Origin: Deltaproteobacteria bacterium
GTDB taxonomy: Bacteria > Myxococcota_C > UBA6777
Direction of reading: 5' to 3'
DNA: 62,574 bases
NCBI GenBank assembly: GCA_002731275.1
Contig: PCBK01000084.1
Location: 1 to 62,574 of the forward strand
The position numbers were made by a program, and so were the translations under genes. Numbering within the stretch: the first letter of the stretch is position 1; the number at the start of each line of letters is the position of its first letter. Below are positions 1 through 62,574 of the stretch, one piece after another. The notes below the pieces were generated by a model. The model made no database searches and was not told where the DNA came from. It was given only the letters and a program-made list of their open reading frames with translations.

Positions 1-1260
1 GGAGAGGAAGGGGGAAGGCCGAAGGCCAGGGGGATGGAGAGGTTTGTAGAAGGGGTCGTTGCAAAGTGGCCTCGCAAATGACAACCGCATATATTGTCCG
101 AGCAATCGAGCGTTTGAAGGATGCTGCTTGCAGTATCCGTATTGCCCTGAGGGATTTGTAACGTGTATTCGGGTGCACTTTGCGAAGACACAAGTGCAAC
201 TGCCCCTGGATCAGAAATCTAGTTTCCCCCGTATACGCGGTATAACCCTCCCCCTTGCCTTCTCCGAAGGTCGGAGAGGAAGGGGGAAGGCCGAAGGCAA
301 GGGGGATGGAGAGGTTTGTAGAAGGGGTCGTTGCAAAGTGCATGAAGCAAATGACAACCGCTGCAAGTTTGCGAGCAATCGAGCGATTGAAGGATGTCGC
401 TTGCGACATACGTATGATCATGAGGGATTGTGTCGTACATTCGGGTGCACTTTGCGAAGACACAAGTGCAACTGCCCCTAGATCAGAACTCAAGCTAAAT
501 ACCGTGTACACGGTATAAGCACTCCACCTTCCTCTCGAAAGGCTTGAGAGGAAGGGGGAAGGCCGAAGGCCAGGGGGATGGAGAGGTTTGTAGAAGGGGT
601 GGTTGCAAAGTGAATGAAGCAAATGACAACCGCATATGTTGTCCGAGCAATCGAGCGATTGGAGGATACTGCTCGCAGTATCCGTATTGCCCTGAGGGAT
701 GACAACCGTATGTTCGGGTGCACTTTGCGAAGACACAAGTGCAACTGCGCCTGGATCAGAAATCTAGTTTCCCCCGTTTACACGGTATAAACGCCCTCCT
801 TTCCTTCTCCGAAGGTCGGAGAGGAAGGGGGAAGTCACGAAGTGACAGGGGGATGGAGAGGTTTGTTGAAGGGGTGGTTGCAAAGTGGCGTCGCAAATGA
901 CAACCGCACATATCAACTGAGCAATCGAGCATTAGGAGGATACTGCTTGCAGTATCCGTATTGTACGAGAGGGATTGTAGCGTATGTTCGGGTGCATTTT
1001 GCGAAGACACAAGTGCAACTGCGCCTGGATCAAATAGGGGAAGAGCCGAAGGCTCAAGGGGATGGAGAGGTTTGTAGAAGGGGTCGTTGCAAAGTGGCGT
1101 CGCAAATGACAACCGCACATATCAACTGAGCAATCGAGCATGTGGAGGATACTGCTTGCGACATACGTATGATCATGAGGGATGACAACCGTACATTCGG
1201 GTGCACTTTGCGAAGACACAAGTGCAACTGCCCTTGGATCAAATAGGGAGCTGGAGAGGT
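1..1260. repeat. Long tandem repeat, about 272 bp per unit, non-coding
   Basis: Four near-full units begin at about 1, 273, 545 and 818, each opening with GGAGAGGAAGGGGG. A fifth, shortened unit begins near 1031 and a sixth fragment near 1240. Each unit carries a short hairpin with a GAA loop (17-27, 834-846, 1043-1055) and an inverted repeat TGCACTT/AAGTGCA (174-198 in unit 1). Units also share the strings TGACAACCGCAT and GAGCAATCGAGC. The array runs off the left edge, so its full length is unknown. Open frames across it are short, differ between units and match no protein I know, so I read it as non-coding. Function unknown; a structured RNA or a DNA-level repeat are both possible. Confidence 0.85.
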
Positions 1261-1290
1261 TTGTTGAGCGCAGGATGGAGAAACGAGAAA

Positions 1291-2319
1291 CTACTCTTTC
1301 TTTTTGACGCTAGCGAAGATCTCGCTAAGGTCGGGAACGAGTACGATCTCAGTTCGTCTGTTGAGGGATTTGTTTTCGGCAGTATCGTTAGGTGCTTTTG
1401 GTTGGTACTGACCGTGGCCAGCGAGGGACATTTGTGCGGGGGGCATGCCGGCTTTGATCATAACGAACAACACAGAGGTCGCACGACGTGCAGACAGTCG
1501 CCAGTTCATTCTGGCATTTCCGACGCTATCAGTATGTCCAACAACTTGCCAACGATGGTTCATCGTCTGAAGAATCGAAGCGACACTGGTGATAGCTTTT
1601 TTACCGGCACTTTTGACAGTTGAACTACCAGAAGCGAACAAGATCTTTTCGGGCAGTTGAAGCACGAGTTGTCCTTTCACCATCTGGATTTTGAGCTTCC
1701 CAGCGGAGACGAGCGCCTTCAACTTCTCGTTGAGTTCATCGAAGATCTTGCGCAACTTTTTGACTTGCTTTTCAAGTCGCTCAGCGCGAGCGATGGAGGT
1801 CTTGAGAAGATCTTGTTTGTCTTTGAGTTCTTTTTCTTTTTTGGCGAGCGCTTCATTGAGCAGGCTGCTCTTCTTTTCGAATTCGGCTTGCTTCTTTTCA
1901 AACTCAGCTTGTTTCTTGCTGAGTTCATCTTGCAGATCAAACAACTTTTTGCCGCGTCCTTTGAGCATCTTCCCACAACGATCAATTTCACCAGCCTTGC
2001 GTTTTTGCTCAGACAGCAGGACTTTCAGCTTGGAGTTGAGTGTGGCTTTCTCTTTGGAGCATTGCATCTTGAGGTTGTCATAGTTTTTCTTTGTCGTGCT
2101 GAGCTTTTTTTGCATCACGACAAAGTCGTTTTTAAACTTCGCTCTCAACTTCTGCAATTCCTTGCCGTTATCTTTACGTAGTTGGCGAAGTTCAATGATC
2201 TCTTGTCCGAGCGCGGCTTTCATGCGCTGGTATTCACCAGAGGTCACACAGCCAGTGGTACCGAACAAGCCAAGCAAAAAAATGCACACGTACTGATACG
2301 TTTCGCGGTTGATTCTCAT
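1291..2319 (-). CDS. OmpA-family lipoprotein with long coiled coil
   Basis: Predicted 342-residue envelope protein that links the outer membrane to peptidoglycan. The N-terminus has a hydrophobic signal segment ending in a lipobox-like GTTGC. Residues of about 30-210 are a charged Lys/Glu/Leu-rich coiled coil. The C-terminal 110 residues carry the OmpA peptidoglycan-binding pattern, including GHTDSVG followed by LSxRRA and a late NRRTEIV. The chosen ATG has a strong Shine-Dalgarno (GGGAGGAAG) 4 to 5 bases upstream; longer in-frame starts lack one. An almost identical leader (CCAGGGGAGGAA) precedes the lipoprotein ending at 4062. It transcribes toward the repeat array and has no close co-directional partner. 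The family is clear; the specific role is not. Confidence 0.88.
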   Translation of the reverse strand: MRINRETYQYVCIFLLGLFGTTGCVTSGEYQRMKAALGQEIIELRQLRKDNGKELQKLRAKFKNDFVVMQKKLSTTKKNYDNLKMQCSKEKATLNSKLKVLLSEQKRKAGEIDRCGKMLKGRGKKLFDLQDELSKKQAEFEKKQAEFEKKSSLLNEALAKKEKELKDKQDLLKTSIARAERLEKQVKKLRKIFDELNEKLKALVSAGKLKIQMVKGQLVLQLPEKILFASGSSTVKSAGKKAITSVASILQTMNHRWQVVGHTDSVGNARMNWRLSARRATSVLFVMIKAGMPPAQMSLAGHGQYQPKAPNDTAENKSLNRRTEIVLVPDLSEIFASVKKKE

Positions 2320-2565
2320 GATTCTTCCTCCCCTGGATGGAAAATGGGTACTTCCGTTGTACCGAGCACATACTACATACAAACAAATGCTACAAATGTC
2401 CACAAGTCACAAACGCTTGTTTGTGTTTCAGGCTTGTGAAAGACCTGCTCGCTGTGATAAGAGGCGACCCACACAGAAAAGAGAGTGGATGGGTTGCTTT
2501 TGCGATAAAGACGCCCCCACAATCAAAGTGAGCGCGCAACCATCATGGACCTGGATGACAGGTTA

Positions 2566-2599
2566 ACAATTTTCCGCCACCGAGGAGCAAGAAAATTGT
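2566..2599. promoter_or_regulatory. Inverted repeat in divergent intergenic region
   Basis: ACAATTTTC (2566-2574) is matched perfectly by GAAAATTGT (2591-2599) across a 16-base spacer. It lies 60 bases before the alpha/beta hydrolase start, in the 339-bp gap between that gene and the divergent OmpA-like gene. It could be an operator or an untranslated-leader hairpin. No T-tract follows, so a terminator is unlikely. The rest of the gap (2320-2658) shows nothing else I can name. Confidence 0.4.
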
Positions 2600-2658
2600 C
2601 AAACAAAAGACAAAACTGATACACCAACAACAGGTGAAGTCAGCTCCAGGAGAACAAC

Positions 2659-3567
2659 ATGCAGAGCCAAGACATCAAAAAATACTACAAACATGTGCCT
2701 CGCCAACAAGCCTCCACACTCGCACAGTTTCGTAAACAACATCCTTACAAGACGCTGCGCTGTCGAAGCGGCTCACGCTGGCGCTACATCTCATGTGGGC
2801 AAGGGCAACGCACCCTTTTGCTCCTTCCAGGCGGCTTTATGCGTGCGGACATGTGGTTTTATGTCATCCAACAACTCAAACATCATTATCGCATCCTCGC
2901 ACCTGACGCTCATATTCTCCACCAGATGTACGCCCTGGAAGATGTCAGCCACGCGCTCGACGATTTGATGGAACATGAAGATGCCGAGCAAGCGATCGTC
3001 GTCGGCATCTCGGCAGGTGGCGGCATCGCACAAACTTTTCTGCAAATGTATCCCGAACGCGTCGAACATCTCATCCTCTCACACAGCACCACCCTGCAAT
3101 CACTCGCGCAGATGAAAGAAAAGCTGCAAAAGATCAAACTCTTCGTTCGATTGCAACCTCTCTTCGTCGTGAGACAGATGATGTTACAAAAACTCGCGGC
3201 ACACACACCACATGCAAGCCACTGGGGTGACTTCACTCGCTCTTACATCAAAGAAGTCCTCTCAAGCGTCGACAAAAAAATCCTGCTTCAAACCCTCGAA
3301 GCAAGCTTGCAATCAGCCCGCCACTTCAGCACACATACTCCCTCCACCAAAGACTGGCACGGGCAGGTCTTGCTCATGACCTCGAAGGACGATCCCCACA
3401 CCCTCCACCAACTCCCAGCATTACAACGTCTATATCCAGACGCACACCAGCACATCTTCCAACAAGGTGGACACCATACATCACTCCACTTCCCCGAAAC
3501 GTACTGCGCAGCCCTCGAACAATTCCTGGCCCAACTGACCCCACAAACCATCTCACGTGCAGCCTGA
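2659..3567 (+). CDS. Alpha/beta hydrolase
   Basis: A 302-residue alpha/beta-hydrolase-fold enzyme, probably cytoplasmic since no signal peptide is visible. LLLLPGGF forms the oxyanion-hole strand region. The nucleophile elbow is VVGISAGGG with Ser118. A late SKDDPHTL supplies the likely acid and GGHHTSLHF the catalytic His. The overall pattern resembles small-molecule esterases or 2-hydroxy-6-oxo-dienoate-type hydrolases, but the substrate cannot be told. The start has AGGAG six bases upstream. The DUF2141 gene follows after 30 bases on the same strand, so the two are probably co-transcribed. Confidence 0.88.
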   Translation: MQSQDIKKYYKHVPRQQASTLAQFRKQHPYKTLRCRSGSRWRYISCGQGQRTLLLLPGGFMRADMWFYVIQQLKHHYRILAPDAHILHQMYALEDVSHALDDLMEHEDAEQAIVVGISAGGGIAQTFLQMYPERVEHLILSHSTTLQSLAQMKEKLQKIKLFVRLQPLFVVRQMMLQKLAAHTPHASHWGDFTRSYIKEVLSSVDKKILLQTLEASLQSARHFSTHTPSTKDWHGQVLLMTSKDDPHTLHQLPALQRLYPDAHQHIFQQGGHHTSLHFPETYCAALEQFLAQLTPQTISRAA

Positions 3568-3597
3568 AACCAAAGATCCAACTTCTCGGAGAAAGTC

Positions 3598-4065
3598 ATG
3601 CTCGCTCGCACCAGCCTCCTCGCGGTGTTACTGCCGCTCATCGTCAGCTCGACAAGCCTCGCCAACAAACACACCGCAAAGCAAAACAAGAAGCAACCAC
3701 AGCTGATCGTCAAAGCGCACGGGTTCCGAAATACAAAAGGTGTGGTGCGAATCACCTTGTTCAATCAGGCCAAAGGCTTCCCCAAAGATCGCAAGAAGGC
3801 CTTTCGTCTGCTCATCTTGACGCTCAAAAAGAAAACCCTCACCTTCGCGTTTGAGAAGCTCCCTTACGGCGAATACGCAGTCGCTTTGTGGCATGATGAG
3901 AACAACAATAACAAGATGGATAGGAAGTGGTATGGTCCCCCGAAGGAAGGTCTTGGCGTCTCCCGTAACGCCAAGTCCTGGTTTGGCCCCCCACCCTTCA
4001 AAAAAGCGAAGATACGCTTCTCAAAGGACAAACAAAGCATCTCGATCAAGATGCGCTATCTCTAG
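3598..4065 (+). CDS. DUF2141 secreted protein
   Basis: A 155-residue protein with an N-terminal signal peptide (hydrophobic residues 5-20) followed by the DUF2141 pattern. The diagnostic strings are GVVRITLFN near the start and YAVALWHDENNNNKMD followed by GPPKEGLGVS. The fold is expected to be a small extracytoplasmic beta-sandwich; function is unknown for the family. GGAG lies seven bases before the ATG. Its stop codon overlaps the stop of the converging lipoprotein gene in the palindrome CTAG (4062-4065). Confidence 0.85.
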   Translation: MLARTSLLAVLLPLIVSSTSLANKHTAKQNKKQPQLIVKAHGFRNTKGVVRITLFNQAKGFPKDRKKAFRLLILTLKKKTLTFAFEKLPYGEYAVALWHDENNNNKMDRKWYGPPKEGLGVSRNAKSWFGPPPFKKAKIRFSKDKQSISIKMRYL

Positions 4066-4838
4066 GATTTATCTGGACGGAAGAGACCATCGTCATCACG
4101 TCCGGCACAGTATGCCTTGGTGTCTTTGACGATCTCCTGAACGTGACGCACAGCGGCATCAAGATCAGCGGCGTTGCAGACCTCGATGCTGATACGAACA
4201 CGCAAGCTCCACAAGTAATTATCGATGCGGTATGCCTTGTATTGATTGACAGTGTAATTTCTGCCAAAGGGAGCGATCGCATTGGTCAACGCTGCGAGTG
4301 TCATAGGGATACCGAATCCCAACACCACACCCGCTCTGGTCCCATCGTCAGGAGCCAGCACACCACCAATCACCATCGCGGCACCTGTCAAAGCGGTCCC
4401 GCCAAGGATACTCCAATAAACGATCCCGTTGGTGTTACTCGTATTTTGGTAGGACTTGAGTTTTTTACGGCAAGTAGGCGCCTCATCCTGAATCATACGA
4501 AGCTGCGAAAGAATCTCAGGTTTCGTACAAAATCCACCCAAACGACGAGACGCATCCGGTACAGACTTGAGCATCTCGCGAGCCTCTTCAACAGCGCTGT
4601 CGACGAGTTGACAATGCTCTTTCTTCATCGAATCATCTTTGGCCTCCTTACACTTTTTGGAGACCTCCAACTTCTTCTTCAGATAATCGTGGACACTCTC
4701 ATTGCGCAAATAAAGCGAACCTCTCGTCGAAGTACAGCCTGTCATCCACAACAACACACCAAACAACAAACCCAAAGAAATCACTCGCTTCATGCGATCA
4801 TATCTTTGCATACACATCATCTTTTGATTTGACTCCAT
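4062..4838 (-). CDS. Membrane-anchored lipoprotein, unknown function
   Basis: A 258-residue protein with a short basic N-terminus, a hydrophobic segment and a lipobox-like WMTGC, so it is probably a lipoprotein. It is charged and helical with paired cysteines to about residue 130. A Gly/Ala-rich hydrophobic stretch follows (SILGGTALTGAAMVIGGVL, then GVVLGFGIPMTLAALTNAI), which looks like one or two membrane segments. The C-terminal region has two more cysteines. The ATG at 4838 was chosen because GGGAGGAACG lies just upstream. I recognise no family. Confidence 0.75.
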   Translation of the reverse strand: MESNQKMMCMQRYDRMKRVISLGLLFGVLLWMTGCTSTRGSLYLRNESVHDYLKKKLEVSKKCKEAKDDSMKKEHCQLVDSAVEEAREMLKSVPDASRRLGGFCTKPEILSQLRMIQDEAPTCRKKLKSYQNTSNTNGIVYWSILGGTALTGAAMVIGGVLAPDDGTRAGVVLGFGIPMTLAALTNAIAPFGRNYTVNQYKAYRIDNYLWSLRVRISIEVCNAADLDAAVRHVQEIVKDTKAYCAGRDDDGLFRPDKS

Positions 4839-4985
4839 TCGTTCCTCCCCTGGAATCCAAAAATACATCAAGAGGAACATAGCAGGGGTCTTACGATAGA
4901 GTCAAGCAACCGCAGGGTTTGACCTTTTGGAGGAACCTTTGTAGCAACGAAAGGAAAAGCGACTTCTTTTTTCCTTGCAGCCGTC

Positions 4986-5735
4986 TCAGAGATCGAGGAG
5001 AGGACGCCTGGAGACCCATCCAGACTCAAACAGATACATCATCTGCTCACGTGAGCATTCATCCCTCAGACAAAAGATCGAACCAGGAAGTGTCTTGGAG
5101 AGTTGTTGCAGCTCATCTACAAAACGAGCTGCCTTGAGTTGGACATCCGAAAAAAGCTCACTATCAGGACGAAAGTAAAGCACTGTCTCAGGTGCTCCCT
5201 CAAGACTATCAAAACGCCATCGGCTTAAACGTTCACCACGCTCGTAGACGATCTTCTCGACACGCTCTTGCCAACAGGTCATCGCCTCAAAACGCTCGGA
5301 CAAAGCGTTGGTCACACACCAACCCAACAAAAAGAGGTCGTTGTCTTTGGCGAACTCCCACCGCGCATCGACGCCAGCGTAAAGCATCGACATCATCGAC
5401 TCAAAGTGGGACATATCCAGCTCGTGCTCACTCTCCTCCAACGGGAGGCACAAACCAGGCACACGGATCGTCAAGGCAAAGTCGTCATGTAGAGTCACTT
5501 CGAGCCTGTGAAGATGTAACTCGTGCATAAACGTCGCACACTCATGAATGGTCGAAAGACACAGCCGATGCAGTCCCTTCCTCGTCAGATCTCCGACGTA
5601 CATCGCCGGACGTTTTTGGATGGCCTCCATCGAAGTCAAGACCTGAATGCTCTCGGCAGAATAAAGCGAAACTTCAATGGCGTACTCGCTGTCATTGGAT
5701 TGTTGTGGATCATTGTCATGGATTTCATGCGACAT
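4986..5735 (-). CDS. Stand-alone degenerate GyrB/ParE-like ATPase domain
   Basis: A 249-residue protein that resembles only the N-terminal GHKL ATPase domain of DNA gyrase subunit B. VLTSMEAIQKRPAMYVGD matches the GyrB opening, then come GLHRL, LEVTLH, MLYAG, VTNALSE and LYFRPDSELF in the GyrB order. The residues that bind ATP and Mg in GyrB are gone: the Glu/Asp-Asn helix reads STIHECATF, the DGRGIP motif reads VPGLCLP, and the GGLHGVG loop reads FLLGWC. No transducer, Toprim or C-terminal region follows. It is therefore probably not an ATPase, and may be a protein-binding relic or regulator. GGAG lies nine bases before the chosen ATG; another in-frame ATG at 5750 is possible. Similarity is by eye but spans about 200 residues. 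Confidence 0.7.
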   Translation of the reverse strand: MSHEIHDNDPQQSNDSEYAIEVSLYSAESIQVLTSMEAIQKRPAMYVGDLTRKGLHRLCLSTIHECATFMHELHLHRLEVTLHDDFALTIRVPGLCLPLEESEHELDMSHFESMMSMLYAGVDARWEFAKDNDLFLLGWCVTNALSERFEAMTCWQERVEKIVYERGERLSRWRFDSLEGAPETVLYFRPDSELFSDVQLKAARFVDELQQLSKTLPGSIFCLRDECSREQMMYLFESGWVSRRPLLDL

Positions 5736-6147
5736 GGTACAGTTCTCCATTCGCCTCATCAGAATGAATCGGCATATTGATCAGATTATCTGTCAACATC
5801 ATCCTTTTGGTGATGTCTCGGGGGTTGTATTGAAGGTGAAAAAGAGGTCACTTGGGATGGCCATCCACAACGTCTACAAGATAGCAAATATCCCCCTAAA
5901 ACACAAGCCCTCACGCCATAAAAAACCGATATAAAAACACGATTCAAAGCAGCGACTTACAGACACAAACAACTGAACAAAAGACATCTATTCAAAAAGA
6001 CTCCCACCGGTAAAAACATCCCCCACTTACCAAGACAAAAACTGACTACTATCTAAGCATACTCTTACAATATTCGATATCGCACGATCACAGCAGATCA
6101 GATCAAAGCACCCAACTCGAAGAAGAAAGGATTTGTGGAATTTTGCA

Positions 6148-6180
6148 ACTCCAGCCAAGATGTCCTATCTTGGTTGGAGT
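6148..6180. other. Strong 14-bp stem-loop
   Basis: ACTCCAGCCAAGAT (6148-6161) pairs with ATCTTGGTTGGAGT (6167-6180) through 13 Watson-Crick pairs and one G-T pair, with the loop GTCCT. No T-run follows on either strand, so it is not a typical intrinsic terminator. It sits 60 bp before the 53-bp repeat array. It may be a structured small RNA, a transcript-end structure or a protein-binding site. Confidence 0.55.
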
Positions 6181-6240
6181 AAGTGAACAGTCCTCTCGCG
6201 AGGTAAGCGTACAAAGATGATGTGGAATTTCATTCGAAGA

Positions 6241-6540
6241 GTCGGGTCTTGTATCCGATCACGACGTCACACAATTCAACATATTTCCCGTAGGGTCGGG
6301 ACTGTGTCCGATCTCTGCGTCACACAATTCAACATATTTCCCGTAGGGTTGGGCATGTGTCCGATCACTGCGTCATACAATTCAACATATTCACCGTAGG
6401 TTCGGGCATGTGTCCGATCACGACGCCGTACAATTCAACATATTCACCGTAGGGTCGGGCATGTGTCCGATCACTGCGTCACACAATTCAACATATTCAC
6501 CGTAGGGTCGGGCCTTGTGTCCGACCATCATGTCATTTTC
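6241..6540. repeat. Tandem repeat, about 53 bp per unit, five copies plus a fragment
   Basis: Units start at about 6241, 6295, 6348, 6400, 6451 and 6507. Each holds a GTCGGG start, then TGTCCGATC, a CGTCACAC-like stretch, ACAATTCAACATAT and CCGTAGG. Units abut directly with no unique spacers, and differ at a few positions, so this is not a CRISPR array. The block TCGGG...TCCGA could form a short stem within each unit. It ends 60 bp before the carboxypeptidase start and could lie in its 5' untranslated region. Confidence 0.85.
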
Positions 6541-6600
6541 CGTAAGGCCGTTGGATGAAGACAAAGTCCCAACATCCATGAAAAGCGAGGATAAAGACGT

Positions 6601-8367
6601 ATGCGTTGTTTTCGATGGTCAACTGTGGTCCTTATATGGATTTGGTTACCAATAAGCCTTAGCTGGGCAATTCCGGCACAATATCACCAACCAAAAAACA
6701 CAACACTCTCCCAACAGCTTCATACAAAGCGGCGTCGACTTGCCAGACGTAAAAAGCGCAAACGGCTCAAAAGGCGTCGAAGAAGACGACGCACGAGGAG
6801 ACGACATCGGCGCTCACGACTTCCGAGGAGATACAGGTTCAGATGGGGGCGTTCATGTCGCCACTTTGGACGAGATTGGCGAATGTGTCGAAAGGTATGG
6901 CGCACCAAAAATATCCGCAAGTATCACAAACTCGTGATGGAGTTACTCACAAGCTGGAAACAACAGCTCGACGCGACGACACCTGCACAACGCAAAGCGC
7001 TCGATGCCAAAAGGCAAAAGTACTTTCGCGTCGATCGATGGTGGTGGGATCGATACAAACGAGACAAAATCTACAAGATGCTCGACGCCATCGATCGTCT
7101 GATCCAACCCAAACTACACGAATATCCCAAAGCTCTCTACGTAAAGTTGTTGACCACAGCCTCCTCTTTACTCGGCCACCCAGGCCTCTCACTCCCCAGA
7201 GAGACCGCCTTATTATCTCGACTGAGTCGCTGGCTCAAACGAAAACCCCACCCTCCAACGGTTCAGTATATCGTCAAAAAAGCCAGCGCCTCGATGCTCG
7301 CACGTAAAGAATGCCCATGGTGGTATCTCGTCTTCATGGGAACCTTCGACGTGAAAGGCCTACAACGTGTCTCGCAACAGATATCCCCCTCGTGGTGCAA
7401 GGCCAAAAAAGTCTTCAACGAGCTCCGATATCACACGGACACCCAAGTCAACCAAAAGCTCAAACATTGGGCCAAAACATACCCTCGTATCGCCAAGCTA
7501 CACAACTTTGGTCGCTCCTTTGAAGGACGCCCACTGCTCGCGCTCCAAGTCGGATACAGGTACAAAAAATACCGCGCGCAACAAAACTCCATCCTCCTCG
7601 TTGGCAACCAACACGCCGACGAACACGTAGGAACAGAGGTGTTGATGGACTTCACACGTCGCCTCTTCAAACGCTACAAAAAACGCGAGCGCAAAGTTCG
7701 CACATGGATGAAGACCAGACAGCTATGGATCATCCCTGTTCTCAATCCCGATGGAAAGGTCTTCGATCTACTCGGCGGGATCATCAAGTGGTGGCGATAC
7801 AACAGAAAAGTCCACACAGACGGCCAGATAGGTGTCGATCTCAACCGAAACTTCGGATACAAGTGGAAACGATGGAGCTTTTATAGAGGAGGTCGAATCA
7901 CCCTACCAGGTACGCGCCCCTTCTCTGAACCCGAGACGAACGCGCTGCGACGTCTCGCCAAAAAACTCCCCCGCTTGAAAGCCATCCTCGACGTCCACCA
8001 ATACGGTGCAGTCGTCTTGTTGCCCTACGCCTTCTCAAGAACAGCGCTCCCAGCCCCGTACCAACGACAATACGTCCAGCTAAGCCGCTACCTCGCAGCG
8101 ACCAACGGCTACAAATACTATCCAGCTCACCGCCTCTATCCCCACCAAGGAACACTCGGAGACTGGGGGTTTGGAGAGTTCAAAGCCCTCTCTCTCGTCC
8201 TAGAGCTCGGCTACAAACAGTACATTGGCCCGGCACGCATGAACAGAGTCATCAGAAAAAACAGATTGCTCCTCGATCGATTTATCGAGCTTGGGAAAGC
8301 TCCCTACGAATTTGCCCAAAAAATGAACAAAGGCACCCTCACCCCACCAACAAAAGCTGGAAACTAA
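6601..8367 (+). CDS. Secreted M14-family zinc carboxypeptidase
   Basis: A 588-residue exported metallopeptidase that would cut residues from peptide or peptidoglycan C-termini. A signal peptide occupies about residues 1-25. It is followed by an extreme Arg/Lys-rich tract of about 50 residues, then a helical region of unknown fold to about residue 300. The M14 domain occupies about 300-560: HADE (His338, Glu341) and DVHQY (His466) bind zinc, GVDLNRNF holds the substrate Arg, and LVLELG provides the catalytic Glu535. All key residues are present, so it should be active. Its stop lies three bases from the end of the converging phosphoesterase gene. Confidence 0.92.
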   Translation: MRCFRWSTVVLIWIWLPISLSWAIPAQYHQPKNTTLSQQLHTKRRRLARRKKRKRLKRRRRRRRTRRRHRRSRLPRRYRFRWGRSCRHFGRDWRMCRKVWRTKNIRKYHKLVMELLTSWKQQLDATTPAQRKALDAKRQKYFRVDRWWWDRYKRDKIYKMLDAIDRLIQPKLHEYPKALYVKLLTTASSLLGHPGLSLPRETALLSRLSRWLKRKPHPPTVQYIVKKASASMLARKECPWWYLVFMGTFDVKGLQRVSQQISPSWCKAKKVFNELRYHTDTQVNQKLKHWAKTYPRIAKLHNFGRSFEGRPLLALQVGYRYKKYRAQQNSILLVGNQHADEHVGTEVLMDFTRRLFKRYKKRERKVRTWMKTRQLWIIPVLNPDGKVFDLLGGIIKWWRYNRKVHTDGQIGVDLNRNFGYKWKRWSFYRGGRITLPGTRPFSEPETNALRRLAKKLPRLKAILDVHQYGAVVLLPYAFSRTALPAPYQRQYVQLSRYLAATNGYKYYPAHRLYPHQGTLGDWGFGEFKALSLVLELGYKQYIGPARMNRVIRKNRLLLDRFIELGKAPYEFAQKMNKGTLTPPTKAGN

Positions 8368-8370
8368 TCG

Positions 8371-10032
8371 CTACTTCGAACAGACGGGAAGTTTATCTGT
8401 CGAAAACGCATTTGGCGTGATATATCCATGTGTGTACTTCGTCGCAAACATACTTCTTCTTCGATAGAACCGAAGGTTCATACTCTTCCACACGGTCTTT
8501 TTTACAGAGATGACGCGAAAACCGTGCGAAGCCCCAGCTCCTTCTCCGTACTTCATGCCCCACTGATGCCATCCTCCAGAGCGCAAAGACTGGTGCTTAC
8601 TCGCTGACTGTGTTGCCATCAAGAGCGGTGAGCGCTTGACGGGCAACGTCCGCCAACAAGGTTGACTGCCCATCATCGTGTAGCGAAAACGCATACGAGA
8701 AAACGAACAGCTCGGTGAAGCCGCATTGTAGGCGTAAAGATCGTTCCAATGTTGGTGACCATACATGTACACAACAGGCTTTTTGGTCTTCTTGGTGGCC
8801 TTGATCAGCAATGCTTCAAAGGCGTCTCTTCCCCGAAGAAACACACCGTGTCGCCCTGCTGCGCATCCCTTTGAGGTGTGGCGAATTGCGAGGCGTGTCC
8901 CAGAATGCCCAAGTACGATATGACCGTTTCGCGCAGGTGTTTTCAAAAAGGACGCGACATCCTTGAGCTGCCCTTTTGTCAGCCCTTCCGTCGTCACCCA
9001 CTTGAGTTTGTACCAGGTGCGGTAAGTCGCAGACGGCCCTGTGTCCAAGAGCATCCACTTGTATCCACCAAACGCAAAACGTCCGGCCAAAAAGGGATGC
9101 ATATAACGGACAAACAAGCGCAAGCCTTCTTCTTGTCGCTCGATCCCAGATCGTTTGGGAGGCTGACCAATCCAGGCCCTGTAGTAGTCGTTGTTTCCAA
9201 TCGAGACGATCACGGGCATCTTTAATTTGCTCAGTAACGCACGCGCCTGCTTCCACAAAGATGGGCTGTTCCCATATTGCACAACATCCCCTGTCAACAC
9301 GACAAATGTAGGCGCAGGTTTGAGCTTGTTGATCCCTTCGATGCTGCGTGTTGCGTTTGCTTTGTGTCCAGCAGAGAAACGTAGATCGCTCATGTGGACA
9401 AACTGGAAGTTATCGATCTCTTTAGGCTTCTTATTGAGGACAAGAATCGCCCCCTTTGTACGAACAGAGCGAGTTGAAGTCTTTTTGGAAGGTTTCGTCG
9501 TGGCGTTCTGCTGTCTCTGTCGCCTTGCGCGAAACAAAAATGACTGGAGCGTGTGCAAAAGGTCGTAGTATCCAGGCTTTACCCCGGCAGGAAGGACGAT
9601 CTTTCCTTTGACGTACAGGGTGTTTTTGCTGACATAGCGCATCGCGATATCGGACGGCTTTCCAAGTGACACACAGCCACCCTTTGTGCAATCCTTTTGC
9701 CCTTTGGGGATCAATCGCAGCGTCAACGAGCTGGAAAACATCATTCTCGCGCTAGCATCGGCCAGATATTCAACGTAGACAGTCTGTCCAACAGCAGCAA
9801 AAGCGGTCATCCCGAGCGTCGGCGAGATAGGTCGGATCTTGCCAAAATGAATGGGCTCTTGGCCATAGATCTCCCAAAAATGCTTGCCTACGTAAGGAAG
9901 CAAGCCACGCTCTTGGTGTCGATAATGTCGGAGTTTATAGAATGCAGCAGAGGGAGTGTACGCTGCATCAGAGACTGGTACACCCAGCAATACAGAGAAC
10001 AGGCAAACACGTACAAAGTATTGTGAACCCAA
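8371..10032 (-). CDS. Calcineurin-like metallophosphoesterase, exported, some active-site residues altered
   Basis: An approximately 553-residue exported protein. The TTG at 10032 is preferred because GGAG lies seven bases upstream and a signal peptide (hydrophobic VCLFSVLLGVPVSDAA) then falls at the N-terminus; a GTG at 10101 would put 23 residues before it. The metallophosphoesterase domain occupies about residues 200-450: FVHMSDLRF, LTGDVVQYG, VSIGNNDYY, IVLGHSG and MYGHQHW in the family's order. The usual DxH reads DLR and the usual GNHD/E reads GNND, so one metal ligand and the catalytic His are replaced. It may be inactive or use a different mechanism. It is probably co-transcribed with the upstream hydrolase lipoprotein, 112 bases away. 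Confidence 0.8.
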   Translation of the reverse strand: MGSQYFVRVCLFSVLLGVPVSDAAYTPSAAFYKLRHYRHQERGLLPYVGKHFWEIYGQEPIHFGKIRPISPTLGMTAFAAVGQTVYVEYLADASARMMFSSSLTLRLIPKGQKDCTKGGCVSLGKPSDIAMRYVSKNTLYVKGKIVLPAGVKPGYYDLLHTLQSFLFRARRQRQQNATTKPSKKTSTRSVRTKGAILVLNKKPKEIDNFQFVHMSDLRFSAGHKANATRSIEGINKLKPAPTFVVLTGDVVQYGNSPSLWKQARALLSKLKMPVIVSIGNNDYYRAWIGQPPKRSGIERQEEGLRLFVRYMHPFLAGRFAFGGYKWMLLDTGPSATYRTWYKLKWVTTEGLTKGQLKDVASFLKTPARNGHIVLGHSGTRLAIRHTSKGCAAGRHGVFLRGRDAFEALLIKATKKTKKPVVYMYGHQHWNDLYAYNAASPSCSFSRMRFRYTMMGSQPCWRTLPVKRSPLLMATQSASKHQSLRSGGWHQWGMKYGEGAGASHGFRVISVKKTVWKSMNLRFYRRRSMFATKYTHGYITPNAFSTDKLPVCSK

Positions 10033-10144
10033 TTGTCGTCTCCATTCGAGAGTCTGATCGTTCGCTTGATGATGCAAAGAAGATAACAAGAAGCACATCA
10101 CCAGGTCAACATGAGTTGTTCATGCACAAAAAGCAAAGAATCGA

Positions 10145-13100
10145 TCACTCCGAAGCCTTCTGTATATCAGAACATGTCGAGCGTTCGAGGCACAGGTGGT
10201 CACGTAATTCTTTTCCGTTGGAGCGAAAGTAGACACCGAGCACATTGATCATGTACTGGTGCACATCGAATGACCTTTCGGGGTCTGGGTTACTAAATCC
10301 GTGTGCGCCATTGGTCTTGATGTAAGGCAATCTCATGCCAGCCACACCTGAGTGCGTTGGCACAGTCAGTCTCAATGGCGGCTCAAGTCGAGGCACACCC
10401 AAACCATCACGCCCATTGCTGAGATTGTCAGGATCAAAGAGCACACCCGTTTTGTTGTCGGGACCAAGAAATCGATTGAGCGATTCGATGCCTTCGAGTA
10501 CATGATAGCGGATCAAGACTTGATTGGGCGTCAAAAACGCGCCCGCCTTCTCTGGATGTGGATACCGCTTATCAGCCCGAAGGACAGGGATAATCCCAGC
10601 AGCCCGCGCGATACCAATCCCCGTATCAACAGGAACAACAGCGTCGCCGATCGTCGGAATGACCAAGACATTGGCGCCAGGATTCAAACGCCTTTCATAG
10701 GTGTATGTCATCGGTTGTAAATGGAAATGTTTGGCGTAGGCCACAGGATCACCAGGCGAAACGATCATCCCACCAAATCCGATAAAACGACGAAGCTCTG
10801 GCGTTTGGCGCTTGAGACCAAATCCTTTCGAGAGCGCAAACAAAGGCAAGCCCTTCTTGTAGAGAATCCCCTGAAAGAACACGTCGTGACCAAATGTCTT
10901 GATCGTCTCCCGCACCTCGTCAGTTGTCCCTTTGTAAACGACGATCTCCCACGCGTCACCAGGAAGCACAATCTCCTTCTGTGAACCTCCGACAGGAACG
11001 GCCTGGATCACGTCACTCTTGCCATCGACAGGACGCAGCTCTGGAGGTTGGTAACTGTCCTCAAGTATCTTGGTGTGCACAGAAGGGACACCAAGAATCG
11101 CTCCCTTTTCGAGCGCGTCGAGCGCATCTGAGGCCACTGCGACACGAAAAGAATGTACACTTCCATCCTTGCGCACGATCGCCCAACGTTCTTCTTTGTT
11201 ACGTAGGTTGCGAAGAACGATTTTGTCTCCCACCTTGATCTTGTCCGATGTGTAAAATCGAACCCCAGTCACACGTTGACTGTTATCGATAAACAAACAA
11301 TTCCTCGTGGGGTTGTTTTCCGCAACCTCTGGGGTGAGGCTACACGCTTCATCGGCGACGTCAGCGACGCCAAAACGAAGCTCTGTCGTCCCATCAGCTT
11401 TTCCATACCCCATCACAAAGGGACCAAGCGTCCGCATAAAGACAGCATCCACAACACCCCCCTGACTCGAACGGGCGCCAACCTTTAGCAAACCAGCACC
11501 ACCAGAAACAGGCGCAGCCGCTGCAATCGCAGGCTCTGTTGCTGCCAGGATCGAGGAGAGGAAACCACCGAGCGAGATCCCCCAAGCATGATACTGCTCG
11601 GAAGGTCCACCGAAATCGACAACCCCATCACCGTTAAAGTCACCAGCAATTCCTGTCAGATCAGGTTTTCCATCTCCCGAACCATCCATCGACCACTTCT
11701 TCTTCCCATCCCACGTACGCATGATCCGAATCATCTGCATATGATCAATCACACTCTGTCTCACCACATCGCGGGTGTGGAACATATCAGCGGTCCAGAA
11801 GTCTCCACCTGAATCGGGATATCCGTCGTTGTTCAGATCACGCGCACGTCCAGGCGACAGAGAGCGAAACACCCCAAGTAGACCAGCCTTTCCCAAAATC
11901 GCTTCGAGAGCCTTTGTCTCAGAAGGTGACAGACTCGCGCCATGCCCGACAGCATCAAGTCCACACGAAGCTAGGCCAAATCGCGCGAGGCTCCCGGCGA
12001 AACCGATCATCTCAAATCGCGAAGAGGTATATCCATGTCCATAAAACACAACGGGAAATGGAGGCTTAAAGCGCTCAGTGGCCTTGGGAACCACACACCA
12101 CCAAGGTACGGTGTCTTTGCCAACGATCATCTTCCCAGTGTTCCGGTTGAGGCGAAAAATCGTCTGGTTATCGTGTGTGATGTTGGCGCGCTGTGCAGGT
12201 GTCAACGTCTTGGCATCGACAGGATTGCCATCCTTATCACGTGCGGTCAAAAAGTACGGTGTGACAAAATCGCCTGCGACGATATAATCGACATAATCGA
12301 ACGTCTTGAGCAGCGCCTTTTGTCTCGTCACGCTCCCACCAAGCACGATCTGCGCGACCCCTTGTAAAGTAGCGCGTATCTTCTCACCGGAAACCATCCA
12401 GGGTTTCTCAGCGTCCTCAGCCAATGTATGGATCTTGTTGAGCGTTGCTGGATACATCGTACGCAGCGCTTGAAATGGTCCATGACCGTAAAGTCCATCC
12501 CTGATGTCCTTCATGTCACGTGTTGTCTTGCCGGTGGTAAATGTCCAGGCGAAAGCGACGTCATTCTCTTCGAGACCAAAGGGTTTGAGCAACCCCTCTT
12601 CGAAGAGCGGCAGAAGTGCTTGCGTTTGTCTTGTGTGGTTGATGTATGGGAAGGGTGAACGGATAGGATTTCCAGCCTCCCCCTTCAGCCGTTTGGTCAG
12701 AATAACAGCGTATGTACTCTCTGGTTCGAGCGGAATGACGGGCTGCATAATCAGCGTATTTGTCTCACGCTCGTAGTACGTCATCACATTGTCGACCGTG
12801 GCTTCTTTTTTATCGACAGTGTTGGGTGTATCCCACACCCCATCGTGATCGAGATCTTCGTCGGGATCGAGCTTGCCATTTTTGTTGACATCGACCTCAG
12901 CGCGGGTCTCAAAGAAGAGGTTGCGACTCTCCTTGTGTGGATCGTGGGCAAAGTAATTGTTGGTTCGCTCAAGTGTAACGGGAAAGTTACCTCGCCCCAT
13001 GTCCATCAGCACCGGTTTTCCGTACATAGGTGAGCGCTTATTGAGACACACAACGTAGAGCACGTCATCCTGAAAGTCATCGTTTTGTTGATGTCTTTTG

Positions 13101-13462
13101 ACGATGTCTCCGACATCAAGGGGACGCTTGAAGCGCACTGTGATAGGCATGTACACACCAAACCCTGTGAGCTGATTCACCTCTTTACGCACACCACTCT
13201 CTAGAACAGTCGGCGCGAGCATACTGACATTGACCCTACGTCCAGTGACTGAAGTTGGATCGATGCGTGTCGCGAGATCGTTGGGGAGTGGGATCTCAGG
13301 AAGTGGTTTGGCATCCAGATCGAAGATGATGAGTGGCCCTTTACCGTCTTCGGTTTTGGTAATGCCTTGGGGGATTGAGGGGCTTGGCGCACAGTGGATA
13401 GATGCAAACGCCATGCAGAGAACAAACCCACTCATGATGAGCCAATGAAAACGTTGGAACAT
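10145..13462 (-). CDS. Very large lipoprotein with alpha/beta-hydrolase core and EF-hand-like loops
   Basis: A 1105-residue surface protein. The signal sequence ends at a lipobox-like ASIHC. The first 350 residues are beta-rich and contain a calcium-loop sequence starting DVNKNGKLDPDEDLD. A hydrolase core follows: PFPVVFYGHGYTSSRF, then CGLDAVGHGAS, then the nucleophile elbow HAWGISLGGFL with a Ser. Two more Asp/Asn-rich calcium-like loops (DLNNDGYPDSG, DFNGDGVVDFGG) lie between them. The C-terminal 350 residues are of unknown fold and have NVLVIPTIGDAVVPVDTG, which could hold the acid of the triad. A lipase or esterase is likely; substrate unknown. GAGGAGG precedes the ATG. The gene starts 15 bases after the beta-barrel gene ends, suggesting one transcription unit. 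Confidence 0.85.
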   Translation of the reverse strand: MFQRFHWLIMSGFVLCMAFASIHCAPSPSIPQGITKTEDGKGPLIIFDLDAKPLPEIPLPNDLATRIDPTSVTGRRVNVSMLAPTVLESGVRKEVNQLTGFGVYMPITVRFKRPLDVGDIVKRHQQNDDFQDDVLYVVCLNKRSPMYGKPVLMDMGRGNFPVTLERTNNYFAHDPHKESRNLFFETRAEVDVNKNGKLDPDEDLDHDGVWDTPNTVDKKEATVDNVMTYYERETNTLIMQPVIPLEPESTYAVILTKRLKGEAGNPIRSPFPYINHTRQTQALLPLFEEGLLKPFGLEENDVAFAWTFTTGKTTRDMKDIRDGLYGHGPFQALRTMYPATLNKIHTLAEDAEKPWMVSGEKIRATLQGVAQIVLGGSVTRQKALLKTFDYVDYIVAGDFVTPYFLTARDKDGNPVDAKTLTPAQRANITHDNQTIFRLNRNTGKMIVGKDTVPWWCVVPKATERFKPPFPVVFYGHGYTSSRFEMIGFAGSLARFGLASCGLDAVGHGASLSPSETKALEAILGKAGLLGVFRSLSPGRARDLNNDGYPDSGGDFWTADMFHTRDVVRQSVIDHMQMIRIMRTWDGKKKWSMDGSGDGKPDLTGIAGDFNGDGVVDFGGPSEQYHAWGISLGGFLSSILAATEPAIAAAAPVSGGAGLLKVGARSSQGGVVDAVFMRTLGPFVMGYGKADGTTELRFGVADVADEACSLTPEVAENNPTRNCLFIDNSQRVTGVRFYTSDKIKVGDKIVLRNLRNKEERWAIVRKDGSVHSFRVAVASDALDALEKGAILGVPSVHTKILEDSYQPPELRPVDGKSDVIQAVPVGGSQKEIVLPGDAWEIVVYKGTTDEVRETIKTFGHDVFFQGILYKKGLPLFALSKGFGLKRQTPELRRFIGFGGMIVSPGDPVAYAKHFHLQPMTYTYERRLNPGANVLVIPTIGDAVVPVDTGIGIARAAGIIPVLRADKRYPHPEKAGAFLTPNQVLIRYHVLEGIESLNRFLGPDNKTGVLFDPDNLSNGRDGLGVPRLEPPLRLTVPTHSGVAGMRLPYIKTNGAHGFSNPDPERSFDVHQYMINVLGVYFRSNGKELRDHLCLERSTCSDIQKASE

Positions 13463-13477
13463 GTTGCCTCCTCAAGC

Positions 13478-15055
13478 TCAAAAGTGAAGATAGGTTCGAC
13501 ACTGAAAAACGTCTATCGCGTCAGCATGTCCGTTCACATCGTGCAAGGCATCTCCTGGAAAAAAGCGCCCATAGAGCAACGAGAGGCCAAACGAAACGGA
13601 CTTGAGAATACGATACGAGTAACTCAAGCTCACATTGAGTTCAAAACCCAGTTCGTGTCGTTCGGCTGCGAGTAAATCCATCGGTGTCGTGTTCACACCA
13701 CCATTTCGAAAAGTGTTGAATGGATCGAGGAAGTCGACGACGGACAGCGCGTACAACAAGCCCACCTTCAGCTCAAGTTTGCGCAGGATGTCGTTGCGCG
13801 AGAATGGTCTATAGGCGATCACTGGCTGTATGTATAGAGCATTCTGGACTCGCCCAACAGAGGGCACAAGCTCACTTCCAGGAGGTGCAACGCCAACACG
13901 ACCTGCATCAGCGAGGCGATCATACCCCCTCGCTGAGATCGCCCCCAAAAGCCGCTTGAACAGAATCAATGACGGCTGATAATTGGGGTCAAACCGGAAA
14001 GAACGGCTATATGTGTCATCTAGATTGTTGTCACCTGACGCATATCCAACCTCAAAACCAAAGCGCAGCCCAACCTTGGAGAGCGTCACCCCACCACGCC
14101 CCACAGCCCCCACTGACGATAAAATCGTGCTCGTGCGCGCGTTCTCGTTGAGGAGCTGATCGGTCTTCCCTTGTAAGATTGCGATTTCACCGGCAACGTT
14201 CAGGATCGTCCCGTTGTCATCAAAGCGATGCCGGAGCTTTGCGTGCACATCGAACATCTGCGCCTCGATGTGTGTCCCGTTACGCGTTTGTTGATCACGG
14301 ACGGCGACGTATATCCCCAGAAAGACGTCTTCTTTATCCTTGTAAAAGAAGGAAAATGCCCCCTGCAACGCGAAGTCGTTTTGCAAAAGATCAGCGGTCT
14401 CATCTCTGTACACAACGTCGAACGCCGCTGCCAGGATAAACCTACGCGCGATCGGATGACGACGAATCAAACCGATGATTGGTAGCGCCCAACTCGCGCG
14501 CAGGACAAGATCGCCAAAGCGAGGCATCCCAAACTCACCTGTCGCGCGCTGTCCGCTGTTCGCGATAATGCCCAATCCCCAATCACTCGTCTGCTGACCG
14601 ATTCGGAGCAGGCCGACAGGAGAACGCCAAGAGACATAGAGCTGCCGAAAGTCAGCCCAACGAACACCTGAGACCTGTGGCAATATCGGAGAGAAGTAAC
14701 TGTCCCTTGCCACCCCTAGCACCTTCTCGAAACCATACGGAGAATCCACCATCGCAAAGTCCGCTTGGGCAACAAAGCGAACACGACGACCTAAACGAAG
14801 AGAAGGTGTCAAACGAAAGCGGTGGTACAACCCTCCTGTCCCCTGCTCCCCCATTCGCTCGCCTGTGTCATCAAGCAAGAAGTCCGAAAGGTACATGTAG
14901 TGGAAGACATCATCTCCTTTGATATCCAACACCATATACCGGTCCGACGAAAGTTCAATCTCAACAGCTCCCGCAGCCGCCACAAAACCAATCCACACGA
15001 TCGACGCGACCAACACGGAAAGCAGAACAGAAAAGCGACGCTCGCTTTGTTGCAT
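13478..15055 (-). CDS. Outer-membrane beta-barrel protein
   Basis: A 525-residue protein with a signal peptide ending near AAAGAVE and alternating hydrophobic/polar strands throughout, rich in Tyr, Arg and Gly. It ends in an aromatic residue (LHF), as expected for a protein inserted by the Bam machinery. Likely a porin-like or adhesion barrel; I recognise no specific family. The ATG at 15055 has GGGAG six bases upstream, better than upstream in-frame starts. It lies directly upstream of the large hydrolase lipoprotein, so the barrel may serve its surface display or its product uptake (inference). Confidence 0.75.
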   Translation of the reverse strand: MQQSERRFSVLLSVLVASIVWIGFVAAAGAVEIELSSDRYMVLDIKGDDVFHYMYLSDFLLDDTGERMGEQGTGGLYHRFRLTPSLRLGRRVRFVAQADFAMVDSPYGFEKVLGVARDSYFSPILPQVSGVRWADFRQLYVSWRSPVGLLRIGQQTSDWGLGIIANSGQRATGEFGMPRFGDLVLRASWALPIIGLIRRHPIARRFILAAAFDVVYRDETADLLQNDFALQGAFSFFYKDKEDVFLGIYVAVRDQQTRNGTHIEAQMFDVHAKLRHRFDDNGTILNVAGEIAILQGKTDQLLNENARTSTILSSVGAVGRGGVTLSKVGLRFGFEVGYASGDNNLDDTYSRSFRFDPNYQPSLILFKRLLGAISARGYDRLADAGRVGVAPPGSELVPSVGRVQNALYIQPVIAYRPFSRNDILRKLELKVGLLYALSVVDFLDPFNTFRNGGVNTTPMDLLAAERHELGFELNVSLSYSYRILKSVSFGLSLLYGRFFPGDALHDVNGHADAIDVFQCRTYLHF

Positions 15056-15174
15056 CAACATCTCCCAGCGAAAAAGGGACATCTTTTCAAGACAGTCTGA
15101 GAAGACCTGAGTGGGCCAAAAAACCATTCAGGATCATACAACAGACCGCACAAAAGTGAAAGCTGGTGTCGACG

Positions 15175-18100
15175 TCAATCGACTTTGTCTTTGTCTTGTT
15201 TGGTTCGCTCGGCAGAGCGTTTAAAGGAGGGAGGTGAGGTCGCGTGTGTTTGGATCAATGTGGGGTGATCATCGATCAGCGTAAAGCGCACCTGTAAGGT
15301 CTCCTCGGTACGTCCATGGGCAGACATCGAGGCGAGCAACATCCGACTCAGGGGACGAGCAACATTTCGCTCAATGGCACGCAACAGAGGACGCGCACCC
15401 AAGGTCGGATCGACAGAAGCCTCGACGAGTTTCCACAAAGCATCTTCATCGCCACTCAACATAACATTCTGTTGAATGGCTCGCTCTGCGAGCTCTTCAA
15501 AGTGTTTTTGTGCGATCAAGAGGAGCACTTCAGGTGGTAGAGGTTGGAACAAGAGCACTTCATCGATCCGGTTCATAAACTCAGGGCGAAAGTAGCGCTT
15601 GAGTTCATTGGAGATCTCAGCATCTTTGATCTCGATTTTGTCGTCTCTTTGGAAACCAACAGACTTTCTCACCTCAAAGCGATCCGCGAGGATATTCGAG
15701 GTCATAATAAAGACCGCATGGCGCCCATCAATCGTCCGACCAAGTGAATCTGTCAGACGCCCTTCTTCAAAAAGTTGTAGGAAGAGGTCGAGCACTTCGG
15801 GGTGGGCTTTTTCGACTTCATCGAGCAGGACAACGCTGTAAGGGCGATGATGAAGTTGCGCGAGGATCTGGCTCTCTTCACCGTGTCCGACGTAGCCCGG
15901 AGGTGCACCAACAAGTTTGGAGGTGCTATGTTTTTCCGAGAACTCAGACATATCGAGACGTATCAACGCAGACTCTTGCCCAAACAGCTCTCTCGCGAGG
16001 GTACGACAGAGCTCGGTCTTCCCAACACCACTTGGTCCGATAAACAACAACACGGCAGTGGGACTACCTTCGCGTTTGAGACCGGCGCGGCCAATCTGCA
16101 CAGCTTGGCTGATCGAAGAGACGGCTTCATCCTGCCCAAGGACAGACTTCTTCAGACGTTCTGAAAGTTCCAGTAAACGCTTGCTCTCTTCACGAGAGAT
16201 TTCACCGATAGGGATACCCGTCCAGTCTGCGAGGACTTTGTAGATCACACTCTCATTGACCACAGGTTTTCCGGTGCTCGCGAGGATCTTTCCTTCCGGC
16301 GTGAGCACCGGCATACTCGCGCCACGAAGCGTCACGAGTGCACAGGCTTCGTCGATCAGATCAAGCGCCTTGTCCGGCAATCGTCGATCGGGGAGATAGC
16401 GCACAGCGAGGTCAACAGCGGCGAGTAGGACTTCGTCAGGGATGGTTACAGAGTGGTGTTCTTCATAGCCAATTCGAGAGCCACGCATAATCTCAAAGCT
16501 CTCTTCGGGAGAGGGTTCTTCGAGGAACAGAGGATGGAAGCGACGCGCAAGCGCAGCATCTTTCTCGATGTACTTTCTGTACTCAACAGGTGTTGTCGCG
16601 CCAATGCAACGAATCTCTCCACGCGCCAACGCAGGTTTCAAGATATTCGCGGCGTCGAGTGTTCCTTGGTGTGTCTCTCCTGCCCCCACCACAGTATGGA
16701 ATTCATCGAGAAAGAGAATCACTTCGGGATGTTCGCGCGCTTCTCTGATCACCATCGTGAGACGCTCTTCGAAATCACCACGATAACGAGTTCCAGCGAC
16801 GAGACTGGAGAGAGAAAGCTCGACAAGACGTCGTCCTCGAAGCTCTTCGGGGACAGCCCCTGCGACAATACGCTGCGCGACACCTTCGACCAAGGCAGTC
16901 TTACCGACACCAGCCTCACCGATGATCAAGGGGTTGTTTTTGAAGCGACGCAGCAGGATCTGTGCGAGCCTCATCAACTCTTCGGAGCGACCTGTTAGGT
17001 GAGGTAATGCATCTTGCTCTGCGAGGAGCGTTAGATCTCGGCCATATCGATCGATGGTAGGCGTCTCGCCACCTGTACGAGTGCGGACCTGTGGGATCTC
17101 ACCTCGCAACAATTTTTCGTACAATTTTTTGGGATCAGCGCCCATCTTTTTGAGCACTTCAAACGCGAGTCCTTCGCCACTTTGTAGGATTGCAGCGAGC
17201 AGGTGTTTTTCGCGCACGACGTGATCATTTTCGTCTCGTGCGTTTTGCTCTGCAGATTTAAGGGCACGCGCACAGCGTTGTGTTGGGAGGATTTTTGCAT
17301 CGAGCGAAGCGTGTCCAAAACCGAGCGCGTAGCGGATCGTATCGCGCACCTTCTTTGGCTCAAAGCCTGCGACCTCCAACAACGCTCGGGTCACACCACC
17401 AGGGCACTTGGTCAAACCGATAAACAGGTGTGGTGTCCCGATGAAATCCTGACGCAGGTTCTTCGCCTCCATCAACGCGATACCAATCGCCTGTTCGAGA
17501 TCGAAGTCGTACTCCAGTGAGCTTTCACCTGTAATCGATGGATCAACAGAGGCACCGTCTCGATGGGGTGAGGATGGTGGCAACGCCTGATTCTCCCCAG
17601 TGGGCATTCTCGCGGTCTCGCCTCTGTTCCCCGTATCGATGGAACGCAGTTGACTCTCGGACTGTGCTTTTGTCCGCTTGAACAGTGGGATATCAGGCTC
17701 ACCGAAGAAGACAAAGGAGATCCAGCTAGGGTCTGAGGGATTACGACGGATGAATCGCTGACGTGCAGAGCGCAAGGCTTCAGCAGGAGGGAGCCCTTCG
17801 AATAAGGCGCGGTAGTAGTCGCCGACCATCTGTCGCCCTCCTGGCGTAAAGCTAGGAGAGAGCGAAAGCACAACACCATGAGCCCCTTTGTCGAGCAACG
17901 TCGTGGCAAAGGACAAGGCCGCAGAAGAGGGATGGATATCCGTCTCTTCTGTCTGCTGGAGGTGGAAAAATACCCAAAGAGGGCCAGGAAACAAAGAACG
18001 CAAAGTGTGAGGAGCGATGGAGGTGTCGGTGAGAGAAATACGAGGACCTTCGGACTGTTCAGCGACAGTCCTTGAAGCGATGTGTAAGAGGCTAGGCCCC

Positions 18101-18675
18101 TCATCCGCGATGCGCTCAAGACCTTCAAAGGTTGCCTGATCACCGAGCAAGACATCTTGAGACATCGTGGTGGGAAGGCTATCGATCAAGAACCCAACTT
18201 CTCGCTCTGAGGCTGGCAAGTCACCAAGAGGATCAGCGACAACAGCGACCTTCAGGCGTTCAATCGTCGTCCCTGTTTGTTTGGGATTTTCCCGCGAAGG
18301 AGGCTCAAACCAGCTAGGTAAACGACCGATCGGAAAGCGTACACCGATGAACTCCTCTCCGTCGTGCAAGATCTCCCACGGAAACAAAGGCTCACCACCA
18401 AAAAGCGTCAAAGGACGCGTGTTTTGGCGAATCAGTGGGTGGAGGTCTTCAGGGATGAGCAGCTTGTACAGCGCGCGTCCAATTTGCTCAAGCGTGGGCT
18501 CTTCGTCAGGCAAGCCTTTAAGCTTGTATAGCTGCTCAACGAGCGCATTCCGCTCGCTCTCGCCTCTATCCCCCAATTCACGTCGAAACTCCATAGGAGC
18601 CTGACGAGGCCGTGCGTACCAACGATACCGCAACAGCGTGCCTTTTTTTACCAGTTGAAGTCGTGGTGCTTGCAT
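15175..18675 (-). CDS. CHAT-like domain fused to ClpA/ClpC-type AAA+ unfoldase
   Basis: A 1166-residue cytoplasmic protein with two parts. Residues of about 1-330 match a CHAT (caspase-like) domain: PWEILHDGEEFIG near 98, LLHIASRT near 195, KGAHGVVLSLSP and DYYRALFEGLPPAEALRSAR. The expected catalytic His (HG) reads RT and the expected Cys position has none, so the protease site looks lost. After a Ser/Pro linker come a Clp N-domain (about 385-515), AAA module 1 with GEAGVGKT at 586 and VILFLDEF, and AAA module 2 with GPSGVGKT near 879 and VVLLDEVEKAHPEV. The middle domain is almost absent, as in ClpA. SVGFQ near residue 1005 sits where ClpC has its ClpP-binding loop. It should unfold proteins, perhaps for ClpP, with the CHAT-like part as sensor or adaptor (inference). 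No adaptor or protease gene is adjacent. The Shine-Dalgarno is weak. Confidence 0.9.
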   Translation of the reverse strand: MQAPRLQLVKKGTLLRYRWYARPRQAPMEFRRELGDRGESERNALVEQLYKLKGLPDEEPTLEQIGRALYKLLIPEDLHPLIRQNTRPLTLFGGEPLFPWEILHDGEEFIGVRFPIGRLPSWFEPPSRENPKQTGTTIERLKVAVVADPLGDLPASEREVGFLIDSLPTTMSQDVLLGDQATFEGLERIADEGPSLLHIASRTVAEQSEGPRISLTDTSIAPHTLRSLFPGPLWVFFHLQQTEETDIHPSSAALSFATTLLDKGAHGVVLSLSPSFTPGGRQMVGDYYRALFEGLPPAEALRSARQRFIRRNPSDPSWISFVFFGEPDIPLFKRTKAQSESQLRSIDTGNRGETARMPTGENQALPPSSPHRDGASVDPSITGESSLEYDFDLEQAIGIALMEAKNLRQDFIGTPHLFIGLTKCPGGVTRALLEVAGFEPKKVRDTIRYALGFGHASLDAKILPTQRCARALKSAEQNARDENDHVVREKHLLAAILQSGEGLAFEVLKKMGADPKKLYEKLLRGEIPQVRTRTGGETPTIDRYGRDLTLLAEQDALPHLTGRSEELMRLAQILLRRFKNNPLIIGEAGVGKTALVEGVAQRIVAGAVPEELRGRRLVELSLSSLVAGTRYRGDFEERLTMVIREAREHPEVILFLDEFHTVVGAGETHQGTLDAANILKPALARGEIRCIGATTPVEYRKYIEKDAALARRFHPLFLEEPSPEESFEIMRGSRIGYEEHHSVTIPDEVLLAAVDLAVRYLPDRRLPDKALDLIDEACALVTLRGASMPVLTPEGKILASTGKPVVNESVIYKVLADWTGIPIGEISREESKRLLELSERLKKSVLGQDEAVSSISQAVQIGRAGLKREGSPTAVLLFIGPSGVGKTELCRTLARELFGQESALIRLDMSEFSEKHSTSKLVGAPPGYVGHGEESQILAQLHHRPYSVVLLDEVEKAHPEVLDLFLQLFEEGRLTDSLGRTIDGRHAVFIMTSNILADRFEVRKSVGFQRDDKIEIKDAEISNELKRYFRPEFMNRIDEVLLFQPLPPEVLLLIAQKHFEELAERAIQQNVMLSGDEDALWKLVEASVDPTLGARPLLRAIERNVARPLSRMLLASMSAHGRTEETLQVRFTLIDDHPTLIQTHATSPPSFKRSAERTKQDKDKVD

Positions 18676-19128
18676 ATTTTACCGCTTCTTTCAAACAACC
18701 TTCGCAAAATGCAATGGTTTCGTACCAAATCATCATAGTCAACACTACATTGAAAGTAAAGTAGAGAAAAAGTCCTTTTCACAACATTTGCTTATCTCCG
18801 CGCTCCAATTATCCAGCAACATCTCGAAAAAGTCTTAGCCTTCTCGTCAGAAAATCTTCTACAAGGCAATCTTTTTCGCAACCCAAAGGTGACACCGCGA
18901 AGTTTCGTTCGCACCTTCCCTGTCACAGTAAGTCATCCCTCCTCACCACAAGAAAAAACCAAAAACATCTACACATCATACAGATAAAAAGACAAATAGC
19001 TGTCACATAGATGACACCATTTCGTCACAAAATGCCCCTGGCACAAAATATGCAAATCAAGGGAGAAGACAAAAGAGATATTTCGTGGAAACACTCCACA
19101 AACCCATAGAATAAGATTGAGGAAGCTC
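18676..19128. other. Divergent intergenic region with regulatory sites
   Basis: A 453-bp AT-rich gap between the divergent CHAT-Clp and lipid-kinase genes. It holds a near-consensus sigma-54 promoter at 19039-19054. Upstream of that are repeated TGTCA/TGACA elements at 18890, 18921, 19001 and 19012, two of which form TGTCA-N6-TGACA at 19001-19016. These could bind an enhancer-binding activator. I see no gene in it and could not assign a promoter for the CHAT-Clp gene. Confidence 0.55.
19039..19054 (+). promoter_or_regulatory. Probable sigma-54 promoter
   Basis: TGGCAC-AAAAT-ATGCA matches the RpoN consensus TGGCAC-N5-TTGCA at all but one base, with exactly ten bases between the -24 GG and the -12 GC. 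Transcription would begin near 19065, about 60 bases before the lipid-kinase start. Confidence 0.6.
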
Positions 19129-20226
19129 ATGTCAGGTCACACAAACACATACCATTCAGCCAAGCGTATCGCCATTCTCCTGAATGGAAACGCGCGCAAG
19201 GTGACACAAGCCCTCGTCGATCAACTCTCCTATACAGTCCCCCGAAAAGACATCTACTTCTCGAAAACACTTGAAGAAGCCAAGCGCTTCTGTCAATTGA
19301 TTTACGAACGCGAGTACGACCTCGTCTTTACAGGCGGTGGCGACGGTACACTTTTAAACGGTGTCACAGAGCTGCAACGCTGCCATGAACAAGCCGTGAC
19401 CAAACGTCGTTTCCCTGTGCTCGGTGTCCTTCACCTCGGGACAGGTAACGCTGTTGCCGGTTTTCTTGGCGCACGTGCAAACATCACCAAGACGATCCAA
19501 CAAGCACAAAAAACACAAGGTTTCGCGCTACGTGAACAGCACTGGGTCGAAGTCAACGGTGAGTCAACGCCCTTCGCAGGCACAGGCCTCGATAGCTTGA
19601 TGATCAACCACTACAAAAAACTCAAAGATCAGCTCAAGGACGGACCATTCGCCTTTTTAGGAGAGGGACTGAGAGGCTATCTCAGCGCGTTGTTTGTCTA
19701 CACAACCCCCCACTTCTTTACCCAACCTTTCCCCGAGATCGAGGTCTTCAACGGCAACAAGCCAGCTTATCTCCTCGGCCCAAAAGGTGATTATGTCGAA
19801 GAATTTGCGCCAGGTGCACGCCTCTACAAAGGCCCGGCAATGATGAGCTCTGTCTCGACAGTTCCGTGTTTTGGATATGGCGTCAAGGGATTTCCCTTCG
19901 CCGAGTCTGGACAACACATGCAACTGCGACTCGCATTTCCCCCGGTCCTTGAAGCGCTCATCAACATCCCCCGTATCTGTCGCGGTACATACAGAAGCAA
20001 AAAACTGCTCGATTTTCACGTCGAAGAGGTGACTGTAAGAAGCGATGAGCTGCTCCCCCTCCAAATTGGCGGCGACCCAAAAGGATACCACCACGAAGTC
20101 ACGTACAAGTTGTCTGAAAAGGCCACCTGGCTCGCAGACTTCAGAGCAGCACAACAACTCCCAGCGCGACAACCAACCAAAAGCCTCCCCCCAGCCAACA
20201 CTACGGATATCATCTCACACATCTAA
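19129..20226 (+). CDS. Diacylglycerol-kinase-family lipid kinase
   Basis: A 365-residue enzyme of the DAGK catalytic family, which transfers phosphate from ATP to diacylglycerol or a similar lipid. IAILLNGNARK opens the nucleotide fold, LVFTGGGDGTLLNGV is the signature GGGDGT motif and HLGTGNAVAG is the family's second glycine motif. The C-terminal half forms the expected beta-sandwich with PLQIGGDPKG near the end. The ATG at 19129 has GAGGAAG four bases upstream; an in-frame TTG lies at 19117. The sigma-54-type promoter upstream suggests control by an enhancer-binding activator. Exact lipid substrate unknown. It ends 60 bases from the converging NAD kinase gene. Confidence 0.88.
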   Translation: MSGHTNTYHSAKRIAILLNGNARKVTQALVDQLSYTVPRKDIYFSKTLEEAKRFCQLIYEREYDLVFTGGGDGTLLNGVTELQRCHEQAVTKRRFPVLGVLHLGTGNAVAGFLGARANITKTIQQAQKTQGFALREQHWVEVNGESTPFAGTGLDSLMINHYKKLKDQLKDGPFAFLGEGLRGYLSALFVYTTPHFFTQPFPEIEVFNGNKPAYLLGPKGDYVEEFAPGARLYKGPAMMSSVSTVPCFGYGVKGFPFAESGQHMQLRLAFPPVLEALINIPRICRGTYRSKKLLDFHVEEVTVRSDELLPLQIGGDPKGYHHEVTYKLSEKATWLADFRAAQQLPARQPTKSLPPANTTDIISHI

Positions 20227-20286
20227 GTGCTCCCCCACAAAACATCCCCAAGGAAAAGAGTCAAACCAACAGCCCCAAATGCCACA

Positions 20287-21231
20287 TTAACGATCGAGCG
20301 CCCGATGATGTCGTTGGCGACGAGTACGTTCAATATCCCCGTACAACATGAGATGTTGACTTGAAGGTTGAAAGACCAACTTGTCGTTGTAAAGCACATC
20401 AAATCGGTTCCAAGGGCCATCGATAAACATCGTCGACTTCCTCATCTTTGAGACAATCTCAAGCTTTTGTCCTCCCGCAACGAAGCCTCCATCAAAATGA
20501 AACGGTACAATCCCCGGAGGGGCATACAGTTCACGCACTAGATATTGCAATCTCCTGGATTGCAGAGGCATAATCTTTCCCCCCGCCGAGTGAATCGCCG
20601 CGGTCGAGCCTGTCGCCGTCGAGACCCACACTCCACTTGAACGCTGCTCCTCGTAGGACGCGAGCACATCCTGCCCATCGTACAACATCCCAATATCGTA
20701 CCTCGTCGTCGCTGCAGGGACGTCATGTGCGTACAAAATATCATTGAGCGCGTAGGGAAGGATAAGCTCTCCATTACATCGGGCTTCAATACGTGTCAGT
20801 CTGTATGTAGGAAGCTCTTCTTTCACAAAACGATCGAAGATCTCCTCGAAATCCTCCGCCTCCCCTGCACACAAATAACCCACACTCGAAATACGCGATG
20901 AGTGAATCCCCAGCAGCGGCGTACTATCCGAGATCGCACGTGCCGCCTCCAGCAAAGTCCCATCACCCCCCAAAGAGATCACCAAGTCGAACGAGCCGAG
21001 CTTCTCCATATCAGGACGATGCTCCCACACAGCATCCACACCACGCCGCTCCAACACGTGACGAACGTGCTCAATAGACGCTTCGTTCTCCTCGTGTCCT
21101 TTCATCATCCTCGTAACAGACGGCTCATTCTGCGCAAGCAGCTCCTGCATATGGCTGTCGTTTTCCTCTTGGACGTACATAAACGTACTTCTCTTGTACA
21201 CAACCAAAACAGAACGTATTTCTCGTGACAT
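20287..21231 (-). CDS. nadK: NAD kinase
   Basis: A 314-residue NAD(+)/NADH kinase that makes NADP. The ATP-binding loop is VISLGGDGTLLEAAR. LLGIHSSRISSVGYL takes the place of the usual LLGIN-G-LGFL, and ALNDILYAH holds the NE/D-type motif. WVSTATGSTAAIHSAGG matches the conserved STPTGSTAY region. The protein has a longer insert (VYKRSTFMYVQEENDSHMQE) near the N-terminus than typical enzymes. Length fits the family. The Shine-Dalgarno is weak. Confidence 0.88.
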   Translation of the reverse strand: MSREIRSVLVVYKRSTFMYVQEENDSHMQELLAQNEPSVTRMMKGHEENEASIEHVRHVLERRGVDAVWEHRPDMEKLGSFDLVISLGGDGTLLEAARAISDSTPLLGIHSSRISSVGYLCAGEAEDFEEIFDRFVKEELPTYRLTRIEARCNGELILPYALNDILYAHDVPAATTRYDIGMLYDGQDVLASYEEQRSSGVWVSTATGSTAAIHSAGGKIMPLQSRRLQYLVRELYAPPGIVPFHFDGGFVAGGQKLEIVSKMRKSTMFIDGPWNRFDVLYNDKLVFQPSSQHLMLYGDIERTRRQRHHRALDR

Positions 21232-21510
21232 ACATATCCCGACAGCAAAAAGGTGAAGAGTCGTTCAGAGAACGTTGATCGTACGACTTCGCATTCGATT
21301 TGCAAGCCATTTTTTGAACAGCACACGATCGCAAAAAGCCACAACTGACAGCACGACCTTGTCCACAGCTTGTTTTCCACCATTTCCCAGACATCTCCCC
21401 TCCCTCCAAGCGACCCCACACCCAACATCCTCCAAGCCACATCAGGGAGAAAGCACTTTTGTACGTTCAGGTTGGTGACTGCCCCCTTTCCTTTTGTGCG
21501 AGCCTATACC

Positions 21511-21516
21511 TATAAT
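21511..21516 (+). promoter_or_regulatory. Possible -10 element before the kinase/phosphatase gene run
   Basis: A perfect TATAAT occurs at 21511-21516 with a poor -35 (TTCCTT) 17 bases upstream. If used, transcription would start near 21523, after the ATG at 21515, and translation would then begin at the in-frame ATG at 21587, which has AAAGG ten bases upstream. The rest of the gap (21232-21510) shows nothing I can name. Confidence 0.3.
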
Positions 21517-24500
21517 GATCAGCAAGAGAGCATGGCAGCCCGCAGCCACACGCCCGCAACTCGCAAGTATCGAAAGGTTGAACCTGATGGCAGAACTATC
21601 GGCAAATCGTCCATGGATCTATCCCCAAAAGTGGCCGGGTTGGTCAGATCACATTCGCGTAGGAGGCGGCCTCTTCGATGACGCCTCGACACTCCTCGAC
21701 GTGTTACAGCACTGTTGGCACCATTACACCACTCACACCTCCGCACAGCTCTCACCGCAAGCTGCGCTCTCCATCGCGCTGCGCGAAGACATTTGGCCCC
21801 ACTGGCATCAACACCTCGATTATCTCAAAAAACACTTTCAACCCAAGATCAACAACGAACGCCTGACCTTCACTTTTCAATTGTACAAAGCAGATGATGC
21901 AGTCCTACAACTTGATGATCCAAGGGGTTTCGCCTTTGTCTTACAACACCCCCTCAGGCAGGAGCTCAAATGCTGTTTTTACCTCGGACAAGAGCGCATC
22001 GGCTCTGTCTCGCTTGGTGAGATCAACTTACGAGGGGATCGATGCAAGCTCGCCGTCCACCGACGCTTTGGCATGACGCGCAGCTCAACCATCCAAAAGT
22101 GTTACAAAAACAGCCCACTGCACCCCATGATCCCCAAAAAGATGCTCGAAGATCTCCGATACCTCGGGTGGACCTTTCACTTTAGCCAACCCAAAGGACA
22201 ACCACAGCTCACGTTCAAAGATGTACACAATGTCGGATATCTCGAAGGAGGAGAGTTCCTCCTCAGCGAACATATCACACTCCCACTCGGCGAACCTCTC
22301 GACTTTTACCAGGGAGAACGAGACGGCTTACCAGATGATGAGTTACGTTGTCGTATGCTGATCATCCCAGAGGATGCGACACCAGAAGCCCCCATTCTGC
22401 AAGACCTGGAGCTGTTTCTTCACGAAGCCCCTGATCAACCCACATTGCTCGAAGTGAAAGCCTGGGTTCATGGTGTCGCGTTACAAGATGATCAATTCTC
22501 CCTCGTACTGGAAGACACCCCCCACACCATTCAATGCCGCCAAGGACAAACACTTTCTCCACATCTCCATCTCTTCCACACAATCCTGGAAGGGGTCGAA
22601 GATCTCCGTCCAAACCAAACGCTCCGATGTATTCCCGAGGGCGAAAACAAGTATGGACTCCCCTTCGCTGAGCACGATATCCGCACACACACCCTTCGAC
22701 AGGCTGTCAATCCGCAATTTTTGGGACCAACACTGCTCCAAAAGAGCCAGCTCGAACGTGCATGGGAGCTTCGCATCGCGTTACAGGGCGAAGCTCCATA
22801 CCCGGAGTTCGCGCTCAACGACTTCACCCTCTGGTTACAAGCCGATCAACATCCACCTGTCCAAATTCCTCTCGCGAGTGTGACACAAAACACCCTCCTC
22901 TTTCGCTTTTTACCTCGCTCCGTCCACATGCAACTACCTCTTGAAACACTCCAAAACTGCGAGTATCTCTCCCTCTCCCTCGAACAACACCGGGACGACG
23001 AGACGCCCTTTCCGTCGAACACATGGCTCATCAGTGGCCGTACACAGCGTCCACACACACCACTCGCACGTCTCAAGCTGATCGACTTTGACCATGTCAG
23101 TCGCATCCTCCCTACAGAACAAACGGTGATCTTTCCCAGCCACGAAGAGATCGTCGTCGAGGGACACCGCATTCAACTGCACAGAGCGGAAGACACTGCG
23201 CTCCCGACAACATCCCCCGACGGACAGGTCCTGCTCTTGGAACCCAAAGGAGGACGTAGGCGAATCCAGCTCGTCTACCGCTACCCAGGCTGGATGCACG
23301 CCTCCTCTCGACACAACACAGCACATTCTCAACGCTCCCGTGACATCCGCGCGTTATGGCTAAGCTGCTCCACACAAGACCAATGGATCGATAGCCCCAA
23401 AGAGAGGAATCCCGAAGGCGGTCCCATCCTCGCGTTTGGGCTTGGTGTCGGACAGACACAAGAGATGGCCCAAATTCGTCCGACAGCCGAAGGTTTTCGA
23501 CTTTACCGACATAGACAGCACATTCAGGTGATCGCCGATGGTGTCTCGCTTCCCTGTGAGGCACATGATCGGGCACGTGGACACCTCCTCTCCCCCGAAC
23601 AAAAGCGGGGCTGGCTGCTGATCGATCACATCCTCCTGCGTTACGAATACGGGATTGATTTTCAGCTCGATCTCACGATGTACGGACTCTTGCTCCCCAA
23701 CGATAGCCAACACAAGAACGTCGTTTTCACAACAGGGCAGGACGCACCTCTTCCTCCAAATCCACACCTTCCACACATCCATATCTCCGATGAAGGACGA
23801 CCTTGTCAGCTTATTGTGAGCGGCCTCACCAAGCCCCCCAAGGAGCTTCTTCCGCGCCTTCTGCTACAAGAAAACCGCATGGACAGCCCCCTCCCAGAAG
23901 AGCTCGCACTTGGAAAAACGCTCAAAAGAGGACCACTTCATCTCACAGTCTGGGAGGCACAATTTCGCGAAGCCTTCCCAGACAGCCTCCCACAAGGCCA
24001 TACATTGCTCCTGGAGCTCAACAAAAAGTACGCCAGAAAACGTTACTTTCTATCGACGATGTCGGGTCAACTCGGACACTGGAGCAAGGGCTCTGCCTTC
24101 CTCCCATCCAACGGTCCACTCCGTCCGATGTTTGCCCCTCAACATCCCAGAACATACCAAGGGAAGGACATACCAGCCGGCGAATTGGTCGTCGGTACGC
24201 AGTTAACCCAATCAGACCTGCTCGTTCCCGACTTCTTCAAGCTCTCATCTCCACAACTCTTTAGCCTCGCGGCCAGAGAGAATACATTACAGCTCAGACC
24301 ACTCACCGAAGACATCGCGCTTGTGCATCTTCACCCTCACCAAGATGGTCGCATTCAATTCGCAGAAGAGCCTATCAAAACACCAAGGTTGTTGTCTTTC
24401 TCAACCTCCAAAAGGCTCCATGTTCGCATCGGTCATCTGCTCTTCGAGTTGAGCGCACATCAGGATGATTGTGACGAATTGCACCAAACGGACTACCTGT

Positions 24501-26593
24501 TGTCGATTCGAGGCACCCTCCACCCAGCGAACACGGCCTTTGTGATCGGTGGACCTCCCCACCATACACCTCTTCCGCTCCTCGACGCGATCCCTCAACA
24601 GTCTCCAGAAGAACCGCTGTTTACGGTCTATTCTCCGGATCTTCAGCTACGTTACAAGGGTGACGGGGTTGTCGGCCTCCAACGTCCCAAAACACTCTCC
24701 TCACTGCTCGATCAGCTCCGCAATGAGCTCTCCATGTCCAACACTCCTCAACTCACGACGACGCCGCTTGACACTCTCTACGCTCTCCACCCAGAACATC
24801 AATCAACCGATCAGCACGTCACCATGCCCCCCACACTCGAAGAGATGGGTGTCACACTTCACGAACACATCCTCACAAGCGCCTCACAGCTTCACTTTGA
24901 CAAACACACCGCCCAATACAAACAACGCCCCGTCGACGCAACGTCCCCAACCTACACAGAGTGTCCAGCCCGACTTGTCCTGTCACCTCCTCCCACAATC
25001 ACGATCGAGCTGAGCAAAGAAGCTGATGGATTTCTTCACCCAAATGGTGAACTTATCGAGCAACTCTTTTTTGGTCGGTGGGATCCAGAGAGGCCTGAAG
25101 AGCAGCTCGATGAAGACGCATACATCGGAGTCAGCGAACCATTTACAGAGCAGGATATCCAGTCCGCGAAGCTCTCTTTTCACGGCTATTCACCAAGACG
25201 GGCTGCTTCGATCACGCGTTTTCAAAATAAGCTCATGTTGGAGATCCCAGCCCCTCGCACACCAGGAGGATATCACATCGTCCTCGAAGGTGAGCCATGT
25301 TTTGAAGCCCGAACGGTCCTCATCGACCGCCCCCTACGTCTTCACATGAACCACCTGATCGAGTGTATCATCCAACCAGAAGACACACGCTTGCACTTCG
25401 TCTTGCAAGGTTTCTTGCTCGCTCACCAGCAATCTTCCATGCTCCCTGTGACGTTGACGCGCTCAAACCGATTGGGACACATTCATCTGCGTGGATTGCA
25501 GCCAACACAGTCGCTCCAACTGACCCCCACGCAGCTTCCGCCTCATATCGCGCAGCTCACAACCTCAACACGTCGACTCGGTCCCTTCGAGGTCGCTCCA
25601 CACGAACATGCAGTCCTCGTCGATCCTACATCTATGGCGATGTATCAACCTCCAGCAACGGATCGCCTGTTGTGGTTCACCCAAACAGAAGCACACACAC
25701 CTTTCACCTGGACACCAGAGACAGAACCAGCGGAAAGTCTCCCCGATCTATCTCAAGATGAAGGGAGTTCTTTTGGCTTCTTCACCTCTTCAACCCCACC
25801 ACCATCTTCAATGACATCGCCAGCCGACGAAGGCAGCTCCTTCGCATTTGGTCCCACAAACAACATGACACAAGAGATCCTCTCCGAGGACATTGTCTCC
25901 TCCAAGCCTTTGACAACCCCACCTCGTCCTTCACAGACATCGACGTTTGCTTCCAGTGGTACAGAAGAGTTGGCATCTCCTCTCCACGAAGATCCCCACA
26001 GCGACACCCCAACCATGGAAGGTATGACGCCTCCACACAGCCTCCCAACGGGCCAGACTGAAGAGTTGGCGACGACCTCACAAGCGCTCTTACAAGTCGG
26101 ATTCTTCTCTCCCACACAAGGAGACGAAGTGTCCGAGCATATGTTCGGATACGTCAGCGATGAAGATGGTGTGCAATTGCATATCAAGCAGACACTAGAA
26201 GGTTATCTCGCCCGCCCCGCTTCCTACAACGCAGAACCAGATTTGTCGACGCAACCAGCGCTCCTTCGACAAGGTCAATTCTATTGGTTGGGTGGTGAAC
26301 AGCGACTTCAACATGACGACATCCTCCTTTGTGGTCAGGCGGCTTTCCAGGTCGTCTTGTCCGAGAATCGACTGAAGCTGTTAAGAAAGTGGCTCTGGCT
26401 CCCGACACAACGGATTGTGCATTGGTCTCCAACAGAGCTAGCCGGGGGTTGTCGGCTCTTTCCACTTCATACAGAGCACACAGAGGCGTATCTGCTTTTC
26501 CCCTCTCAACCAGGTCATACCATAACAGAGGTGCAAGGCTCATGTCCGGGCATTACGATCGACCAAAGTACTGAAGAGGAGTCAGAGGAATGA
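21515..26593 (+). CDS. Giant beta-rich protein with FHA-like segments, first gene of kinase/phosphatase triad
   Basis: About 1692 residues, no signal peptide, no recognisable enzyme motif. The sequence is a long series of beta-strand-rich blocks. Some resemble FHA or immunoglobulin-like folds, for example GELVVGTQLTQSDLLVPDF and GQFYWLGGEQRLQHDDILL, but without the conserved FHA Ser/His/Asn residues. Residues of about 1415-1540 are a Ser/Thr/Pro-rich linker with repeated GSSFGFF / GSSFAFG and GTEEL / QTEEL motifs. The stop overlaps the kinase-like gene start by ATGA, so the two are translationally coupled. A scaffold or substrate of the downstream kinase and phosphatase is the simplest guess. 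The start is uncertain: the ATG at 21587 is a good alternative. Confidence 0.75.
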   Translation: MISKRAWQPAATRPQLASIERLNLMAELSANRPWIYPQKWPGWSDHIRVGGGLFDDASTLLDVLQHCWHHYTTHTSAQLSPQAALSIALREDIWPHWHQHLDYLKKHFQPKINNERLTFTFQLYKADDAVLQLDDPRGFAFVLQHPLRQELKCCFYLGQERIGSVSLGEINLRGDRCKLAVHRRFGMTRSSTIQKCYKNSPLHPMIPKKMLEDLRYLGWTFHFSQPKGQPQLTFKDVHNVGYLEGGEFLLSEHITLPLGEPLDFYQGERDGLPDDELRCRMLIIPEDATPEAPILQDLELFLHEAPDQPTLLEVKAWVHGVALQDDQFSLVLEDTPHTIQCRQGQTLSPHLHLFHTILEGVEDLRPNQTLRCIPEGENKYGLPFAEHDIRTHTLRQAVNPQFLGPTLLQKSQLERAWELRIALQGEAPYPEFALNDFTLWLQADQHPPVQIPLASVTQNTLLFRFLPRSVHMQLPLETLQNCEYLSLSLEQHRDDETPFPSNTWLISGRTQRPHTPLARLKLIDFDHVSRILPTEQTVIFPSHEEIVVEGHRIQLHRAEDTALPTTSPDGQVLLLEPKGGRRRIQLVYRYPGWMHASSRHNTAHSQRSRDIRALWLSCSTQDQWIDSPKERNPEGGPILAFGLGVGQTQEMAQIRPTAEGFRLYRHRQHIQVIADGVSLPCEAHDRARGHLLSPEQKRGWLLIDHILLRYEYGIDFQLDLTMYGLLLPNDSQHKNVVFTTGQDAPLPPNPHLPHIHISDEGRPCQLIVSGLTKPPKELLPRLLLQENRMDSPLPEELALGKTLKRGPLHLTVWEAQFREAFPDSLPQGHTLLLELNKKYARKRYFLSTMSGQLGHWSKGSAFLPSNGPLRPMFAPQHPRTYQGKDIPAGELVVGTQLTQSDLLVPDFFKLSSPQLFSLAARENTLQLRPLTEDIALVHLHPHQDGRIQFAEEPIKTPRLLSFSTSKRLHVRIGHLLFELSAHQDDCDELHQTDYLLSIRGTLHPANTAFVIGGPPHHTPLPLLDAIPQQSPEEPLFTVYSPDLQLRYKGDGVVGLQRPKTLSSLLDQLRNELSMSNTPQLTTTPLDTLYALHPEHQSTDQHVTMPPTLEEMGVTLHEHILTSASQLHFDKHTAQYKQRPVDATSPTYTECPARLVLSPPPTITIELSKEADGFLHPNGELIEQLFFGRWDPERPEEQLDEDAYIGVSEPFTEQDIQSAKLSFHGYSPRRAASITRFQNKLMLEIPAPRTPGGYHIVLEGEPCFEARTVLIDRPLRLHMNHLIECIIQPEDTRLHFVLQGFLLAHQQSSMLPVTLTRSNRLGHIHLRGLQPTQSLQLTPTQLPPHIAQLTTSTRRLGPFEVAPHEHAVLVDPTSMAMYQPPATDRLLWFTQTEAHTPFTWTPETEPAESLPDLSQDEGSSFGFFTSSTPPPSSMTSPADEGSSFAFGPTNNMTQEILSEDIVSSKPLTTPPRPSQTSTFASSGTEELASPLHEDPHSDTPTMEGMTPPHSLPTGQTEELATTSQALLQVGFFSPTQGDEVSEHMFGYVSDEDGVQLHIKQTLEGYLARPASYNAEPDLSTQPALLRQGQFYWLGGEQRLQHDDILLCGQAAFQVVLSENRLKLLRKWLWLPTQRIVHWSPTELAGGCRLFPLHTEHTEAYLLFPSQPGHTITEVQGSCPGITIDQSTEEESEE

Positions 26594-29037
26594 GCCGTGG
26601 AGCGTTATCCCACTTTTCACTCGAAGAGCTCGATTTGCACATCGATCAGGCAAGCACTTGGCAAGAACTCTACCAACATGTGACCGCGAGTCACATCACT
26701 CGCCCAATGCTTGGAACGCAGATATGGTGGGCACAATCACACAACAATGAAGAACGCTGCTTAAAAGAATTTTTCATTGCAGATCCACAGACTTACTACC
26801 GACAACTCCCCTCACCTCGGTGGCATGAGCTAAAACAGCTCTCACATCTGTCAGGCACACAGCGAGGGCTCTCCCCCCAACGAGCAGAACTTTACAACCG
26901 GCTCGTAGACGGCTCATTGAAGGAAGAGATCAAAGAACAAGGTCCAGCCCAGCACTTCTTCTTTCGCAACCTGTTTAATGTGTACTCCTTTGAGGTCGAA
27001 GCGCTGATCACACAATTTGCCATGCGATACGGTTGTGATCGCCTCGTACAGACGTATGGATGGGGTCCGCTCTACCTCCCTCAGCGTCCCTCGTATCGCT
27101 ATGTGATCGAGATGGAACGGCTCGATGAATTAGAAGCGCCAGCTCCAGGAGACTACCTGAATATCGTCCACAGATTGATCGAGATGATGGCGGCCGTCAC
27201 ACAACTGCATTCGATGCTCGTGCCACTGTACGCGTACCCACCTGAGATCGTTCGGGAGATGATCCATACACCGTATGTGCAACTGACGCGGCCCTTTCAC
27301 TACGATCTCTCACCGGATCAATTCATGTGTCGTCGAGGCCAACAAGGTGCTCCAGACAAGGTCATCTTAATCGACTTCAACGCCTCAAGGATGGCGGAAA
27401 CGGAGTACTCCGACTTTTCGTGGAAGACCATCCCCGGGAAAGATTACTATCAACCCCCAGAACGCCGAGCACAAGCCTCTTCGGCCCTAGAAGAGGTCAC
27501 GTTTCGCTCCAACCCCATTTACGACCTGTACGCCATCCTCGTGATCGGCTTGTTCTACCTACGCCGACAAGATCTACAGTGCAAACGTATCCAGGACATC
27601 CCCCGTTGGAACGATATCGCGTACTTTTACCAAGAAATCCAATCCAACCAACTCGCCGAGCAGCTATACCAACAAATCTCCAAGAACAAAGGCGTTCAAC
27701 CACAGGCGCTGATTTCCCTGATGACCGCAGCTTTCCAGTCAAATCCGCAAGAGAGAGAAGACCAACTCCAGCGGATTCCTCCCCTCAACTGGCGTGGAAC
27801 CTCAGATTGGATGCTCTTGCCCAAGGCTATGGATCTCCTCGCTCGCAATTGTATGCAGCGCCAATTCCACGTGCAGTGGCTCTCCGATCGCATTCAAATC
27901 CCCCAAAGCCACACGCCACAAAGCATCAGCACATACATGGATATGCCTTCCTGCCATTGGCAAGCTGGTCCCTTCGAGGAAGGCCGCCTTCACCACCCTG
28001 ACTTTTCACCGGAGGCGTGCTTTTTCTTCCAAGAAGACAACAATCTACCCTTTATCAAAGAAGGCCAACTGCTCCCACATACAACAGGAACATTGACAGT
28101 CTACGCGAGCTTTGCAGGGTGTGTGGACTTTGCAAACCCTCTTCAGGTCGAGATTGTAGCTTCCAAAACAAACAACATCGAACACCAAGTCCAGGAATTC
28201 GCAGCTCCTGTCGCCCAACCGACACTCCTTGAGCCAGCCAGGACGGTTCTGGATCTCCAACATCCAGGTCTCGAAGGAAGTGACTTTGCACCGCTCACTT
28301 CCCCTCCCCAAACACCAGCTCCCGAGACAGGTGCTTTCCAACGAGAAGACGCCTGGACGCCTGCGCCTCAACAAGTCCACACACCGCCTCCTGTTGATGC
28401 AAGCGGTGGCACTGGTTTTTTTAACAGAGACGCTCACATCTCTACACCTCCTCCTCCCACGACCCCGAAACCAGCAGGTGCGAGCGAAGGGACTGGCTTT
28501 TTCAATCGAGATGAGCGCGTCCCATCAGCGGCTTCAGCGCAACTCTCTTCCCACACCGACATCGACATCCGTAGCCTTATGCGAGAGGCCCATGGCTGCA
28601 GCTATACAGAAAGACTCGACGAAATCGACGACATCGCAAAGCGCCATTTTGACGACATCCAATGCTATCAACTGTTCGTCAACACCTTCAGCCGACGATG
28701 CCAACTCGCGCTCGAAAAAAATCAACTCACTCCCTCCTCCGAAGCTTTACAAGCACTCGCGGACCTCCTTGAATCACCTGGCGCCACAGAACAAACCATT
28801 GGACTTTTGCTCAACAATCTCGCGATCTGCAGCTACCAAGCGGCTTTTCAGCAACAACTTCACCCTCGCTGGGAACAAGAACTTGGCTTCGATCCTTGCG
28901 TGAGTCTCGAACGGTGGCTCCACAGAACAGATCCAGAGAACACATATCAACACAAAGGGCGTCTGTGGGAGATCAGAGCGAGAGCACGTGAAACAATCGA
29001 CTACTGCCGAAAAATCAAACGGAGCGAGCCAGCATGA
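26590..29037 (+). CDS. Divergent Ser/Thr-kinase-like protein
   Basis: An 815-residue cytoplasmic protein. Residues of about 30-390 look like a protein-kinase fold. ERCLKEFF supplies the ATP-binding Lys59. HYDLSPDQF stands for HRDLKPEN with catalytic Asp239 kept and Arg changed to Tyr. VILIDFNAS stands for DFG, keeping Asp262 but with Asn for Gly, and YYQPPERR stands for APE. The Gly-rich loop is not canonical. It could be active or a pseudokinase. Residues of about 540-660 are a Pro/Thr-rich linker with two copies of GTGFFNRD (near 607 and 635) and the related ETGAFQRED. The C-terminal 150 residues are helical. It overlaps both neighbours by ATGA, which points to fixed stoichiometry with the beta-rich protein and the phosphatase. 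Confidence 0.82.
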   Translation: MSRGALSHFSLEELDLHIDQASTWQELYQHVTASHITRPMLGTQIWWAQSHNNEERCLKEFFIADPQTYYRQLPSPRWHELKQLSHLSGTQRGLSPQRAELYNRLVDGSLKEEIKEQGPAQHFFFRNLFNVYSFEVEALITQFAMRYGCDRLVQTYGWGPLYLPQRPSYRYVIEMERLDELEAPAPGDYLNIVHRLIEMMAAVTQLHSMLVPLYAYPPEIVREMIHTPYVQLTRPFHYDLSPDQFMCRRGQQGAPDKVILIDFNASRMAETEYSDFSWKTIPGKDYYQPPERRAQASSALEEVTFRSNPIYDLYAILVIGLFYLRRQDLQCKRIQDIPRWNDIAYFYQEIQSNQLAEQLYQQISKNKGVQPQALISLMTAAFQSNPQEREDQLQRIPPLNWRGTSDWMLLPKAMDLLARNCMQRQFHVQWLSDRIQIPQSHTPQSISTYMDMPSCHWQAGPFEEGRLHHPDFSPEACFFFQEDNNLPFIKEGQLLPHTTGTLTVYASFAGCVDFANPLQVEIVASKTNNIEHQVQEFAAPVAQPTLLEPARTVLDLQHPGLEGSDFAPLTSPPQTPAPETGAFQREDAWTPAPQQVHTPPPVDASGGTGFFNRDAHISTPPPPTTPKPAGASEGTGFFNRDERVPSAASAQLSSHTDIDIRSLMREAHGCSYTERLDEIDDIAKRHFDDIQCYQLFVNTFSRRCQLALEKNQLTPSSEALQALADLLESPGATEQTIGLLLNNLAICSYQAAFQQQLHPRWEQELGFDPCVSLERWLHRTDPENTYQHKGRLWEIRARARETIDYCRKIKRSEPA

Positions 29038-30728
29038 GCTTCCAGGTGACCATTGTAGGATGTCATGAGTGCGGTTCACGCGCCGAAAACCAGGACGCCA
29101 TCTACCCTCCAATATCAGCGCTCCCTCACAAGACAACGCCCCCATGTACAGTTGCTGTCGCCGATGGAATGGGAGGCGCACGAGATGGTCAGTATGCAGC
29201 GCAAGCCGCGATCGCCCAGCTTTCGGATTTTCGACCCCACCAAAGCGAAAGACACACCATCGCAGAGCACATCTCACAACACTTCGAAGACGCAAACACA
29301 TCAATCGTCCAACACGCAGGAGGCCCCGGCCTCACAGGAAGTACTCTCTCTTTACTCCACCTGGAGGAGAGACACTTTCACATCGGTCACATCGGCGACA
29401 GTCGGATATACTTGTTCAGGGCAGATCAACTCCACCAACTGACACAAGATGACGTCGGACCTGCTCCACATGAAAGTGGACTGCTTCATGCGCTCGGCAA
29501 ACACACACATCTTCCACACTCTCCTTACATACCGTGCTCTCCGGAGCAAAGTGCGCTTCAGGCAGGAGACCTCTTTTTGTTGTGCAGTGATGGCTGTTCA
29601 GGGTTTTTGACCAACGAAAAGATCGCCCAAAGGCTCTCACAATTACAACAACAACTTGTGCAGGGCTCCTCCCAAGCGGCGCAATTATCATGGGCAAGTG
29701 ACCTCCTGATCCAGGATGCCTTCGAAGCAGGTTCAGACGACAATGTCTCGCTGCTCCTGCTTCACATCTCCGAAGTGCCTGACAAGAAAACCCCGACAAC
29801 CCAAGTACGACAGACACCACCTTCATCGACAATGTCTTCTCCCTCGACACCAAAGGAGGAGCCGACCAAGATCGCTGTAAGCGAACAACCACACGTCGTG
29901 AAGCATCCCAAACCCTCTCAACCCCCTCCCTCCTTTATGCCTTGGGTTGAGCGAATCGTTTGGTTCTCTGTTGTCTTCGGCCTTGCTGGGGCCTTATTCG
30001 TCAACAAAAAGCCTCCAACAAGGCGACGGACTCCGACACCTCCACCTTCACGATCATTGCAAGGCCCACACTTGACCTCATCACTCCCGATCCCCACCAA
30101 CCTCCAGGATCCTCCTTGGGAGCAAAGAATGCATTGGCTTGATACGCTACAACGCGAACGGATCGTGCTTCAGACACATTGGGGGCTCAGCAACCACTCC
30201 TTTCTCCGGGCTTCCAAACAATTACAACGCCCACCGCTGGACATCACCTCCATTCAAGCATTGTCCAAGAAGCTCCCTCCGACACGACGTGATCTGATGC
30301 GCTTTGACAACGCACTTCGCCAAACCACACTGTCGCTGCTGTTATCGACGAATCCAGGGACATTCCAATATCTCGATGAGATGAGACAGGCGACCAAGCT
30401 CCCTAAGCTCGCGCACCCACATCCCCTCTCATGGAGACGCGCCAACAAACAAAGAATCGCGCGTTGGTGGAAGCAGGCCCAAACACAAACATGGCGTTCA
30501 TGGCGACTCGCCCTTTTGGTCGAACAAAGAGTCCACCACCCATCACTTTCTCACACAGAACGGTGGGAACGACAAGACAAAGAAAGAGCTCGCAAACAAC
30601 TACGGCGATGCTTACAAACACTTGATCATGCGATGCGATGGATCCCTCAGGGGCATCCCCTAACAAAGGACATCACACACCGCATCAAGCTCCACCGGGC
30701 GTGGCTGAAAAAAGTACGCACGAAATGA
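29034..30728 (+). CDS. PP2C-type Ser/Thr phosphatase with membrane anchor
   Basis: A 564-residue protein. Residues 1-245 form a PP2C/PPM phosphatase with its metal-binding motifs intact: ADGMGGARDGQ, GHIGDSRIYLF, LCSDGCSGFL and GSDDNVSLLLL. A Pro/Thr/Ser-rich linker leads to one hydrophobic segment (IVWFSVVFGLAGALFV, about residues 305-322). The C-terminal 230 residues are very basic, Gln-rich and helical, and would lie outside the cytoplasm. It should remove phosphate from Ser/Thr residues placed by the overlapping kinase-like partner. The extracytoplasmic tail suggests it also senses or contacts the envelope (inference). ATGA overlap with the upstream gene. Confidence 0.9.
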   Translation: MSFQVTIVGCHECGSRAENQDAIYPPISALPHKTTPPCTVAVADGMGGARDGQYAAQAAIAQLSDFRPHQSERHTIAEHISQHFEDANTSIVQHAGGPGLTGSTLSLLHLEERHFHIGHIGDSRIYLFRADQLHQLTQDDVGPAPHESGLLHALGKHTHLPHSPYIPCSPEQSALQAGDLFLLCSDGCSGFLTNEKIAQRLSQLQQQLVQGSSQAAQLSWASDLLIQDAFEAGSDDNVSLLLLHISEVPDKKTPTTQVRQTPPSSTMSSPSTPKEEPTKIAVSEQPHVVKHPKPSQPPPSFMPWVERIVWFSVVFGLAGALFVNKKPPTRRRTPTPPPSRSLQGPHLTSSLPIPTNLQDPPWEQRMHWLDTLQRERIVLQTHWGLSNHSFLRASKQLQRPPLDITSIQALSKKLPPTRRDLMRFDNALRQTTLSLLLSTNPGTFQYLDEMRQATKLPKLAHPHPLSWRRANKQRIARWWKQAQTQTWRSWRLALLVEQRVHHPSLSHTERWERQDKERARKQLRRCLQTLDHAMRWIPQGHPLTKDITHRIKLHRAWLKKVRTK

Positions 30729-30779
30729 CGAAGTTCACCTCTTCAACATCCTCTTACACCGAAATGAAAGGTCTTTTCG

Positions 30780-31730
30780 ATGAAATTGAGTCTCTTCTGT
30801 TTGAGCATTGTGTTGATGTTCTCCTTCCCAACACAAAGCGAAGCTGCGCGTAAGCGGCGTCCATCGCCAACCGCCCAATCAACACAATGGCATGATTGTG
30901 GAAAGCGCTGTCGTGCAAGGCTCTACAAAATGTCCACGAAGCGCATTGATCGCCTTTTGCGCTACGCACAGCGCGCTCTCAATGTGACCCAACGCCTGGA
31001 GCTCTTTGGGAGAATGTTTTTGGGCGGGAGGTACAAGTTCGGCCCCCTGGGAGAGGGGCGCAAAGGACGATGGGATCGAGACCCGACGTTCCGCCTCGAC
31101 AAAGTGGATTGTGTCACATTCATCGAAACAGTGATGGCGATGGCTCTGTCTCGTTCGTTGAAGGAGACCAAACGAGTCATGCAGCAGATCCGCTACAAAG
31201 ATGGGATCATCCGTTATGAGTATCGCAATCATTTTACGGCCCAACAGTGGTTGGTCGAGAACGAGAAGAAGGGATATATCAAGCGCGCGACGAAGGCACT
31301 CGCGGGAAAATACGCCAAACCCTATGCACAAAAAGTGACCAACGCGTTTTGGCGTTCGAGTTATTGGGGACGTAGGCTTCCCAAGCCGTTCAGAATCAAG
31401 AGTTATACAGTGTGGTATGTCCCGCTCAAAGACGTCCACAAGATCGCACATCGTTTGCCCAATCTTCTGTGGATGGGTGAAGTCTTCGACCAACCATCGC
31501 ACCCCAGCTCTATCGCACATGTTGGATTTCTGGTGCGCAAAAAAGGGAAACTGTACTTTCGACATGCCAACATTGGTAGGCGGGGTGTACGCGAAGAACC
31601 TCTGAGCAAATACACACGCTGGCGTCAGAAATACTACGACGACTCCCCCAAGAGCCGCTACCATATCCTGGGGTATACTTTCGCATATATGCCCATGACA
31701 CCCACCAAGACAGCCTCAGCCAAAAAGTAA
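30780..31730 (+). CDS. DUF1460 NlpC/P60-like secreted protein
   Basis: A 316-residue protein with a clear signal peptide (hydrophobic residues 3-18, cleavage near SEA-ARK). It matches DUF1460, an NlpC/P60-like fold found in N-acetylmuramoyl-L-alanine amidase-type proteins. FRLDKVDCVTFIE holds the catalytic Cys, and SIAHVGFLVRK holds the likely His. It would act on peptidoglycan peptides in the periplasm. The gene starts 51 bases after the phosphatase with AAAGG eight bases before its ATG, so it is probably in the same transcription unit. Confidence 0.85.
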   Translation: MKLSLFCLSIVLMFSFPTQSEAARKRRPSPTAQSTQWHDCGKRCRARLYKMSTKRIDRLLRYAQRALNVTQRLELFGRMFLGGRYKFGPLGEGRKGRWDRDPTFRLDKVDCVTFIETVMAMALSRSLKETKRVMQQIRYKDGIIRYEYRNHFTAQQWLVENEKKGYIKRATKALAGKYAKPYAQKVTNAFWRSSYWGRRLPKPFRIKSYTVWYVPLKDVHKIAHRLPNLLWMGEVFDQPSHPSSIAHVGFLVRKKGKLYFRHANIGRRGVREEPLSKYTRWRQKYYDDSPKSRYHILGYTFAYMPMTPTKTASAKK

Positions 31731-31836
31731 GACCACTGGAAAAAAGCGCTCACTTGCCTTTCCCGGGCAAAAGAGCTACCATTTGTCAATATACCCGGAC
31801 AATCAACGAATCTCTACAGAGCTGACATACGAGACA

Positions 31837-34224
31837 ATGCAAACACAAGATGTGCCCACAACACGACAAGATCATTCATCCCTCGAAGATGAACTGATGC
31901 TGATGCGGTTTCCGCCATCTGTTCGCACACAGATCGACCAACTCGAAGCAGAAGAGGTCGAACGCAAAACCAGCCCACCACCTCGCTACACAGGCTCTTC
32001 AAAGACCTACCAGGCACCAAAACCACCGAAGTGGAAGCGACGCTTCATCCTGCTCATGATGTTTCTCTTCACGTTGGGTGGTTACGCTCTATGGGCGCTT
32101 GAGTCCGATCACTGGAAGCAACGTTCGATTCGCCAACTAGATAGTATTGTCAACAAACAAGCGACAGCGCTGACACATCTTCCGCGTGGAAAAACGTTGC
32201 GCTCACTTGCAGCGTACACCAAGCACTACGAGCGCATCCTCAGCGCGCTCACAAATGCAAAACGCCTTTACTGCACAATGGACCGCCCCACGCCTCTCTC
32301 GAAAGACCTCCCGGCCTGGAGACGGTATCTCACCAAGACACACCAATTCAGCCAAACATGGATTCGTTCGACCTTCCGGACACAGTACAAAGATCTTCGC
32401 GCGAAGGTCCTCCAGACTCCATCGCGACCTCGTAGTCGCACAAAAGAGTCCTGTACGCAGCTTCCAAGGTTGATCGGATTGCTCAAAAAACAGCTCTACA
32501 ACAACAGCAAAAGCCTCCATGCAAACGCCAAACTGCACCTGCGCTGGTACGGATGGTGCAAGATGGTCTGGACCAGAGCACAATTCGATCCAGAGAAGCG
32601 AAAGCAACTCCAAAGTCTGCGACAGAGAAAGTGCCGACAGGCGTGTAAAACCTCGACAGCCGCATGTAGACAGTGTCGCACATTGTGGCGTCAGGAGCTG
32701 CAGATCTCAGAGGAACAATTCGACTACTTTCGTCGCTTTGTGCAAAAAGAACGCAAACGCAAGTGCCTGTATTGGACCAAGCAAAAGCCAGCAGGCGAAG
32801 GTGTCTTTCATCTAGGAGAGTACTATTGGCGTATTCGGCGAAGCCTCCGCTACATGGACTTACTCGCGCGATATAAACAATGTGGTCGACGCTGCCAACG
32901 ACTGCGTCGAGCGTGGGGATTCCAGCTCGATGTCAAGAGCGCACCAGAGCAATCCAATCTATACATTCAACTCTGGCCCAAACACCTCCCAACCCCGACC
33001 TCTTTGATGAGGGCTCTTGAAGTGCAGCCGCAAGGAGAGACCAACGACGGACCGATCTGGCTCCCCGCGCTGCGAACGGACCTACTCGACACCCCACCCC
33101 CCAGGAGCATGTGGTATCTATTCTACTTGAAAGACAAAGCTCCCGGCTCCAACGCGCTGCTTCCACTCGCTCCCAAGCCGGGGCAATACGTCAAAAAGCA
33201 TGTACAGCTCGCGTCCTTTCAGATGCACACAGACGGCCGACAACAAACACGTCATCTCAGCCTCTCACAAGACGGCTCATTTTTATCGTTTGTGACCTTT
33301 GACCTCCTCGATTGGGAGTCCATGCCGGACGTTGGCAAATCTTATTGCACCCTTCATCGGGCAGGTGATCGTGAGCGTCCTAAAAAACAGACCATTGTGA
33401 GCATCTATCCACTCGATCGGAGTGGGCAACCTTACAGCAAAGGACACCACCTCCCTCTTACAGACTGGCCACAACACGTCCAGCTAGAAGGCTCACCTGC
33501 AAAACGAGCGCTCTTGCTCACGACGCGAACCCCTCCCCCGAAATCCCCACAGGATACACGTACACTCCCTGCCATTCGCGATGCAGGTGCAGCGTTATGG
33601 CGCATTCCCCTCTCGTTGACGCAGAGGGATATCTTCGACCTACCAACACTCATACAAGCCAACCGCGCGCCCCATAGAATGATCATCCCGATTCAATCTC
33701 AGAGTGCTTCTTCACAAAGTGTCGAGCTCGCGTGTCCTTTACCAGATCAGAAGTGGTTTCTCCACAGCATCCCACCAGATCCGCTGATCAAAAAAAGGTG
33801 GGCCTTACCCAATGGCGGCGCGCTACATGATATCGTGCAGCACACATTTGGTAGACAACAGGCGCTCGTCTTTCTCACCCAAGAAGGAAAGCAAACTTGG
33901 TTGCGTGTCTATTCAAAAAGAGGACACCACCTGAAGACTCTCGACAAACAACTGCCTTCGCGATACCGTCAACTTCGTAGCACAAGCCAAGGGCTCCTTG
34001 TATCAGCTGGACCGTGGGGTGCTCCTTTGAGGCTTCTGCGTGCGAGACAGTGGCAGACATGGATGCCAGGTCACCCGCAAGTACGCTACCTCGATCCGGT
34101 GTACCACACGGAATCCAAGCGACTCTTTGTGATCAAACAGTGGAAGTTTGCACACTCTTCAAGTTGGACCTCGACAAAAACATTTTTGATCTCTCGTTCG
34201 CTAGCAGGGACTCTCAAAAGATGA
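31837..34224 (+). CDS. Single-pass membrane protein with large extracytoplasmic region
   Basis: About 795 residues. An acidic cytoplasmic N-terminus of 65 residues is followed by a basic patch and one membrane segment (FILLMMFLFTLGGYALWAL). About 300 residues of Arg/Lys-rich helix with several CxxC-like cysteine pairs come next (for example CRQCRTLW). The rest is beta-rich, perhaps a propeller-like domain, ending with RSLAGTLKR. I recognise no family. The start is uncertain: ATG at 31837 or TTG at 31783, neither with a strong Shine-Dalgarno. It sits between the peptidase-like protein and a barrel-like protein, all in one direction, so an envelope role linked to the kinase/phosphatase genes is plausible. 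Confidence 0.72.
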   Translation: MQTQDVPTTRQDHSSLEDELMLMRFPPSVRTQIDQLEAEEVERKTSPPPRYTGSSKTYQAPKPPKWKRRFILLMMFLFTLGGYALWALESDHWKQRSIRQLDSIVNKQATALTHLPRGKTLRSLAAYTKHYERILSALTNAKRLYCTMDRPTPLSKDLPAWRRYLTKTHQFSQTWIRSTFRTQYKDLRAKVLQTPSRPRSRTKESCTQLPRLIGLLKKQLYNNSKSLHANAKLHLRWYGWCKMVWTRAQFDPEKRKQLQSLRQRKCRQACKTSTAACRQCRTLWRQELQISEEQFDYFRRFVQKERKRKCLYWTKQKPAGEGVFHLGEYYWRIRRSLRYMDLLARYKQCGRRCQRLRRAWGFQLDVKSAPEQSNLYIQLWPKHLPTPTSLMRALEVQPQGETNDGPIWLPALRTDLLDTPPPRSMWYLFYLKDKAPGSNALLPLAPKPGQYVKKHVQLASFQMHTDGRQQTRHLSLSQDGSFLSFVTFDLLDWESMPDVGKSYCTLHRAGDRERPKKQTIVSIYPLDRSGQPYSKGHHLPLTDWPQHVQLEGSPAKRALLLTTRTPPPKSPQDTRTLPAIRDAGAALWRIPLSLTQRDIFDLPTLIQANRAPHRMIIPIQSQSASSQSVELACPLPDQKWFLHSIPPDPLIKKRWALPNGGALHDIVQHTFGRQQALVFLTQEGKQTWLRVYSKRGHHLKTLDKQLPSRYRQLRSTSQGLLVSAGPWGAPLRLLRARQWQTWMPGHPQVRYLDPVYHTESKRLFVIKQWKFAHSSSWTSTKTFLISRSLAGTLKR

Positions 34225-34244
34225 CATATTCAGGAGTCGTAAGT

Positions 34245-34760
34245 ATGTATGCACGTGTTGTATTGTTGGTATCTTTGTTGTTCATTGTTCCAAGCGCAAA
34301 CATCGCACAAGCCTCCGGAATTTCCTACGGGTACAAACTCTTCTACAATGGGAAGTACGACAAAGTGGACGGAGACCATCAGATCCAAGTTGCCGATGGT
34401 TACTGTCTCTCCACATTTGAAACGTTCATCGACCGCATCTGCTTTGAGATGAATTTGGGGTTTCGCTTTTCCAAACTCGCGCTCGATCTGAATCCACAAG
34501 TCGTCTTTCACGTGTTGCGCTTTCAACCGCTTATCTATGGTTGGTTTTTCTCAATCGGTAACAGCTTTTCAGTCTTGCAACACTTTCAGGCTGGTGTCCG
34601 TGTCGCGACAGGATTTTACATGTACTTTGTCGCGCCAACCATTGAGTTCCAAACTGCAATCGACACGAGAGGACAGGTGGACATGCGCTTGTTCTTCGGC
34701 TTAACCGTCATCGTCCCAACAGGCAGTATCAACTTCCTAAGCGGCCAAGGGGGGTTCTGA
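34245..34760 (+). CDS. Small outer-membrane barrel-like protein
   Basis: A 171-residue exported protein with a signal peptide ending near AQA-SG. The mature part has alternating aromatic/polar strands and ends in Phe, as in small eight-stranded barrels. Two cysteines (DGYC, DRIC) may form a disulfide. AGGAG lies nine bases before the ATG, and the gap from the previous gene is 20 bases, so they are likely co-transcribed. Function unknown. Confidence 0.68.
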   Translation: MYARVVLLVSLLFIVPSANIAQASGISYGYKLFYNGKYDKVDGDHQIQVADGYCLSTFETFIDRICFEMNLGFRFSKLALDLNPQVVFHVLRFQPLIYGWFFSIGNSFSVLQHFQAGVRVATGFYMYFVAPTIEFQTAIDTRGQVDMRLFFGLTVIVPTGSINFLSGQGGF

Positions 34761-34770
34761 CGATGACGCG

Positions 34771-35235
34771 ATGGGCTCAACGATGACACAAATGTCCACA
34801 AACATCTCCCACTCCCCCTCATCAAGCTTGCGATACGTCTTCGCTCTCCTCGTACTCCCCTTTCTCTTTCACTGTTCGCCTCAACACACTGATGAGCCTT
34901 CGACAGAGAGCGAACGGCTCTCTCCAGACGCAAACACAGACACAGTACCCGAGCGCACTCACATTTCGTCTGTAGGACAGTCCTGCACCCAACAGTCTTG
35001 TCCATCCCCACTGACCTGTGAGATGCAGGTCCCCACGGGATATTGTACAAAGCCCTGTACACAGAGCAGTGATTGCCCTGCAAAAAGTACATGTGCCAAG
35101 ATACGATTCAAAAATGGGCTCGAATTCGTCCGCTGTGTCGCGACGTGCGTCTACCCCACTGATTGTCGAGAAGGGTTTTATTGCTACCATCCCCCCAAAG
35201 CCTGGAAACAGATCTGCATGCCAAAGCTCGAATAA
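34771..35235 (+). CDS. Cys-rich lipoprotein
   Basis: Up to 154 residues. A hydrophobic segment ends at a lipobox-like FLFHC. A Ser/Thr/Asp-rich spacer precedes a compact domain with about 11 cysteines in a CxxxxC/CTxxSDCP pattern, typical of Myxococcota-type surface lipoproteins. ATGs at 34771, 34783 and 34792 are all possible; none has a good Shine-Dalgarno. It ends the plus-strand gene run. Function unknown. Confidence 0.75.
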   Translation: MGSTMTQMSTNISHSPSSSLRYVFALLVLPFLFHCSPQHTDEPSTESERLSPDANTDTVPERTHISSVGQSCTQQSCPSPLTCEMQVPTGYCTKPCTQSSDCPAKSTCAKIRFKNGLEFVRCVATCVYPTDCREGFYCYHPPKAWKQICMPKLE

Positions 35236-35344
35236 CAAATGTCACACATACGCCACATTCCCACAACGTCATGAGAAAGTCGTCCAAAATCACACAAAAA
35301 ACCAGCTCTCATCACCAAGAAACAAAATGATTCACATTCCCACA

Positions 35345-35373
35345 TTGACAGGGACACAAAACTACGCTAGAAA
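35345..35373 (+). promoter_or_regulatory. Sigma-70-type promoter for the Pkn-type kinase gene
   Basis: TTGACA at 35345-35350 is a perfect -35 box; 17 bases later TAGAAA (35368-35373) matches four of six -10 positions. Transcription would begin near 35380, leaving a leader of about 28 bases before the kinase ATG. Confidence 0.55.
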
Positions 35374-35408
35374 CTAGGTATGTAATCACGATTTGAACGA
35401 GATGAAAC

Positions 35409-37037
35409 ATGCCGGAACAAATAGGTAAGTACACACTCCTCAAAAAAATTGCCGTTGGCGGAATGGCCGAAATTCACCTCTCCGAACAGAGCGGTCCAGG
35501 TGGATTCAAAAAGCAACTCGTCATCAAACGCATCCTGCCTCATCTCGTCAATGACGAGAAGTTTTTGCAGATGTTCCAGGATGAAGCACGCGTTGCCGCC
35601 ATGATGAACCATCCCAACATCGTGCAAATTTTTGATTTGGGTCAGGAAGATAGTAACTTTTACATCGCGATGGAGTACGTCTCAGGCTTCAACCTGCGCT
35701 CCATTATCCAGCAATCCAACAACCATGGGATGTGGCTTGCGCCCGAATATATCGCCAAAATAGGTTCACAAATAGCCGAAGGTCTTGAGTACGCTCACAA
35801 CTTCTGTGATCCAAATGGCAACCACCTCAACCTCATCCACCGCGATGTTTCACCTCAAAACATCATCCTCTCCAAACAAGGCATCATCAAAATCGTCGAT
35901 TTTGGGATTGCAAAAGCCAAGTCCAACGTTCAGGAAACACAAGCAGGCGTGATCAAAGGTAAACTCGCCTACATGTCACCAGAGCAAGTCAAAGGACAAA
36001 CGCTCGATCGCAGAAGCGACTTGTTCTCGCTTGGGATCGTCATGTTCGAGCTCGCCACTCACCAACGGCCTTTCCACGGAAAGACCGATATCGACATGCT
36101 CCGCGCGATCCTCGAAATAGGACCCCAACCTATCGATCACCTGCGCCCAGACTTCCCACACGAGCTCAACCGCATTATCACACGATGTCTCTCTAAAGAC
36201 CGAGATAATCGGTATCAATCGGCTCGTGAAGTCCAATGGGATCTCGAAAACTTCCTCCAGTCATGGGGAAGACCCATCGGCACATACCAACTCAAAGAGC
36301 TTGTCAACCGCGTTGAACAGCTCGAAAATGGCGAGAATAACGCCTCCCATCATCCCCCAACCCCCGCCCCAGCTCCAGCACCACTCCCACAACCCGTCCA
36401 CGCCCCCGCGCCCTCCAATAACTTTGCCGAAGAAGAGACCGCTTGGGCCAACGATCCTCGCAGGCTCAACCAAAACAACCAAAATAACCACAACAACGGA
36501 TGGGATAACTCACATCAAAACCAGTGGAGTAACCACCACCACGACAACGCTGGCTCATGGGATGACGATGATGATGACGAAGTCACGATCTTGAACTTCC
36601 CACCATCGTCGAATAGACCACAAAGACACCACACCCCATCCCCTGTCGCAATGCCTCATGGCCAGCTTGGTGCAAGAGACCTCGATACAGTCTACGAACC
36701 CAGCGCAGAGTCACCAGGTTCGATGACACGGCTGGACGAACCTGTTCCTCAAGAGATCGCAAACTCATATATGGGCAAAGGAGCGAACACACCTGCTCCT
36801 ACAGTCGTCAACAGCCCCATCCCCATCGCAAGACCTGCACAACCACGCTCCAATCCCAGTACGATGCCACAACCGGCTCCCTCGTGGAATCCACCCGCGA
36901 CCTCTCCCCATGTCCCAGCCATCCAGCCCAACCAGACAAAGAAAAAGAATTCTTCCTTAATGCTCGGGCTCTCCATCGCCTTTGTCCTCGCAGGTGGTGT
37001 CGCAGCAGCGCTTTACTTCTTTGTAATCAAAGGCTAA
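35409..37037 (+). CDS. Ser/Thr protein kinase, Pkn type, C-terminal membrane anchor
   Basis: A 542-residue receptor-type kinase. The catalytic domain (about 7-280) is complete: IAVGGMAEIHL loop, LVIKRIL with the ATP-binding Lys, LIHRDVSPQNIIL, IVDFGIAKA and AYMSPEQVKG. The HRDVSPQN form is typical of Myxococcota kinases. A 230-residue Pro/Asn/His-rich linker follows, then a single C-terminal membrane segment (LMLGLSIAFVLAGGVAAALYFFV) with almost nothing after it, so it has no extracytoplasmic sensor. It is preceded by its own sigma-70-type promoter. It converges on the large cyclase-like/ATPase/TPR gene. Confidence 0.93.
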   Translation: MPEQIGKYTLLKKIAVGGMAEIHLSEQSGPGGFKKQLVIKRILPHLVNDEKFLQMFQDEARVAAMMNHPNIVQIFDLGQEDSNFYIAMEYVSGFNLRSIIQQSNNHGMWLAPEYIAKIGSQIAEGLEYAHNFCDPNGNHLNLIHRDVSPQNIILSKQGIIKIVDFGIAKAKSNVQETQAGVIKGKLAYMSPEQVKGQTLDRRSDLFSLGIVMFELATHQRPFHGKTDIDMLRAILEIGPQPIDHLRPDFPHELNRIITRCLSKDRDNRYQSAREVQWDLENFLQSWGRPIGTYQLKELVNRVEQLENGENNASHHPPTPAPAPAPLPQPVHAPAPSNNFAEEETAWANDPRRLNQNNQNNHNNGWDNSHQNQWSNHHHDNAGSWDDDDDDEVTILNFPPSSNRPQRHHTPSPVAMPHGQLGARDLDTVYEPSAESPGSMTRLDEPVPQEIANSYMGKGANTPAPTVVNSPIPIARPAQPRSNPSTMPQPAPSWNPPATSPHVPAIQPNQTKKKNSSLMLGLSIAFVLAGGVAAALYFFVIKG

Positions 37038-37171
37038 AAGCTCCTGAGGCCTCGTTTCCCTCCTGCCAAGTGCCCTCTCTTTTCGCACCAAAGCCTCACA
37101 ACATGTATGTCAGATGTTTTCGAAGATGTCTGGACGTCCCCTCTTCCGCCTCAAATCACGACCCCTTTGGC

Positions 37172-40100
37172 TCAATCAGATGACTTCTTGTCCTCCGGCT
37201 CATCATCCTGGAGTTCGATTTTGTCGATCTCTTCGATAACTTGCTCGTGCATCAGCTCTTCCTTGACCTGCTCGCGCTCTTCACGACGTTCTTTCCAAAA
37301 CGTCTTGGTTCGATCACTGCGTCCCTCTTCGAACCAATCTCGAGATATATCATCATCTTCGGCAACTTGGGCGATGATAACCATAGAGTCGTAGACAGAC
37401 GGTTTTTTTGTCGTATCTCCAATCATCACGGGAGCATAACGCATAGTATCCGGCCCTGCTTCATCTTCAGACAGAGCATCTTCAAACATCTCAAGTGAGA
37501 GATCTTCCTGCCCATCCACATCTACATCCACGTCGACGTCGTCTTTGATATCGGGGACCTTTAGCTCCGTTGTTGCGAGCAGCTCCGAAGAAATAGCCGG
37601 CAAATGCTCCGATGATGGAGACATTGGAGGCGCAACAGGGATAACGTGTTGCTTTTTCCCTGGTGAAGGAGGCATGGGGATTCGCGTCACACCCTTCTTT
37701 TTCTTCTTGGGTTTGCCGTATTCAGAGTGATCGATGACCACCATTGAGATCGTCTCTTCTTCACCTATCAACGAATCAGAGAGGGGATCCTCTTCCTCGA
37801 CGTATGGAGCATGTTCTTCACTCTGTTCAGCGCCAAGGTCTTCGAGTGATACGTTCATCAAGCTCTCAGGCAAGGTCACCTTCAACGTCTCTTGTGCTTC
37901 GACCTGATCGGCTTCACGTCTGTCGAGAGAGAACGTCTCGTGTTTCGACGTCGGTTCAAAGTCCTCTGAAAGTTCTTCGACTTCATCTTTTGTCGCATCC
38001 TCCTCAACCTCTTTCGGGCTCGTATTCATCACCAAGGATTTGATGTCTTTGGGGAATTCTTGCACAGTTGCCTTCAGATCTCCTTCGGCCTCTGCGACGT
38101 CATCAATGTCCTCGACCTCCTCCTCAGAGGAGACTTCAGCGACCTCAGCCTCTTGGGCTTCTGGAACAATCAGCTCATCAGGGGCGGAGCTTGAAGCTTC
38201 CTGAGTTTCGGATTGATTCTCTGTCTCGGAGTTGCTCTCTTCGACAACAACATCCACCTGTTCGTGTACATCGGGGGTTTCAGCAGGAGAAACGTCAGAA
38301 ACAGCGTGTGTCTCCTCGACAGGTGCAGCTTTATCCTCAACGTCAAGACCCAAAGAAGGTAGCTCCAAAGGCGGCAGACTCATCGCCAGGCGCTCCAAGC
38401 TCGTGACGGCCTTATCGGAGTCCTCTTCCTCCAGTTCTTCGATATCGGGCAACAAAGCAGTCGGTGCTTTCTCTTCTTCCTTCTTTTCTTCGCTGGACTT
38501 CGCAGGAGGTTGTGGAAAGACAGGAGGAGGGAGGACTATTTTTTTGGAGGGACTCACCTGTGGGACGGCGCCGATGACAGTCTTGGCGTCCTCATTTTCC
38601 TCTTCAATTTCGAGTAAATCGTCGTCATCAAGTGCATCTTCTGCGCTGAGCGCCTCGATCTCCTCTTGTGAGAGGCTCTCTTGCACTGCGACTTGTGCTG
38701 CAGGTAATTCATCGGAGGTCTCAACATCCTCGGCATCAAACACAAGAGGAGCGGAGGGTTTTTGTGCCTTTGTGTCCCCCTCAGACGTGGCTCTCTCTGC
38801 GGCCTTTTGCCTACGGAATTCTTCTAATTCAGGCAAAAAGAACGGCTTGGAGACAACCCTGGGCTGACGGAAACGTTGGGGAGGCTCGTTATCTTGTAAC
38901 AGAACCTTCTTCTCTTCTTCGGAGATCACAGCTGGTGTGGGTGCAGGCCCAACTTCGTCTTCATCAAACTGGACGTTGAACTGTAAGGTCCTGTCAGGAC
39001 CGGAGAGACCAGCCCCAGTTGAGAAGAGAGAGATATCGGGCGCTGGAGCCTTCTCTTCCTCCTGAAACTGTTTGACTTCATTTAGGAAACGAGCGGACTC
39101 TTCCTCAAACTTCTGCATATTGAGTCTTCGGAAGTCGGCTTTCGCAAGCTCAAGGTGGTATCGCCCACGCTCAACATTTCCGCGATTCACCTCGTAGAAT
39201 CCAAGCCTCATGCGGCTCTTGGCCTCTTCTTGGAGGTTTTCGTGTTTACTCGCGATCTCGATAGACTCTTCAAAACACGCGAGCGCGTTGCCAAAGTACT
39301 TTTCAGGTAAACCTTCTGCAATCTCATCATCTTCGTTTTGTTCAATGACCTCTTGGGGAAGCGCAGCGTACACATCTCCCATAAGACGGAAGATTCCAGC
39401 GAGGGCCGAACGAATCCCACCTTCTTGGATCAACGCATAGGCATCACGACAATGATCGAGCGCGAGGAGCGCTTCGCTGCGCTTGAGCTCAAGCTCCCCG
39501 AGCAGTCGGTAACACTCCGCCATAATCAGCTTATCTTCAATTTTCTCAGCGATATGGAGGGCTCTTTCGAGATTGTCAGAGGCTTGCTTGAGTTCACCAC
39601 GAAGGAGATACAGTTCGCCGATATTGACGAGGATGACAGCCATCATGAGGCGCTCACCCATCTTCTTCACGAGATTCGCGCTGAGCAGCAGCTCAGCAAG
39701 GGCCGCATCGTAGTTCCCCTTCAGGACGTTGATCGCGGCGAGGTTGTTCATCGACTGTACAGTCTGTGCTGTTTGGCCAAGCTCTTTGCGGATCTCTAAG
39801 GCCTCTTGATGATGTGCCATGGCTTCGTCGAGACGCCCAGTCTGGAGCAAGAGGTTCCCCATATCACTTAGCGTCCATGCGATGTCACCAGGATTTTTCA
39901 TCTCACGTCGCAGGTCGAGTGCTTCTTGGAGATACAAGCGCGCAGTTTGGTAGTCACCGATGACTGTGTAGACCTTCCCCATGTGAGAGAGGGACATTGC
40001 GACGCCACGGGCGTAGTCATTTTCTTTGTGGAGCGCGTGTCCATTCTTCAGGACTTCGAGGGCTCTTTGAAAGTCGCGCAACAAAAAGAACGTCCACCCC

Positions 40101-42403
40101 ATACGGGTGAAGATCTCCGCGGCCAAGACGCGCAAACTCATCTGCCAAGAGATCGACAAAATTTGCTCAAAAGTCTCGATCGCGAGGGGATAGCGACCTT
40201 GTACGATGTAGGTCTCGGCGAGACAACGTAAGGCATCGATGCGCTTTTGGACCCAGGATTCTGGCATATACTGGAGGGCGAGTTCGAGGTGTTCGACAGC
40301 TTTGTTGGTGGCGGAGATCTTGCTCGCGCTCTTTCCAACCTTCAGATGATAAGCCGCAGCACGTTCGAAATCCTGACTTGTCGAGAAATGGTGCGCGAGC
40401 TCCATAAAGAGCTCAACACGACGCTCGCGTGCGGTCACTTCAAGCCACTGACCAGCACTTCGATGGTACGAAATTCTCGTCTCCATCGGGATCTCTTGGT
40501 ACACTAACTCTTGCATCAAAGAGGGAACAAACAGGTATTGTGCTTCCCCTTCCAGGACGGATTGGTTTTGATACTGGATCACGCCAAGCTGGACGAGTTG
40601 ATCGAGCACTTCTTCCAAGTCATCTTTGCGATTGAGGAAGACACCATCTTGCATCTTCCAGCCAGGACGAAAGTCTCCCTCTTTACGATACAACATCTCG
40701 ACACCACCGCGCCAAAACGTTTTTCCAAAGACAGAGGCTTTTTGCAACACTTCACGCGCAAATGTATCCAAACGAGACAAGCGAGAGAGTAAGATCCCCT
40801 CGATACTTCCAGGGATTTCCAGGTTCTCGACATCGTCGCCGTGGACGAGCACTTCGGAGAAGTCTCGTTCGACAAGCTCGCGAATACTCTCGCGTAAAAA
40901 GTAGGGGTTCCCCTCGGCGATAGTAAGAATACGTTTGAGCAATTTGCGGGGAAGTTGGCTCCCCGAAGGCAAGAGCTCCTCAGCCATCTTTTGCGCCGAC
41001 TCGTGATCCAGTGGCTTGAGCACCAGACGCTCTCCTGGCAGCTGCAACCCTGCGTCTCTCTCCAACTCCAAAAAGAACGAAGTGCGTGTTGTGCAAATGA
41101 ACAAACACTGTGTGTCCTCTAACTCCTCAGTCAAAAACTGCAACAAACGCAAAGAAGAGCTGTCTGCGGAGTACAAGCTGTCGAGCACAAATAACATCGG
41201 CTTGCTCTGCGCGCACAACATCAAGAACTCGGAGAACGCTGTAAAGGCGAGCTTTTCAAGCTGCGCAGGATCATCATCGACTGCCGCAATATGAGGCGAG
41301 CCAGGAAAATCAACCTGGCACAAGAGGCCCATCAGGTGGATCGACTCCTCAGGGAACGTACCGATCAGCGCGGCTTCCACACCTTCGAGCAGCTTTTGTC
41401 TACAGACATCCCCTTCGTCGTTTTCCTGGATGTCAAAGAAGGAACGCAGGATGTCGCCAAAGTACGAGTAAGGCGTACGACGCCAACGATCCACTCGTCG
41501 TCGTTGACGAGGATTCTTAAACAACGTCGCGCGACCTTTGGCGACGTTGATAAGCTCTCGAACCAAACGACTCTTACCAGTCCCGAGCTCACCTGTCAGA
41601 GAGAAGAAGATCGGGCCTTCTCCCCGCTCAACGCGCTCAAAAGCACGTACCATACGGCCAAGCTCTCTTGTCCTTCCGACAAGCTCAGGCTCAACACTCA
41701 ACTCTGTAGTTGTGTGCGTCCCTTGTACATCGTACAACCCACGACCAAAAAAGGTCCCTTCGAGATTTTCGACGCGCACACATCTGAACGTGTCGCGGAT
41801 CATGCGGTGGGTTAAGCCATCGACACGTAGCGTTCCGGCTTCGGCCTCTTCGACGTAACGAAGAGCCTTGTCGAGTAACTCATGTCCTTCGAGTTCGCCG
41901 TCCTCCCCAACGCGAATCAGGTCTGTATTTTTTGCGTCGTTGGAGATCCGACCTGTACAGGCGACGAGACGGATAGGAGGTGTTTTTTTTGAGAGTGAGA
42001 CCAACCGCAACACTTTTAACGAAACGGTGACTGCTGTGATGGGATCTTCTTCTGTGGGAAACTGCATGCCAAAAGTTGCGGCAAACCGACCTTCACCGAG
42101 GTCTTCGAAGTGTCCCCCACTCTCTGTGATCACGAGACGCACACGTCCCATCATACGCTTGTGGAGCGTTTCAATCGCGGCCGCGTCAAGCGCTCCATCG
42201 CCTCCAAACTCTCCATATACAAACGTCACCTGGATCCGCGGCCCTCTTCGCCCCGCTGGCCCCTCTGACGAAGAAGCATCTGCGAGGAGTTGGGTACCAC
42301 ACTCCCCGCAAAAACGCTTACCAACTGGGTTTGGAGATCCACATTGACGACAGGACTCCATGTCCGTTGTATGCGTTTTTTGTTCATGCTTCGATTCAAC
42401 CAT
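37172..42403 (-). CDS. Zinc-ribbon, cyclase-like, AAA ATPase, TPR protein with acidic tail
   Basis: A 1743-residue signalling protein. A zinc ribbon (CRQCGSPN...CGECG) covers residues 18-36. A class III nucleotide-cyclase-like domain follows (about 55-215), in which the two metal-binding Asp positions read Glu (VYGEFGG; LGEGRFAATFG). It is probably not a cyclase. A STAND/AAA-type ATPase follows with Walker A GELGTGKS near 271 and LFVLDSLYSADSS as Walker B. About ten TPR units span about 640-1060. The last 600 residues are very acidic, low-complexity, with short conserved-looking islands. It resembles cyclase-ATPase-TPR regulators of Myxococcota and may respond to phosphorylation. GAGG lies eight bases before the ATG. 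Confidence 0.88.
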   Translation of the reverse strand: MVESKHEQKTHTTDMESCRQCGSPNPVGKRFCGECGTQLLADASSSEGPAGRRGPRIQVTFVYGEFGGDGALDAAAIETLHKRMMGRVRLVITESGGHFEDLGEGRFAATFGMQFPTEEDPITAVTVSLKVLRLVSLSKKTPPIRLVACTGRISNDAKNTDLIRVGEDGELEGHELLDKALRYVEEAEAGTLRVDGLTHRMIRDTFRCVRVENLEGTFFGRGLYDVQGTHTTTELSVEPELVGRTRELGRMVRAFERVERGEGPIFFSLTGELGTGKSRLVRELINVAKGRATLFKNPRQRRRVDRWRRTPYSYFGDILRSFFDIQENDEGDVCRQKLLEGVEAALIGTFPEESIHLMGLLCQVDFPGSPHIAAVDDDPAQLEKLAFTAFSEFLMLCAQSKPMLFVLDSLYSADSSSLRLLQFLTEELEDTQCLFICTTRTSFFLELERDAGLQLPGERLVLKPLDHESAQKMAEELLPSGSQLPRKLLKRILTIAEGNPYFLRESIRELVERDFSEVLVHGDDVENLEIPGSIEGILLSRLSRLDTFAREVLQKASVFGKTFWRGGVEMLYRKEGDFRPGWKMQDGVFLNRKDDLEEVLDQLVQLGVIQYQNQSVLEGEAQYLFVPSLMQELVYQEIPMETRISYHRSAGQWLEVTARERRVELFMELAHHFSTSQDFERAAAYHLKVGKSASKISATNKAVEHLELALQYMPESWVQKRIDALRCLAETYIVQGRYPLAIETFEQILSISWQMSLRVLAAEIFTRMGWTFFLLRDFQRALEVLKNGHALHKENDYARGVAMSLSHMGKVYTVIGDYQTARLYLQEALDLRREMKNPGDIAWTLSDMGNLLLQTGRLDEAMAHHQEALEIRKELGQTAQTVQSMNNLAAINVLKGNYDAALAELLLSANLVKKMGERLMMAVILVNIGELYLLRGELKQASDNLERALHIAEKIEDKLIMAECYRLLGELELKRSEALLALDHCRDAYALIQEGGIRSALAGIFRLMGDVYAALPQEVIEQNEDDEIAEGLPEKYFGNALACFEESIEIASKHENLQEEAKSRMRLGFYEVNRGNVERGRYHLELAKADFRRLNMQKFEEESARFLNEVKQFQEEEKAPAPDISLFSTGAGLSGPDRTLQFNVQFDEDEVGPAPTPAVISEEEKKVLLQDNEPPQRFRQPRVVSKPFFLPELEEFRRQKAAERATSEGDTKAQKPSAPLVFDAEDVETSDELPAAQVAVQESLSQEEIEALSAEDALDDDDLLEIEEENEDAKTVIGAVPQVSPSKKIVLPPPVFPQPPAKSSEEKKEEEKAPTALLPDIEELEEEDSDKAVTSLERLAMSLPPLELPSLGLDVEDKAAPVEETHAVSDVSPAETPDVHEQVDVVVEESNSETENQSETQEASSSAPDELIVPEAQEAEVAEVSSEEEVEDIDDVAEAEGDLKATVQEFPKDIKSLVMNTSPKEVEEDATKDEVEELSEDFEPTSKHETFSLDRREADQVEAQETLKVTLPESLMNVSLEDLGAEQSEEHAPYVEEEDPLSDSLIGEEETISMVVIDHSEYGKPKKKKKGVTRIPMPPSPGKKQHVIPVAPPMSPSSEHLPAISSELLATTELKVPDIKDDVDVDVDVDGQEDLSLEMFEDALSEDEAGPDTMRYAPVMIGDTTKKPSVYDSMVIIAQVAEDDDISRDWFEEGRSDRTKTFWKERREEREQVKEELMHEQVIEEIDKIELQDDEPEDKKSSD

Positions 42404-42758
42404 ATTCCATTCCTCTGCGCATCATCCGATGGTCATCCGCGGACGCAACTTTAGGCCACAACGCAAAAAAACCCGAAGACGTCATCGTCCTCTGGTCACC
42501 TTTTTTTGCAGCGGCCTGACGCAAAGCCCTTCACAATCGGGGCAATGCTTCATCCTCATTCGGTGTAAACGAAAAACTCGTCCAATTTATAGCGAAAAAA
42601 GATCTTTTGTTCAACACATACGTTTCACAAAAAGGGCAAGAAAATAAAAGCCCTGCGACGTGCCCACAACACAGCGCACCAAGTGCAAACGAAGCAAACA
42701 ACCATCATCCCGGGATACTGGGACATCCACATACTTCATCACGTTCGGAGAGTTGGAT
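42404..42758. other. Divergent intergenic region
   Basis: A 355-bp AT-rich gap between divergent genes. Promoters for both should lie here, but I could not assign any. Short frames in it look spurious. Confidence 0.5.
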
Positions 42759-43625
42759 ATGAACACGCAAACGACATACATTTTCAAGAGCATTTTGCTC
42801 GCGCTTGTCTTTTGTCTCCCCAGCATACAGAGCGCACAAGCACACAAAGTCTTACCAGGGTTGCGGCTCGGCCCCGTTCGCTTCCACTTGCGAGCTGGAC
42901 ACCGCAAGCTCCCCACTTTTTCACACAGGGGCCGTCTTTATACACTTGGCCAAAAAGGTGCCCAGTACTCGATTTACATCCAAAACCTCACAGGGCAACG
43001 ACTTGAGGTCGTCGTCTCAGTGGATGGTCGGGATGTCGTTACAGGTGAAAAAGCCACTCACTTTCGCCGACGAGGGTATATACTGAATCCGTACAAATAC
43101 GTCAACATTACAGGTTACAGGACGAGCATCCAGGGTGTCGCAGCCTTTCGCTTCTCCTCTCCGCCAAAAGCCTACGCCACCAAATGGGGTGATAGTCGTT
43201 ATGCTCTTGGCCTGATCCAGATCGCCGTTTTTCACGAAAAGCGCCCCATCGCGTATATCCCCAGACCACATCCACATCTTCGACGTCACAGAAAAGGACG
43301 TTCCACATTCTCCAAACAATCTCCCACAAAAGAATCCAGCCCAGCAACAGGCGGGAAGTCCGATTCAATGGTACGTCAACGACGCATTCGCATCCCTCGC
43401 CGCGCCCCCAAACTCGGCACAGCGTTTGGACAATACAAGCACGCTCCTGCACAATACACGACCTTTCATCGGGCCGGCGGTTTTCCAACCTACCGCTACA
43501 TGATCAGATACAACAGCTGCGCAGGATTCCGCGCAACAGGCATTTATACGAGTCATTGCCCACGTTATAGACGCCCCCTCATCCAAAAACACCGCGGCCG
43601 CTTCACCCCTCCCCCCACGAAATAA
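42759..43625 (+). CDS. Secreted basic protein of uncharacterised family
   Basis: A 288-residue exported protein with a signal peptide ending near QAHK. The central part has VVVSVDGRDVVTGE, then GYILNPYKYVNI, VAAFRFSSPP and GLIQIAVFHEKRP. This order recalls an uncharacterised family of Gram-negative proteins that begins with a beta-sandwich. The C-terminal half is Arg/His/Pro-rich and low-complexity with two cysteines. GGAG lies eight bases before the chosen ATG. An 8-bp hairpin follows the stop codon. Confidence 0.72.
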   Translation: MNTQTTYIFKSILLALVFCLPSIQSAQAHKVLPGLRLGPVRFHLRAGHRKLPTFSHRGRLYTLGQKGAQYSIYIQNLTGQRLEVVVSVDGRDVVTGEKATHFRRRGYILNPYKYVNITGYRTSIQGVAAFRFSSPPKAYATKWGDSRYALGLIQIAVFHEKRPIAYIPRPHPHLRRHRKGRSTFSKQSPTKESSPATGGKSDSMVRQRRIRIPRRAPKLGTAFGQYKHAPAQYTTFHRAGGFPTYRYMIRYNSCAGFRATGIYTSHCPRYRRPLIQKHRGRFTPPPTK

Positions 43626-43626
43626 A

Positions 43627-43645
43627 CCTACGACATCGTCGTAGG
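43627..43645 (+). terminator. Hairpin after the stop codon, possible terminator
   Basis: CCTACGAC and GTCGTAGG form a perfect 8-bp stem around ATC directly after the stop at 43625. There is no T-run, so it is not a classical intrinsic terminator. The following 240 bp to 43886 are AT-rich and hold no gene I can support. Confidence 0.35.
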
Positions 43646-43886
43646 ACACAAAACCTGCCCTTGCGAAACAATCACCTCACGTGACTCAAGACCCAACCAT
43701 CCAAAAGCAATGTCACATCGAGTTTGTACGCCGCCATCCCCACCCACTCCATCATCCTCTCGCAAAAAAATTGCCTTCCCTCCACCTATCGACGACAATT
43801 CCCCCATCGAATGTATGATTTTTTGTTTATTTTCGTAATGTTAAGATGATTTTCATTTTATTTTTTGTCAAAAGGATCGTATACTT

Positions 43887-44231
43887 ATGCAAGTTCAACC
43901 TTCGTCAACGTCCCCCTTCCAGTCGCTCTTTCAACACTCCTTACAGCAAGACACACAAGCGCGGATCAAGGCGCTGCTTTGTGAGTCCTTGATGTACCCA
44001 GCAGATGCCGAATGGCTTGCAGAACAGCTCGACGACATTTACGCAGAGCTGCACCGCATCAATCAAACTTCACCTATCAACGTGAAGCACGACAATGGGA
44101 CCATCATGTTACAAGGGGAAAAGGAGTCGTTGTGTTTGGAGTGGAGGGCATTTTGGCAAGAAACAGGCACACACAATCAATCCGCAGACGCGCTCGCAAC
44201 GCGACTGTCGCAGATGTCGTGCAGCGTATAA
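43887..44231 (+). CDS. Small hypothetical protein
   Basis: A 114-residue, Gln-rich, probably helical cytoplasmic protein with no signal peptide or known motif. AAGGA lies about ten bases before the ATG and an AT-rich tract typical of a promoter lies further upstream. It abuts the converging C13-PDZ-thioredoxin gene with no gap. Coding status rests on the start context and on being a single clean frame. Confidence 0.55.
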   Translation: MQVQPSSTSPFQSLFQHSLQQDTQARIKALLCESLMYPADAEWLAEQLDDIYAELHRINQTSPINVKHDNGTIMLQGEKESLCLEWRAFWQETGTHNQSADALATRLSQMSCSV

Positions 44232-47219
44232 TCATCGAAGGAAACGCAGAAACTTCTTCTCGAAGCCTCCCAGTCCACGTGATCCAACGTGGTAGAGCTT
44301 GATCTTTCCTCTCTTGAGGATCACAAAGGTCGGCGTCGCACGAACTCTCATCTTCCTCGACAATCCGCGCTTTTTATCACGTGCATTGTAGAACGGCATA
44401 TCGCGTGGATGGCTTTTGAGCCAGCGAACGATCGTGTGCGCCTTTTCGTTGCTCACGGTCACAATGCGCAATCCTCGGCTGGCGTACTTCTGTTTCCAAC
44501 GTCTCATCGTCGGCAGCGCAGCCTTACAAGGTCCACACCACGTCGCCCAGAAGAAAACCAGGACTGTGTCTTTGTCGAGATTGGGAAGCTTTGACTGTTT
44601 GCTCAACAATTCGAGGCTACTCAGTCCTGGCAGCTTACGACCAATGATCGGTGGCAGCTTCATCGTCGGCGGTGAGACGAGGCGCTTGAGCCTCACAGGA
44701 AGATCGAGAATGTGTCCCTTACGGATAATCCTCATCAAGACAGGTTGCTCAGGCTTCGCAAGCATCACGCGTTCGCGAATTTCATAGGGTTCACGGAGTT
44801 GGCGTCCACCAACCGCGACGATCATGTCACCAGTCATCAAGCCAGAGGCTTTCGCTGGCGTGTTCAAGTAGACATTCTGGATCTCGATGGCACCTGTTGG
44901 CAGCTCAGGGTGGCGCTTGTGAGCGGGTCGAAAGGAGATCCCAAACCACGAAGGTAGAGGAACGTTCTTAAGCGAAAAGCTCATCGGTTTGGGTGCAGCG
45001 AGCTTTGTGTCGGCGAGTTGTGGCTCGTTGGACAGAGGCGTCTGCTCACACCCAAGTAAACGCTGGAGCCCTTGGTGGTGAGCCTGGTACTCGGGATCTT
45101 TATCGAGATAAAGGAGTTTCCGCCCGGCGATACGATACAACAACAACTCCATGCGTTTGAGCGCCGCACGTTGGACCTTCAACCTGAAGACGTGTTTTTT
45201 CATCTCTTCGACACGGCTGTAAAGGAGCTGCAGTCGCGACTTGAGCTGTGGTCTAGAGTCGACGTACGTAAGAAATCCTTTGCGCAAGGTGTCGACGATC
45301 CGCTCGACAGGCCAGTGCAATCGCTTACCTTTGCGCAAGATACGATTGCGAAGCTTTCGCAAGTTCCGCATACGTCGAGCACGACCACGTCGATTGCGGC
45401 GACGTCGATTGCGCCAACGTCTACGATTGTAACGACGTCGGAGTTTTCGACGAGTTCGCTCAAATTGTCTATCTCTCCAGGCTTTTAGACGTTGTGCTTT
45501 GGTCAATCGTCGGTAGCGACGCTTGCGTTTGGTCCCTCTGACCTTTTTCAGCATGCCGCGGAGATCTTTGACCTCCTTGGAGAGTTTTCGATACTTTTTC
45601 CACAGGCGCGCCCTCTTCCACGCATTCGCGAGGCGGCGCTTGAGACGCTTTCGACGCTCAGCTTTGCGTTGCTTCTTGCTCTTCTTCAACAGGTGAAGAT
45701 TTTTGAGCAGGTACTTCACCTCACCACGCAACATAGGTGTCTCTTTGAGCCAACCATCGAGATGATGACTGCGCGCGGTTGAAAAGACGCTGCGCCACAT
45801 TCGCTCAACACGACGGAACCACCGAAGTCTTTTATTTAATGATTTGCGCTGTGCACGAAGCGCCGAGAGGTTGAGTGGACGTGCTAGAGAGAAGCGTTGT
45901 GCGACAGCGCTTAACACAGACAGGTCTTCTTTCATCCCTGGGTAGGACTTTCCTTCAAAGCGCTTGAGAATGCGGTCCACGTATACGTGAGGTTTCACAC
46001 CATCGGCCTTTGCGTCCCCTTTCAAGAAGAAGTACAGATATCCATCGGAGCTACGGTTAGGCACGTCAGGGGTCACATCAGTCAACAGGACTTGCTTGTG
46101 CGCTTCATTAAATGTACGCGCTTGTCTCATCGCATGGATAAAACGGTAGGCGTGCCCCACACTCTTTTTCAACTTGGTCTCAGGAAAGCATCCATAAGAG
46201 TAGCGATTTGGGAGCGTCGCGTAGAAGCCACACTGATCGCCTGTTGGGATACCAAAGCGCCCAGGCTTGCGGAAGATGCTCCAGGCAAAACTGCCCGAAA
46301 AACACTGTGACATGACGCTCACAACTTTGCGCTTGGAGAAGCGCCTCATCATGAGTTGATATTGTTGAACACTCAGGCTCTCGTACCACAACGAAATGCG
46401 TTGATTACGTGTATGACGAAGGCGACGATTTCGCGTCCCGTGATCTGTCACAAAGACAAAGAGAGGCTTGCCGTCGTCTTTCAGCGTCTTGTGCACGCGC
46501 TTCATCTCTTTTACGAGGACAGAACGCTTGGCCTCGTGCAACCGCGTCCCTTTGATGCTCGAATTGATAAGGGTGGGTTTTCTCGGAAAGAAACGAAGCT
46601 CTCGACGAAAACGAAAGAGCCAATGTTCAGGTCGCTTTTCGCTTCGCTGAATGGCAAGATCTGGATCTGTGTCCTCACCATCGCTCGCAAAGATCGACAT
46701 AAATGGGTCTTCCACACCGAGCTCTTGCAGCACCTGCCTCATCAATCGAAGGTACAGCAAGTGAGAGTAGTAATTGACATGAGGTTTCCATCCACCACTG
46801 ATCAACACAGAGTGGGCAAAAGGTCCGTTGTTTTTGATCGCTTTTGGTGGGATGCGTCTTTTGAGCACTGGGACCTTTGGGAACGGCGGCATGATCAAGT
46901 GCTTGCCCTTCGACAAAGCGCGTCGAGGGGGCATATGTGCAGGACGAGAAGTGGGCCGGGTTGTCGGTTGGGCCACAACTCTTTTTGTAGGGCGCTTTTC
47001 CGCTAGCTTGCGAACAGGTGCACGCTTGACCACTCGTTTTGTCGGCTTGCTGGTCGCAGAAGAGGGCTTTGCGATGGCAGTTGACGCCAGTCCCCCACAT
47101 CCAAAGAGCACCAAAGAGACCATACCAGACCACCGAAGGGTCTTACTTGTGCGTATGTCATTCAACACGAAAGACCGCGACGCAGACTGTTCATCGGATA
47201 CCTTTGTCAATGTCTTCAT
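44232..47219 (-). CDS. C13/legumain-like peptidase, PDZ and thioredoxin fusion, exported
   Basis: A 995-residue exported protein with an unusual domain order. The signal region contains LFGC, so it may be a lipoprotein, or a signal peptidase I site near AIA-KP. Residues of about 125-400 look like a clan CD cysteine peptidase (C13/legumain-like): a hydrophobic strand then TDHG with His260, and VSVMSQCFSGSF with Cys306. Residues of about 500-690 are an extreme Arg/Lys-rich helix. A PDZ domain (about 760-850) contains NTPAKASGLMTGDMIVAVGG. A TlpA-type thioredoxin ends the protein, with WATWCGPC (Cys895, Cys898) and ATPTFVIL. All catalytic residues of peptidase and thioredoxin are present. It follows a CcmH-like and a TlpA-like gene. 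GGAG touches the ATG, so a TTG nine bases later (47210) is a plausible start. Confidence 0.85.
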   Translation of the reverse strand: MKTLTKVSDEQSASRSFVLNDIRTSKTLRWSGMVSLVLFGCGGLASTAIAKPSSATSKPTKRVVKRAPVRKLAEKRPTKRVVAQPTTRPTSRPAHMPPRRALSKGKHLIMPPFPKVPVLKRRIPPKAIKNNGPFAHSVLISGGWKPHVNYYSHLLYLRLMRQVLQELGVEDPFMSIFASDGEDTDPDLAIQRSEKRPEHWLFRFRRELRFFPRKPTLINSSIKGTRLHEAKRSVLVKEMKRVHKTLKDDGKPLFVFVTDHGTRNRRLRHTRNQRISLWYESLSVQQYQLMMRRFSKRKVVSVMSQCFSGSFAWSIFRKPGRFGIPTGDQCGFYATLPNRYSYGCFPETKLKKSVGHAYRFIHAMRQARTFNEAHKQVLLTDVTPDVPNRSSDGYLYFFLKGDAKADGVKPHVYVDRILKRFEGKSYPGMKEDLSVLSAVAQRFSLARPLNLSALRAQRKSLNKRLRWFRRVERMWRSVFSTARSHHLDGWLKETPMLRGEVKYLLKNLHLLKKSKKQRKAERRKRLKRRLANAWKRARLWKKYRKLSKEVKDLRGMLKKVRGTKRKRRYRRLTKAQRLKAWRDRQFERTRRKLRRRYNRRRWRNRRRRNRRGRARRMRNLRKLRNRILRKGKRLHWPVERIVDTLRKGFLTYVDSRPQLKSRLQLLYSRVEEMKKHVFRLKVQRAALKRMELLLYRIAGRKLLYLDKDPEYQAHHQGLQRLLGCEQTPLSNEPQLADTKLAAPKPMSFSLKNVPLPSWFGISFRPAHKRHPELPTGAIEIQNVYLNTPAKASGLMTGDMIVAVGGRQLREPYEIRERVMLAKPEQPVLMRIIRKGHILDLPVRLKRLVSPPTMKLPPIIGRKLPGLSSLELLSKQSKLPNLDKDTVLVFFWATWCGPCKAALPTMRRWKQKYASRGLRIVTVSNEKAHTIVRWLKSHPRDMPFYNARDKKRGLSRKMRVRATPTFVILKRGKIKLYHVGSRGLGGFEKKFLRFLR

Positions 47220-47237
47220 CTCCTTTAGGTGGAAAGA

Positions 47238-48092
47238 TCAGGATTCCTCAACGACGTCATACCAGGAATCCCCCGAGGTCTTGTCACCATCTTTTTTAGA
47301 TGGTTCCTTTTTCTTCGTTGAGGAGGACTTCTTCTTTTTCTTCTTTTTCTTCGAAGAGGACTTTTTCGTCTCTTGTTCAGCAGACGCGGTCTTCTTCTTC
47401 TTGTCTACCTTCTCCGCAGACTTTGTCTTTGCGAGATCTTTCTCATAGCGGCCATGCCACACCCTGATCATCCCAAACGCAACCAAAAAGACGATGATGG
47501 AGACGATGACAGGGAACCAAAAGAGTTTTTGGTCCTGGGGTATGCTCAAAATACGCTCACCGTATTTGCCGACGTACATCGCGATGATTTTCTTGTCCGA
47601 GAATCCCTGCAGAATAAATGTACGTAATTGTTCTTTGACCTGATCGGACGCTCCACTCGGGTGGACAGAGACAGGTTGTGTGTAACAACAAGGTGAGATG
47701 ATCAGGTCTGTGAGCCGCCGAAAACGCAGCAATTGTTCGCGGGTCAGGCGCTTCACGACTTTGTTGGAGACGACTGTTTTGCGCCGGACAGGTGGCACCT
47801 GTCGTCGCTCACGCAGCACTCGTGAGAGCGTCTTCTTGTTTCGGATAGGCTGCAAGCGAACACGGCGGCCCTGTGTAGGCACAACACGCTTGATGTTTGG
47901 TGCAGGTGTTGGAATAGGACGAACTGCGATCGGTCGTACACTCACAGGACGAACAGTTGTCGGTGCATTTGCGGGGGTGTCAGCCCACAACAAAGAAGGC
48001 GTTGACAGTGCCATGGTCAAGAAGAGTCCAACCCAACACAACCGCAGAGTATTGTGTGCGGGGTGTTTCTTGGACAGATGACGCATCATCAT
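47238..48092 (-). CDS. CcmH-like membrane protein with poly-Lys tail
   Basis: A 284-residue protein with a signal peptide, then a Pro/Arg/Val-rich stretch. A CcmH/NrfF-like domain lies around residues 120-185: LIISPCCYTQPVSVHPS, then QVKEQLRTFILQGFSDKKIIAMYVGKYGERIL. CcmH normally has CxxC for handling apocytochrome c thiols; here the cysteines are adjacent. A membrane segment (FPVIVSIIVFLVAFGMI) follows, then a cytoplasmic tail of nearly pure Lys/Ser. It lies between the TlpA-like gene and the C13-PDZ-thioredoxin gene (18-base gap), so it is probably part of a thiol-handling unit. GGAG lies five bases before the first of three ATGs. Confidence 0.78.
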   Translation of the reverse strand: MMMRHLSKKHPAHNTLRLCWVGLFLTMALSTPSLLWADTPANAPTTVRPVSVRPIAVRPIPTPAPNIKRVVPTQGRRVRLQPIRNKKTLSRVLRERRQVPPVRRKTVVSNKVVKRLTREQLLRFRRLTDLIISPCCYTQPVSVHPSGASDQVKEQLRTFILQGFSDKKIIAMYVGKYGERILSIPQDQKLFWFPVIVSIIVFLVAFGMIRVWHGRYEKDLAKTKSAEKVDKKKKTASAEQETKKSSSKKKKKKKKSSSTKKKEPSKKDGDKTSGDSWYDVVEES

Positions 48093-48188
48093 TCGATCTC
48101 CAATCTATACATATGGTTCAAAAAGCCGGAGCTGTCACGACGTATCACTTGTGATGTATACACATCATCCAAGGACACGACGGACACA

Positions 48189-48755
48189 CTATGAGGGTTT
48201 GTTTTGCATCGACTTGACCTTTTGGATCAAGTTGATGAGTGGTTTTGTTGGAATGTACCCTTTGATAAAGGCACCTATTTTTCCGTGCTGATCGACGATC
48301 ACAAGGGAGGGAAGTGCGCGCACACCGTAGCTCGACAAGGCCTGTTTTCTGGCATCATGAAAATGAACGGTGAATTGGGAAGGTGAGATACGTTGTCTGC
48401 GCAAAAACGCCTTGAGCTGCTCGGCTTGGTTCGGTTCATCGACGTTGACCATCAGATACCGAACACCACGTTTGCGAAATGCGAGCGCACGACGCGTGGA
48501 AGAACGAAGGGTTCGAACACATGTAGGACACCACATCGCCCAAAAGTGAAGGACGGTGACCTGCTTTCGGGCAGGGATCGTCGTTGGGGCGTCGGACGTT
48601 GCAACGGACTGTAGAGAGAGAGAGGGCGCGGGCGCTCCACGAGAGAGCGTTTTCCCACGACTAAAGAACATTTGGTAAGCGAGCAACGCAAAGAGCAGAA
48701 TCCAAAATATTTGTATACCTAATGGCGTCTTTGCGGTTGTCTCTTGTGCTTGCAT
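48189..48755 (-). CDS. TlpA/ResA-like thioredoxin, membrane anchored
   Basis: A 188-residue membrane-tethered thiol-disulfide oxidoreductase. One N-terminal membrane segment (IQIFWILLFALLAYQMFF) is followed by a thioredoxin fold facing the periplasm. The active site is HFWAMWCPTCV, and RALPSLVIVD holds the cis-Pro. It would reduce or oxidise exported cysteines. Its ATG overlaps the adenosine deaminase stop by one base (TAATG), so the two are co-transcribed. The 96-bp gap downstream holds a short ATCAC/GTGAT element and nothing else I can name. Confidence 0.9.
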   Translation of the reverse strand: MQAQETTAKTPLGIQIFWILLFALLAYQMFFSRGKTLSRGAPAPSLSLQSVATSDAPTTIPARKQVTVLHFWAMWCPTCVRTLRSSTRRALAFRKRGVRYLMVNVDEPNQAEQLKAFLRRQRISPSQFTVHFHDARKQALSSYGVRALPSLVIVDQHGKIGAFIKGYIPTKPLINLIQKVKSMQNKPS

Positions 48756-49984
48756 TACGCGTCCTCTCGTACCACACCAAAGCGCTCTTCGATCGACTCG
48801 TAGTAGTCGATGATTTTGCGCACATATGCGCGTTTTTCGAGGTAGGTGTCGGGGTAAAAACTTCGCTTAAACCCGTAGATAACGATATTTCGAAGCTGCT
48901 TCGGCGTCAAGTTGAAGTGCTCGACAGCCAGCTCAATCTCGTTGGAGACAGTTGTGTTGGAGACGGTCCTGTTATCCGTACACAGGCTGATGCTCATCTT
49001 GGAGTCGAGCATGTGTCTCATCGTGTGCTCAGAGAGGCTCTTGAGCTCAGGCATGGTCTGGAGGTTACTCGTGAGGCAGACCTCGATGGTGATGCGGTGG
49101 TTGGCGATGTACTGAGCGAGATTGTTGACGTATTTTTGCTTGTCGTGGATGCGTGGATCTTTGACACGATCCGCACTAAACAGGTGATAACAGTGACCGA
49201 TGCGATCGGCGTGGAGATCCGTGATGGCCTGGAAGATACTCTCAGGACCATAAGCCTCTCCAGCGTGGACGGTTTTTTTGAGGAAGTGTTTGTGCGCGTA
49301 TTGGAACGCCTGGACATGATCTTCTGCGGGATAACCATCTTCTTGTCCAGCGAGGTCGAAGGCGACGATAGGCAGATTCTCTTCGCGTTTGATCGCGACG
49401 ACCGCCTCCGCGAGCGCCATTGACGCGAGTCCGTACAAGCGCGGCGTTTGTGTGTGCGTCAAGACACCTGTAAACCTTCGGAAGTACTCGGAGAAACCTC
49501 CTGTAAACATCCTCATCGCGCAGACGATGATGCCGTACTCAAAAGGTGGCTCTTTGCCCTCTTTGACCGCAGGAAAGTTGTTAAACTCCTTTTTGGCACG
49601 GAGCAAACCAGCGTTGACGTGACGAAGCACCTCAGCGATGCTCATACCTGGCCGTGCGTGGAGCTGTGGCGCGAAACGGACTTCGAGATAACGGACACCC
49701 TCTGCAAAGTTATCACAGGCCAGCTCATACGCACAGCGCTGCAATGCTTCATCAGTTTGGAGTGTCGCGACGGTATACTGGAAGCCGTGGAGATATTCGC
49801 CCAGATTCGCGTACCGATCTTTGAAAACGGTCTCTTTCAGTCCTGCTTCATCATAGGATGGGAGGGGAACTTTTTGATCGCGTGCCAGCTCGATCAGCGT
49901 TTGGATACGTACTGAGCCGTCAAGGTGGAGGTGAAGATCTGTTTTGGGGATGGCCTGGATGAATTCGGATGAAATATTCGACAT
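48755..49984 (-). CDS. add: Adenosine deaminase
   Basis: A 409-residue zinc-dependent enzyme turning adenosine into inosine. TDLHLHLDGS provides the first metal His pair, TVHAGEAYGPE and ADRIGHCYH the middle motifs, and SLCTDNRTVSNTT the conserved Asp region. The family-typical VRYLEVRFAPQLH lies between. The ATG at 49984 has AAAGGG five bases upstream; an in-frame start at 50011 is less likely. It heads the thioredoxin/CcmH/peptidase operon and lies back to back with the molybdenum hydroxylase genes, which suggests purine breakdown. The 238-bp gap to 50222 should hold the divergent promoters. Confidence 0.93.
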   Translation of the reverse strand: MSNISSEFIQAIPKTDLHLHLDGSVRIQTLIELARDQKVPLPSYDEAGLKETVFKDRYANLGEYLHGFQYTVATLQTDEALQRCAYELACDNFAEGVRYLEVRFAPQLHARPGMSIAEVLRHVNAGLLRAKKEFNNFPAVKEGKEPPFEYGIIVCAMRMFTGGFSEYFRRFTGVLTHTQTPRLYGLASMALAEAVVAIKREENLPIVAFDLAGQEDGYPAEDHVQAFQYAHKHFLKKTVHAGEAYGPESIFQAITDLHADRIGHCYHLFSADRVKDPRIHDKQKYVNNLAQYIANHRITIEVCLTSNLQTMPELKSLSEHTMRHMLDSKMSISLCTDNRTVSNTTVSNEIELAVEHFNLTPKQLRNIVIYGFKRSFYPDTYLEKRAYVRKIIDYYESIEERFGVVREDA

Positions 49985-50222
49985 ACTAACCCTTTCTAAA
50001 CATAAATCCATGCATTACGAGAGTGCATGAAGTGAGGTTCGTTCATAAGATCGTTATCTATCACATCCAAGTCAACATTCCAAGACGACTTGTCCGCAAA
50101 AAACGAGCGGTTGACACAGGAGCATGGAGAGGATACCATCAAATCACCGTCTGGGCATGGTCTTGACCCCGCAAGCGCTGCCCAACATACAGCTCTACAA
50201 AAGATGAGGAGGCGTATCCAAT

Positions 50223-52496
50223 TTGGCAACGCACCGTGTTGTAGGACGTCCACTGCCGCGCATCGACGCGATCGAGAAAGCGACAGGAGAGGCACGTTAC
50301 ATTGATGATTGTTTTGAGGAGAGCGCGCTCTTTGTCGCGACCCTCGGAAGTCCCAGTGCCCACATCCGCATCCGTCGACTTGACATCACCTCAGCGCTCC
50401 AGACTCCCGGGGTCATCAAAGTCCTGACCGCCAGAGATATTCCAGGAACCAACCGCCTCCCTTGGTGGCCTCAGCCCTTCCTCGTCGAGCACGAAGCACT
50501 CTATCACGGCGCCCCCATCGCCCTCGTGATCGCCGAAAGCGAAGACGCTGCCCGTATTGGTGTCGACAACATCCATATCGACTACGAATCCCTTCCCCAC
50601 GTCACCTCCATCGAAAGCGCGCTCAAAGAAGACGCCCCAGCCTTAACAGTCACACGTCACGGTCGCAATGTCTGGTTCCGCGAAGAGCGCTCACAAGGCG
50701 ATATCGACGAAGCCTTTTCGGACGCGGATGTGCTCCTCCAGCGCACCTACCACACCCCTTTTCACGCCACGGGAAACCTCGAACCTGCAGGTGTCATCGC
50801 CGAGCCCGATCCAGACGGTGGGATTATCGTCTCAGGTTCTCTTGAGCCACCCTTCGCGGTCCAAGAGTCACTCGCGACCTTGTTGGAGTTGCCATACAAT
50901 CGCATCCGCATCGTCCAACGTCCACTCGGCGGAAGTGGTGGCGCAAAGGCCGAAGGTGCCAGCTTGCTCGCCGGCCATGCAGCCCTTGCGGCGTGGCTCA
51001 CAGGTCGACAAACACGTATGATCTACAGCAGCACCGAGGACTTTTTGCTCACAGGCAAACAACTCCCCTGCCAGATCAAAGTCAAATGTGGCGCTCTTCG
51101 GGATGGGACCATTCTTGGGTGCCACATCCAACTCCTCCTGCAGGGAGGAGCCTACATCTCGACACAAGAGAGCGCACTCAAACGAGCTATTGCACACGCT
51201 GTTGGGCCGTACAATATCCCCAACGTCCACATCGATGCCAAAGTCATCGCCACCCACCACGCCCCCTACATAGCCCTCAACGGATACGGACAAAGCGCAC
51301 TTTGCTTTGCCATCGAATGTCTCCTCGATGAGCTCTCTCAAAAGCTCTCCCTCGACCCGCTCGCGCTTCGCAGACAAAACATGCTTACACCCGGTGCCCC
51401 AATGCTTTGGGAGCAAACCACCGCAGAGACCTGTCAGCTCCCGGCCTTGTTGGAGGCTGTTGAAGAAGCGTCGAACTGGCACACGGCACGAACACAATCC
51501 CCAGACACGCCAGAGCACATCAAACGCGGCATTGGTATCGCGCTCAGTTACACCGGTATTGGCGCAGGATACGAGTCATCCGTCCCCGAACACGCGACCG
51601 CATCGATTCAATTACAACGGGATGGAACCGTCCTCGTCGCGACGGCCCACGCCGAAACAGGACAAGGTTCACGAACGCTCCTCGCGCAGATGGTCGCAGA
51701 TGACCTCGCCGCTCCCTATGAGTCCATTCGCGTCCTTGAATCCGACACCACGCGCGTCACTGATGGAAGCCGTAGAATGCACGCTCACTCCTTCCTCGCG
51801 AGTGGACACGCGCTCCTCAAAGCAACCGCCCCTCTAAGACAACAGCTCATCCAAACGGCTGCGAGAATGCTCTACACAGCCGAAAGCAACATCATCCTCA
51901 AACCAGGACGCTTTATCAGCAAAAGTGGAAAACACGTCTCCTTCACAGAGGTCGTCGAGACTTGCTGGAATGTCGGTATGCCCATGGCACAATACGGCTG
52001 GTATGCCCTCCCACACCAAGGCGATGAATCACTCTACCCTCTCTATGCATACGCCGCACAAATCGCCGAAGTCGAGATCGACATGGAGACGTTTGACATC
52101 CGCGTCTGCAACATCTACTCAGCACACGACATCGGACACAATATCAACCCAATGCTCACACAAAGCGCCGTAGAATCAGGTGTCATACAAGGACTCGGGT
52201 TGGCCCTCCTCGAACGACTCTCCTTTTCCAATGGTGAGATGAACAACGGCAACCTTCGCGATTACACCATCCCCTCCATGAAAGATCTTCCACACATCAA
52301 GACCTTCTTCCTCCAAGAAGAAGCACCGAACTGCCCTTTTGGGTACAAAAGTTTGGGTGCAAGTCCGCTCCTCGCCATCCCCCCCGCTATCATCAACGCC
52401 ATCACACATGCGATCGGCGTGCCGATCGACTCTCTCCCTGTCACTCCCGAAGCCCTCTACGAACTTCTCTCTGCTGACAAGCGCTACAGCGACTGA
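50223..52496 (+). CDS. Molybdenum hydroxylase large subunit, xanthine dehydrogenase family, catalytic residues replaced
   Basis: A 757-residue molybdopterin-binding subunit. PRIDAIEKATGEARYIDD starts the family's first domain; GGSGGAKAEG, AETGQGSRT and DYTIPSMKDLP are later family motifs. The Arg of the active-site AFRGFG motif reads Asn353 (ALNGYG) and the general base Glu of GEPP reads Ala713 (LGASPLL). Both residues are needed in xanthine dehydrogenase, so hydroxylation of a purine is doubtful. The 2Fe-2S subunit is intact and the genes are close (12 bases), so a complex probably forms. The start is TTG, with GAGGAGG eleven bases upstream. Divergent from adenosine deaminase. Confidence 0.85.
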   Translation: MATHRVVGRPLPRIDAIEKATGEARYIDDCFEESALFVATLGSPSAHIRIRRLDITSALQTPGVIKVLTARDIPGTNRLPWWPQPFLVEHEALYHGAPIALVIAESEDAARIGVDNIHIDYESLPHVTSIESALKEDAPALTVTRHGRNVWFREERSQGDIDEAFSDADVLLQRTYHTPFHATGNLEPAGVIAEPDPDGGIIVSGSLEPPFAVQESLATLLELPYNRIRIVQRPLGGSGGAKAEGASLLAGHAALAAWLTGRQTRMIYSSTEDFLLTGKQLPCQIKVKCGALRDGTILGCHIQLLLQGGAYISTQESALKRAIAHAVGPYNIPNVHIDAKVIATHHAPYIALNGYGQSALCFAIECLLDELSQKLSLDPLALRRQNMLTPGAPMLWEQTTAETCQLPALLEAVEEASNWHTARTQSPDTPEHIKRGIGIALSYTGIGAGYESSVPEHATASIQLQRDGTVLVATAHAETGQGSRTLLAQMVADDLAAPYESIRVLESDTTRVTDGSRRMHAHSFLASGHALLKATAPLRQQLIQTAARMLYTAESNIILKPGRFISKSGKHVSFTEVVETCWNVGMPMAQYGWYALPHQGDESLYPLYAYAAQIAEVEIDMETFDIRVCNIYSAHDIGHNINPMLTQSAVESGVIQGLGLALLERLSFSNGEMNNGNLRDYTIPSMKDLPHIKTFFLQEEAPNCPFGYKSLGASPLLAIPPAIINAITHAIGVPIDSLPVTPEALYELLSADKRYSD

Positions 52497-52508
52497 GGAG
52501 CGTCCACC

Positions 52509-53015
52509 ATGTCACAAACATCTATATCGCTGTCTTTTACGCTCAACCAGACCCCCATCGAGATACTGGTCTATCCCCATGAAACAGCCCTGAGTGTCTT
52601 GCGTAGACAGATGCGCTTAACCGGCGCAAAAGAAGGCTGTGATCAGGCTGCTTGTGGCGCATGCACCATCCTCCTCGATGGATTGCCCGTGTACGCATGC
52701 ACAATGCTCGCCTTACAGCTTCAAGACCGACAGATCACAACTGTCGAAGGTATCCAGGCAGACGACGGTGACTTTCACCTCCTCCAGCGGGTCTTTATCG
52801 AATCCGACGCGATCCAATGTGGTTTCTGTACACCCGGTATGCTTCTCTCTGCTGTCGCGCTTGTACAACAGCAACCCAACCCAACAGAAGACGAGATCCG
52901 GGACGCCCTCTCGGGCAATCTCTGTCGCTGTGGAGGGTACCAACGTATCGTGCAAGCCATCCATGAAGCCATCCACGAGCTCCACCACACTCCAGACGAA
53001 GAACCTGCATCATGA
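52509..53015 (+). CDS. 2Fe-2S subunit of molybdenum hydroxylase
   Basis: A 168-residue iron-sulfur subunit carrying electrons from the molybdenum site to the FAD subunit. The plant-ferredoxin-type cluster lies in KEGCDQAACGACTILLDG with a later Cys (YACTML), and the second cluster in CGFCTPGM and NLCRCGGYQ. All eight cluster cysteines are present and the length fits the family. It overlaps the FAD-type gene by four bases (ATGA). GGAG lies seven bases before its ATG. Confidence 0.93.
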   Translation: MSQTSISLSFTLNQTPIEILVYPHETALSVLRRQMRLTGAKEGCDQAACGACTILLDGLPVYACTMLALQLQDRQITTVEGIQADDGDFHLLQRVFIESDAIQCGFCTPGMLLSAVALVQQQPNPTEDEIRDALSGNLCRCGGYQRIVQAIHEAIHELHHTPDEEPAS

Positions 53016-53965
53016 ACCTGTCGATCGAACACTACATCGCTCCTAAAACACTTGGTGATTTGTGGGCCTATCTTCACCAACAAGACACCCCAACAGGTTT
53101 TTTATACGGTGGTTTGGATCTCTTTCCACACACCACTCAACACACCCCACCCACAACATGGATCGATCTGACACGTATCACAGAGCTTGCGAGCATCGAA
53201 GAACATGAAGGACACATCGCCATCGGTGCCTCCACAACATACACCTCACTCTGTCACACCCCATTGCTCCAGAGACACGCACATGCACTCGTCCAGGCCG
53301 CCTCTTGTGTACAGTCATGGCAAATGCGCAATCGCATCACGATCGGCGAGACGATAGCTCTTGCCTCCTCAGAAGCCTGCATCCTTCCGGCTCTTTACGC
53401 TCTTAATGCCTCTGTCAAGCTCGAAGATGGATACAAAGAACGTACCCTCCCCATCTCCGAGTACCTACAAATGACAGAGCGCAATCCAAAAGAAGTCCTC
53501 ACTGCGATAATCCTCCCCAAACAAGCCATTCACAGCGTCTTCTTGATGCGTGGACTCCACAACAATCTCCCTATGGCCAAAGTCTCCGTCGCGGTCTCTT
53601 GCATCATCCAAGAAGGCGTCTACAGACAGGTGCGTATCGCTCTCGGCGCAGTCTCATCCAAAATCATCCGAGCAGTCACCGCTGAAGGACTCATGGAAGG
53701 ACAGCCCATCACACACCTACCTCTTATCGACCGCGCCGCCGACGAAGCAAGGCGCGCTGCGCGCCCCTCTTCCGACATTTACTCCAACGCTCGCTTTCGC
53801 AAATGGATCGTCGGTATCTTGACCTCGCGCGCATTTCAGATGATGATAGCCAACGCACAAACACTTGTCGTGTCACAAGATCCTGAGACACAGACAGAAG
53901 ATACAGAAGAACCGGTCTCTCCTCACACACAAGAAGAGACTGTAACGGATACACCCAAGGAGTAG
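53012..53965 (+). CDS. FAD-type subunit of molybdenum hydroxylase, altered FAD motifs
   Basis: A 317-residue protein of the CoxM/XdhB type, which passes electrons from the iron-sulfur subunit to NAD or another acceptor. FLYGGLDLF takes the place of the first FAD motif (AGGTDL) and RNRITIGETIALAS takes the place of RNRGTIGGNIA. The C-terminal domain is normal in outline. The TIGGN change to TIGET would weaken pyrophosphate binding, so FAD binding needs checking. ATGA overlap with the iron-sulfur gene; the TPR gene follows after three bases. Confidence 0.85.
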   Translation: MNLSIEHYIAPKTLGDLWAYLHQQDTPTGFLYGGLDLFPHTTQHTPPTTWIDLTRITELASIEEHEGHIAIGASTTYTSLCHTPLLQRHAHALVQAASCVQSWQMRNRITIGETIALASSEACILPALYALNASVKLEDGYKERTLPISEYLQMTERNPKEVLTAIILPKQAIHSVFLMRGLHNNLPMAKVSVAVSCIIQEGVYRQVRIALGAVSSKIIRAVTAEGLMEGQPITHLPLIDRAADEARRAARPSSDIYSNARFRKWIVGILTSRAFQMMIANAQTLVVSQDPETQTEDTEEPVSPHTQEETVTDTPKE

Positions 53966-53968
53966 GTC

Positions 53969-54499
53969 ATGATGAGATCGAACTTTCTGCGCTCATGCCT
54001 CGCGTGTTGCCTCGCGCTTGCCATGTACGCTCCCCTCAACACGTACGCTGCACCCAAAAAAAAGAAGTTCAAGATCACCTCAGAGCTTCAAAACACAAAA
54101 TTCATGAGCATGTACAAAGAAGCATTACAAAAGCTCAGGGTTGGACAGGTCGATACAGCCATTGGGACAGCGACTGGCTTACTCAGAACATACCCACGTT
54201 CACCTCGTACTCTCAGTCTGCTCGGATATGCTTACAAGACCAAAAAAATGTACAACAAAGCGATCGACTATTTCCAGCGTTCATCCAGGCTTTTTAACGA
54301 AAAATCCGAATTCTTTGAAAAAGGTCAGGTCCTCTACAACGCCGCTTACTGCTATGAGCTGCTCAAGAAGCGACTCGCTGCGGTCGCCGCGTGGAATGTA
54401 TACGTGAGCTTCGCCTCTAGCTTCCCCCAAGAAGCCGCCAGTGTCGCCTTCGCCCGTGCACGCATTCAAGCGCTCCAGTCCGTCAAAGTCAAAAAATAA
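53969..54499 (+). CDS. Exported TPR protein
   Basis: A 176-residue protein with a signal peptide (cleavage near YAA-PKK) and three to four TPR-like helical pairs, for example LLGYAYKTKKMYNKAIDYF. It probably mediates protein contacts in the periplasm. GGAG lies six bases before the ATG and the gap from the FAD-type subunit is three bases, so it is likely co-transcribed with it. Specific role unknown. Confidence 0.75.
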   Translation: MMRSNFLRSCLACCLALAMYAPLNTYAAPKKKKFKITSELQNTKFMSMYKEALQKLRVGQVDTAIGTATGLLRTYPRSPRTLSLLGYAYKTKKMYNKAIDYFQRSSRLFNEKSEFFEKGQVLYNAAYCYELLKKRLAAVAAWNVYVSFASSFPQEAASVAFARARIQALQSVKVKK

Positions 54500-54590
54500 A
54501 GCAAACGCTCTGTTCATCCAAGCCAACACGACTCCCCCTCCAGCAAAGCATTCCACAAACACACATCCACATACCAAAGGAGTAAGATCC

Positions 54591-54881
54591 ATGTCCACCA
54601 CACCACTCTCTCGTGAAGATATCGACAAAGCGCTGCAGTCACTCACACAATGGCGCTTTGAAGATGACTCCCTCAAACGCAAGGTCCAATGCAAAGACTT
54701 TCGCGCCGCCGTCGCGCTCATCGTTCATATGTCATTTATCGCTGAACAACTCGATCATCACCCTGAGCTGTTCAACGTCTACAACAACATCGACCTCACA
54801 CTCCGGACACACGACGCCGGCAACAAGGTGACGGAGAAAGACATCACGTTCGCAAAGATGTTTGAAGAGATTGTTGGATAG
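54591..54881 (+). CDS. Pterin-4a-carbinolamine dehydratase
   Basis: A 96-residue enzyme that dehydrates 4a-hydroxytetrahydrobiopterin, the product of aromatic amino-acid hydroxylases. The signature EQLDHHPELFNVYNNIDLTL with the His pair and the terminal KVTEKDITFAKMFEEI match the family well, and length is normal. GGAG lies nine bases before the ATG. The longer frame starting at 54441 runs into the upstream gene and has no Shine-Dalgarno. The 91-bp gap upstream holds nothing notable. Aromatic amino-acid hydroxylases are not in this window. Confidence 0.92.
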   Translation: MSTTPLSREDIDKALQSLTQWRFEDDSLKRKVQCKDFRAAVALIVHMSFIAEQLDHHPELFNVYNNIDLTLRTHDAGNKVTEKDITFAKMFEEIVG

Positions 54882-54896
54882 AGAAGGGTTTGGGGA

Positions 54897-55466
54897 TCAA
54901 TCGTCGGGGGTCGTTTCAGGGGAAGTCTCTTTACCAGCACCTGCATCTGAAGTCGTCGCCTCTCCACCACTCTCAGGGGGTATCTCCTTCGCAGGCTCTG
55001 CTGTCTTTTCAGCTGTTGGTTCAGCCACTTGCTCCTTCGCGGGCTCTGCTGTCTTTTCAGCCGCAGGCTCCGACACAGGCTCACTCTTTTTCTCAGCCAC
55101 AGGCTCCGTGGTCTTTTCGGGAGACGGTTCGACAGGCTTTTCAACAGCAGGCTCCGATGTCTTTTCTGGGACATCTTCACTTCCAGCATCACCGATGTTC
55201 TCGGTCTGTCCTTCTTTTGCGTCCTGATTCTGTTCACCGGTAGACTCTGAGACTGTAGGTTCAGGTCGAATGATCTGCTCCCACTCTTCAGGCTCGGATA
55301 ATTTGGCTTTACAGAGACCTTCTACGCACGTCATATCAGCCTGACAGTCTTTGTCAGTCGAACATGGACGGGGATCAGGGACAAGATTGTCTCCACAGAA
55401 GGTCATTGTCCCCCCAATACACACCATACAAAACAAAAAAACAAAACGCTTACGAGAAGATATCAC
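54897..55466 (-). CDS. Surface protein with Cys-rich head and Glu-Pro-Ala repeats
   Basis: A 189-residue exported protein. A hydrophobic N-terminus is followed by a short Cys-rich module (CSTDKDCQADMTCVEGLC) and then about 120 residues of low-complexity repeats of the type EKTAEPAKE. The signal end (MTFCGD) could be lipidated, though the lipobox is poor. It starts at GTG with AAAGGAG nine bases upstream. It converges on the pterin dehydratase gene. It may be a wall- or surface-spanning spacer; function unknown. Confidence 0.72.
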   Translation of the reverse strand: MISSRKRFVFLFCMVCIGGTMTFCGDNLVPDPRPCSTDKDCQADMTCVEGLCKAKLSEPEEWEQIIRPEPTVSESTGEQNQDAKEGQTENIGDAGSEDVPEKTSEPAVEKPVEPSPEKTTEPVAEKKSEPVSEPAAEKTAEPAKEQVAEPTAEKTAEPAKEIPPESGGEATTSDAGAGKETSPETTPDD

Positions 55467-55862
55467 GCCACAAACTCCTTTCGATGATGGGCTTTTTACG
55501 TCCTCAAGAGACGTGAGGTATCCAAGCTACCACCAGATCCCAAATGGGTCAACGAAACTTTTCCCACACCAAACACAAACTGAAAAATAGGGCTCGAAAA
55601 AAATATTTCAAAAAAATGCACATACATGAGTAACAAATTGGACGTTGTGGCGACTAATGTACAAGTCCCCGGTGTGGTGGAGTCCGGACATTCACAATAT
55701 GGACACTTCCTCGAAAAAAGACCCCAAACATCCTTTTTCTCAAGGTGTCCTTTTTACACTCCACCACCCTTTCTTCCTTCTCCTCCCTCGATCGTGCTAA
55801 AGTGTCCTCGCCTCTCTCAAGGCCAGCCAACGACATCAACCCCACGACAAAAAGCACGAGAT
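55467..55862. other. Divergent intergenic region
   Basis: A 396-bp gap between divergent genes. The plus-strand frame continues open from 55626 but its early part reads as Pro/Ser-rich with no start context, so I take it as untranslated. Promoters are expected but none could be assigned. Confidence 0.45.
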
Positions 55863-56897
55863 ATGAGATCCATTGTAACAAGACTATCCCTCATCACCTT
55901 ACTAACCACACTTTGCCTCCACACACAGCTCGCTTGTGTCGCTGGACATGACTGGTTCACCCTCCCCATCCGCGCAAACAACATCCTGATCATCGATCAA
56001 ACCGGCTATGTCAGCATGAACACACAAGGCTTATCTGTGATCAACATGGTCGATGGGAGCACCTTCACACAACTCGCCCCAGACCAAAGCAAAGGGATCG
56101 CCTCAACAGATCTCATCGCTCATGTTGGGAACACACTCATCGCATTGGATGCCTATGCTCCAGGTAACATCTCGACATACGATATGAGCACGCCATCTGC
56201 CCCCACTGCGACAGGCAGCGTCAGGACACTCACCCTCGATCGATTTACACACCTGCATACCACGTCGTCACGGCTCGCTGTCGCAGGAGGAACAGGCCCC
56301 GTCAAGATCTGGGACGTCGACAGCGCAGGTGCACTCAAGACGCTCGCGACGATTTCCTCATCCAATGAGCAAAATGTCGTCCACCTCTCCGAAAAAAAGG
56401 ACCAGATCTACATCTTTGGTCCACTCGCAACAAACAGCTTTGGTCTCCGAATCGTCGCCCTCCCACCAACGGAGAGCGCGCCCAAAGAGGTCTCCCAACT
56501 CGCAATCGACGGTGCTGGTAACACAAAAGGCAGCATCCTCCCCGTACACCTCGCTGTCTCTGCCCACGAAGTAGAAGACACTTTGCTCGTAGCGTTCGCC
56601 AAAGGACTCGCGATCATCGATGTGAAGGACCCCACAACACCTACGCTCCTCAAGACTCTCGATCTAAAGCTTCAGGCTACAGCCATGACTGTGTACGGGA
56701 AAAAAGCTTACGTGGTCGGCACAGCGAGCACCCCAACGCTCGTCACCATTGACATCTCCGCCCCCTCAGCCCCAACTATCCTCGAAGAATCGACACTCCC
56801 GAGCAATTGCAAACCCGTCAGCGTCACAGTCTCAGACCAATACATCGCCATCGCAGGCCATGATACAGGTCTCTACATGAAACGCATTGTCCACTAA
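55863..56897 (+). CDS. LVIVD-repeat beta-propeller protein, exported
   Basis: A 344-residue protein with a signal sequence (RLSLITLLTTLCLHTQLAC) that may end in a lipidated Cys. The mature part has about six LVIVD-type repeats, for example LAIIDVKDPTTPTLLKTL and LVTIDISAPSAPTILEES, which fold as a beta-propeller. Such proteins are extracytoplasmic, with unknown ligands. The ATG at 55863 was chosen because the signal sequence starts there. It ends ten bases from the converging aldehyde dehydrogenase gene. Confidence 0.82.
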   Translation: MRSIVTRLSLITLLTTLCLHTQLACVAGHDWFTLPIRANNILIIDQTGYVSMNTQGLSVINMVDGSTFTQLAPDQSKGIASTDLIAHVGNTLIALDAYAPGNISTYDMSTPSAPTATGSVRTLTLDRFTHLHTTSSRLAVAGGTGPVKIWDVDSAGALKTLATISSSNEQNVVHLSEKKDQIYIFGPLATNSFGLRIVALPPTESAPKEVSQLAIDGAGNTKGSILPVHLAVSAHEVEDTLLVAFAKGLAIIDVKDPTTPTLLKTLDLKLQATAMTVYGKKAYVVGTASTPTLVTIDISAPSAPTILEESTLPSNCKPVSVTVSDQYIAIAGHDTGLYMKRIVH

Positions 56898-56907
56898 TCG
56901 TCCAAGC

Positions 56908-58407
56908 TCATGAACCGATATTGTTCCAGTGCTCGCCCATATGGATGCAAATGTTACGCGCCTCGCTAAAGAACGACAGCGAGTACGCACCTCCTTCACG
57001 CCCGACACCGCTATCCTTCAATCCACCAAATGGCACACGTAAGTCGCGATGCAACCACGTATTGACCCACACCATCCCAGTCTCAAGAGCTGCGCTCACG
57101 CGGTGGGCTTTCTGAAGATCTTGTGTCCACACAGACGCCGCAAGGCCATAGCGCACACCATTGGCGATCTCCAACGCTTCTTCGACTGTGTCGAAAGGAT
57201 GAAGGGTGATCACCGGCCCAAAGATCTCTTCTTGTACTGTCCGGCACTGTGGTGTCAGCCCCGAAATAATCGTCGGCAGCAAAAACGCCCCATCAGCAAA
57301 AACACCAGGCATCTCAGGACGCTCACCTCCACAGAGAACATCCCCACCTTCTTCTTTCGCCAGCTCGACATACCCTTTGACTTTTTCGAGATGATCAACA
57401 GAGACGAGCGCCCCCACTTCTGTCTGTGGATCCATTGGGTCACCAAGCACTAACGCCTTGGTCTTCTCGACAATCGCCTCCGTGAATGCGTCGAAGATCT
57501 CACGCTGCACCAACACTCTCGAACCACACAAGCACACCTGTCCTTGGTTCGTAAAGCTCGCCCTCATTGTGCCTTCGACAGCCTTCTCGAAGTCACAATC
57601 TGCGAAAATGATATTGGGGTTCTTTCCACCCAACTCCAAACTCAGCTTTTTGAATTGGGGTGCTGCGGTCGCCGCAACTCGCTTCCCAGTGACAGTCCCA
57701 CCAGTGAAGGAGATCGCGGAGATGTCTGGATGTTCGACGATCGCCTGTCCAACCTCTGCGCCAAGTCCATGGACGAGTTGGAAGACGCCTTGTGGAACCC
57801 CCACACGAGAGATAACGTCCGCCAGCAAGGTCGCAGTCGAGGGCGTCAATTCACTAGGTTTGGCCACGATGGTGTTACCCATCGCGAGGGCCGGCGCAAC
57901 TTTCCAACTGAGAAGATAGAGAGGAAGGTTCCAGGGAGTGATCAGACCGACAACACCAACAGGTCGGCGTAATGTGTAGTTAAACGCATCGCTCATCGGG
58001 TGGAAATCATCACGGCTGTGTCGAACTGCCCCAGCAAAAAAGCGGAAGTTACTGATGGCTCGAGGGATATCGACACGTCTTGTCAGACTTAGGGGCTTGC
58101 CTGTATCGCGGGATTCGAGATAGGCAAAGAGCTCAAAATTGTCCTCAATCTCCTGCGCAATCGCCTCTAGTAGATCGGCACGTTCGTTGACAGAGGTCTT
58201 CCCCCATGGTCCAAGGTGCAGCGCATCTTTTGCCGAGGAGACAGCGACTTCAACGTCCTGCGACTTTGAACGTGGAATGGTCCCAGCGACCTGACTGGTC
58301 GCTGGATAGATATTATCGAGCGTTTCGCCATCTTTGGCGGGTACAAATTGTCCATTGATAAAGTTTTGCAGCGTATTCCACGCAAGGACTTGTTCTTCCA
58401 CTTCCAT
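56908..58407 (-). CDS. Aldehyde dehydrogenase, probably 2-aminomuconate semialdehyde dehydrogenase
   Basis: A 499-residue NAD-dependent aldehyde dehydrogenase. LGGKNPNIIF holds the general-base Glu region (LELGG) and NQGQVCLCGSRV holds the catalytic Cys. TPWNLPLYLLSWKVAPALA is the NAD-binding strand typical of hydroxymuconic/aminomuconic semialdehyde dehydrogenases. Given the neighbours, 2-aminomuconate 6-semialdehyde is the likely substrate, the step after 3-hydroxyanthranilate ring cleavage. The start was set at 58407, one base after the thioesterase stop, with GAGGTGAG just upstream. It is the last gene of the kynurenine operon. Confidence 0.88.
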   Translation of the reverse strand: MEVEEQVLAWNTLQNFINGQFVPAKDGETLDNIYPATSQVAGTIPRSKSQDVEVAVSSAKDALHLGPWGKTSVNERADLLEAIAQEIEDNFELFAYLESRDTGKPLSLTRRVDIPRAISNFRFFAGAVRHSRDDFHPMSDAFNYTLRRPVGVVGLITPWNLPLYLLSWKVAPALAMGNTIVAKPSELTPSTATLLADVISRVGVPQGVFQLVHGLGAEVGQAIVEHPDISAISFTGGTVTGKRVAATAAPQFKKLSLELGGKNPNIIFADCDFEKAVEGTMRASFTNQGQVCLCGSRVLVQREIFDAFTEAIVEKTKALVLGDPMDPQTEVGALVSVDHLEKVKGYVELAKEEGGDVLCGGERPEMPGVFADGAFLLPTIISGLTPQCRTVQEEIFGPVITLHPFDTVEEALEIANGVRYGLAASVWTQDLQKAHRVSAALETGMVWVNTWLHRDLRVPFGGLKDSGVGREGGAYSLSFFSEARNICIHMGEHWNNIGS

Positions 58408-58408
58408 C

Positions 58409-58840
58409 TCACTCACCTCGCTTCTTCTCGGACCACCGGTGGTACTCTTCGCTCTCAAAGTAAGGAAACTTTGTCCCGTCCTTCAGGCATACAAACGTAA
58501 TCTGACACGTGATGACCTCTCTCTTCAGCCCTGACGTGGGCTCGTGGACGAGCGCTTTTGTCTCGATAGTAATCGATGAACGCCCTGTCTTTAGGGTGCG
58601 ACAGTATAAGACAATCGCATCACCACGATGAGCCGGAGTTTTGAAATTCACCTGCTCCAGGCTCACGGTCACGAAGTTGGTGTACCCAATCTCCTCCATC
58701 ACGAACAAAGCAGAGGCTTCGTCCAACCAAGAGAGCATGACACCCCCAAAGAGGTTGTTAAAGGCATTCAGGTGTCGCTCCATCACGATATGGCGGGTCA
58801 CAACATCAAACCCGTCAGGTGCAGTATAGGATAAGCTCAT
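58409..58840 (-). CDS. Hotdog-fold acyl-CoA thioesterase
   Basis: A 143-residue thioesterase of the YciA/BACH type, which splits acyl-CoA into acid and CoA. The helix LNAFNNLFGGVMLSWLDEASAL carries the family's Asn and Asp/Glu residues, and VNFKTPAHRGDAIVLYC is the second conserved block. Length is normal. AAGGGAG lies seven bases before the ATG. It sits inside the kynurenine operon, which is unusual; it may clear acyl-CoA end products or be a pathway-specific enzyme (inference). Confidence 0.85.
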   Translation of the reverse strand: MSLSYTAPDGFDVVTRHIVMERHLNAFNNLFGGVMLSWLDEASALFVMEEIGYTNFVTVSLEQVNFKTPAHRGDAIVLYCRTLKTGRSSITIETKALVHEPTSGLKREVITCQITFVCLKDGTKFPYFESEEYHRWSEKKRGE

Positions 58841-58869
58841 CAAACACTCCCTTCTATATGGACATAACT

Positions 58870-60135
58870 TTAGGACACACACTCTCGCAAGATCTGGCAG
58901 AATGTCCAACAATCCAAAAAGGAGTTGTACAGCGGTGCCGGCGCGATCCGGATCACATCACCACGGACGTCACAGATCACATCGTTCTTTTGAAGACTTT
59001 CAAAGAGCACCTTCGTGTTTTGCTTCACCCGAATCGAGAGCTGCGAGCCACGTGCGGCGTCTTCTCTTGGGGTGATAATCTCAAAGGCATCCGTGGAGAT
59101 ATCATCGATCAAACCGAGCAGATAAGTCGTCAACTTGAGCGACTTATCACGTAGCTTCTCCATCCCCACCTCATCAAACAGCTCCATCGACGCACGAAGA
59201 GATGCCATCGACAAGATAGGTGCGTTGCTCAGCTGCCAACCTGCTGCACCTGTATGGGGTTCAAAACGTGGCCCCATCTCAAAGCGCGTTTGGGGATCAT
59301 TGCCCCACCACCCCGCAAAGCGCGGTAGATCTGGATTCTTCTCGTGTCTCTCGTGGACAAAGAAGAACGCGACCCCACCAGGTCCGGAGTTGAGGTATTT
59401 GTAGGAGCACCACGCCGCAAAATCGACGCCCCAATCGTGGAGCTTCAAGGGGACATTCCCTGCTGCGTGTGCGAGGTCAAAACCAACGACACAACCTGCA
59501 TCATGGGCGGCCTTTGTGATCCGCTCCATGTCAAACACCTGTCCAGTGTAGAAGTTGACCCCACTGAGCATCGACAACGCAACCTCATGGCCATGCTCGG
59601 CAAAGTACGCCTCGATGTCCTCAGTGCGCAAGCAATACTCCCCTTCACGTGGTTGTAGCTCGACAATTGCGTCTTCAAACGAATAACCATGAAAATGTGC
59701 TTGGCTTCCAACAGCGTAACGATCGGAAGGAAACGCTCCGCCCTCGATCACGATCTTGTACCGCTCTGGTGTGGGCCTGTAAAAGGACACCATCGCGAGA
59801 TGAAGATTTACTGTCAGGCTGTTCATCACGACAAACTCGGAGGGTTGTCCCCCACCAATATGTGCGGCTGATTGCTGAAAGACCTCATGATAGCTGTACC
59901 ACGGGTGAGGCTCTTCAAAGTGACCTTCCACACCGAACGTATGCCATTTGTCAAGCTCCTCTTGAAGACACGCCTGCACACGTTTCGGTTGCAACCCCAG
60001 AGAGTTACCACACAAGTAGATTGCGGGTTCGCCGTCTTTCTTTTTGGGAAATAGAAACGCATCGCGGTAAGAGGCGAGCGGATCCTGACGATCCAATTCT
60101 AATGCAAAGTCACGGTCATTTCGCAGATTTTCCAT
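58870..60135 (-). CDS. kynU: Kynureninase
   Basis: A 421-residue PLP enzyme that cuts kynurenine or 3-hydroxykynurenine to anthranilate or 3-hydroxyanthranilate plus alanine. The family start (LDRQDPLASYRDAFLFP), IYLCGNSLGLQP, VGFDLAHAAGN and the PLP-binding DFAAWCSYKYLNSGPGG are all present. AAGG lies six bases before the ATG and the gap from the formamidase gene is 15 bases. With dioxygenase and formamidase beside it, the pathway direction is tryptophan breakdown. Confidence 0.95.
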   Translation of the reverse strand: MENLRNDRDFALELDRQDPLASYRDAFLFPKKKDGEPAIYLCGNSLGLQPKRVQACLQEELDKWHTFGVEGHFEEPHPWYSYHEVFQQSAAHIGGGQPSEFVVMNSLTVNLHLAMVSFYRPTPERYKIVIEGGAFPSDRYAVGSQAHFHGYSFEDAIVELQPREGEYCLRTEDIEAYFAEHGHEVALSMLSGVNFYTGQVFDMERITKAAHDAGCVVGFDLAHAAGNVPLKLHDWGVDFAAWCSYKYLNSGPGGVAFFFVHERHEKNPDLPRFAGWWGNDPQTRFEMGPRFEPHTGAAGWQLSNAPILSMASLRASMELFDEVGMEKLRDKSLKLTTYLLGLIDDISTDAFEIITPREDAARGSQLSIRVKQNTKVLFESLQKNDVICDVRGDVIRIAPAPLYNSFLDCWTFCQILRECVS

Positions 60136-60150
60136 GTCGACCTTCGCTCG

Positions 60151-60972
60151 TTAAGAGGGTACTTGTTCCATACGATACAACAGAGGACGCGACGGTGCCG
60201 CGTCCAGACAAAATGAAGGGATCTGAAGGTTCGCCAAATACAAACCATCTGGCACTTCTTCGGGGATATATACCATCTCTGTGATGGTCTTTGTACTGAC
60301 CTCGCCAACCACCTCATGTGACCCTTGTGGCACCTCCCAAAACAAGTGATGCGCGACGAGCGCCCCGTCATCGTCATCGCGGTCCACAGAGGGCACATCG
60401 AGCAACAGATGACAAACCCCTAATAACACCAGATATGTCATCGATGCAGGTGTCAGATATGCCGGTCTTTTCTGGCGATAACTCCGACTCTGTTTACCGA
60501 CCTCGTTTGGCAATGTACGAAGCACAACGCCACCTCCCGTTGGGACACTCTCTTTCGACAGGACAGAGGTCAGAGACTCGACATCGATCACCAGGTCTTC
60601 TGGCGTAGAGGGTCCATGCACCTTGTCATCGACAGAAGCACACGTACGAGGTGTAACGGTCACCAGACGTACGGGAAACATCGGTTGTTTGAGGATATCA
60701 TTGATGTAGATGCGTTTGTTGAGGATATGTCCGACACACTCGGTGTGGGTGCCGTTTCCGTGGGGGTTGAGCTGGACATTGAAGCAATTGACGCTGCCGC
60801 CCTCTCGTGTATCAAGTACAAATTCGCCGACAGTGTAGGGCTGCGCGGCAGCTCTCTGGATACCAAAGGCGCCTGGTTGTGCACCAAAAAAGTCCAGCGG
60901 AATGGAGATATCAATGGGGTGGGCCAGATCAGCCTGCCAGCATTCACCTGATAACGTCAGTGACGTCTTCAT
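60151..60972 (-). CDS. kynB: Kynurenine formamidase, cyclase family
   Basis: A 273-residue metal-dependent hydrolase (cyclase family) that turns N-formylkynurenine into kynurenine and formate. The metal motif HGNGTHTECVGHIL matches HxGTHxDxxxH with Glu for Asp. SVDRDDDDGALVAHHLFWEVP is the conserved C-terminal block. The ATG at 60972 has AAAGG nine bases upstream; a longer frame from 61077 would overlap the dioxygenase gene. Cytoplasmic, second gene of the operon. Confidence 0.9.
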   Translation of the reverse strand: MKTSLTLSGECWQADLAHPIDISIPLDFFGAQPGAFGIQRAAAQPYTVGEFVLDTREGGSVNCFNVQLNPHGNGTHTECVGHILNKRIYINDILKQPMFPVRLVTVTPRTCASVDDKVHGPSTPEDLVIDVESLTSVLSKESVPTGGGVVLRTLPNEVGKQSRSYRQKRPAYLTPASMTYLVLLGVCHLLLDVPSVDRDDDDGALVAHHLFWEVPQGSHEVVGEVSTKTITEMVYIPEEVPDGLYLANLQIPSFCLDAAPSRPLLYRMEQVPS

Positions 60973-61046
60973 CGGATCAAAACCTTTCGTGTGCTTGAGG
61001 CGTAAAAGCCCCTTCTTCGGAGGAGGATGGAAGCGAGTCACTCGCT

Positions 61047-61565
61047 TCAAGCAGGCCGCTCCATCACAGCACCACAAGATTTGCAGGTCCGCTTCTCCTC
61101 AGAAGAGTAAAAACGCTCCATGACAGACGGCAACTGCGTCACGATGTCTGTCAACTCAAAATACTCCTCGTAGAGCTTCTCATCACAGCTTTCGCAAAAC
61201 CACATAAAGCCGTCCTTCTCGCTCTCACTGCGATAGCGCTCGATGACAAGACCAATGGAACCTTCTGTACGTTGTGGGGAGTGGGGAACTTTGGGAGGCA
61301 GCAAGAAGATCTCCCCCTCTTTGATAGGTAGATCGCGGATCTTTCCGTCTTCTACGATGCGAAGAGTGATATCACCTTCGACTTGGTAAAAGAACTCTTC
61401 GCCTTCATTATAATGAAAGTCTTTACGAGAGTTGGGACCACCGACAACCATCACGATGAAGTCATCGTTACCACGATACACCATCTTGTTTCCAACCGGA
61501 GGCTTAAGCAGCTCGCGGTTCTCATCGATCCATTGCTTGAAATTAATCGTCGCCAACTTACCCAT
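61047..61565 (-). CDS. 3-hydroxyanthranilate 3,4-dioxygenase
   Basis: A 172-residue non-haem iron dioxygenase opening the ring of 3-hydroxyanthranilate to 2-amino-3-carboxymuconate semialdehyde. The cupin metal site is FHYNEGEEFFYQ (His and Glu) with a later His in PPKVPHSPQRT. The C-terminal WFCESCDEKLYEE and RTCKSCGAVM form the second, rubredoxin-like metal site of bacterial enzymes. GGGAG lies six bases before the ATG. First gene of the kynurenine operon; its promoter should lie in 61566-61711. Confidence 0.95.
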   Translation of the reverse strand: MGKLATINFKQWIDENRELLKPPVGNKMVYRGNDDFIVMVVGGPNSRKDFHYNEGEEFFYQVEGDITLRIVEDGKIRDLPIKEGEIFLLPPKVPHSPQRTEGSIGLVIERYRSESEKDGFMWFCESCDEKLYEEYFELTDIVTQLPSVMERFYSSEEKRTCKSCGAVMERPA

Positions 61566-61711
61566 GGTCTTCTCCCATCGCAAAGTTACGGTTACTTGAG
61601 GCCAGATGTGAGGCCCTTTTATCCAACGGCCTTACTGCAATGAGCGCAAGTATAGGGAGCTACTTTCGGAATTGTCAAGAGTATCTTCAGGAAGGAAGGG
61701 AGAGCCCTCAT

Positions 61712-62416
61712 TCACTCATGGATATGACCATCGTCCACAACGACCGAGAAGATCATGTCCTTTTCAAAAGGTCCCACTTTGAGGAAGTAGTACTGCGCGT
61801 GGGTCAAACGAACAGTGTGTTTATATTTAATGTTCCGGCACTCTCGCACACTTGTTGACATCGCGACAGTTGGGATCGAGCGTTTTTGCCCATCTTCAAC
61901 GGAGACTTTCACCTCAGCATCGAAGTAAAAGTGGTGGTCACATCCTCTCCAGGCATCGTATTTAAAGTAGCCGACCTCCCCAGCCTTCACGTTCAATCTC
62001 ATCGCGCGATGATCCACGAGGATTTCAGGCGCTTCACTGTGCTCCTTGCCAAGGCTTTTGTCCTTGTAAGGCCCGTTTATGATGACTTTGCATGCCTCAA
62101 TGTGTGCAGGTTCAGGGAATGTAGGTGTCTTCGTCTGACAGACAGGCTCAGGTGGACGTTCTAGGGCTGGCTCAGGAGCCAGCTCGACAAAAACTTCTCT
62201 ATCAGCAACACCTGCATCGAGTGCGTCGTGGACCTCATCAGGCGTCACCTCAGATCCAGGCTCTTGTCCCACTTCAGCAACGCGCTCAAAATGCTTCTCT
62301 CCTGGATTCTCTCTCTTGGAAGGAGCTTCATAAACGGGTTCGTGTTGTGAGGAAGAGGTGCACCCAACGACGAAAGACAGCAATAAAATGAACAGAGACA
62401 TCCGATACATAGACAT
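61712..62416 (-). CDS. Lipoprotein with Pro/Glu-rich spacer and C-terminal beta domain
   Basis: A 234-residue lipoprotein with the lipobox LSFVVGC. An acidic Glu/Pro-rich spacer of about 90 residues leads to a cysteine-containing domain of about 120 residues (CKVIINGPYKDKSLG, CDHHFYFDAEVKV) ending with VVVDDGHIHE. I recognise no family. ATGs at 62416, 62410 and 62401 are all possible; upstream Shine-Dalgarno is weak. It lies 146 bases before the kynurenine operon on the same strand. Confidence 0.78.
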   Translation of the reverse strand: MSMYRMSLFILLLSFVVGCTSSSQHEPVYEAPSKRENPGEKHFERVAEVGQEPGSEVTPDEVHDALDAGVADREVFVELAPEPALERPPEPVCQTKTPTFPEPAHIEACKVIINGPYKDKSLGKEHSEAPEILVDHRAMRLNVKAGEVGYFKYDAWRGCDHHFYFDAEVKVSVEDGQKRSIPTVAMSTSVRECRNIKYKHTVRLTHAQYYFLKVGPFEKDMIFSVVVDDGHIHE

Positions 62417-62483
62417 ACCAACCAGCGAAGAAAACAAAAAAGAGTGAGATACGGTATGAGCATATCCCACTCTGGAGGTGAAC

Positions 62484-62574
62484 TTACTCGCCCCTAAAGG
62501 AGCGAGCTTCCGAGGGCATCTGAGAATCAGAGCCTCGGCTTCCTGTTTCAGCCACAAGACTTACTTTGATGAAC
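62484..62574 (-). mobile_element. 3' end of IS200/IS605-family tnpB, partial
   Basis: From the window edge an open frame of about 29 codons reads into a TAA at 62484-62486 (ending SEARSFRGE). An 8-bp hairpin, CTCGCTCC-TTTA-GGGGCGAG on the minus strand (62487-62506), lies immediately before the stop and is followed by GTTCAC. A hairpin overlapping the last tnpB codons with a TTTA-type loop, then GTTCAC, is the usual right end of IS200/IS605 elements and the 3' end of their guide RNA. The rest of the element is outside the window. The boundary is probably near 62478-62482. Confidence 0.5.

What the first reader, a model, noticed from the sequence alone, without database searches (positions are those of the whole stretch)
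15175..18675. Pseudo-CHAT domain fused to a ClpA/ClpC-type unfoldase
CHAT domains are usually proteases linked to TPRs or gasdermin-type defence. Here a CHAT-like N-terminus without catalytic His/Cys precedes Clp N and two AAA modules, with a VGF at the ClpP-loop position. A dead CHAT fused to an unfoldase could be a stress- or infection-sensing adaptor to ClpP degradation, or a regulated protein-killing switch.
Basis: partly seen in the sequence, partly recalled or inferred. Interest (0 to 1): 0.75.

Follow-up and report, generated by a model that had tools for sequence, protein, structure and literature searches.

The report
Dead-CHAT domain fused to ClpC unfoldase
A small bacterial phylum deposited among the Myxococcota carries, in every sequenced species, a ClpC-type protein-unfolding machine with a catalytically dead caspase-like (CHAT) domain fused to its front, apparently a new built-in way of steering or controlling protein degradation rather than a defence toxin.

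Summary
ORF 15175-18675 (-), 1166 aa, is one intact gene: N-terminal extension, CHAT domain (Pfam E 2.5e-17; CHAT/caspase fold, best structural match SAVED-CHAT Z 17.9), a ~60-aa variable linker, double Clp_N, D1, D2 with the VGF ClpP loop. The CHAT is dead: catalytic His is an invariant Arg (R202), the Cys column is Q/G/E/H, and residues 1-330 contain no cysteine. The fusion is single-copy in all 5 genomes of its GTDB phylum, about 66% identical, syntenic and under purifying selection (CHAT dN/dS about 0.03). It is also the only CHAT gene there. It was not seen in 381 other genomes sampled.

New here: it scores best as ClpC and is the phylum's only ClpC-like protein, but it lacks the M-domain. 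The N-domain residues that hold ClpC in its resting state or bind phospho-arginine are replaced: T7D, R9D, E32P, K85A, E106K/R, D356I/F/H. T7D, K85A and D356A are known activating mutations in S. aureus ClpC. Its N-domain is unusually conserved (84-90% versus 40-54% for most ClpA/ClpB pairs).

Most likely: a core ClpP-partner unfoldase whose dead CHAT acts as built-in adaptor/regulator in place of canonical ClpC control. CHAT's role is inferred. A defence or killing switch is not supported.

The parts
15175..18675 (-). CHAT-ClpC fusion gene, 1166 aa
   Evidence: orthologues in 4 further genomes
18484..18675 (-). N-terminal extension (aa 1-64), predicted strands plus a helix, part of the same fold unit (aligns to separase, DdvA and Csx29 from residue 1)
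17701..18483 (-). CHAT domain (aa 65-325), catalytically dead
18070..18072 (-). R202 codon at the catalytic His position; R in all five orthologues
17956..17958 (-). Q240 codon at the catalytic Cys position; G/E/H in orthologues
17518..17691 (-). Fast-evolving linker (aa 329-386), rich in Ser, Pro, Gly, Thr, Ala; 18-32% identical between genera
17071..17517 (-). Double Clp_N domain (aa 387-535), 84-90% identical between genera; resting-state and phospho-arginine residues replaced
16306..17070 (-). AAA D1 (aa 536-790), Walker A/B, arginine-finger and pore motifs intact
16246..16305 (-). Short link (aa 791-810) where ClpC has its M-domain (about 31 aa against 70-77 aa in the compared region)
15310..16245 (-). 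AAA D2 plus small domain (aa 811-1122), motifs intact
15652..15660 (-). VGF (aa 1006-1008) at the ClpP-docking loop

Best explanation
A core, single-copy ClpC-derived AAA+ unfoldase that forms an ATP-driven ring and feeds proteins to ClpP. Its fused N-terminal dead CHAT is a protein- or ligand-binding module on a flexible tether, acting as a built-in adaptor/regulator that brings chosen clients to the ring or sets when it works. It stands in for the M-domain and the N-domain docking sites through which ordinary ClpC is restrained and receives MecA or phospho-arginine clients. Shown by sequence: fusion, loss of catalytic residues, intact ATPase motifs, ClpP loop, missing M-domain, replaced control residues, conservation across the phylum. 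Inferred: ClpP partnership, loss of the resting state, and the adaptor/regulator role of CHAT.
For: Intact single-copy fusion in 5/5 genomes of the phylum, 66-67% identity, synteny. CHAT dN/dS about 0.03 between two close genomes, so it is kept and not decaying. Dead active site. CHAT fold. Highest profile score to ClpC (798-836 bits; ClpB 715-734, ClpA 618-632); no other ClpC-like protein in these genomes. ClpP loop kept; two clear ClpPs per genome. M-domain missing; T7D, R9D, E32P, K85A, E106K/R, D356I/F/H, where T7D, R9A, K85A and D356A release S. aureus ClpC from its MecA requirement and E32/E106 belong to the phospho-arginine pockets (PMC12583610). CHAT and linker evolve fast (48-51%, 18-32%) while Clp_N and D1 are nearly fixed, as expected of a recognition module on a fixed engine.
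Against: No experiment. The dead active-site loops are not more conserved than the rest of CHAT (0.34 v 0.38, p 0.64), so there is no sign that the old groove is the binding site. The full-length model failed (pTM 0.26), so domain contacts are unknown. The tree does not place the fusion clade firmly among ClpC/ClpB (long stem), so some ClpC features may never have been present.
Confidence: 0.55

Rival explanations
1. Autoinhibitory brake: the dead CHAT folds back on Clp_N/D1 and holds the unfoldase off until a partner or ligand binds, replacing the M-domain resting state.
For: All the N-domain lock residues tested are replaced and the M-domain is missing; such mutants of ClpC are deregulated, and release of the M-domain lock is toxic to cells (PMC12583610), so some other control is plausible. 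The extreme Clp_N conservation fits a fixed internal docking surface.
Against: CHAT itself is only 48-51% conserved, unlike a partner of a nearly fixed surface; ClpA works without such a lock; no structural evidence.
Confidence: 0.22
2. Scaffold or localisation tag: CHAT only anchors or clusters the unfoldase, with no role in choosing clients or timing.
For: Flexible variable linker; dead active-site loops not specially conserved.
Against: Strong purifying selection on CHAT; the best-conserved CHAT segments (aa 88-125, 266-284, 312-328) suggest specific contacts.
Confidence: 0.15
3. Infection-sensing or cell-killing switch of a conflict system.
For: CHAT domains and inactive caspase domains are common in conflict systems; [quoted passage not shown]).
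Against: Core single-copy gene in 5/5 genomes, conserved neighbours, no known conflict-system parts among the flanking genes tested, only generic PADLOC AAA matches, no mobile relatives found.
Confidence: 0.06
4. The CHAT domain is still a protease using other residues.
For: Invariant H198 and H238 lie near the old active site.
Against: No cysteine at all in aa 1-330 of the window protein; His and Cys columns both lost in five orthologues.
Confidence: 0.02

Closest known systems
ClpC (Bacillus subtilis, Staphylococcus aureus; ClpC1 of mycobacteria)
   Same: Double Clp_N, two AAA rings, ClpP loop; best PDB and profile matches
   Different: No M-domain; T7, R9, E32, K85, E106, D356 replaced; extra N-terminal CHAT
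CHAT proteins with cyclase domains, and TPR-CHAT (Csx29), SAVED-CHAT, separase
   Same: CHAT/caspase fold; cyclase-linked CHATs are the nearest sequences
   Different: The sequence relatives aligned here keep the His and Cys and are not fused to Clp
[quoted passage not shown]
   Same: A signalling or adaptor domain fused to a Clp-type ATPase
   Different: Different domain, reported in one organism as part of a conflict network; not a core gene of a phylum
Inactive caspase-like domains of MoxR-vWA conflict systems (PMC7159879)
   Same: Dead caspase-fold domain tied to an AAA+ machine
   Different: There the ATPase is MoxR and the domain sits on vWA proteins; here it is on the unfoldase itself
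ClpK / ClpG disaggregases
   Same: Extra domain in front of Clp_N (my knowledge; profile matches to the shared Clp part)
   Different: Their extra domain is short and not CHAT; they act as stand-alone disaggregases (my knowledge)

Membership tests
CHAT peptidases (PF12770) | Match over the curated Pfam score | tested here: met
   63.7 bits, cut-off 24
CHAT peptidases (PF12770) | Caspase/CHAT fold | tested here: met
   SAVED-CHAT 8tl0 Z 17.9 over 175 residues at 2.6 A; also separase, Csx29, DdvA; model pTM 0.68
CHAT peptidases (PF12770) | Catalytic His of GH motif | tested here: not met
   Arg in all five orthologues
CHAT peptidases (PF12770) | Catalytic Cys | tested here: not met
   Q/G/E/H; no Cys in aa 1-330 of the window protein
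ClpC | Double Clp_N plus two AAA modules with intact ATPase motifs | tested here: met
ClpC | Highest similarity to ClpC among Clp families | tested here: met
   tree placement unresolved
ClpC | ClpP-docking loop with GF core | tested here: met
   VGF/LGF in four of four complete fusions
ClpC | Coiled-coil M-domain | tested here: not met
   about 31 aa against 70-77 aa in the ClpC references
ClpC | N-domain resting-state anchors and phospho-arginine pockets | tested here: not met
   T7D, R9D, E32P, K85A, E106K/R, D356I/F/H
ClpC | Works with ClpP | not testable with these tools
   loop and two ClpP genes present; no assay
Anti-phage or conflict system | Specific family match or conflict-gene neighbourhood | tested here: not met

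The most novel reading that the evidence does not exclude
In this phylum the usual ClpC control (M-domain lock plus adaptor docking on the N-domain) has been dismantled and replaced by a fused dead caspase-fold domain that gates or loads the ClpP-coupled unfoldase: a new type of control for a Clp protease, and a core cellular use of a dead CHAT outside defence.
Probability: 0.35. Interest if true: 0.75.

Novelty: new variant of a known kind. Interest (0 to 1): 0.6.

Why it matters
How Clp proteases are kept from destroying the cell is a live question and a drug target: cyclic peptides that kill mycobacteria act by unlocking ClpC1 (PMC12583610). Here is a natural ClpC-like protein without that lock, carrying changes identical or akin to laboratory activating mutations, and with a dead protease domain at the same end of the protein. 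Testing it would show whether the lock can be replaced and what dead CHAT domains do. It also shows a dead CHAT kept as a core cell part, not as a weapon.

Tried and rejected
Full-length AlphaFold with five sequences failed (pTM 0.26), so no contact between CHAT and Clp could be read. Conservation of the dead groove: not above the rest of the domain, so a dead protease that clamps peptides in its old groove is not favoured. Fusion elsewhere: the CHAT profile in 386 genomes gave 26 genomes outside the phylum with CHAT matches; the 17 distant CHAT proteins read in full (16 from this search, 1) are not Clp fusions. The Clp part in the same genomes gave ordinary ClpC-sized frames outside the phylum in the rows listed; the single 1022-aa frame is an ordinary 813-aa ClpC. 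Pattern scan of 84,980 genome species: only four phylum members plus one distant cyclase-CHAT; very divergent fusions would be missed. Viral contigs and plasmids: no relatives. Sequence search of PDB with the CHAT part: no match. A paper on DdvA, the second-best structural match, was not found, so whether its CHAT is active is unknown here. No paper found on CHAT fused to Clp.

Full report
What is there. The gene at 15175-18675 (-) encodes 1166 aa. Pfam finds CHAT at 65-325 (E 2.5e-17), Clp_N twice, AAA, AAA_lid_9, AAA_2 and ClpB_D2-small. The window is contig C73 of a 10.75-Mb genome, and this is the only CHAT match in it.

Is it real. The four other genomes held for the same GTDB phylum each carry one copy, 66-67% identical overall, with one truncated by a contig end. 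Their public names are MAGs deposited as Myxococcota, Myxococcales or Deltaproteobacteria. Neighbouring genes are conserved: an NAD-kinase-like gene in all four, a lipid-kinase-like gene in two, and a large protein in three. The fusion is the only CHAT gene in each of the five genomes. Between the closest pair (G002/G004) dN/dS is about 0.03 in the CHAT region, so the domain is kept by selection.

The CHAT is dead. Aligned with seven CHATs that keep the catalytic pair, the GH histidine is Arg in all five orthologues, and the cysteine is Q, G, E or H. The window protein has no cysteine in residues 1-330. The predicted fold (pLDDT 73.6, pTM 0.68) matches SAVED-CHAT (Z 17.9, 175 residues, 2.6 A), DdvA (16.1), separase (about 15), and Csx29 and caspases (about 13). 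The nearest sequences outside the phylum are mostly CHATs attached to class III cyclase domains, which keep His and Cys.

The Clp part. It scores best against ClpC in PDB and in profiles built here, and it keeps the Walker motifs, arginine fingers, pore loops and the VGF/LGF ClpP loop. The genomes carry two clear ClpPs, ClpS, ClpA-like and ClpB-like proteins, but no other ClpC-like protein. The fusion forms one clade with a long stem whose place among ClpC and ClpB is unresolved.

Lost control elements. ClpC is normally locked in a resting assembly by its M-domain and by contacts of its N-domain; adaptors and phospho-arginine clients open the lock at the same sites (PMC12583610). The fusion has no M-domain. 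T7 is D, R9 is D, E32 is P, K85 is A, E106 is K or R, and D356 is I, F or H in the fusions. E32, K85 and E106 are invariant in 26 ClpC references, T7 nearly so, R9 is R or K, and D356 is mostly D or E. In S. aureus ClpC, T7D, R9A, K85A and D356A give activity without the adaptor, and T7D, K85A and D356A are the strong ones. So the usual lock is very unlikely to work here. ClpA also lacks several of these residues, so the fusion may simply be ClpA-like in this respect.

Odd conservation. Clp_N of the fusion is 84-90% identical between genera, while N domains of ClpA-like and ClpB-like pairs of the same genomes are 40-54% (68% for the closest pair); D1 is 64-84% in those and 85-88% in the fusion. 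CHAT is 48-51% and the linker 18-32% between genera. The engine and its N-domain are nearly fixed, while the CHAT front evolves.

Mechanism. Best supported: a ClpP-coupled core unfoldase with a built-in adaptor/regulator made from a dead CHAT (0.55). A brake (0.22) and a plain scaffold (0.15) remain open. Defence (0.06) and active protease (0.02) are unlikely. The full-length model failed, so no contact could be tested.

Known relatives. Dead caspase domains tied to AAA+ systems and a Death-like domain on a Clp-like AAA+ are described in conflict systems (PMC7159879, PMC8195603). I found no report of CHAT fused to Clp, in a library that lacks most subscription journals.

Noticed in passing
17071-17517 (Clp_N of the fusion): N-domain 84-90% identical between genera, against 40-54% for most ClpA-like and ClpB-like N domains of the same genomes; a fixed partner is implied.
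   Followed up: partly
L163 1222-4830 (G000:C94): A second odd Clp-like ATPase of 1202 aa with an unrelated N-terminal region and a long C-terminal extension; matches with similarly long frames in G002 and G004.
   Followed up: no
G000:C160 (L073), G003:C64 (L080), G001:C724 (L087): A further Clp paralogue clade without M-domain, with a GF loop and a long branch, not clearly ClpA, ClpB or ClpC.
   Followed up: no
19117-20226 (+) and 20287-21231 (-): Two converging kinase-like genes, lipid-kinase-like (DAGK_cat) and NAD-kinase-like, conserved beside the fusion in some or all relatives.
   Followed up: partly
10145-13462 and 13478-15127 (-): VolA/Pla-1-like lipase-related protein and TIGR04551-like protein just downstream of the fusion; same order in G003, not seen in G002.
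   Followed up: partly
21494-26593 (+): 1699-aa protein without any Pfam match at E 0.001, conserved (34-36%) next to the fusion in three relatives.
   Followed up: no

Follow-up and report, generated by a model that had tools for sequence, protein, structure and literature searches.

The cysteine peptidases of family C13 include legumain, which is specific for Asn or Asp at P1, and GPI8, a subunit of the GPI transamidase. Access to the active site of legumain is controlled, and can be blocked, by a helical C-domain (PMC4357240). A 2012 survey of prokaryotic caspase homologues makes no mention of PDZ, C13 or redox (PMC3501461). The PDZ protease DegP degrades unligated apocytochromes c in other bacteria (PMC5742617), and in known systems electrons run from DsbD to CcmG and on to CcmH (PMC8782879). 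Our literature search returned no description of a C13-helical-PDZ-thioredoxin fusion, and likewise none of a C13-thioredoxin pairing. Here we describe such a fusion, encoded in a stretch of 62,574 nucleotides from a Deltaproteobacteria bacterium (contig PCBK01000084.1), hereafter the window. Each of its domains is already known, and relative to the searched literature the four-part combination is new.

Domain layout of the window protein

The gene lies at 44232-47219 on the minus strand, as do all of its features given below, and comprises 995 codons from the ATG (P0001, 995 amino acids). The initial annotation had placed a C13 peptidase, a PDZ domain and a thioredoxin in one exported protein, and Pfam matches the three in that order. 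Export is supported by an N-terminal hydrophobic segment that was recognized by eye both here and in the paralogues. In the window protein it falls within the predicted signal of residues 1-50 (47070-47219), which contains the hydrophobic MVSLVLFGCGGLASTAIA and a non-conserved cysteine, C41. A basic Pro/Thr-rich linker evident from the sequence follows (residues 51-130; 46830-47069), and then the C13-like clan CD peptidase domain (residues 131-430; 45930-46829), which is supported by Pfam, profile comparison and conservation. Between the peptidase and the PDZ domain is a region that appears rich in helix and that the initial annotation had missed (about residues 431-735; 45015-45929); it is conserved in a 17-sequence alignment and terminates in LLxCExT. 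An extremely basic insert, characteristic of the window-type paralogue (paralogue A, below), occupies residues 508-650 (45270-45698), as judged by counts of Lys and Arg against Asp and Glu: residues 505-655 contain 71 K/R and 8 D/E. This Arg/Lys-rich insert inside the helical region is largely missing from the other two paralogues. The layout, from the export segment and the Asn, His and Cys positions to the order of the domains, was read from the sequence, as were the operon and the apparently single origin of the fusion described below.

The PDZ domain (residues 756-846; 44682-44954) is of the HtrA type and has a PSWFGI loop. It matches Pfam PDZ_2 at residues 760-843 with 35.7 bits against a cut-off of 27. 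The thioredoxin domain is TlpA/ResA-like with an ATPTF cis-Pro loop (P963) and spans residues 859-982 (44274-44645). Its Pfam AhpC-TSA/thioredoxin match (residues 859-974; 52.9 bits against a cut-off of 26) places it in the thioredoxin superfamily. The annotated WCGPC motif is intact, with C895-G-P-C898 at 44526-44537. NCBIfam models of HtrA/DegP match the PDZ domain, and those of ResA, DsbE and TlpA match the thioredoxin, all far under their cut-offs (for the subfamilies, DsbE 36.3 vs 123.15 bits and ResA 52.9 vs 170 bits). No trypsin-like serine protease domain was matched by Pfam in the 995-amino-acid protein, the HtrA models matching the PDZ domain alone. There are seven cysteines (C41, C306, C330, C344, C724, C895 and C898), and except for C41 in the signal region they are invariant across the family genomes.

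Relatives and origin of the fusion

The initial annotation had called for a search for the fusion, and the paralogues and relatives that this revealed are additions to it. Five genomes of the window's family contain up to three paralogues each of the same architecture, designated A, B and C, some copies of which are cut by contig ends. Paralogue A is the window type, B has an N-terminal lipobox and C an N-terminal anchor, the features of B and C having been assigned by eye. When a profile of the peptidase region was compared with 386 genomes spread over the domain, one further full-length relative was found, in a genome of another phylum (G378), and within that phylum 23 of 359 genomes gave a long match. 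Seven of these relatives were compared with Pfam; six matched thioredoxin, most matched PDZ and six matched C13 (some under the cut-off), in the same order. Judged by these predicted domains, the same design is conserved across two bacterial phyla. A contig scan returned thioredoxin relatives alone, and a plasmid search gave no match.

Many relatives have neither a PDZ domain nor a thioredoxin. In these, for example L100 and L063, the peptidase and helical region are the same, including C330 and the CE motif (Cys724-Glu725 in the window protein), but the chain ends just past CE. In a tree of 87 peptidase cores, all fused proteins fall on one side of a single branch (SH-aLRT 99), although the tree was rooted at its midpoint and "clade" is therefore used conditionally. 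The 36 proteins on the fused side are 30 with a thioredoxin, all of which retain CxxC, three copies truncated at contig ends or by frame breaks, two whose chain is peptidase-helical-PDZ-like but has no thioredoxin (L099 and L170), and one that has kept its thioredoxin without the cysteines, SGKG replacing CxxC (L159:1165-3681, plus strand). The A, B and C paralogues of the window's family group together (SH-aLRT 99). Because all fused proteins lie on one side of that branch, the fusion looks to be of single origin, and the simplest reading of the tree would be one fusion event, after which the gene was duplicated in the window lineage and the thioredoxin was occasionally lost or decayed. Addition of a PDZ-thioredoxin segment after the CE motif would fit, since that is where many of the relatives without these domains end.

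A different protein that combines C13-like and thioredoxin (CLPC) domains was seen in genome G272 (L089:6548-8257, plus strand). Both domains are above their Pfam cut-offs, and the protein has weak TPR matches, no PDZ domain and no evident signal peptide. It looks like an independent, differently ordered fusion of the same two activities, which suggests that the pairing of C13 and thioredoxin is functional.

Identity of the peptidase

The peptidase region is well supported as a member of clan CD by its motifs and profile matches. The initial annotation had described an intact His260/Cys306 dyad and had looked to orthologues for its conservation; both residues, like WCGPC, were verified codon by codon, and both are conserved. 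The predicted catalytic His, H260 in FVTDHG (46440-46442), occurs in 35 of the 36 proteins of the fused clade, the exception being a Q in L172. The predicted catalytic Cys, C306 in VMSQCFSG (46302-46304), occurs in 36/36. N149 of an NYxSH motif (46773-46775; 34/34) matches the position of NYRH in legumain-type C13 enzymes, and C344 (46188-46190; 36/36) is equivalent to the Cys in the S[YF][AG]C motif of legumain and bacterial C13 proteins. The NYRH motif is present in L130 and L148.

Pfam Peptidase_C13 (PF01650) matches residues 240-369 at 23.0 bits, where the cut-off is 22.8 (26.3 bits for the domain alone), and several fused relatives score just under the cut-off. This match is weak taken alone, yet it is backed by the conservation of H260 and C306 and by the aligned relatives, 11 of 11 of which match C13 at E 0.1 or better (best E 9.9e-8), with no match to Peptidase_C14 at E 0.1 among the 11 in the corresponding test for metacaspases and orthocaspases. 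Comparison by hhalign gave nearly equal results for bacterial C13 proteins (probability 97, E 1e-11) and C14-like proteins (probability 98, E 1e-13), with both alignments spanning both active-site motifs and shuffled-column controls under 0.5. On the basis of Pfam and the Y-G-C motif common to legumain and bacterial C13, assignment to C13 is favoured over C14 but is not fully settled. In profile comparison, two legumain-like proteins of genome G192 did not align significantly with the family, and close kinship with legumain itself is therefore not claimed. Searched against PDB sequences, the family profile gave chance matches alone, and a single-sequence AlphaFold2 model of the peptidase domain, for which a caspase/legumain-like alpha/beta fold would be expected, reached a pLDDT of just 34.

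The window protein thus shares with legumain and GPI8 the His-Gly and Cys-Ser-Gly motifs, the NYxSH motif and the Cys of the Y-G-C motif, but it differs from C13 enzymes in its weak model match and in the helical region, PDZ domain and thioredoxin that come after the peptidase. Its S1-pocket positions also look unlike those of legumain proper (NYYSH vs NYRH), a difference that is at most suggestive.

Conserved cysteines outside the redox motif

In addition to C344, the initial annotation had overlooked C330 (46230-46232; 36/36 in the fused clade) and C724 of the CE motif (45048-45050; 34/34). Among 83 proteins readable at both positions, C330 is present in 60/60 that have C724, and 13 of the 23 without C724 also lack C330; for some proteins the C724 state was judged by eye from the tail. 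C344 has been lost in L202, L203, L204 and L206 while C330 and C724 remain. Since C724 implies C330 while C344 can be lost independently, we propose C330 as the partner of C724 in an interdomain disulfide that would join the helical region to the peptidase. The pattern suggests such a bond from few independent events, and an independent-pairs test of the two positions was not significant, there being too few independent changes (1-4 pairs). By analogy with the C-domain of legumain, the helical region may have a similar control role. The C330-C724 pair also occurs in relatives without thioredoxin, so the fused thioredoxin need not act on it.

Genomic context

The gene for paralogue A belongs to a group whose first gene is adenosine deaminase (48755-50011, minus strand; Pfam), followed by a membrane-anchored ResA/CcmG-like thioredoxin with WCPTC (48189-48755, minus strand; Pfam and NCBIfam), a CcmH-like protein (47238-48092, minus strand; Pfam 38.1 bits against 25), and the fusion gene, 18 nt downstream of ccmH. 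The group is conserved in the window genome and in G002, G003 and G004, the four family genomes where it is visible. No other CcmH was found in the window genome, and CcmF/CcmC-type and DsbD-type proteins are encoded elsewhere. The thioredoxin of the window protein resembles CcmG, ResA and TlpA in its fold, its WCxxC and its cis-Pro loop, and its gene adjoins one for such a protein as well as ccmH; the difference is that it is joined to a protease. Because the operon with the ResA/CcmG-like thioredoxin and the sole CcmH is conserved, paralogue A is probably linked with cytochrome c maturation. Paralogues B and C, like the relatives scanned from the other phylum, sit among unrelated genes, for example those for protein kinase, sulfatase, radical-SAM and RND transporter proteins, and this confinement of the Ccm linkage to paralogue A counts against the function proposed below.

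Other features of the neighbourhood were observed. CcmH normally carries LRCxxC, and the CcmH-like protein here has CCYTQP in its place, together with a long tail rich in Lys and Ser. A xanthine-dehydrogenase-type molybdopterin subunit (50223-52496, plus strand) is encoded divergently from the adenosine deaminase, and the two (48755-52496) are possibly purine catabolism genes beside the thiol genes. On the other side, a 1743-amino-acid protein (37172-42403, minus strand) contains a zinc ribbon, an AAA ATPase, TPRs and a long acidic C-terminal region; its best NCBIfam match, far under the cut-off, is a TOMM kinase/cyclase model.

Proposed function and alternatives

Given the conservation of this design in two phyla, proteolysis is probably coupled to thiol chemistry in the envelope of these bacteria. 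We tentatively propose, at somewhat under an even chance, that it is an exported C13-like clan CD endopeptidase linked to envelope thiol chemistry in a quality-control role. Peptidase activity, tail binding by the PDZ domain, reduction by donors of the DsbD type and the role of the thioredoxin are inferred. The PDZ domain would recruit C-terminal or unfolded tails, a binding role that the initial annotation had suggested and that an HtrA-type domain with a PSWFGI loop makes plausible. The fused thioredoxin would be reduced through DsbD/CcdA, like CcmG and ResA, and may have as its targets the cysteines of the protease itself, bound substrates or both: it could keep Cys306 reduced, open disulfides within bound substrates, or open a C330-C724 disulfide tying the helical region to the peptidase. 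For paralogue A, envelope proteins prone to disulfide formation, for instance apocytochromes c, would be the most likely clients, given the operon with the sole CcmH and the CcmG/ResA-like thioredoxin. The protein resembles HtrA/DegP in its type of PDZ domain and its envelope location and probably does the same kind of job, but with a clan CD cysteine peptidase instead of a trypsin-like serine protease and with an added thioredoxin. The envelope-stress protease of the initial annotation is compatible with this proposal.

Two narrower readings overlap with thiol-linked quality control. The thioredoxin may act on substrates only, opening the disulfides of misfolded proteins bound by the PDZ domain, which a constitutively active peptidase then cuts. 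The HtrA-type PDZ domain beside a ResA/TlpA-type reductase fold, the operon shared with thiol reductants and the precedent of DegP and apocytochromes c (PMC5742617) all speak for it, and we regard it as a serious possibility, if on balance not the expected one, since it leaves the conserved C330-C724 pair unexplained. A self-contained redox switch, in which the fused thioredoxin oxidizes or reduces Cys306 or C330-C724 so that the protease is on in one state, is rather unlikely, though far from negligible. Control of the active-site Cys by the thioredoxin, as first suggested in the initial annotation, is plausible given the four invariant cysteines outside the thioredoxin and a CxxC in a single chain, the co-occurrence of C330 and C724, and the blocking of the legumain active site by its helical C-domain (PMC4357240). 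However, proteins without thioredoxin still keep C330 and C724, and within the fused clade the thioredoxin appears not to be strictly required, its absence from L099 and L170 and the loss of its cysteines in L159 arguing against an obligatory switch. The most specific form of the quality-control proposal is doubtful: a C330-C724 disulfide would lock the legumain-like helical region on the peptidase, the DsbD/CcdA-reduced fused thioredoxin would unlock it, and for paralogue A, encoded next to CcmH, this would couple surveillance of apocytochromes c to the electron flow of maturation.

It is improbable that the protein is a transamidase or C-terminal sorting enzyme whose PDZ domain recognizes C-terminal tags, for instance the MYXO-CTERM tails with their Cys. 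The match to the C13 model would suit such an enzyme, as would the 19 MYXO-CTERM matches in the window genome against 0 in 14 controls, but these tags are handled by an intramembrane protease, myxosortase (PMC11980579), and the fusion occurs in just 23 of the 359 genomes of the other phylum. The tags, described as universal in Myxococcota (PMC11980579), were seen at 19 places in the window genome (G000), which suggests a Myxococcota-like host; the phylum of this genome differs from that of the G378 group according to kinship labels. Finally, the pro-death effector offered in the initial annotation is very improbable, having clan CD family resemblance alone in its favour, while the window protein is exported, has up to three paralogues per genome, matches no PADLOC-DB family (0 families) and has thiol-reducing and cytochrome c maturation proteins, with no defence or toxin-antitoxin genes, among its conserved neighbours.

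Significance

The searched literature says little on the role of bacterial C13 peptidases. The family described here ties a C13 peptidase to thiol chemistry, and one paralogue to cytochrome c maturation, and it provides a testable case in which proteolysis and disulfide reduction are built into one envelope protein. Should the switch prove real, bacteria would have a legumain-type enzyme under redox control.
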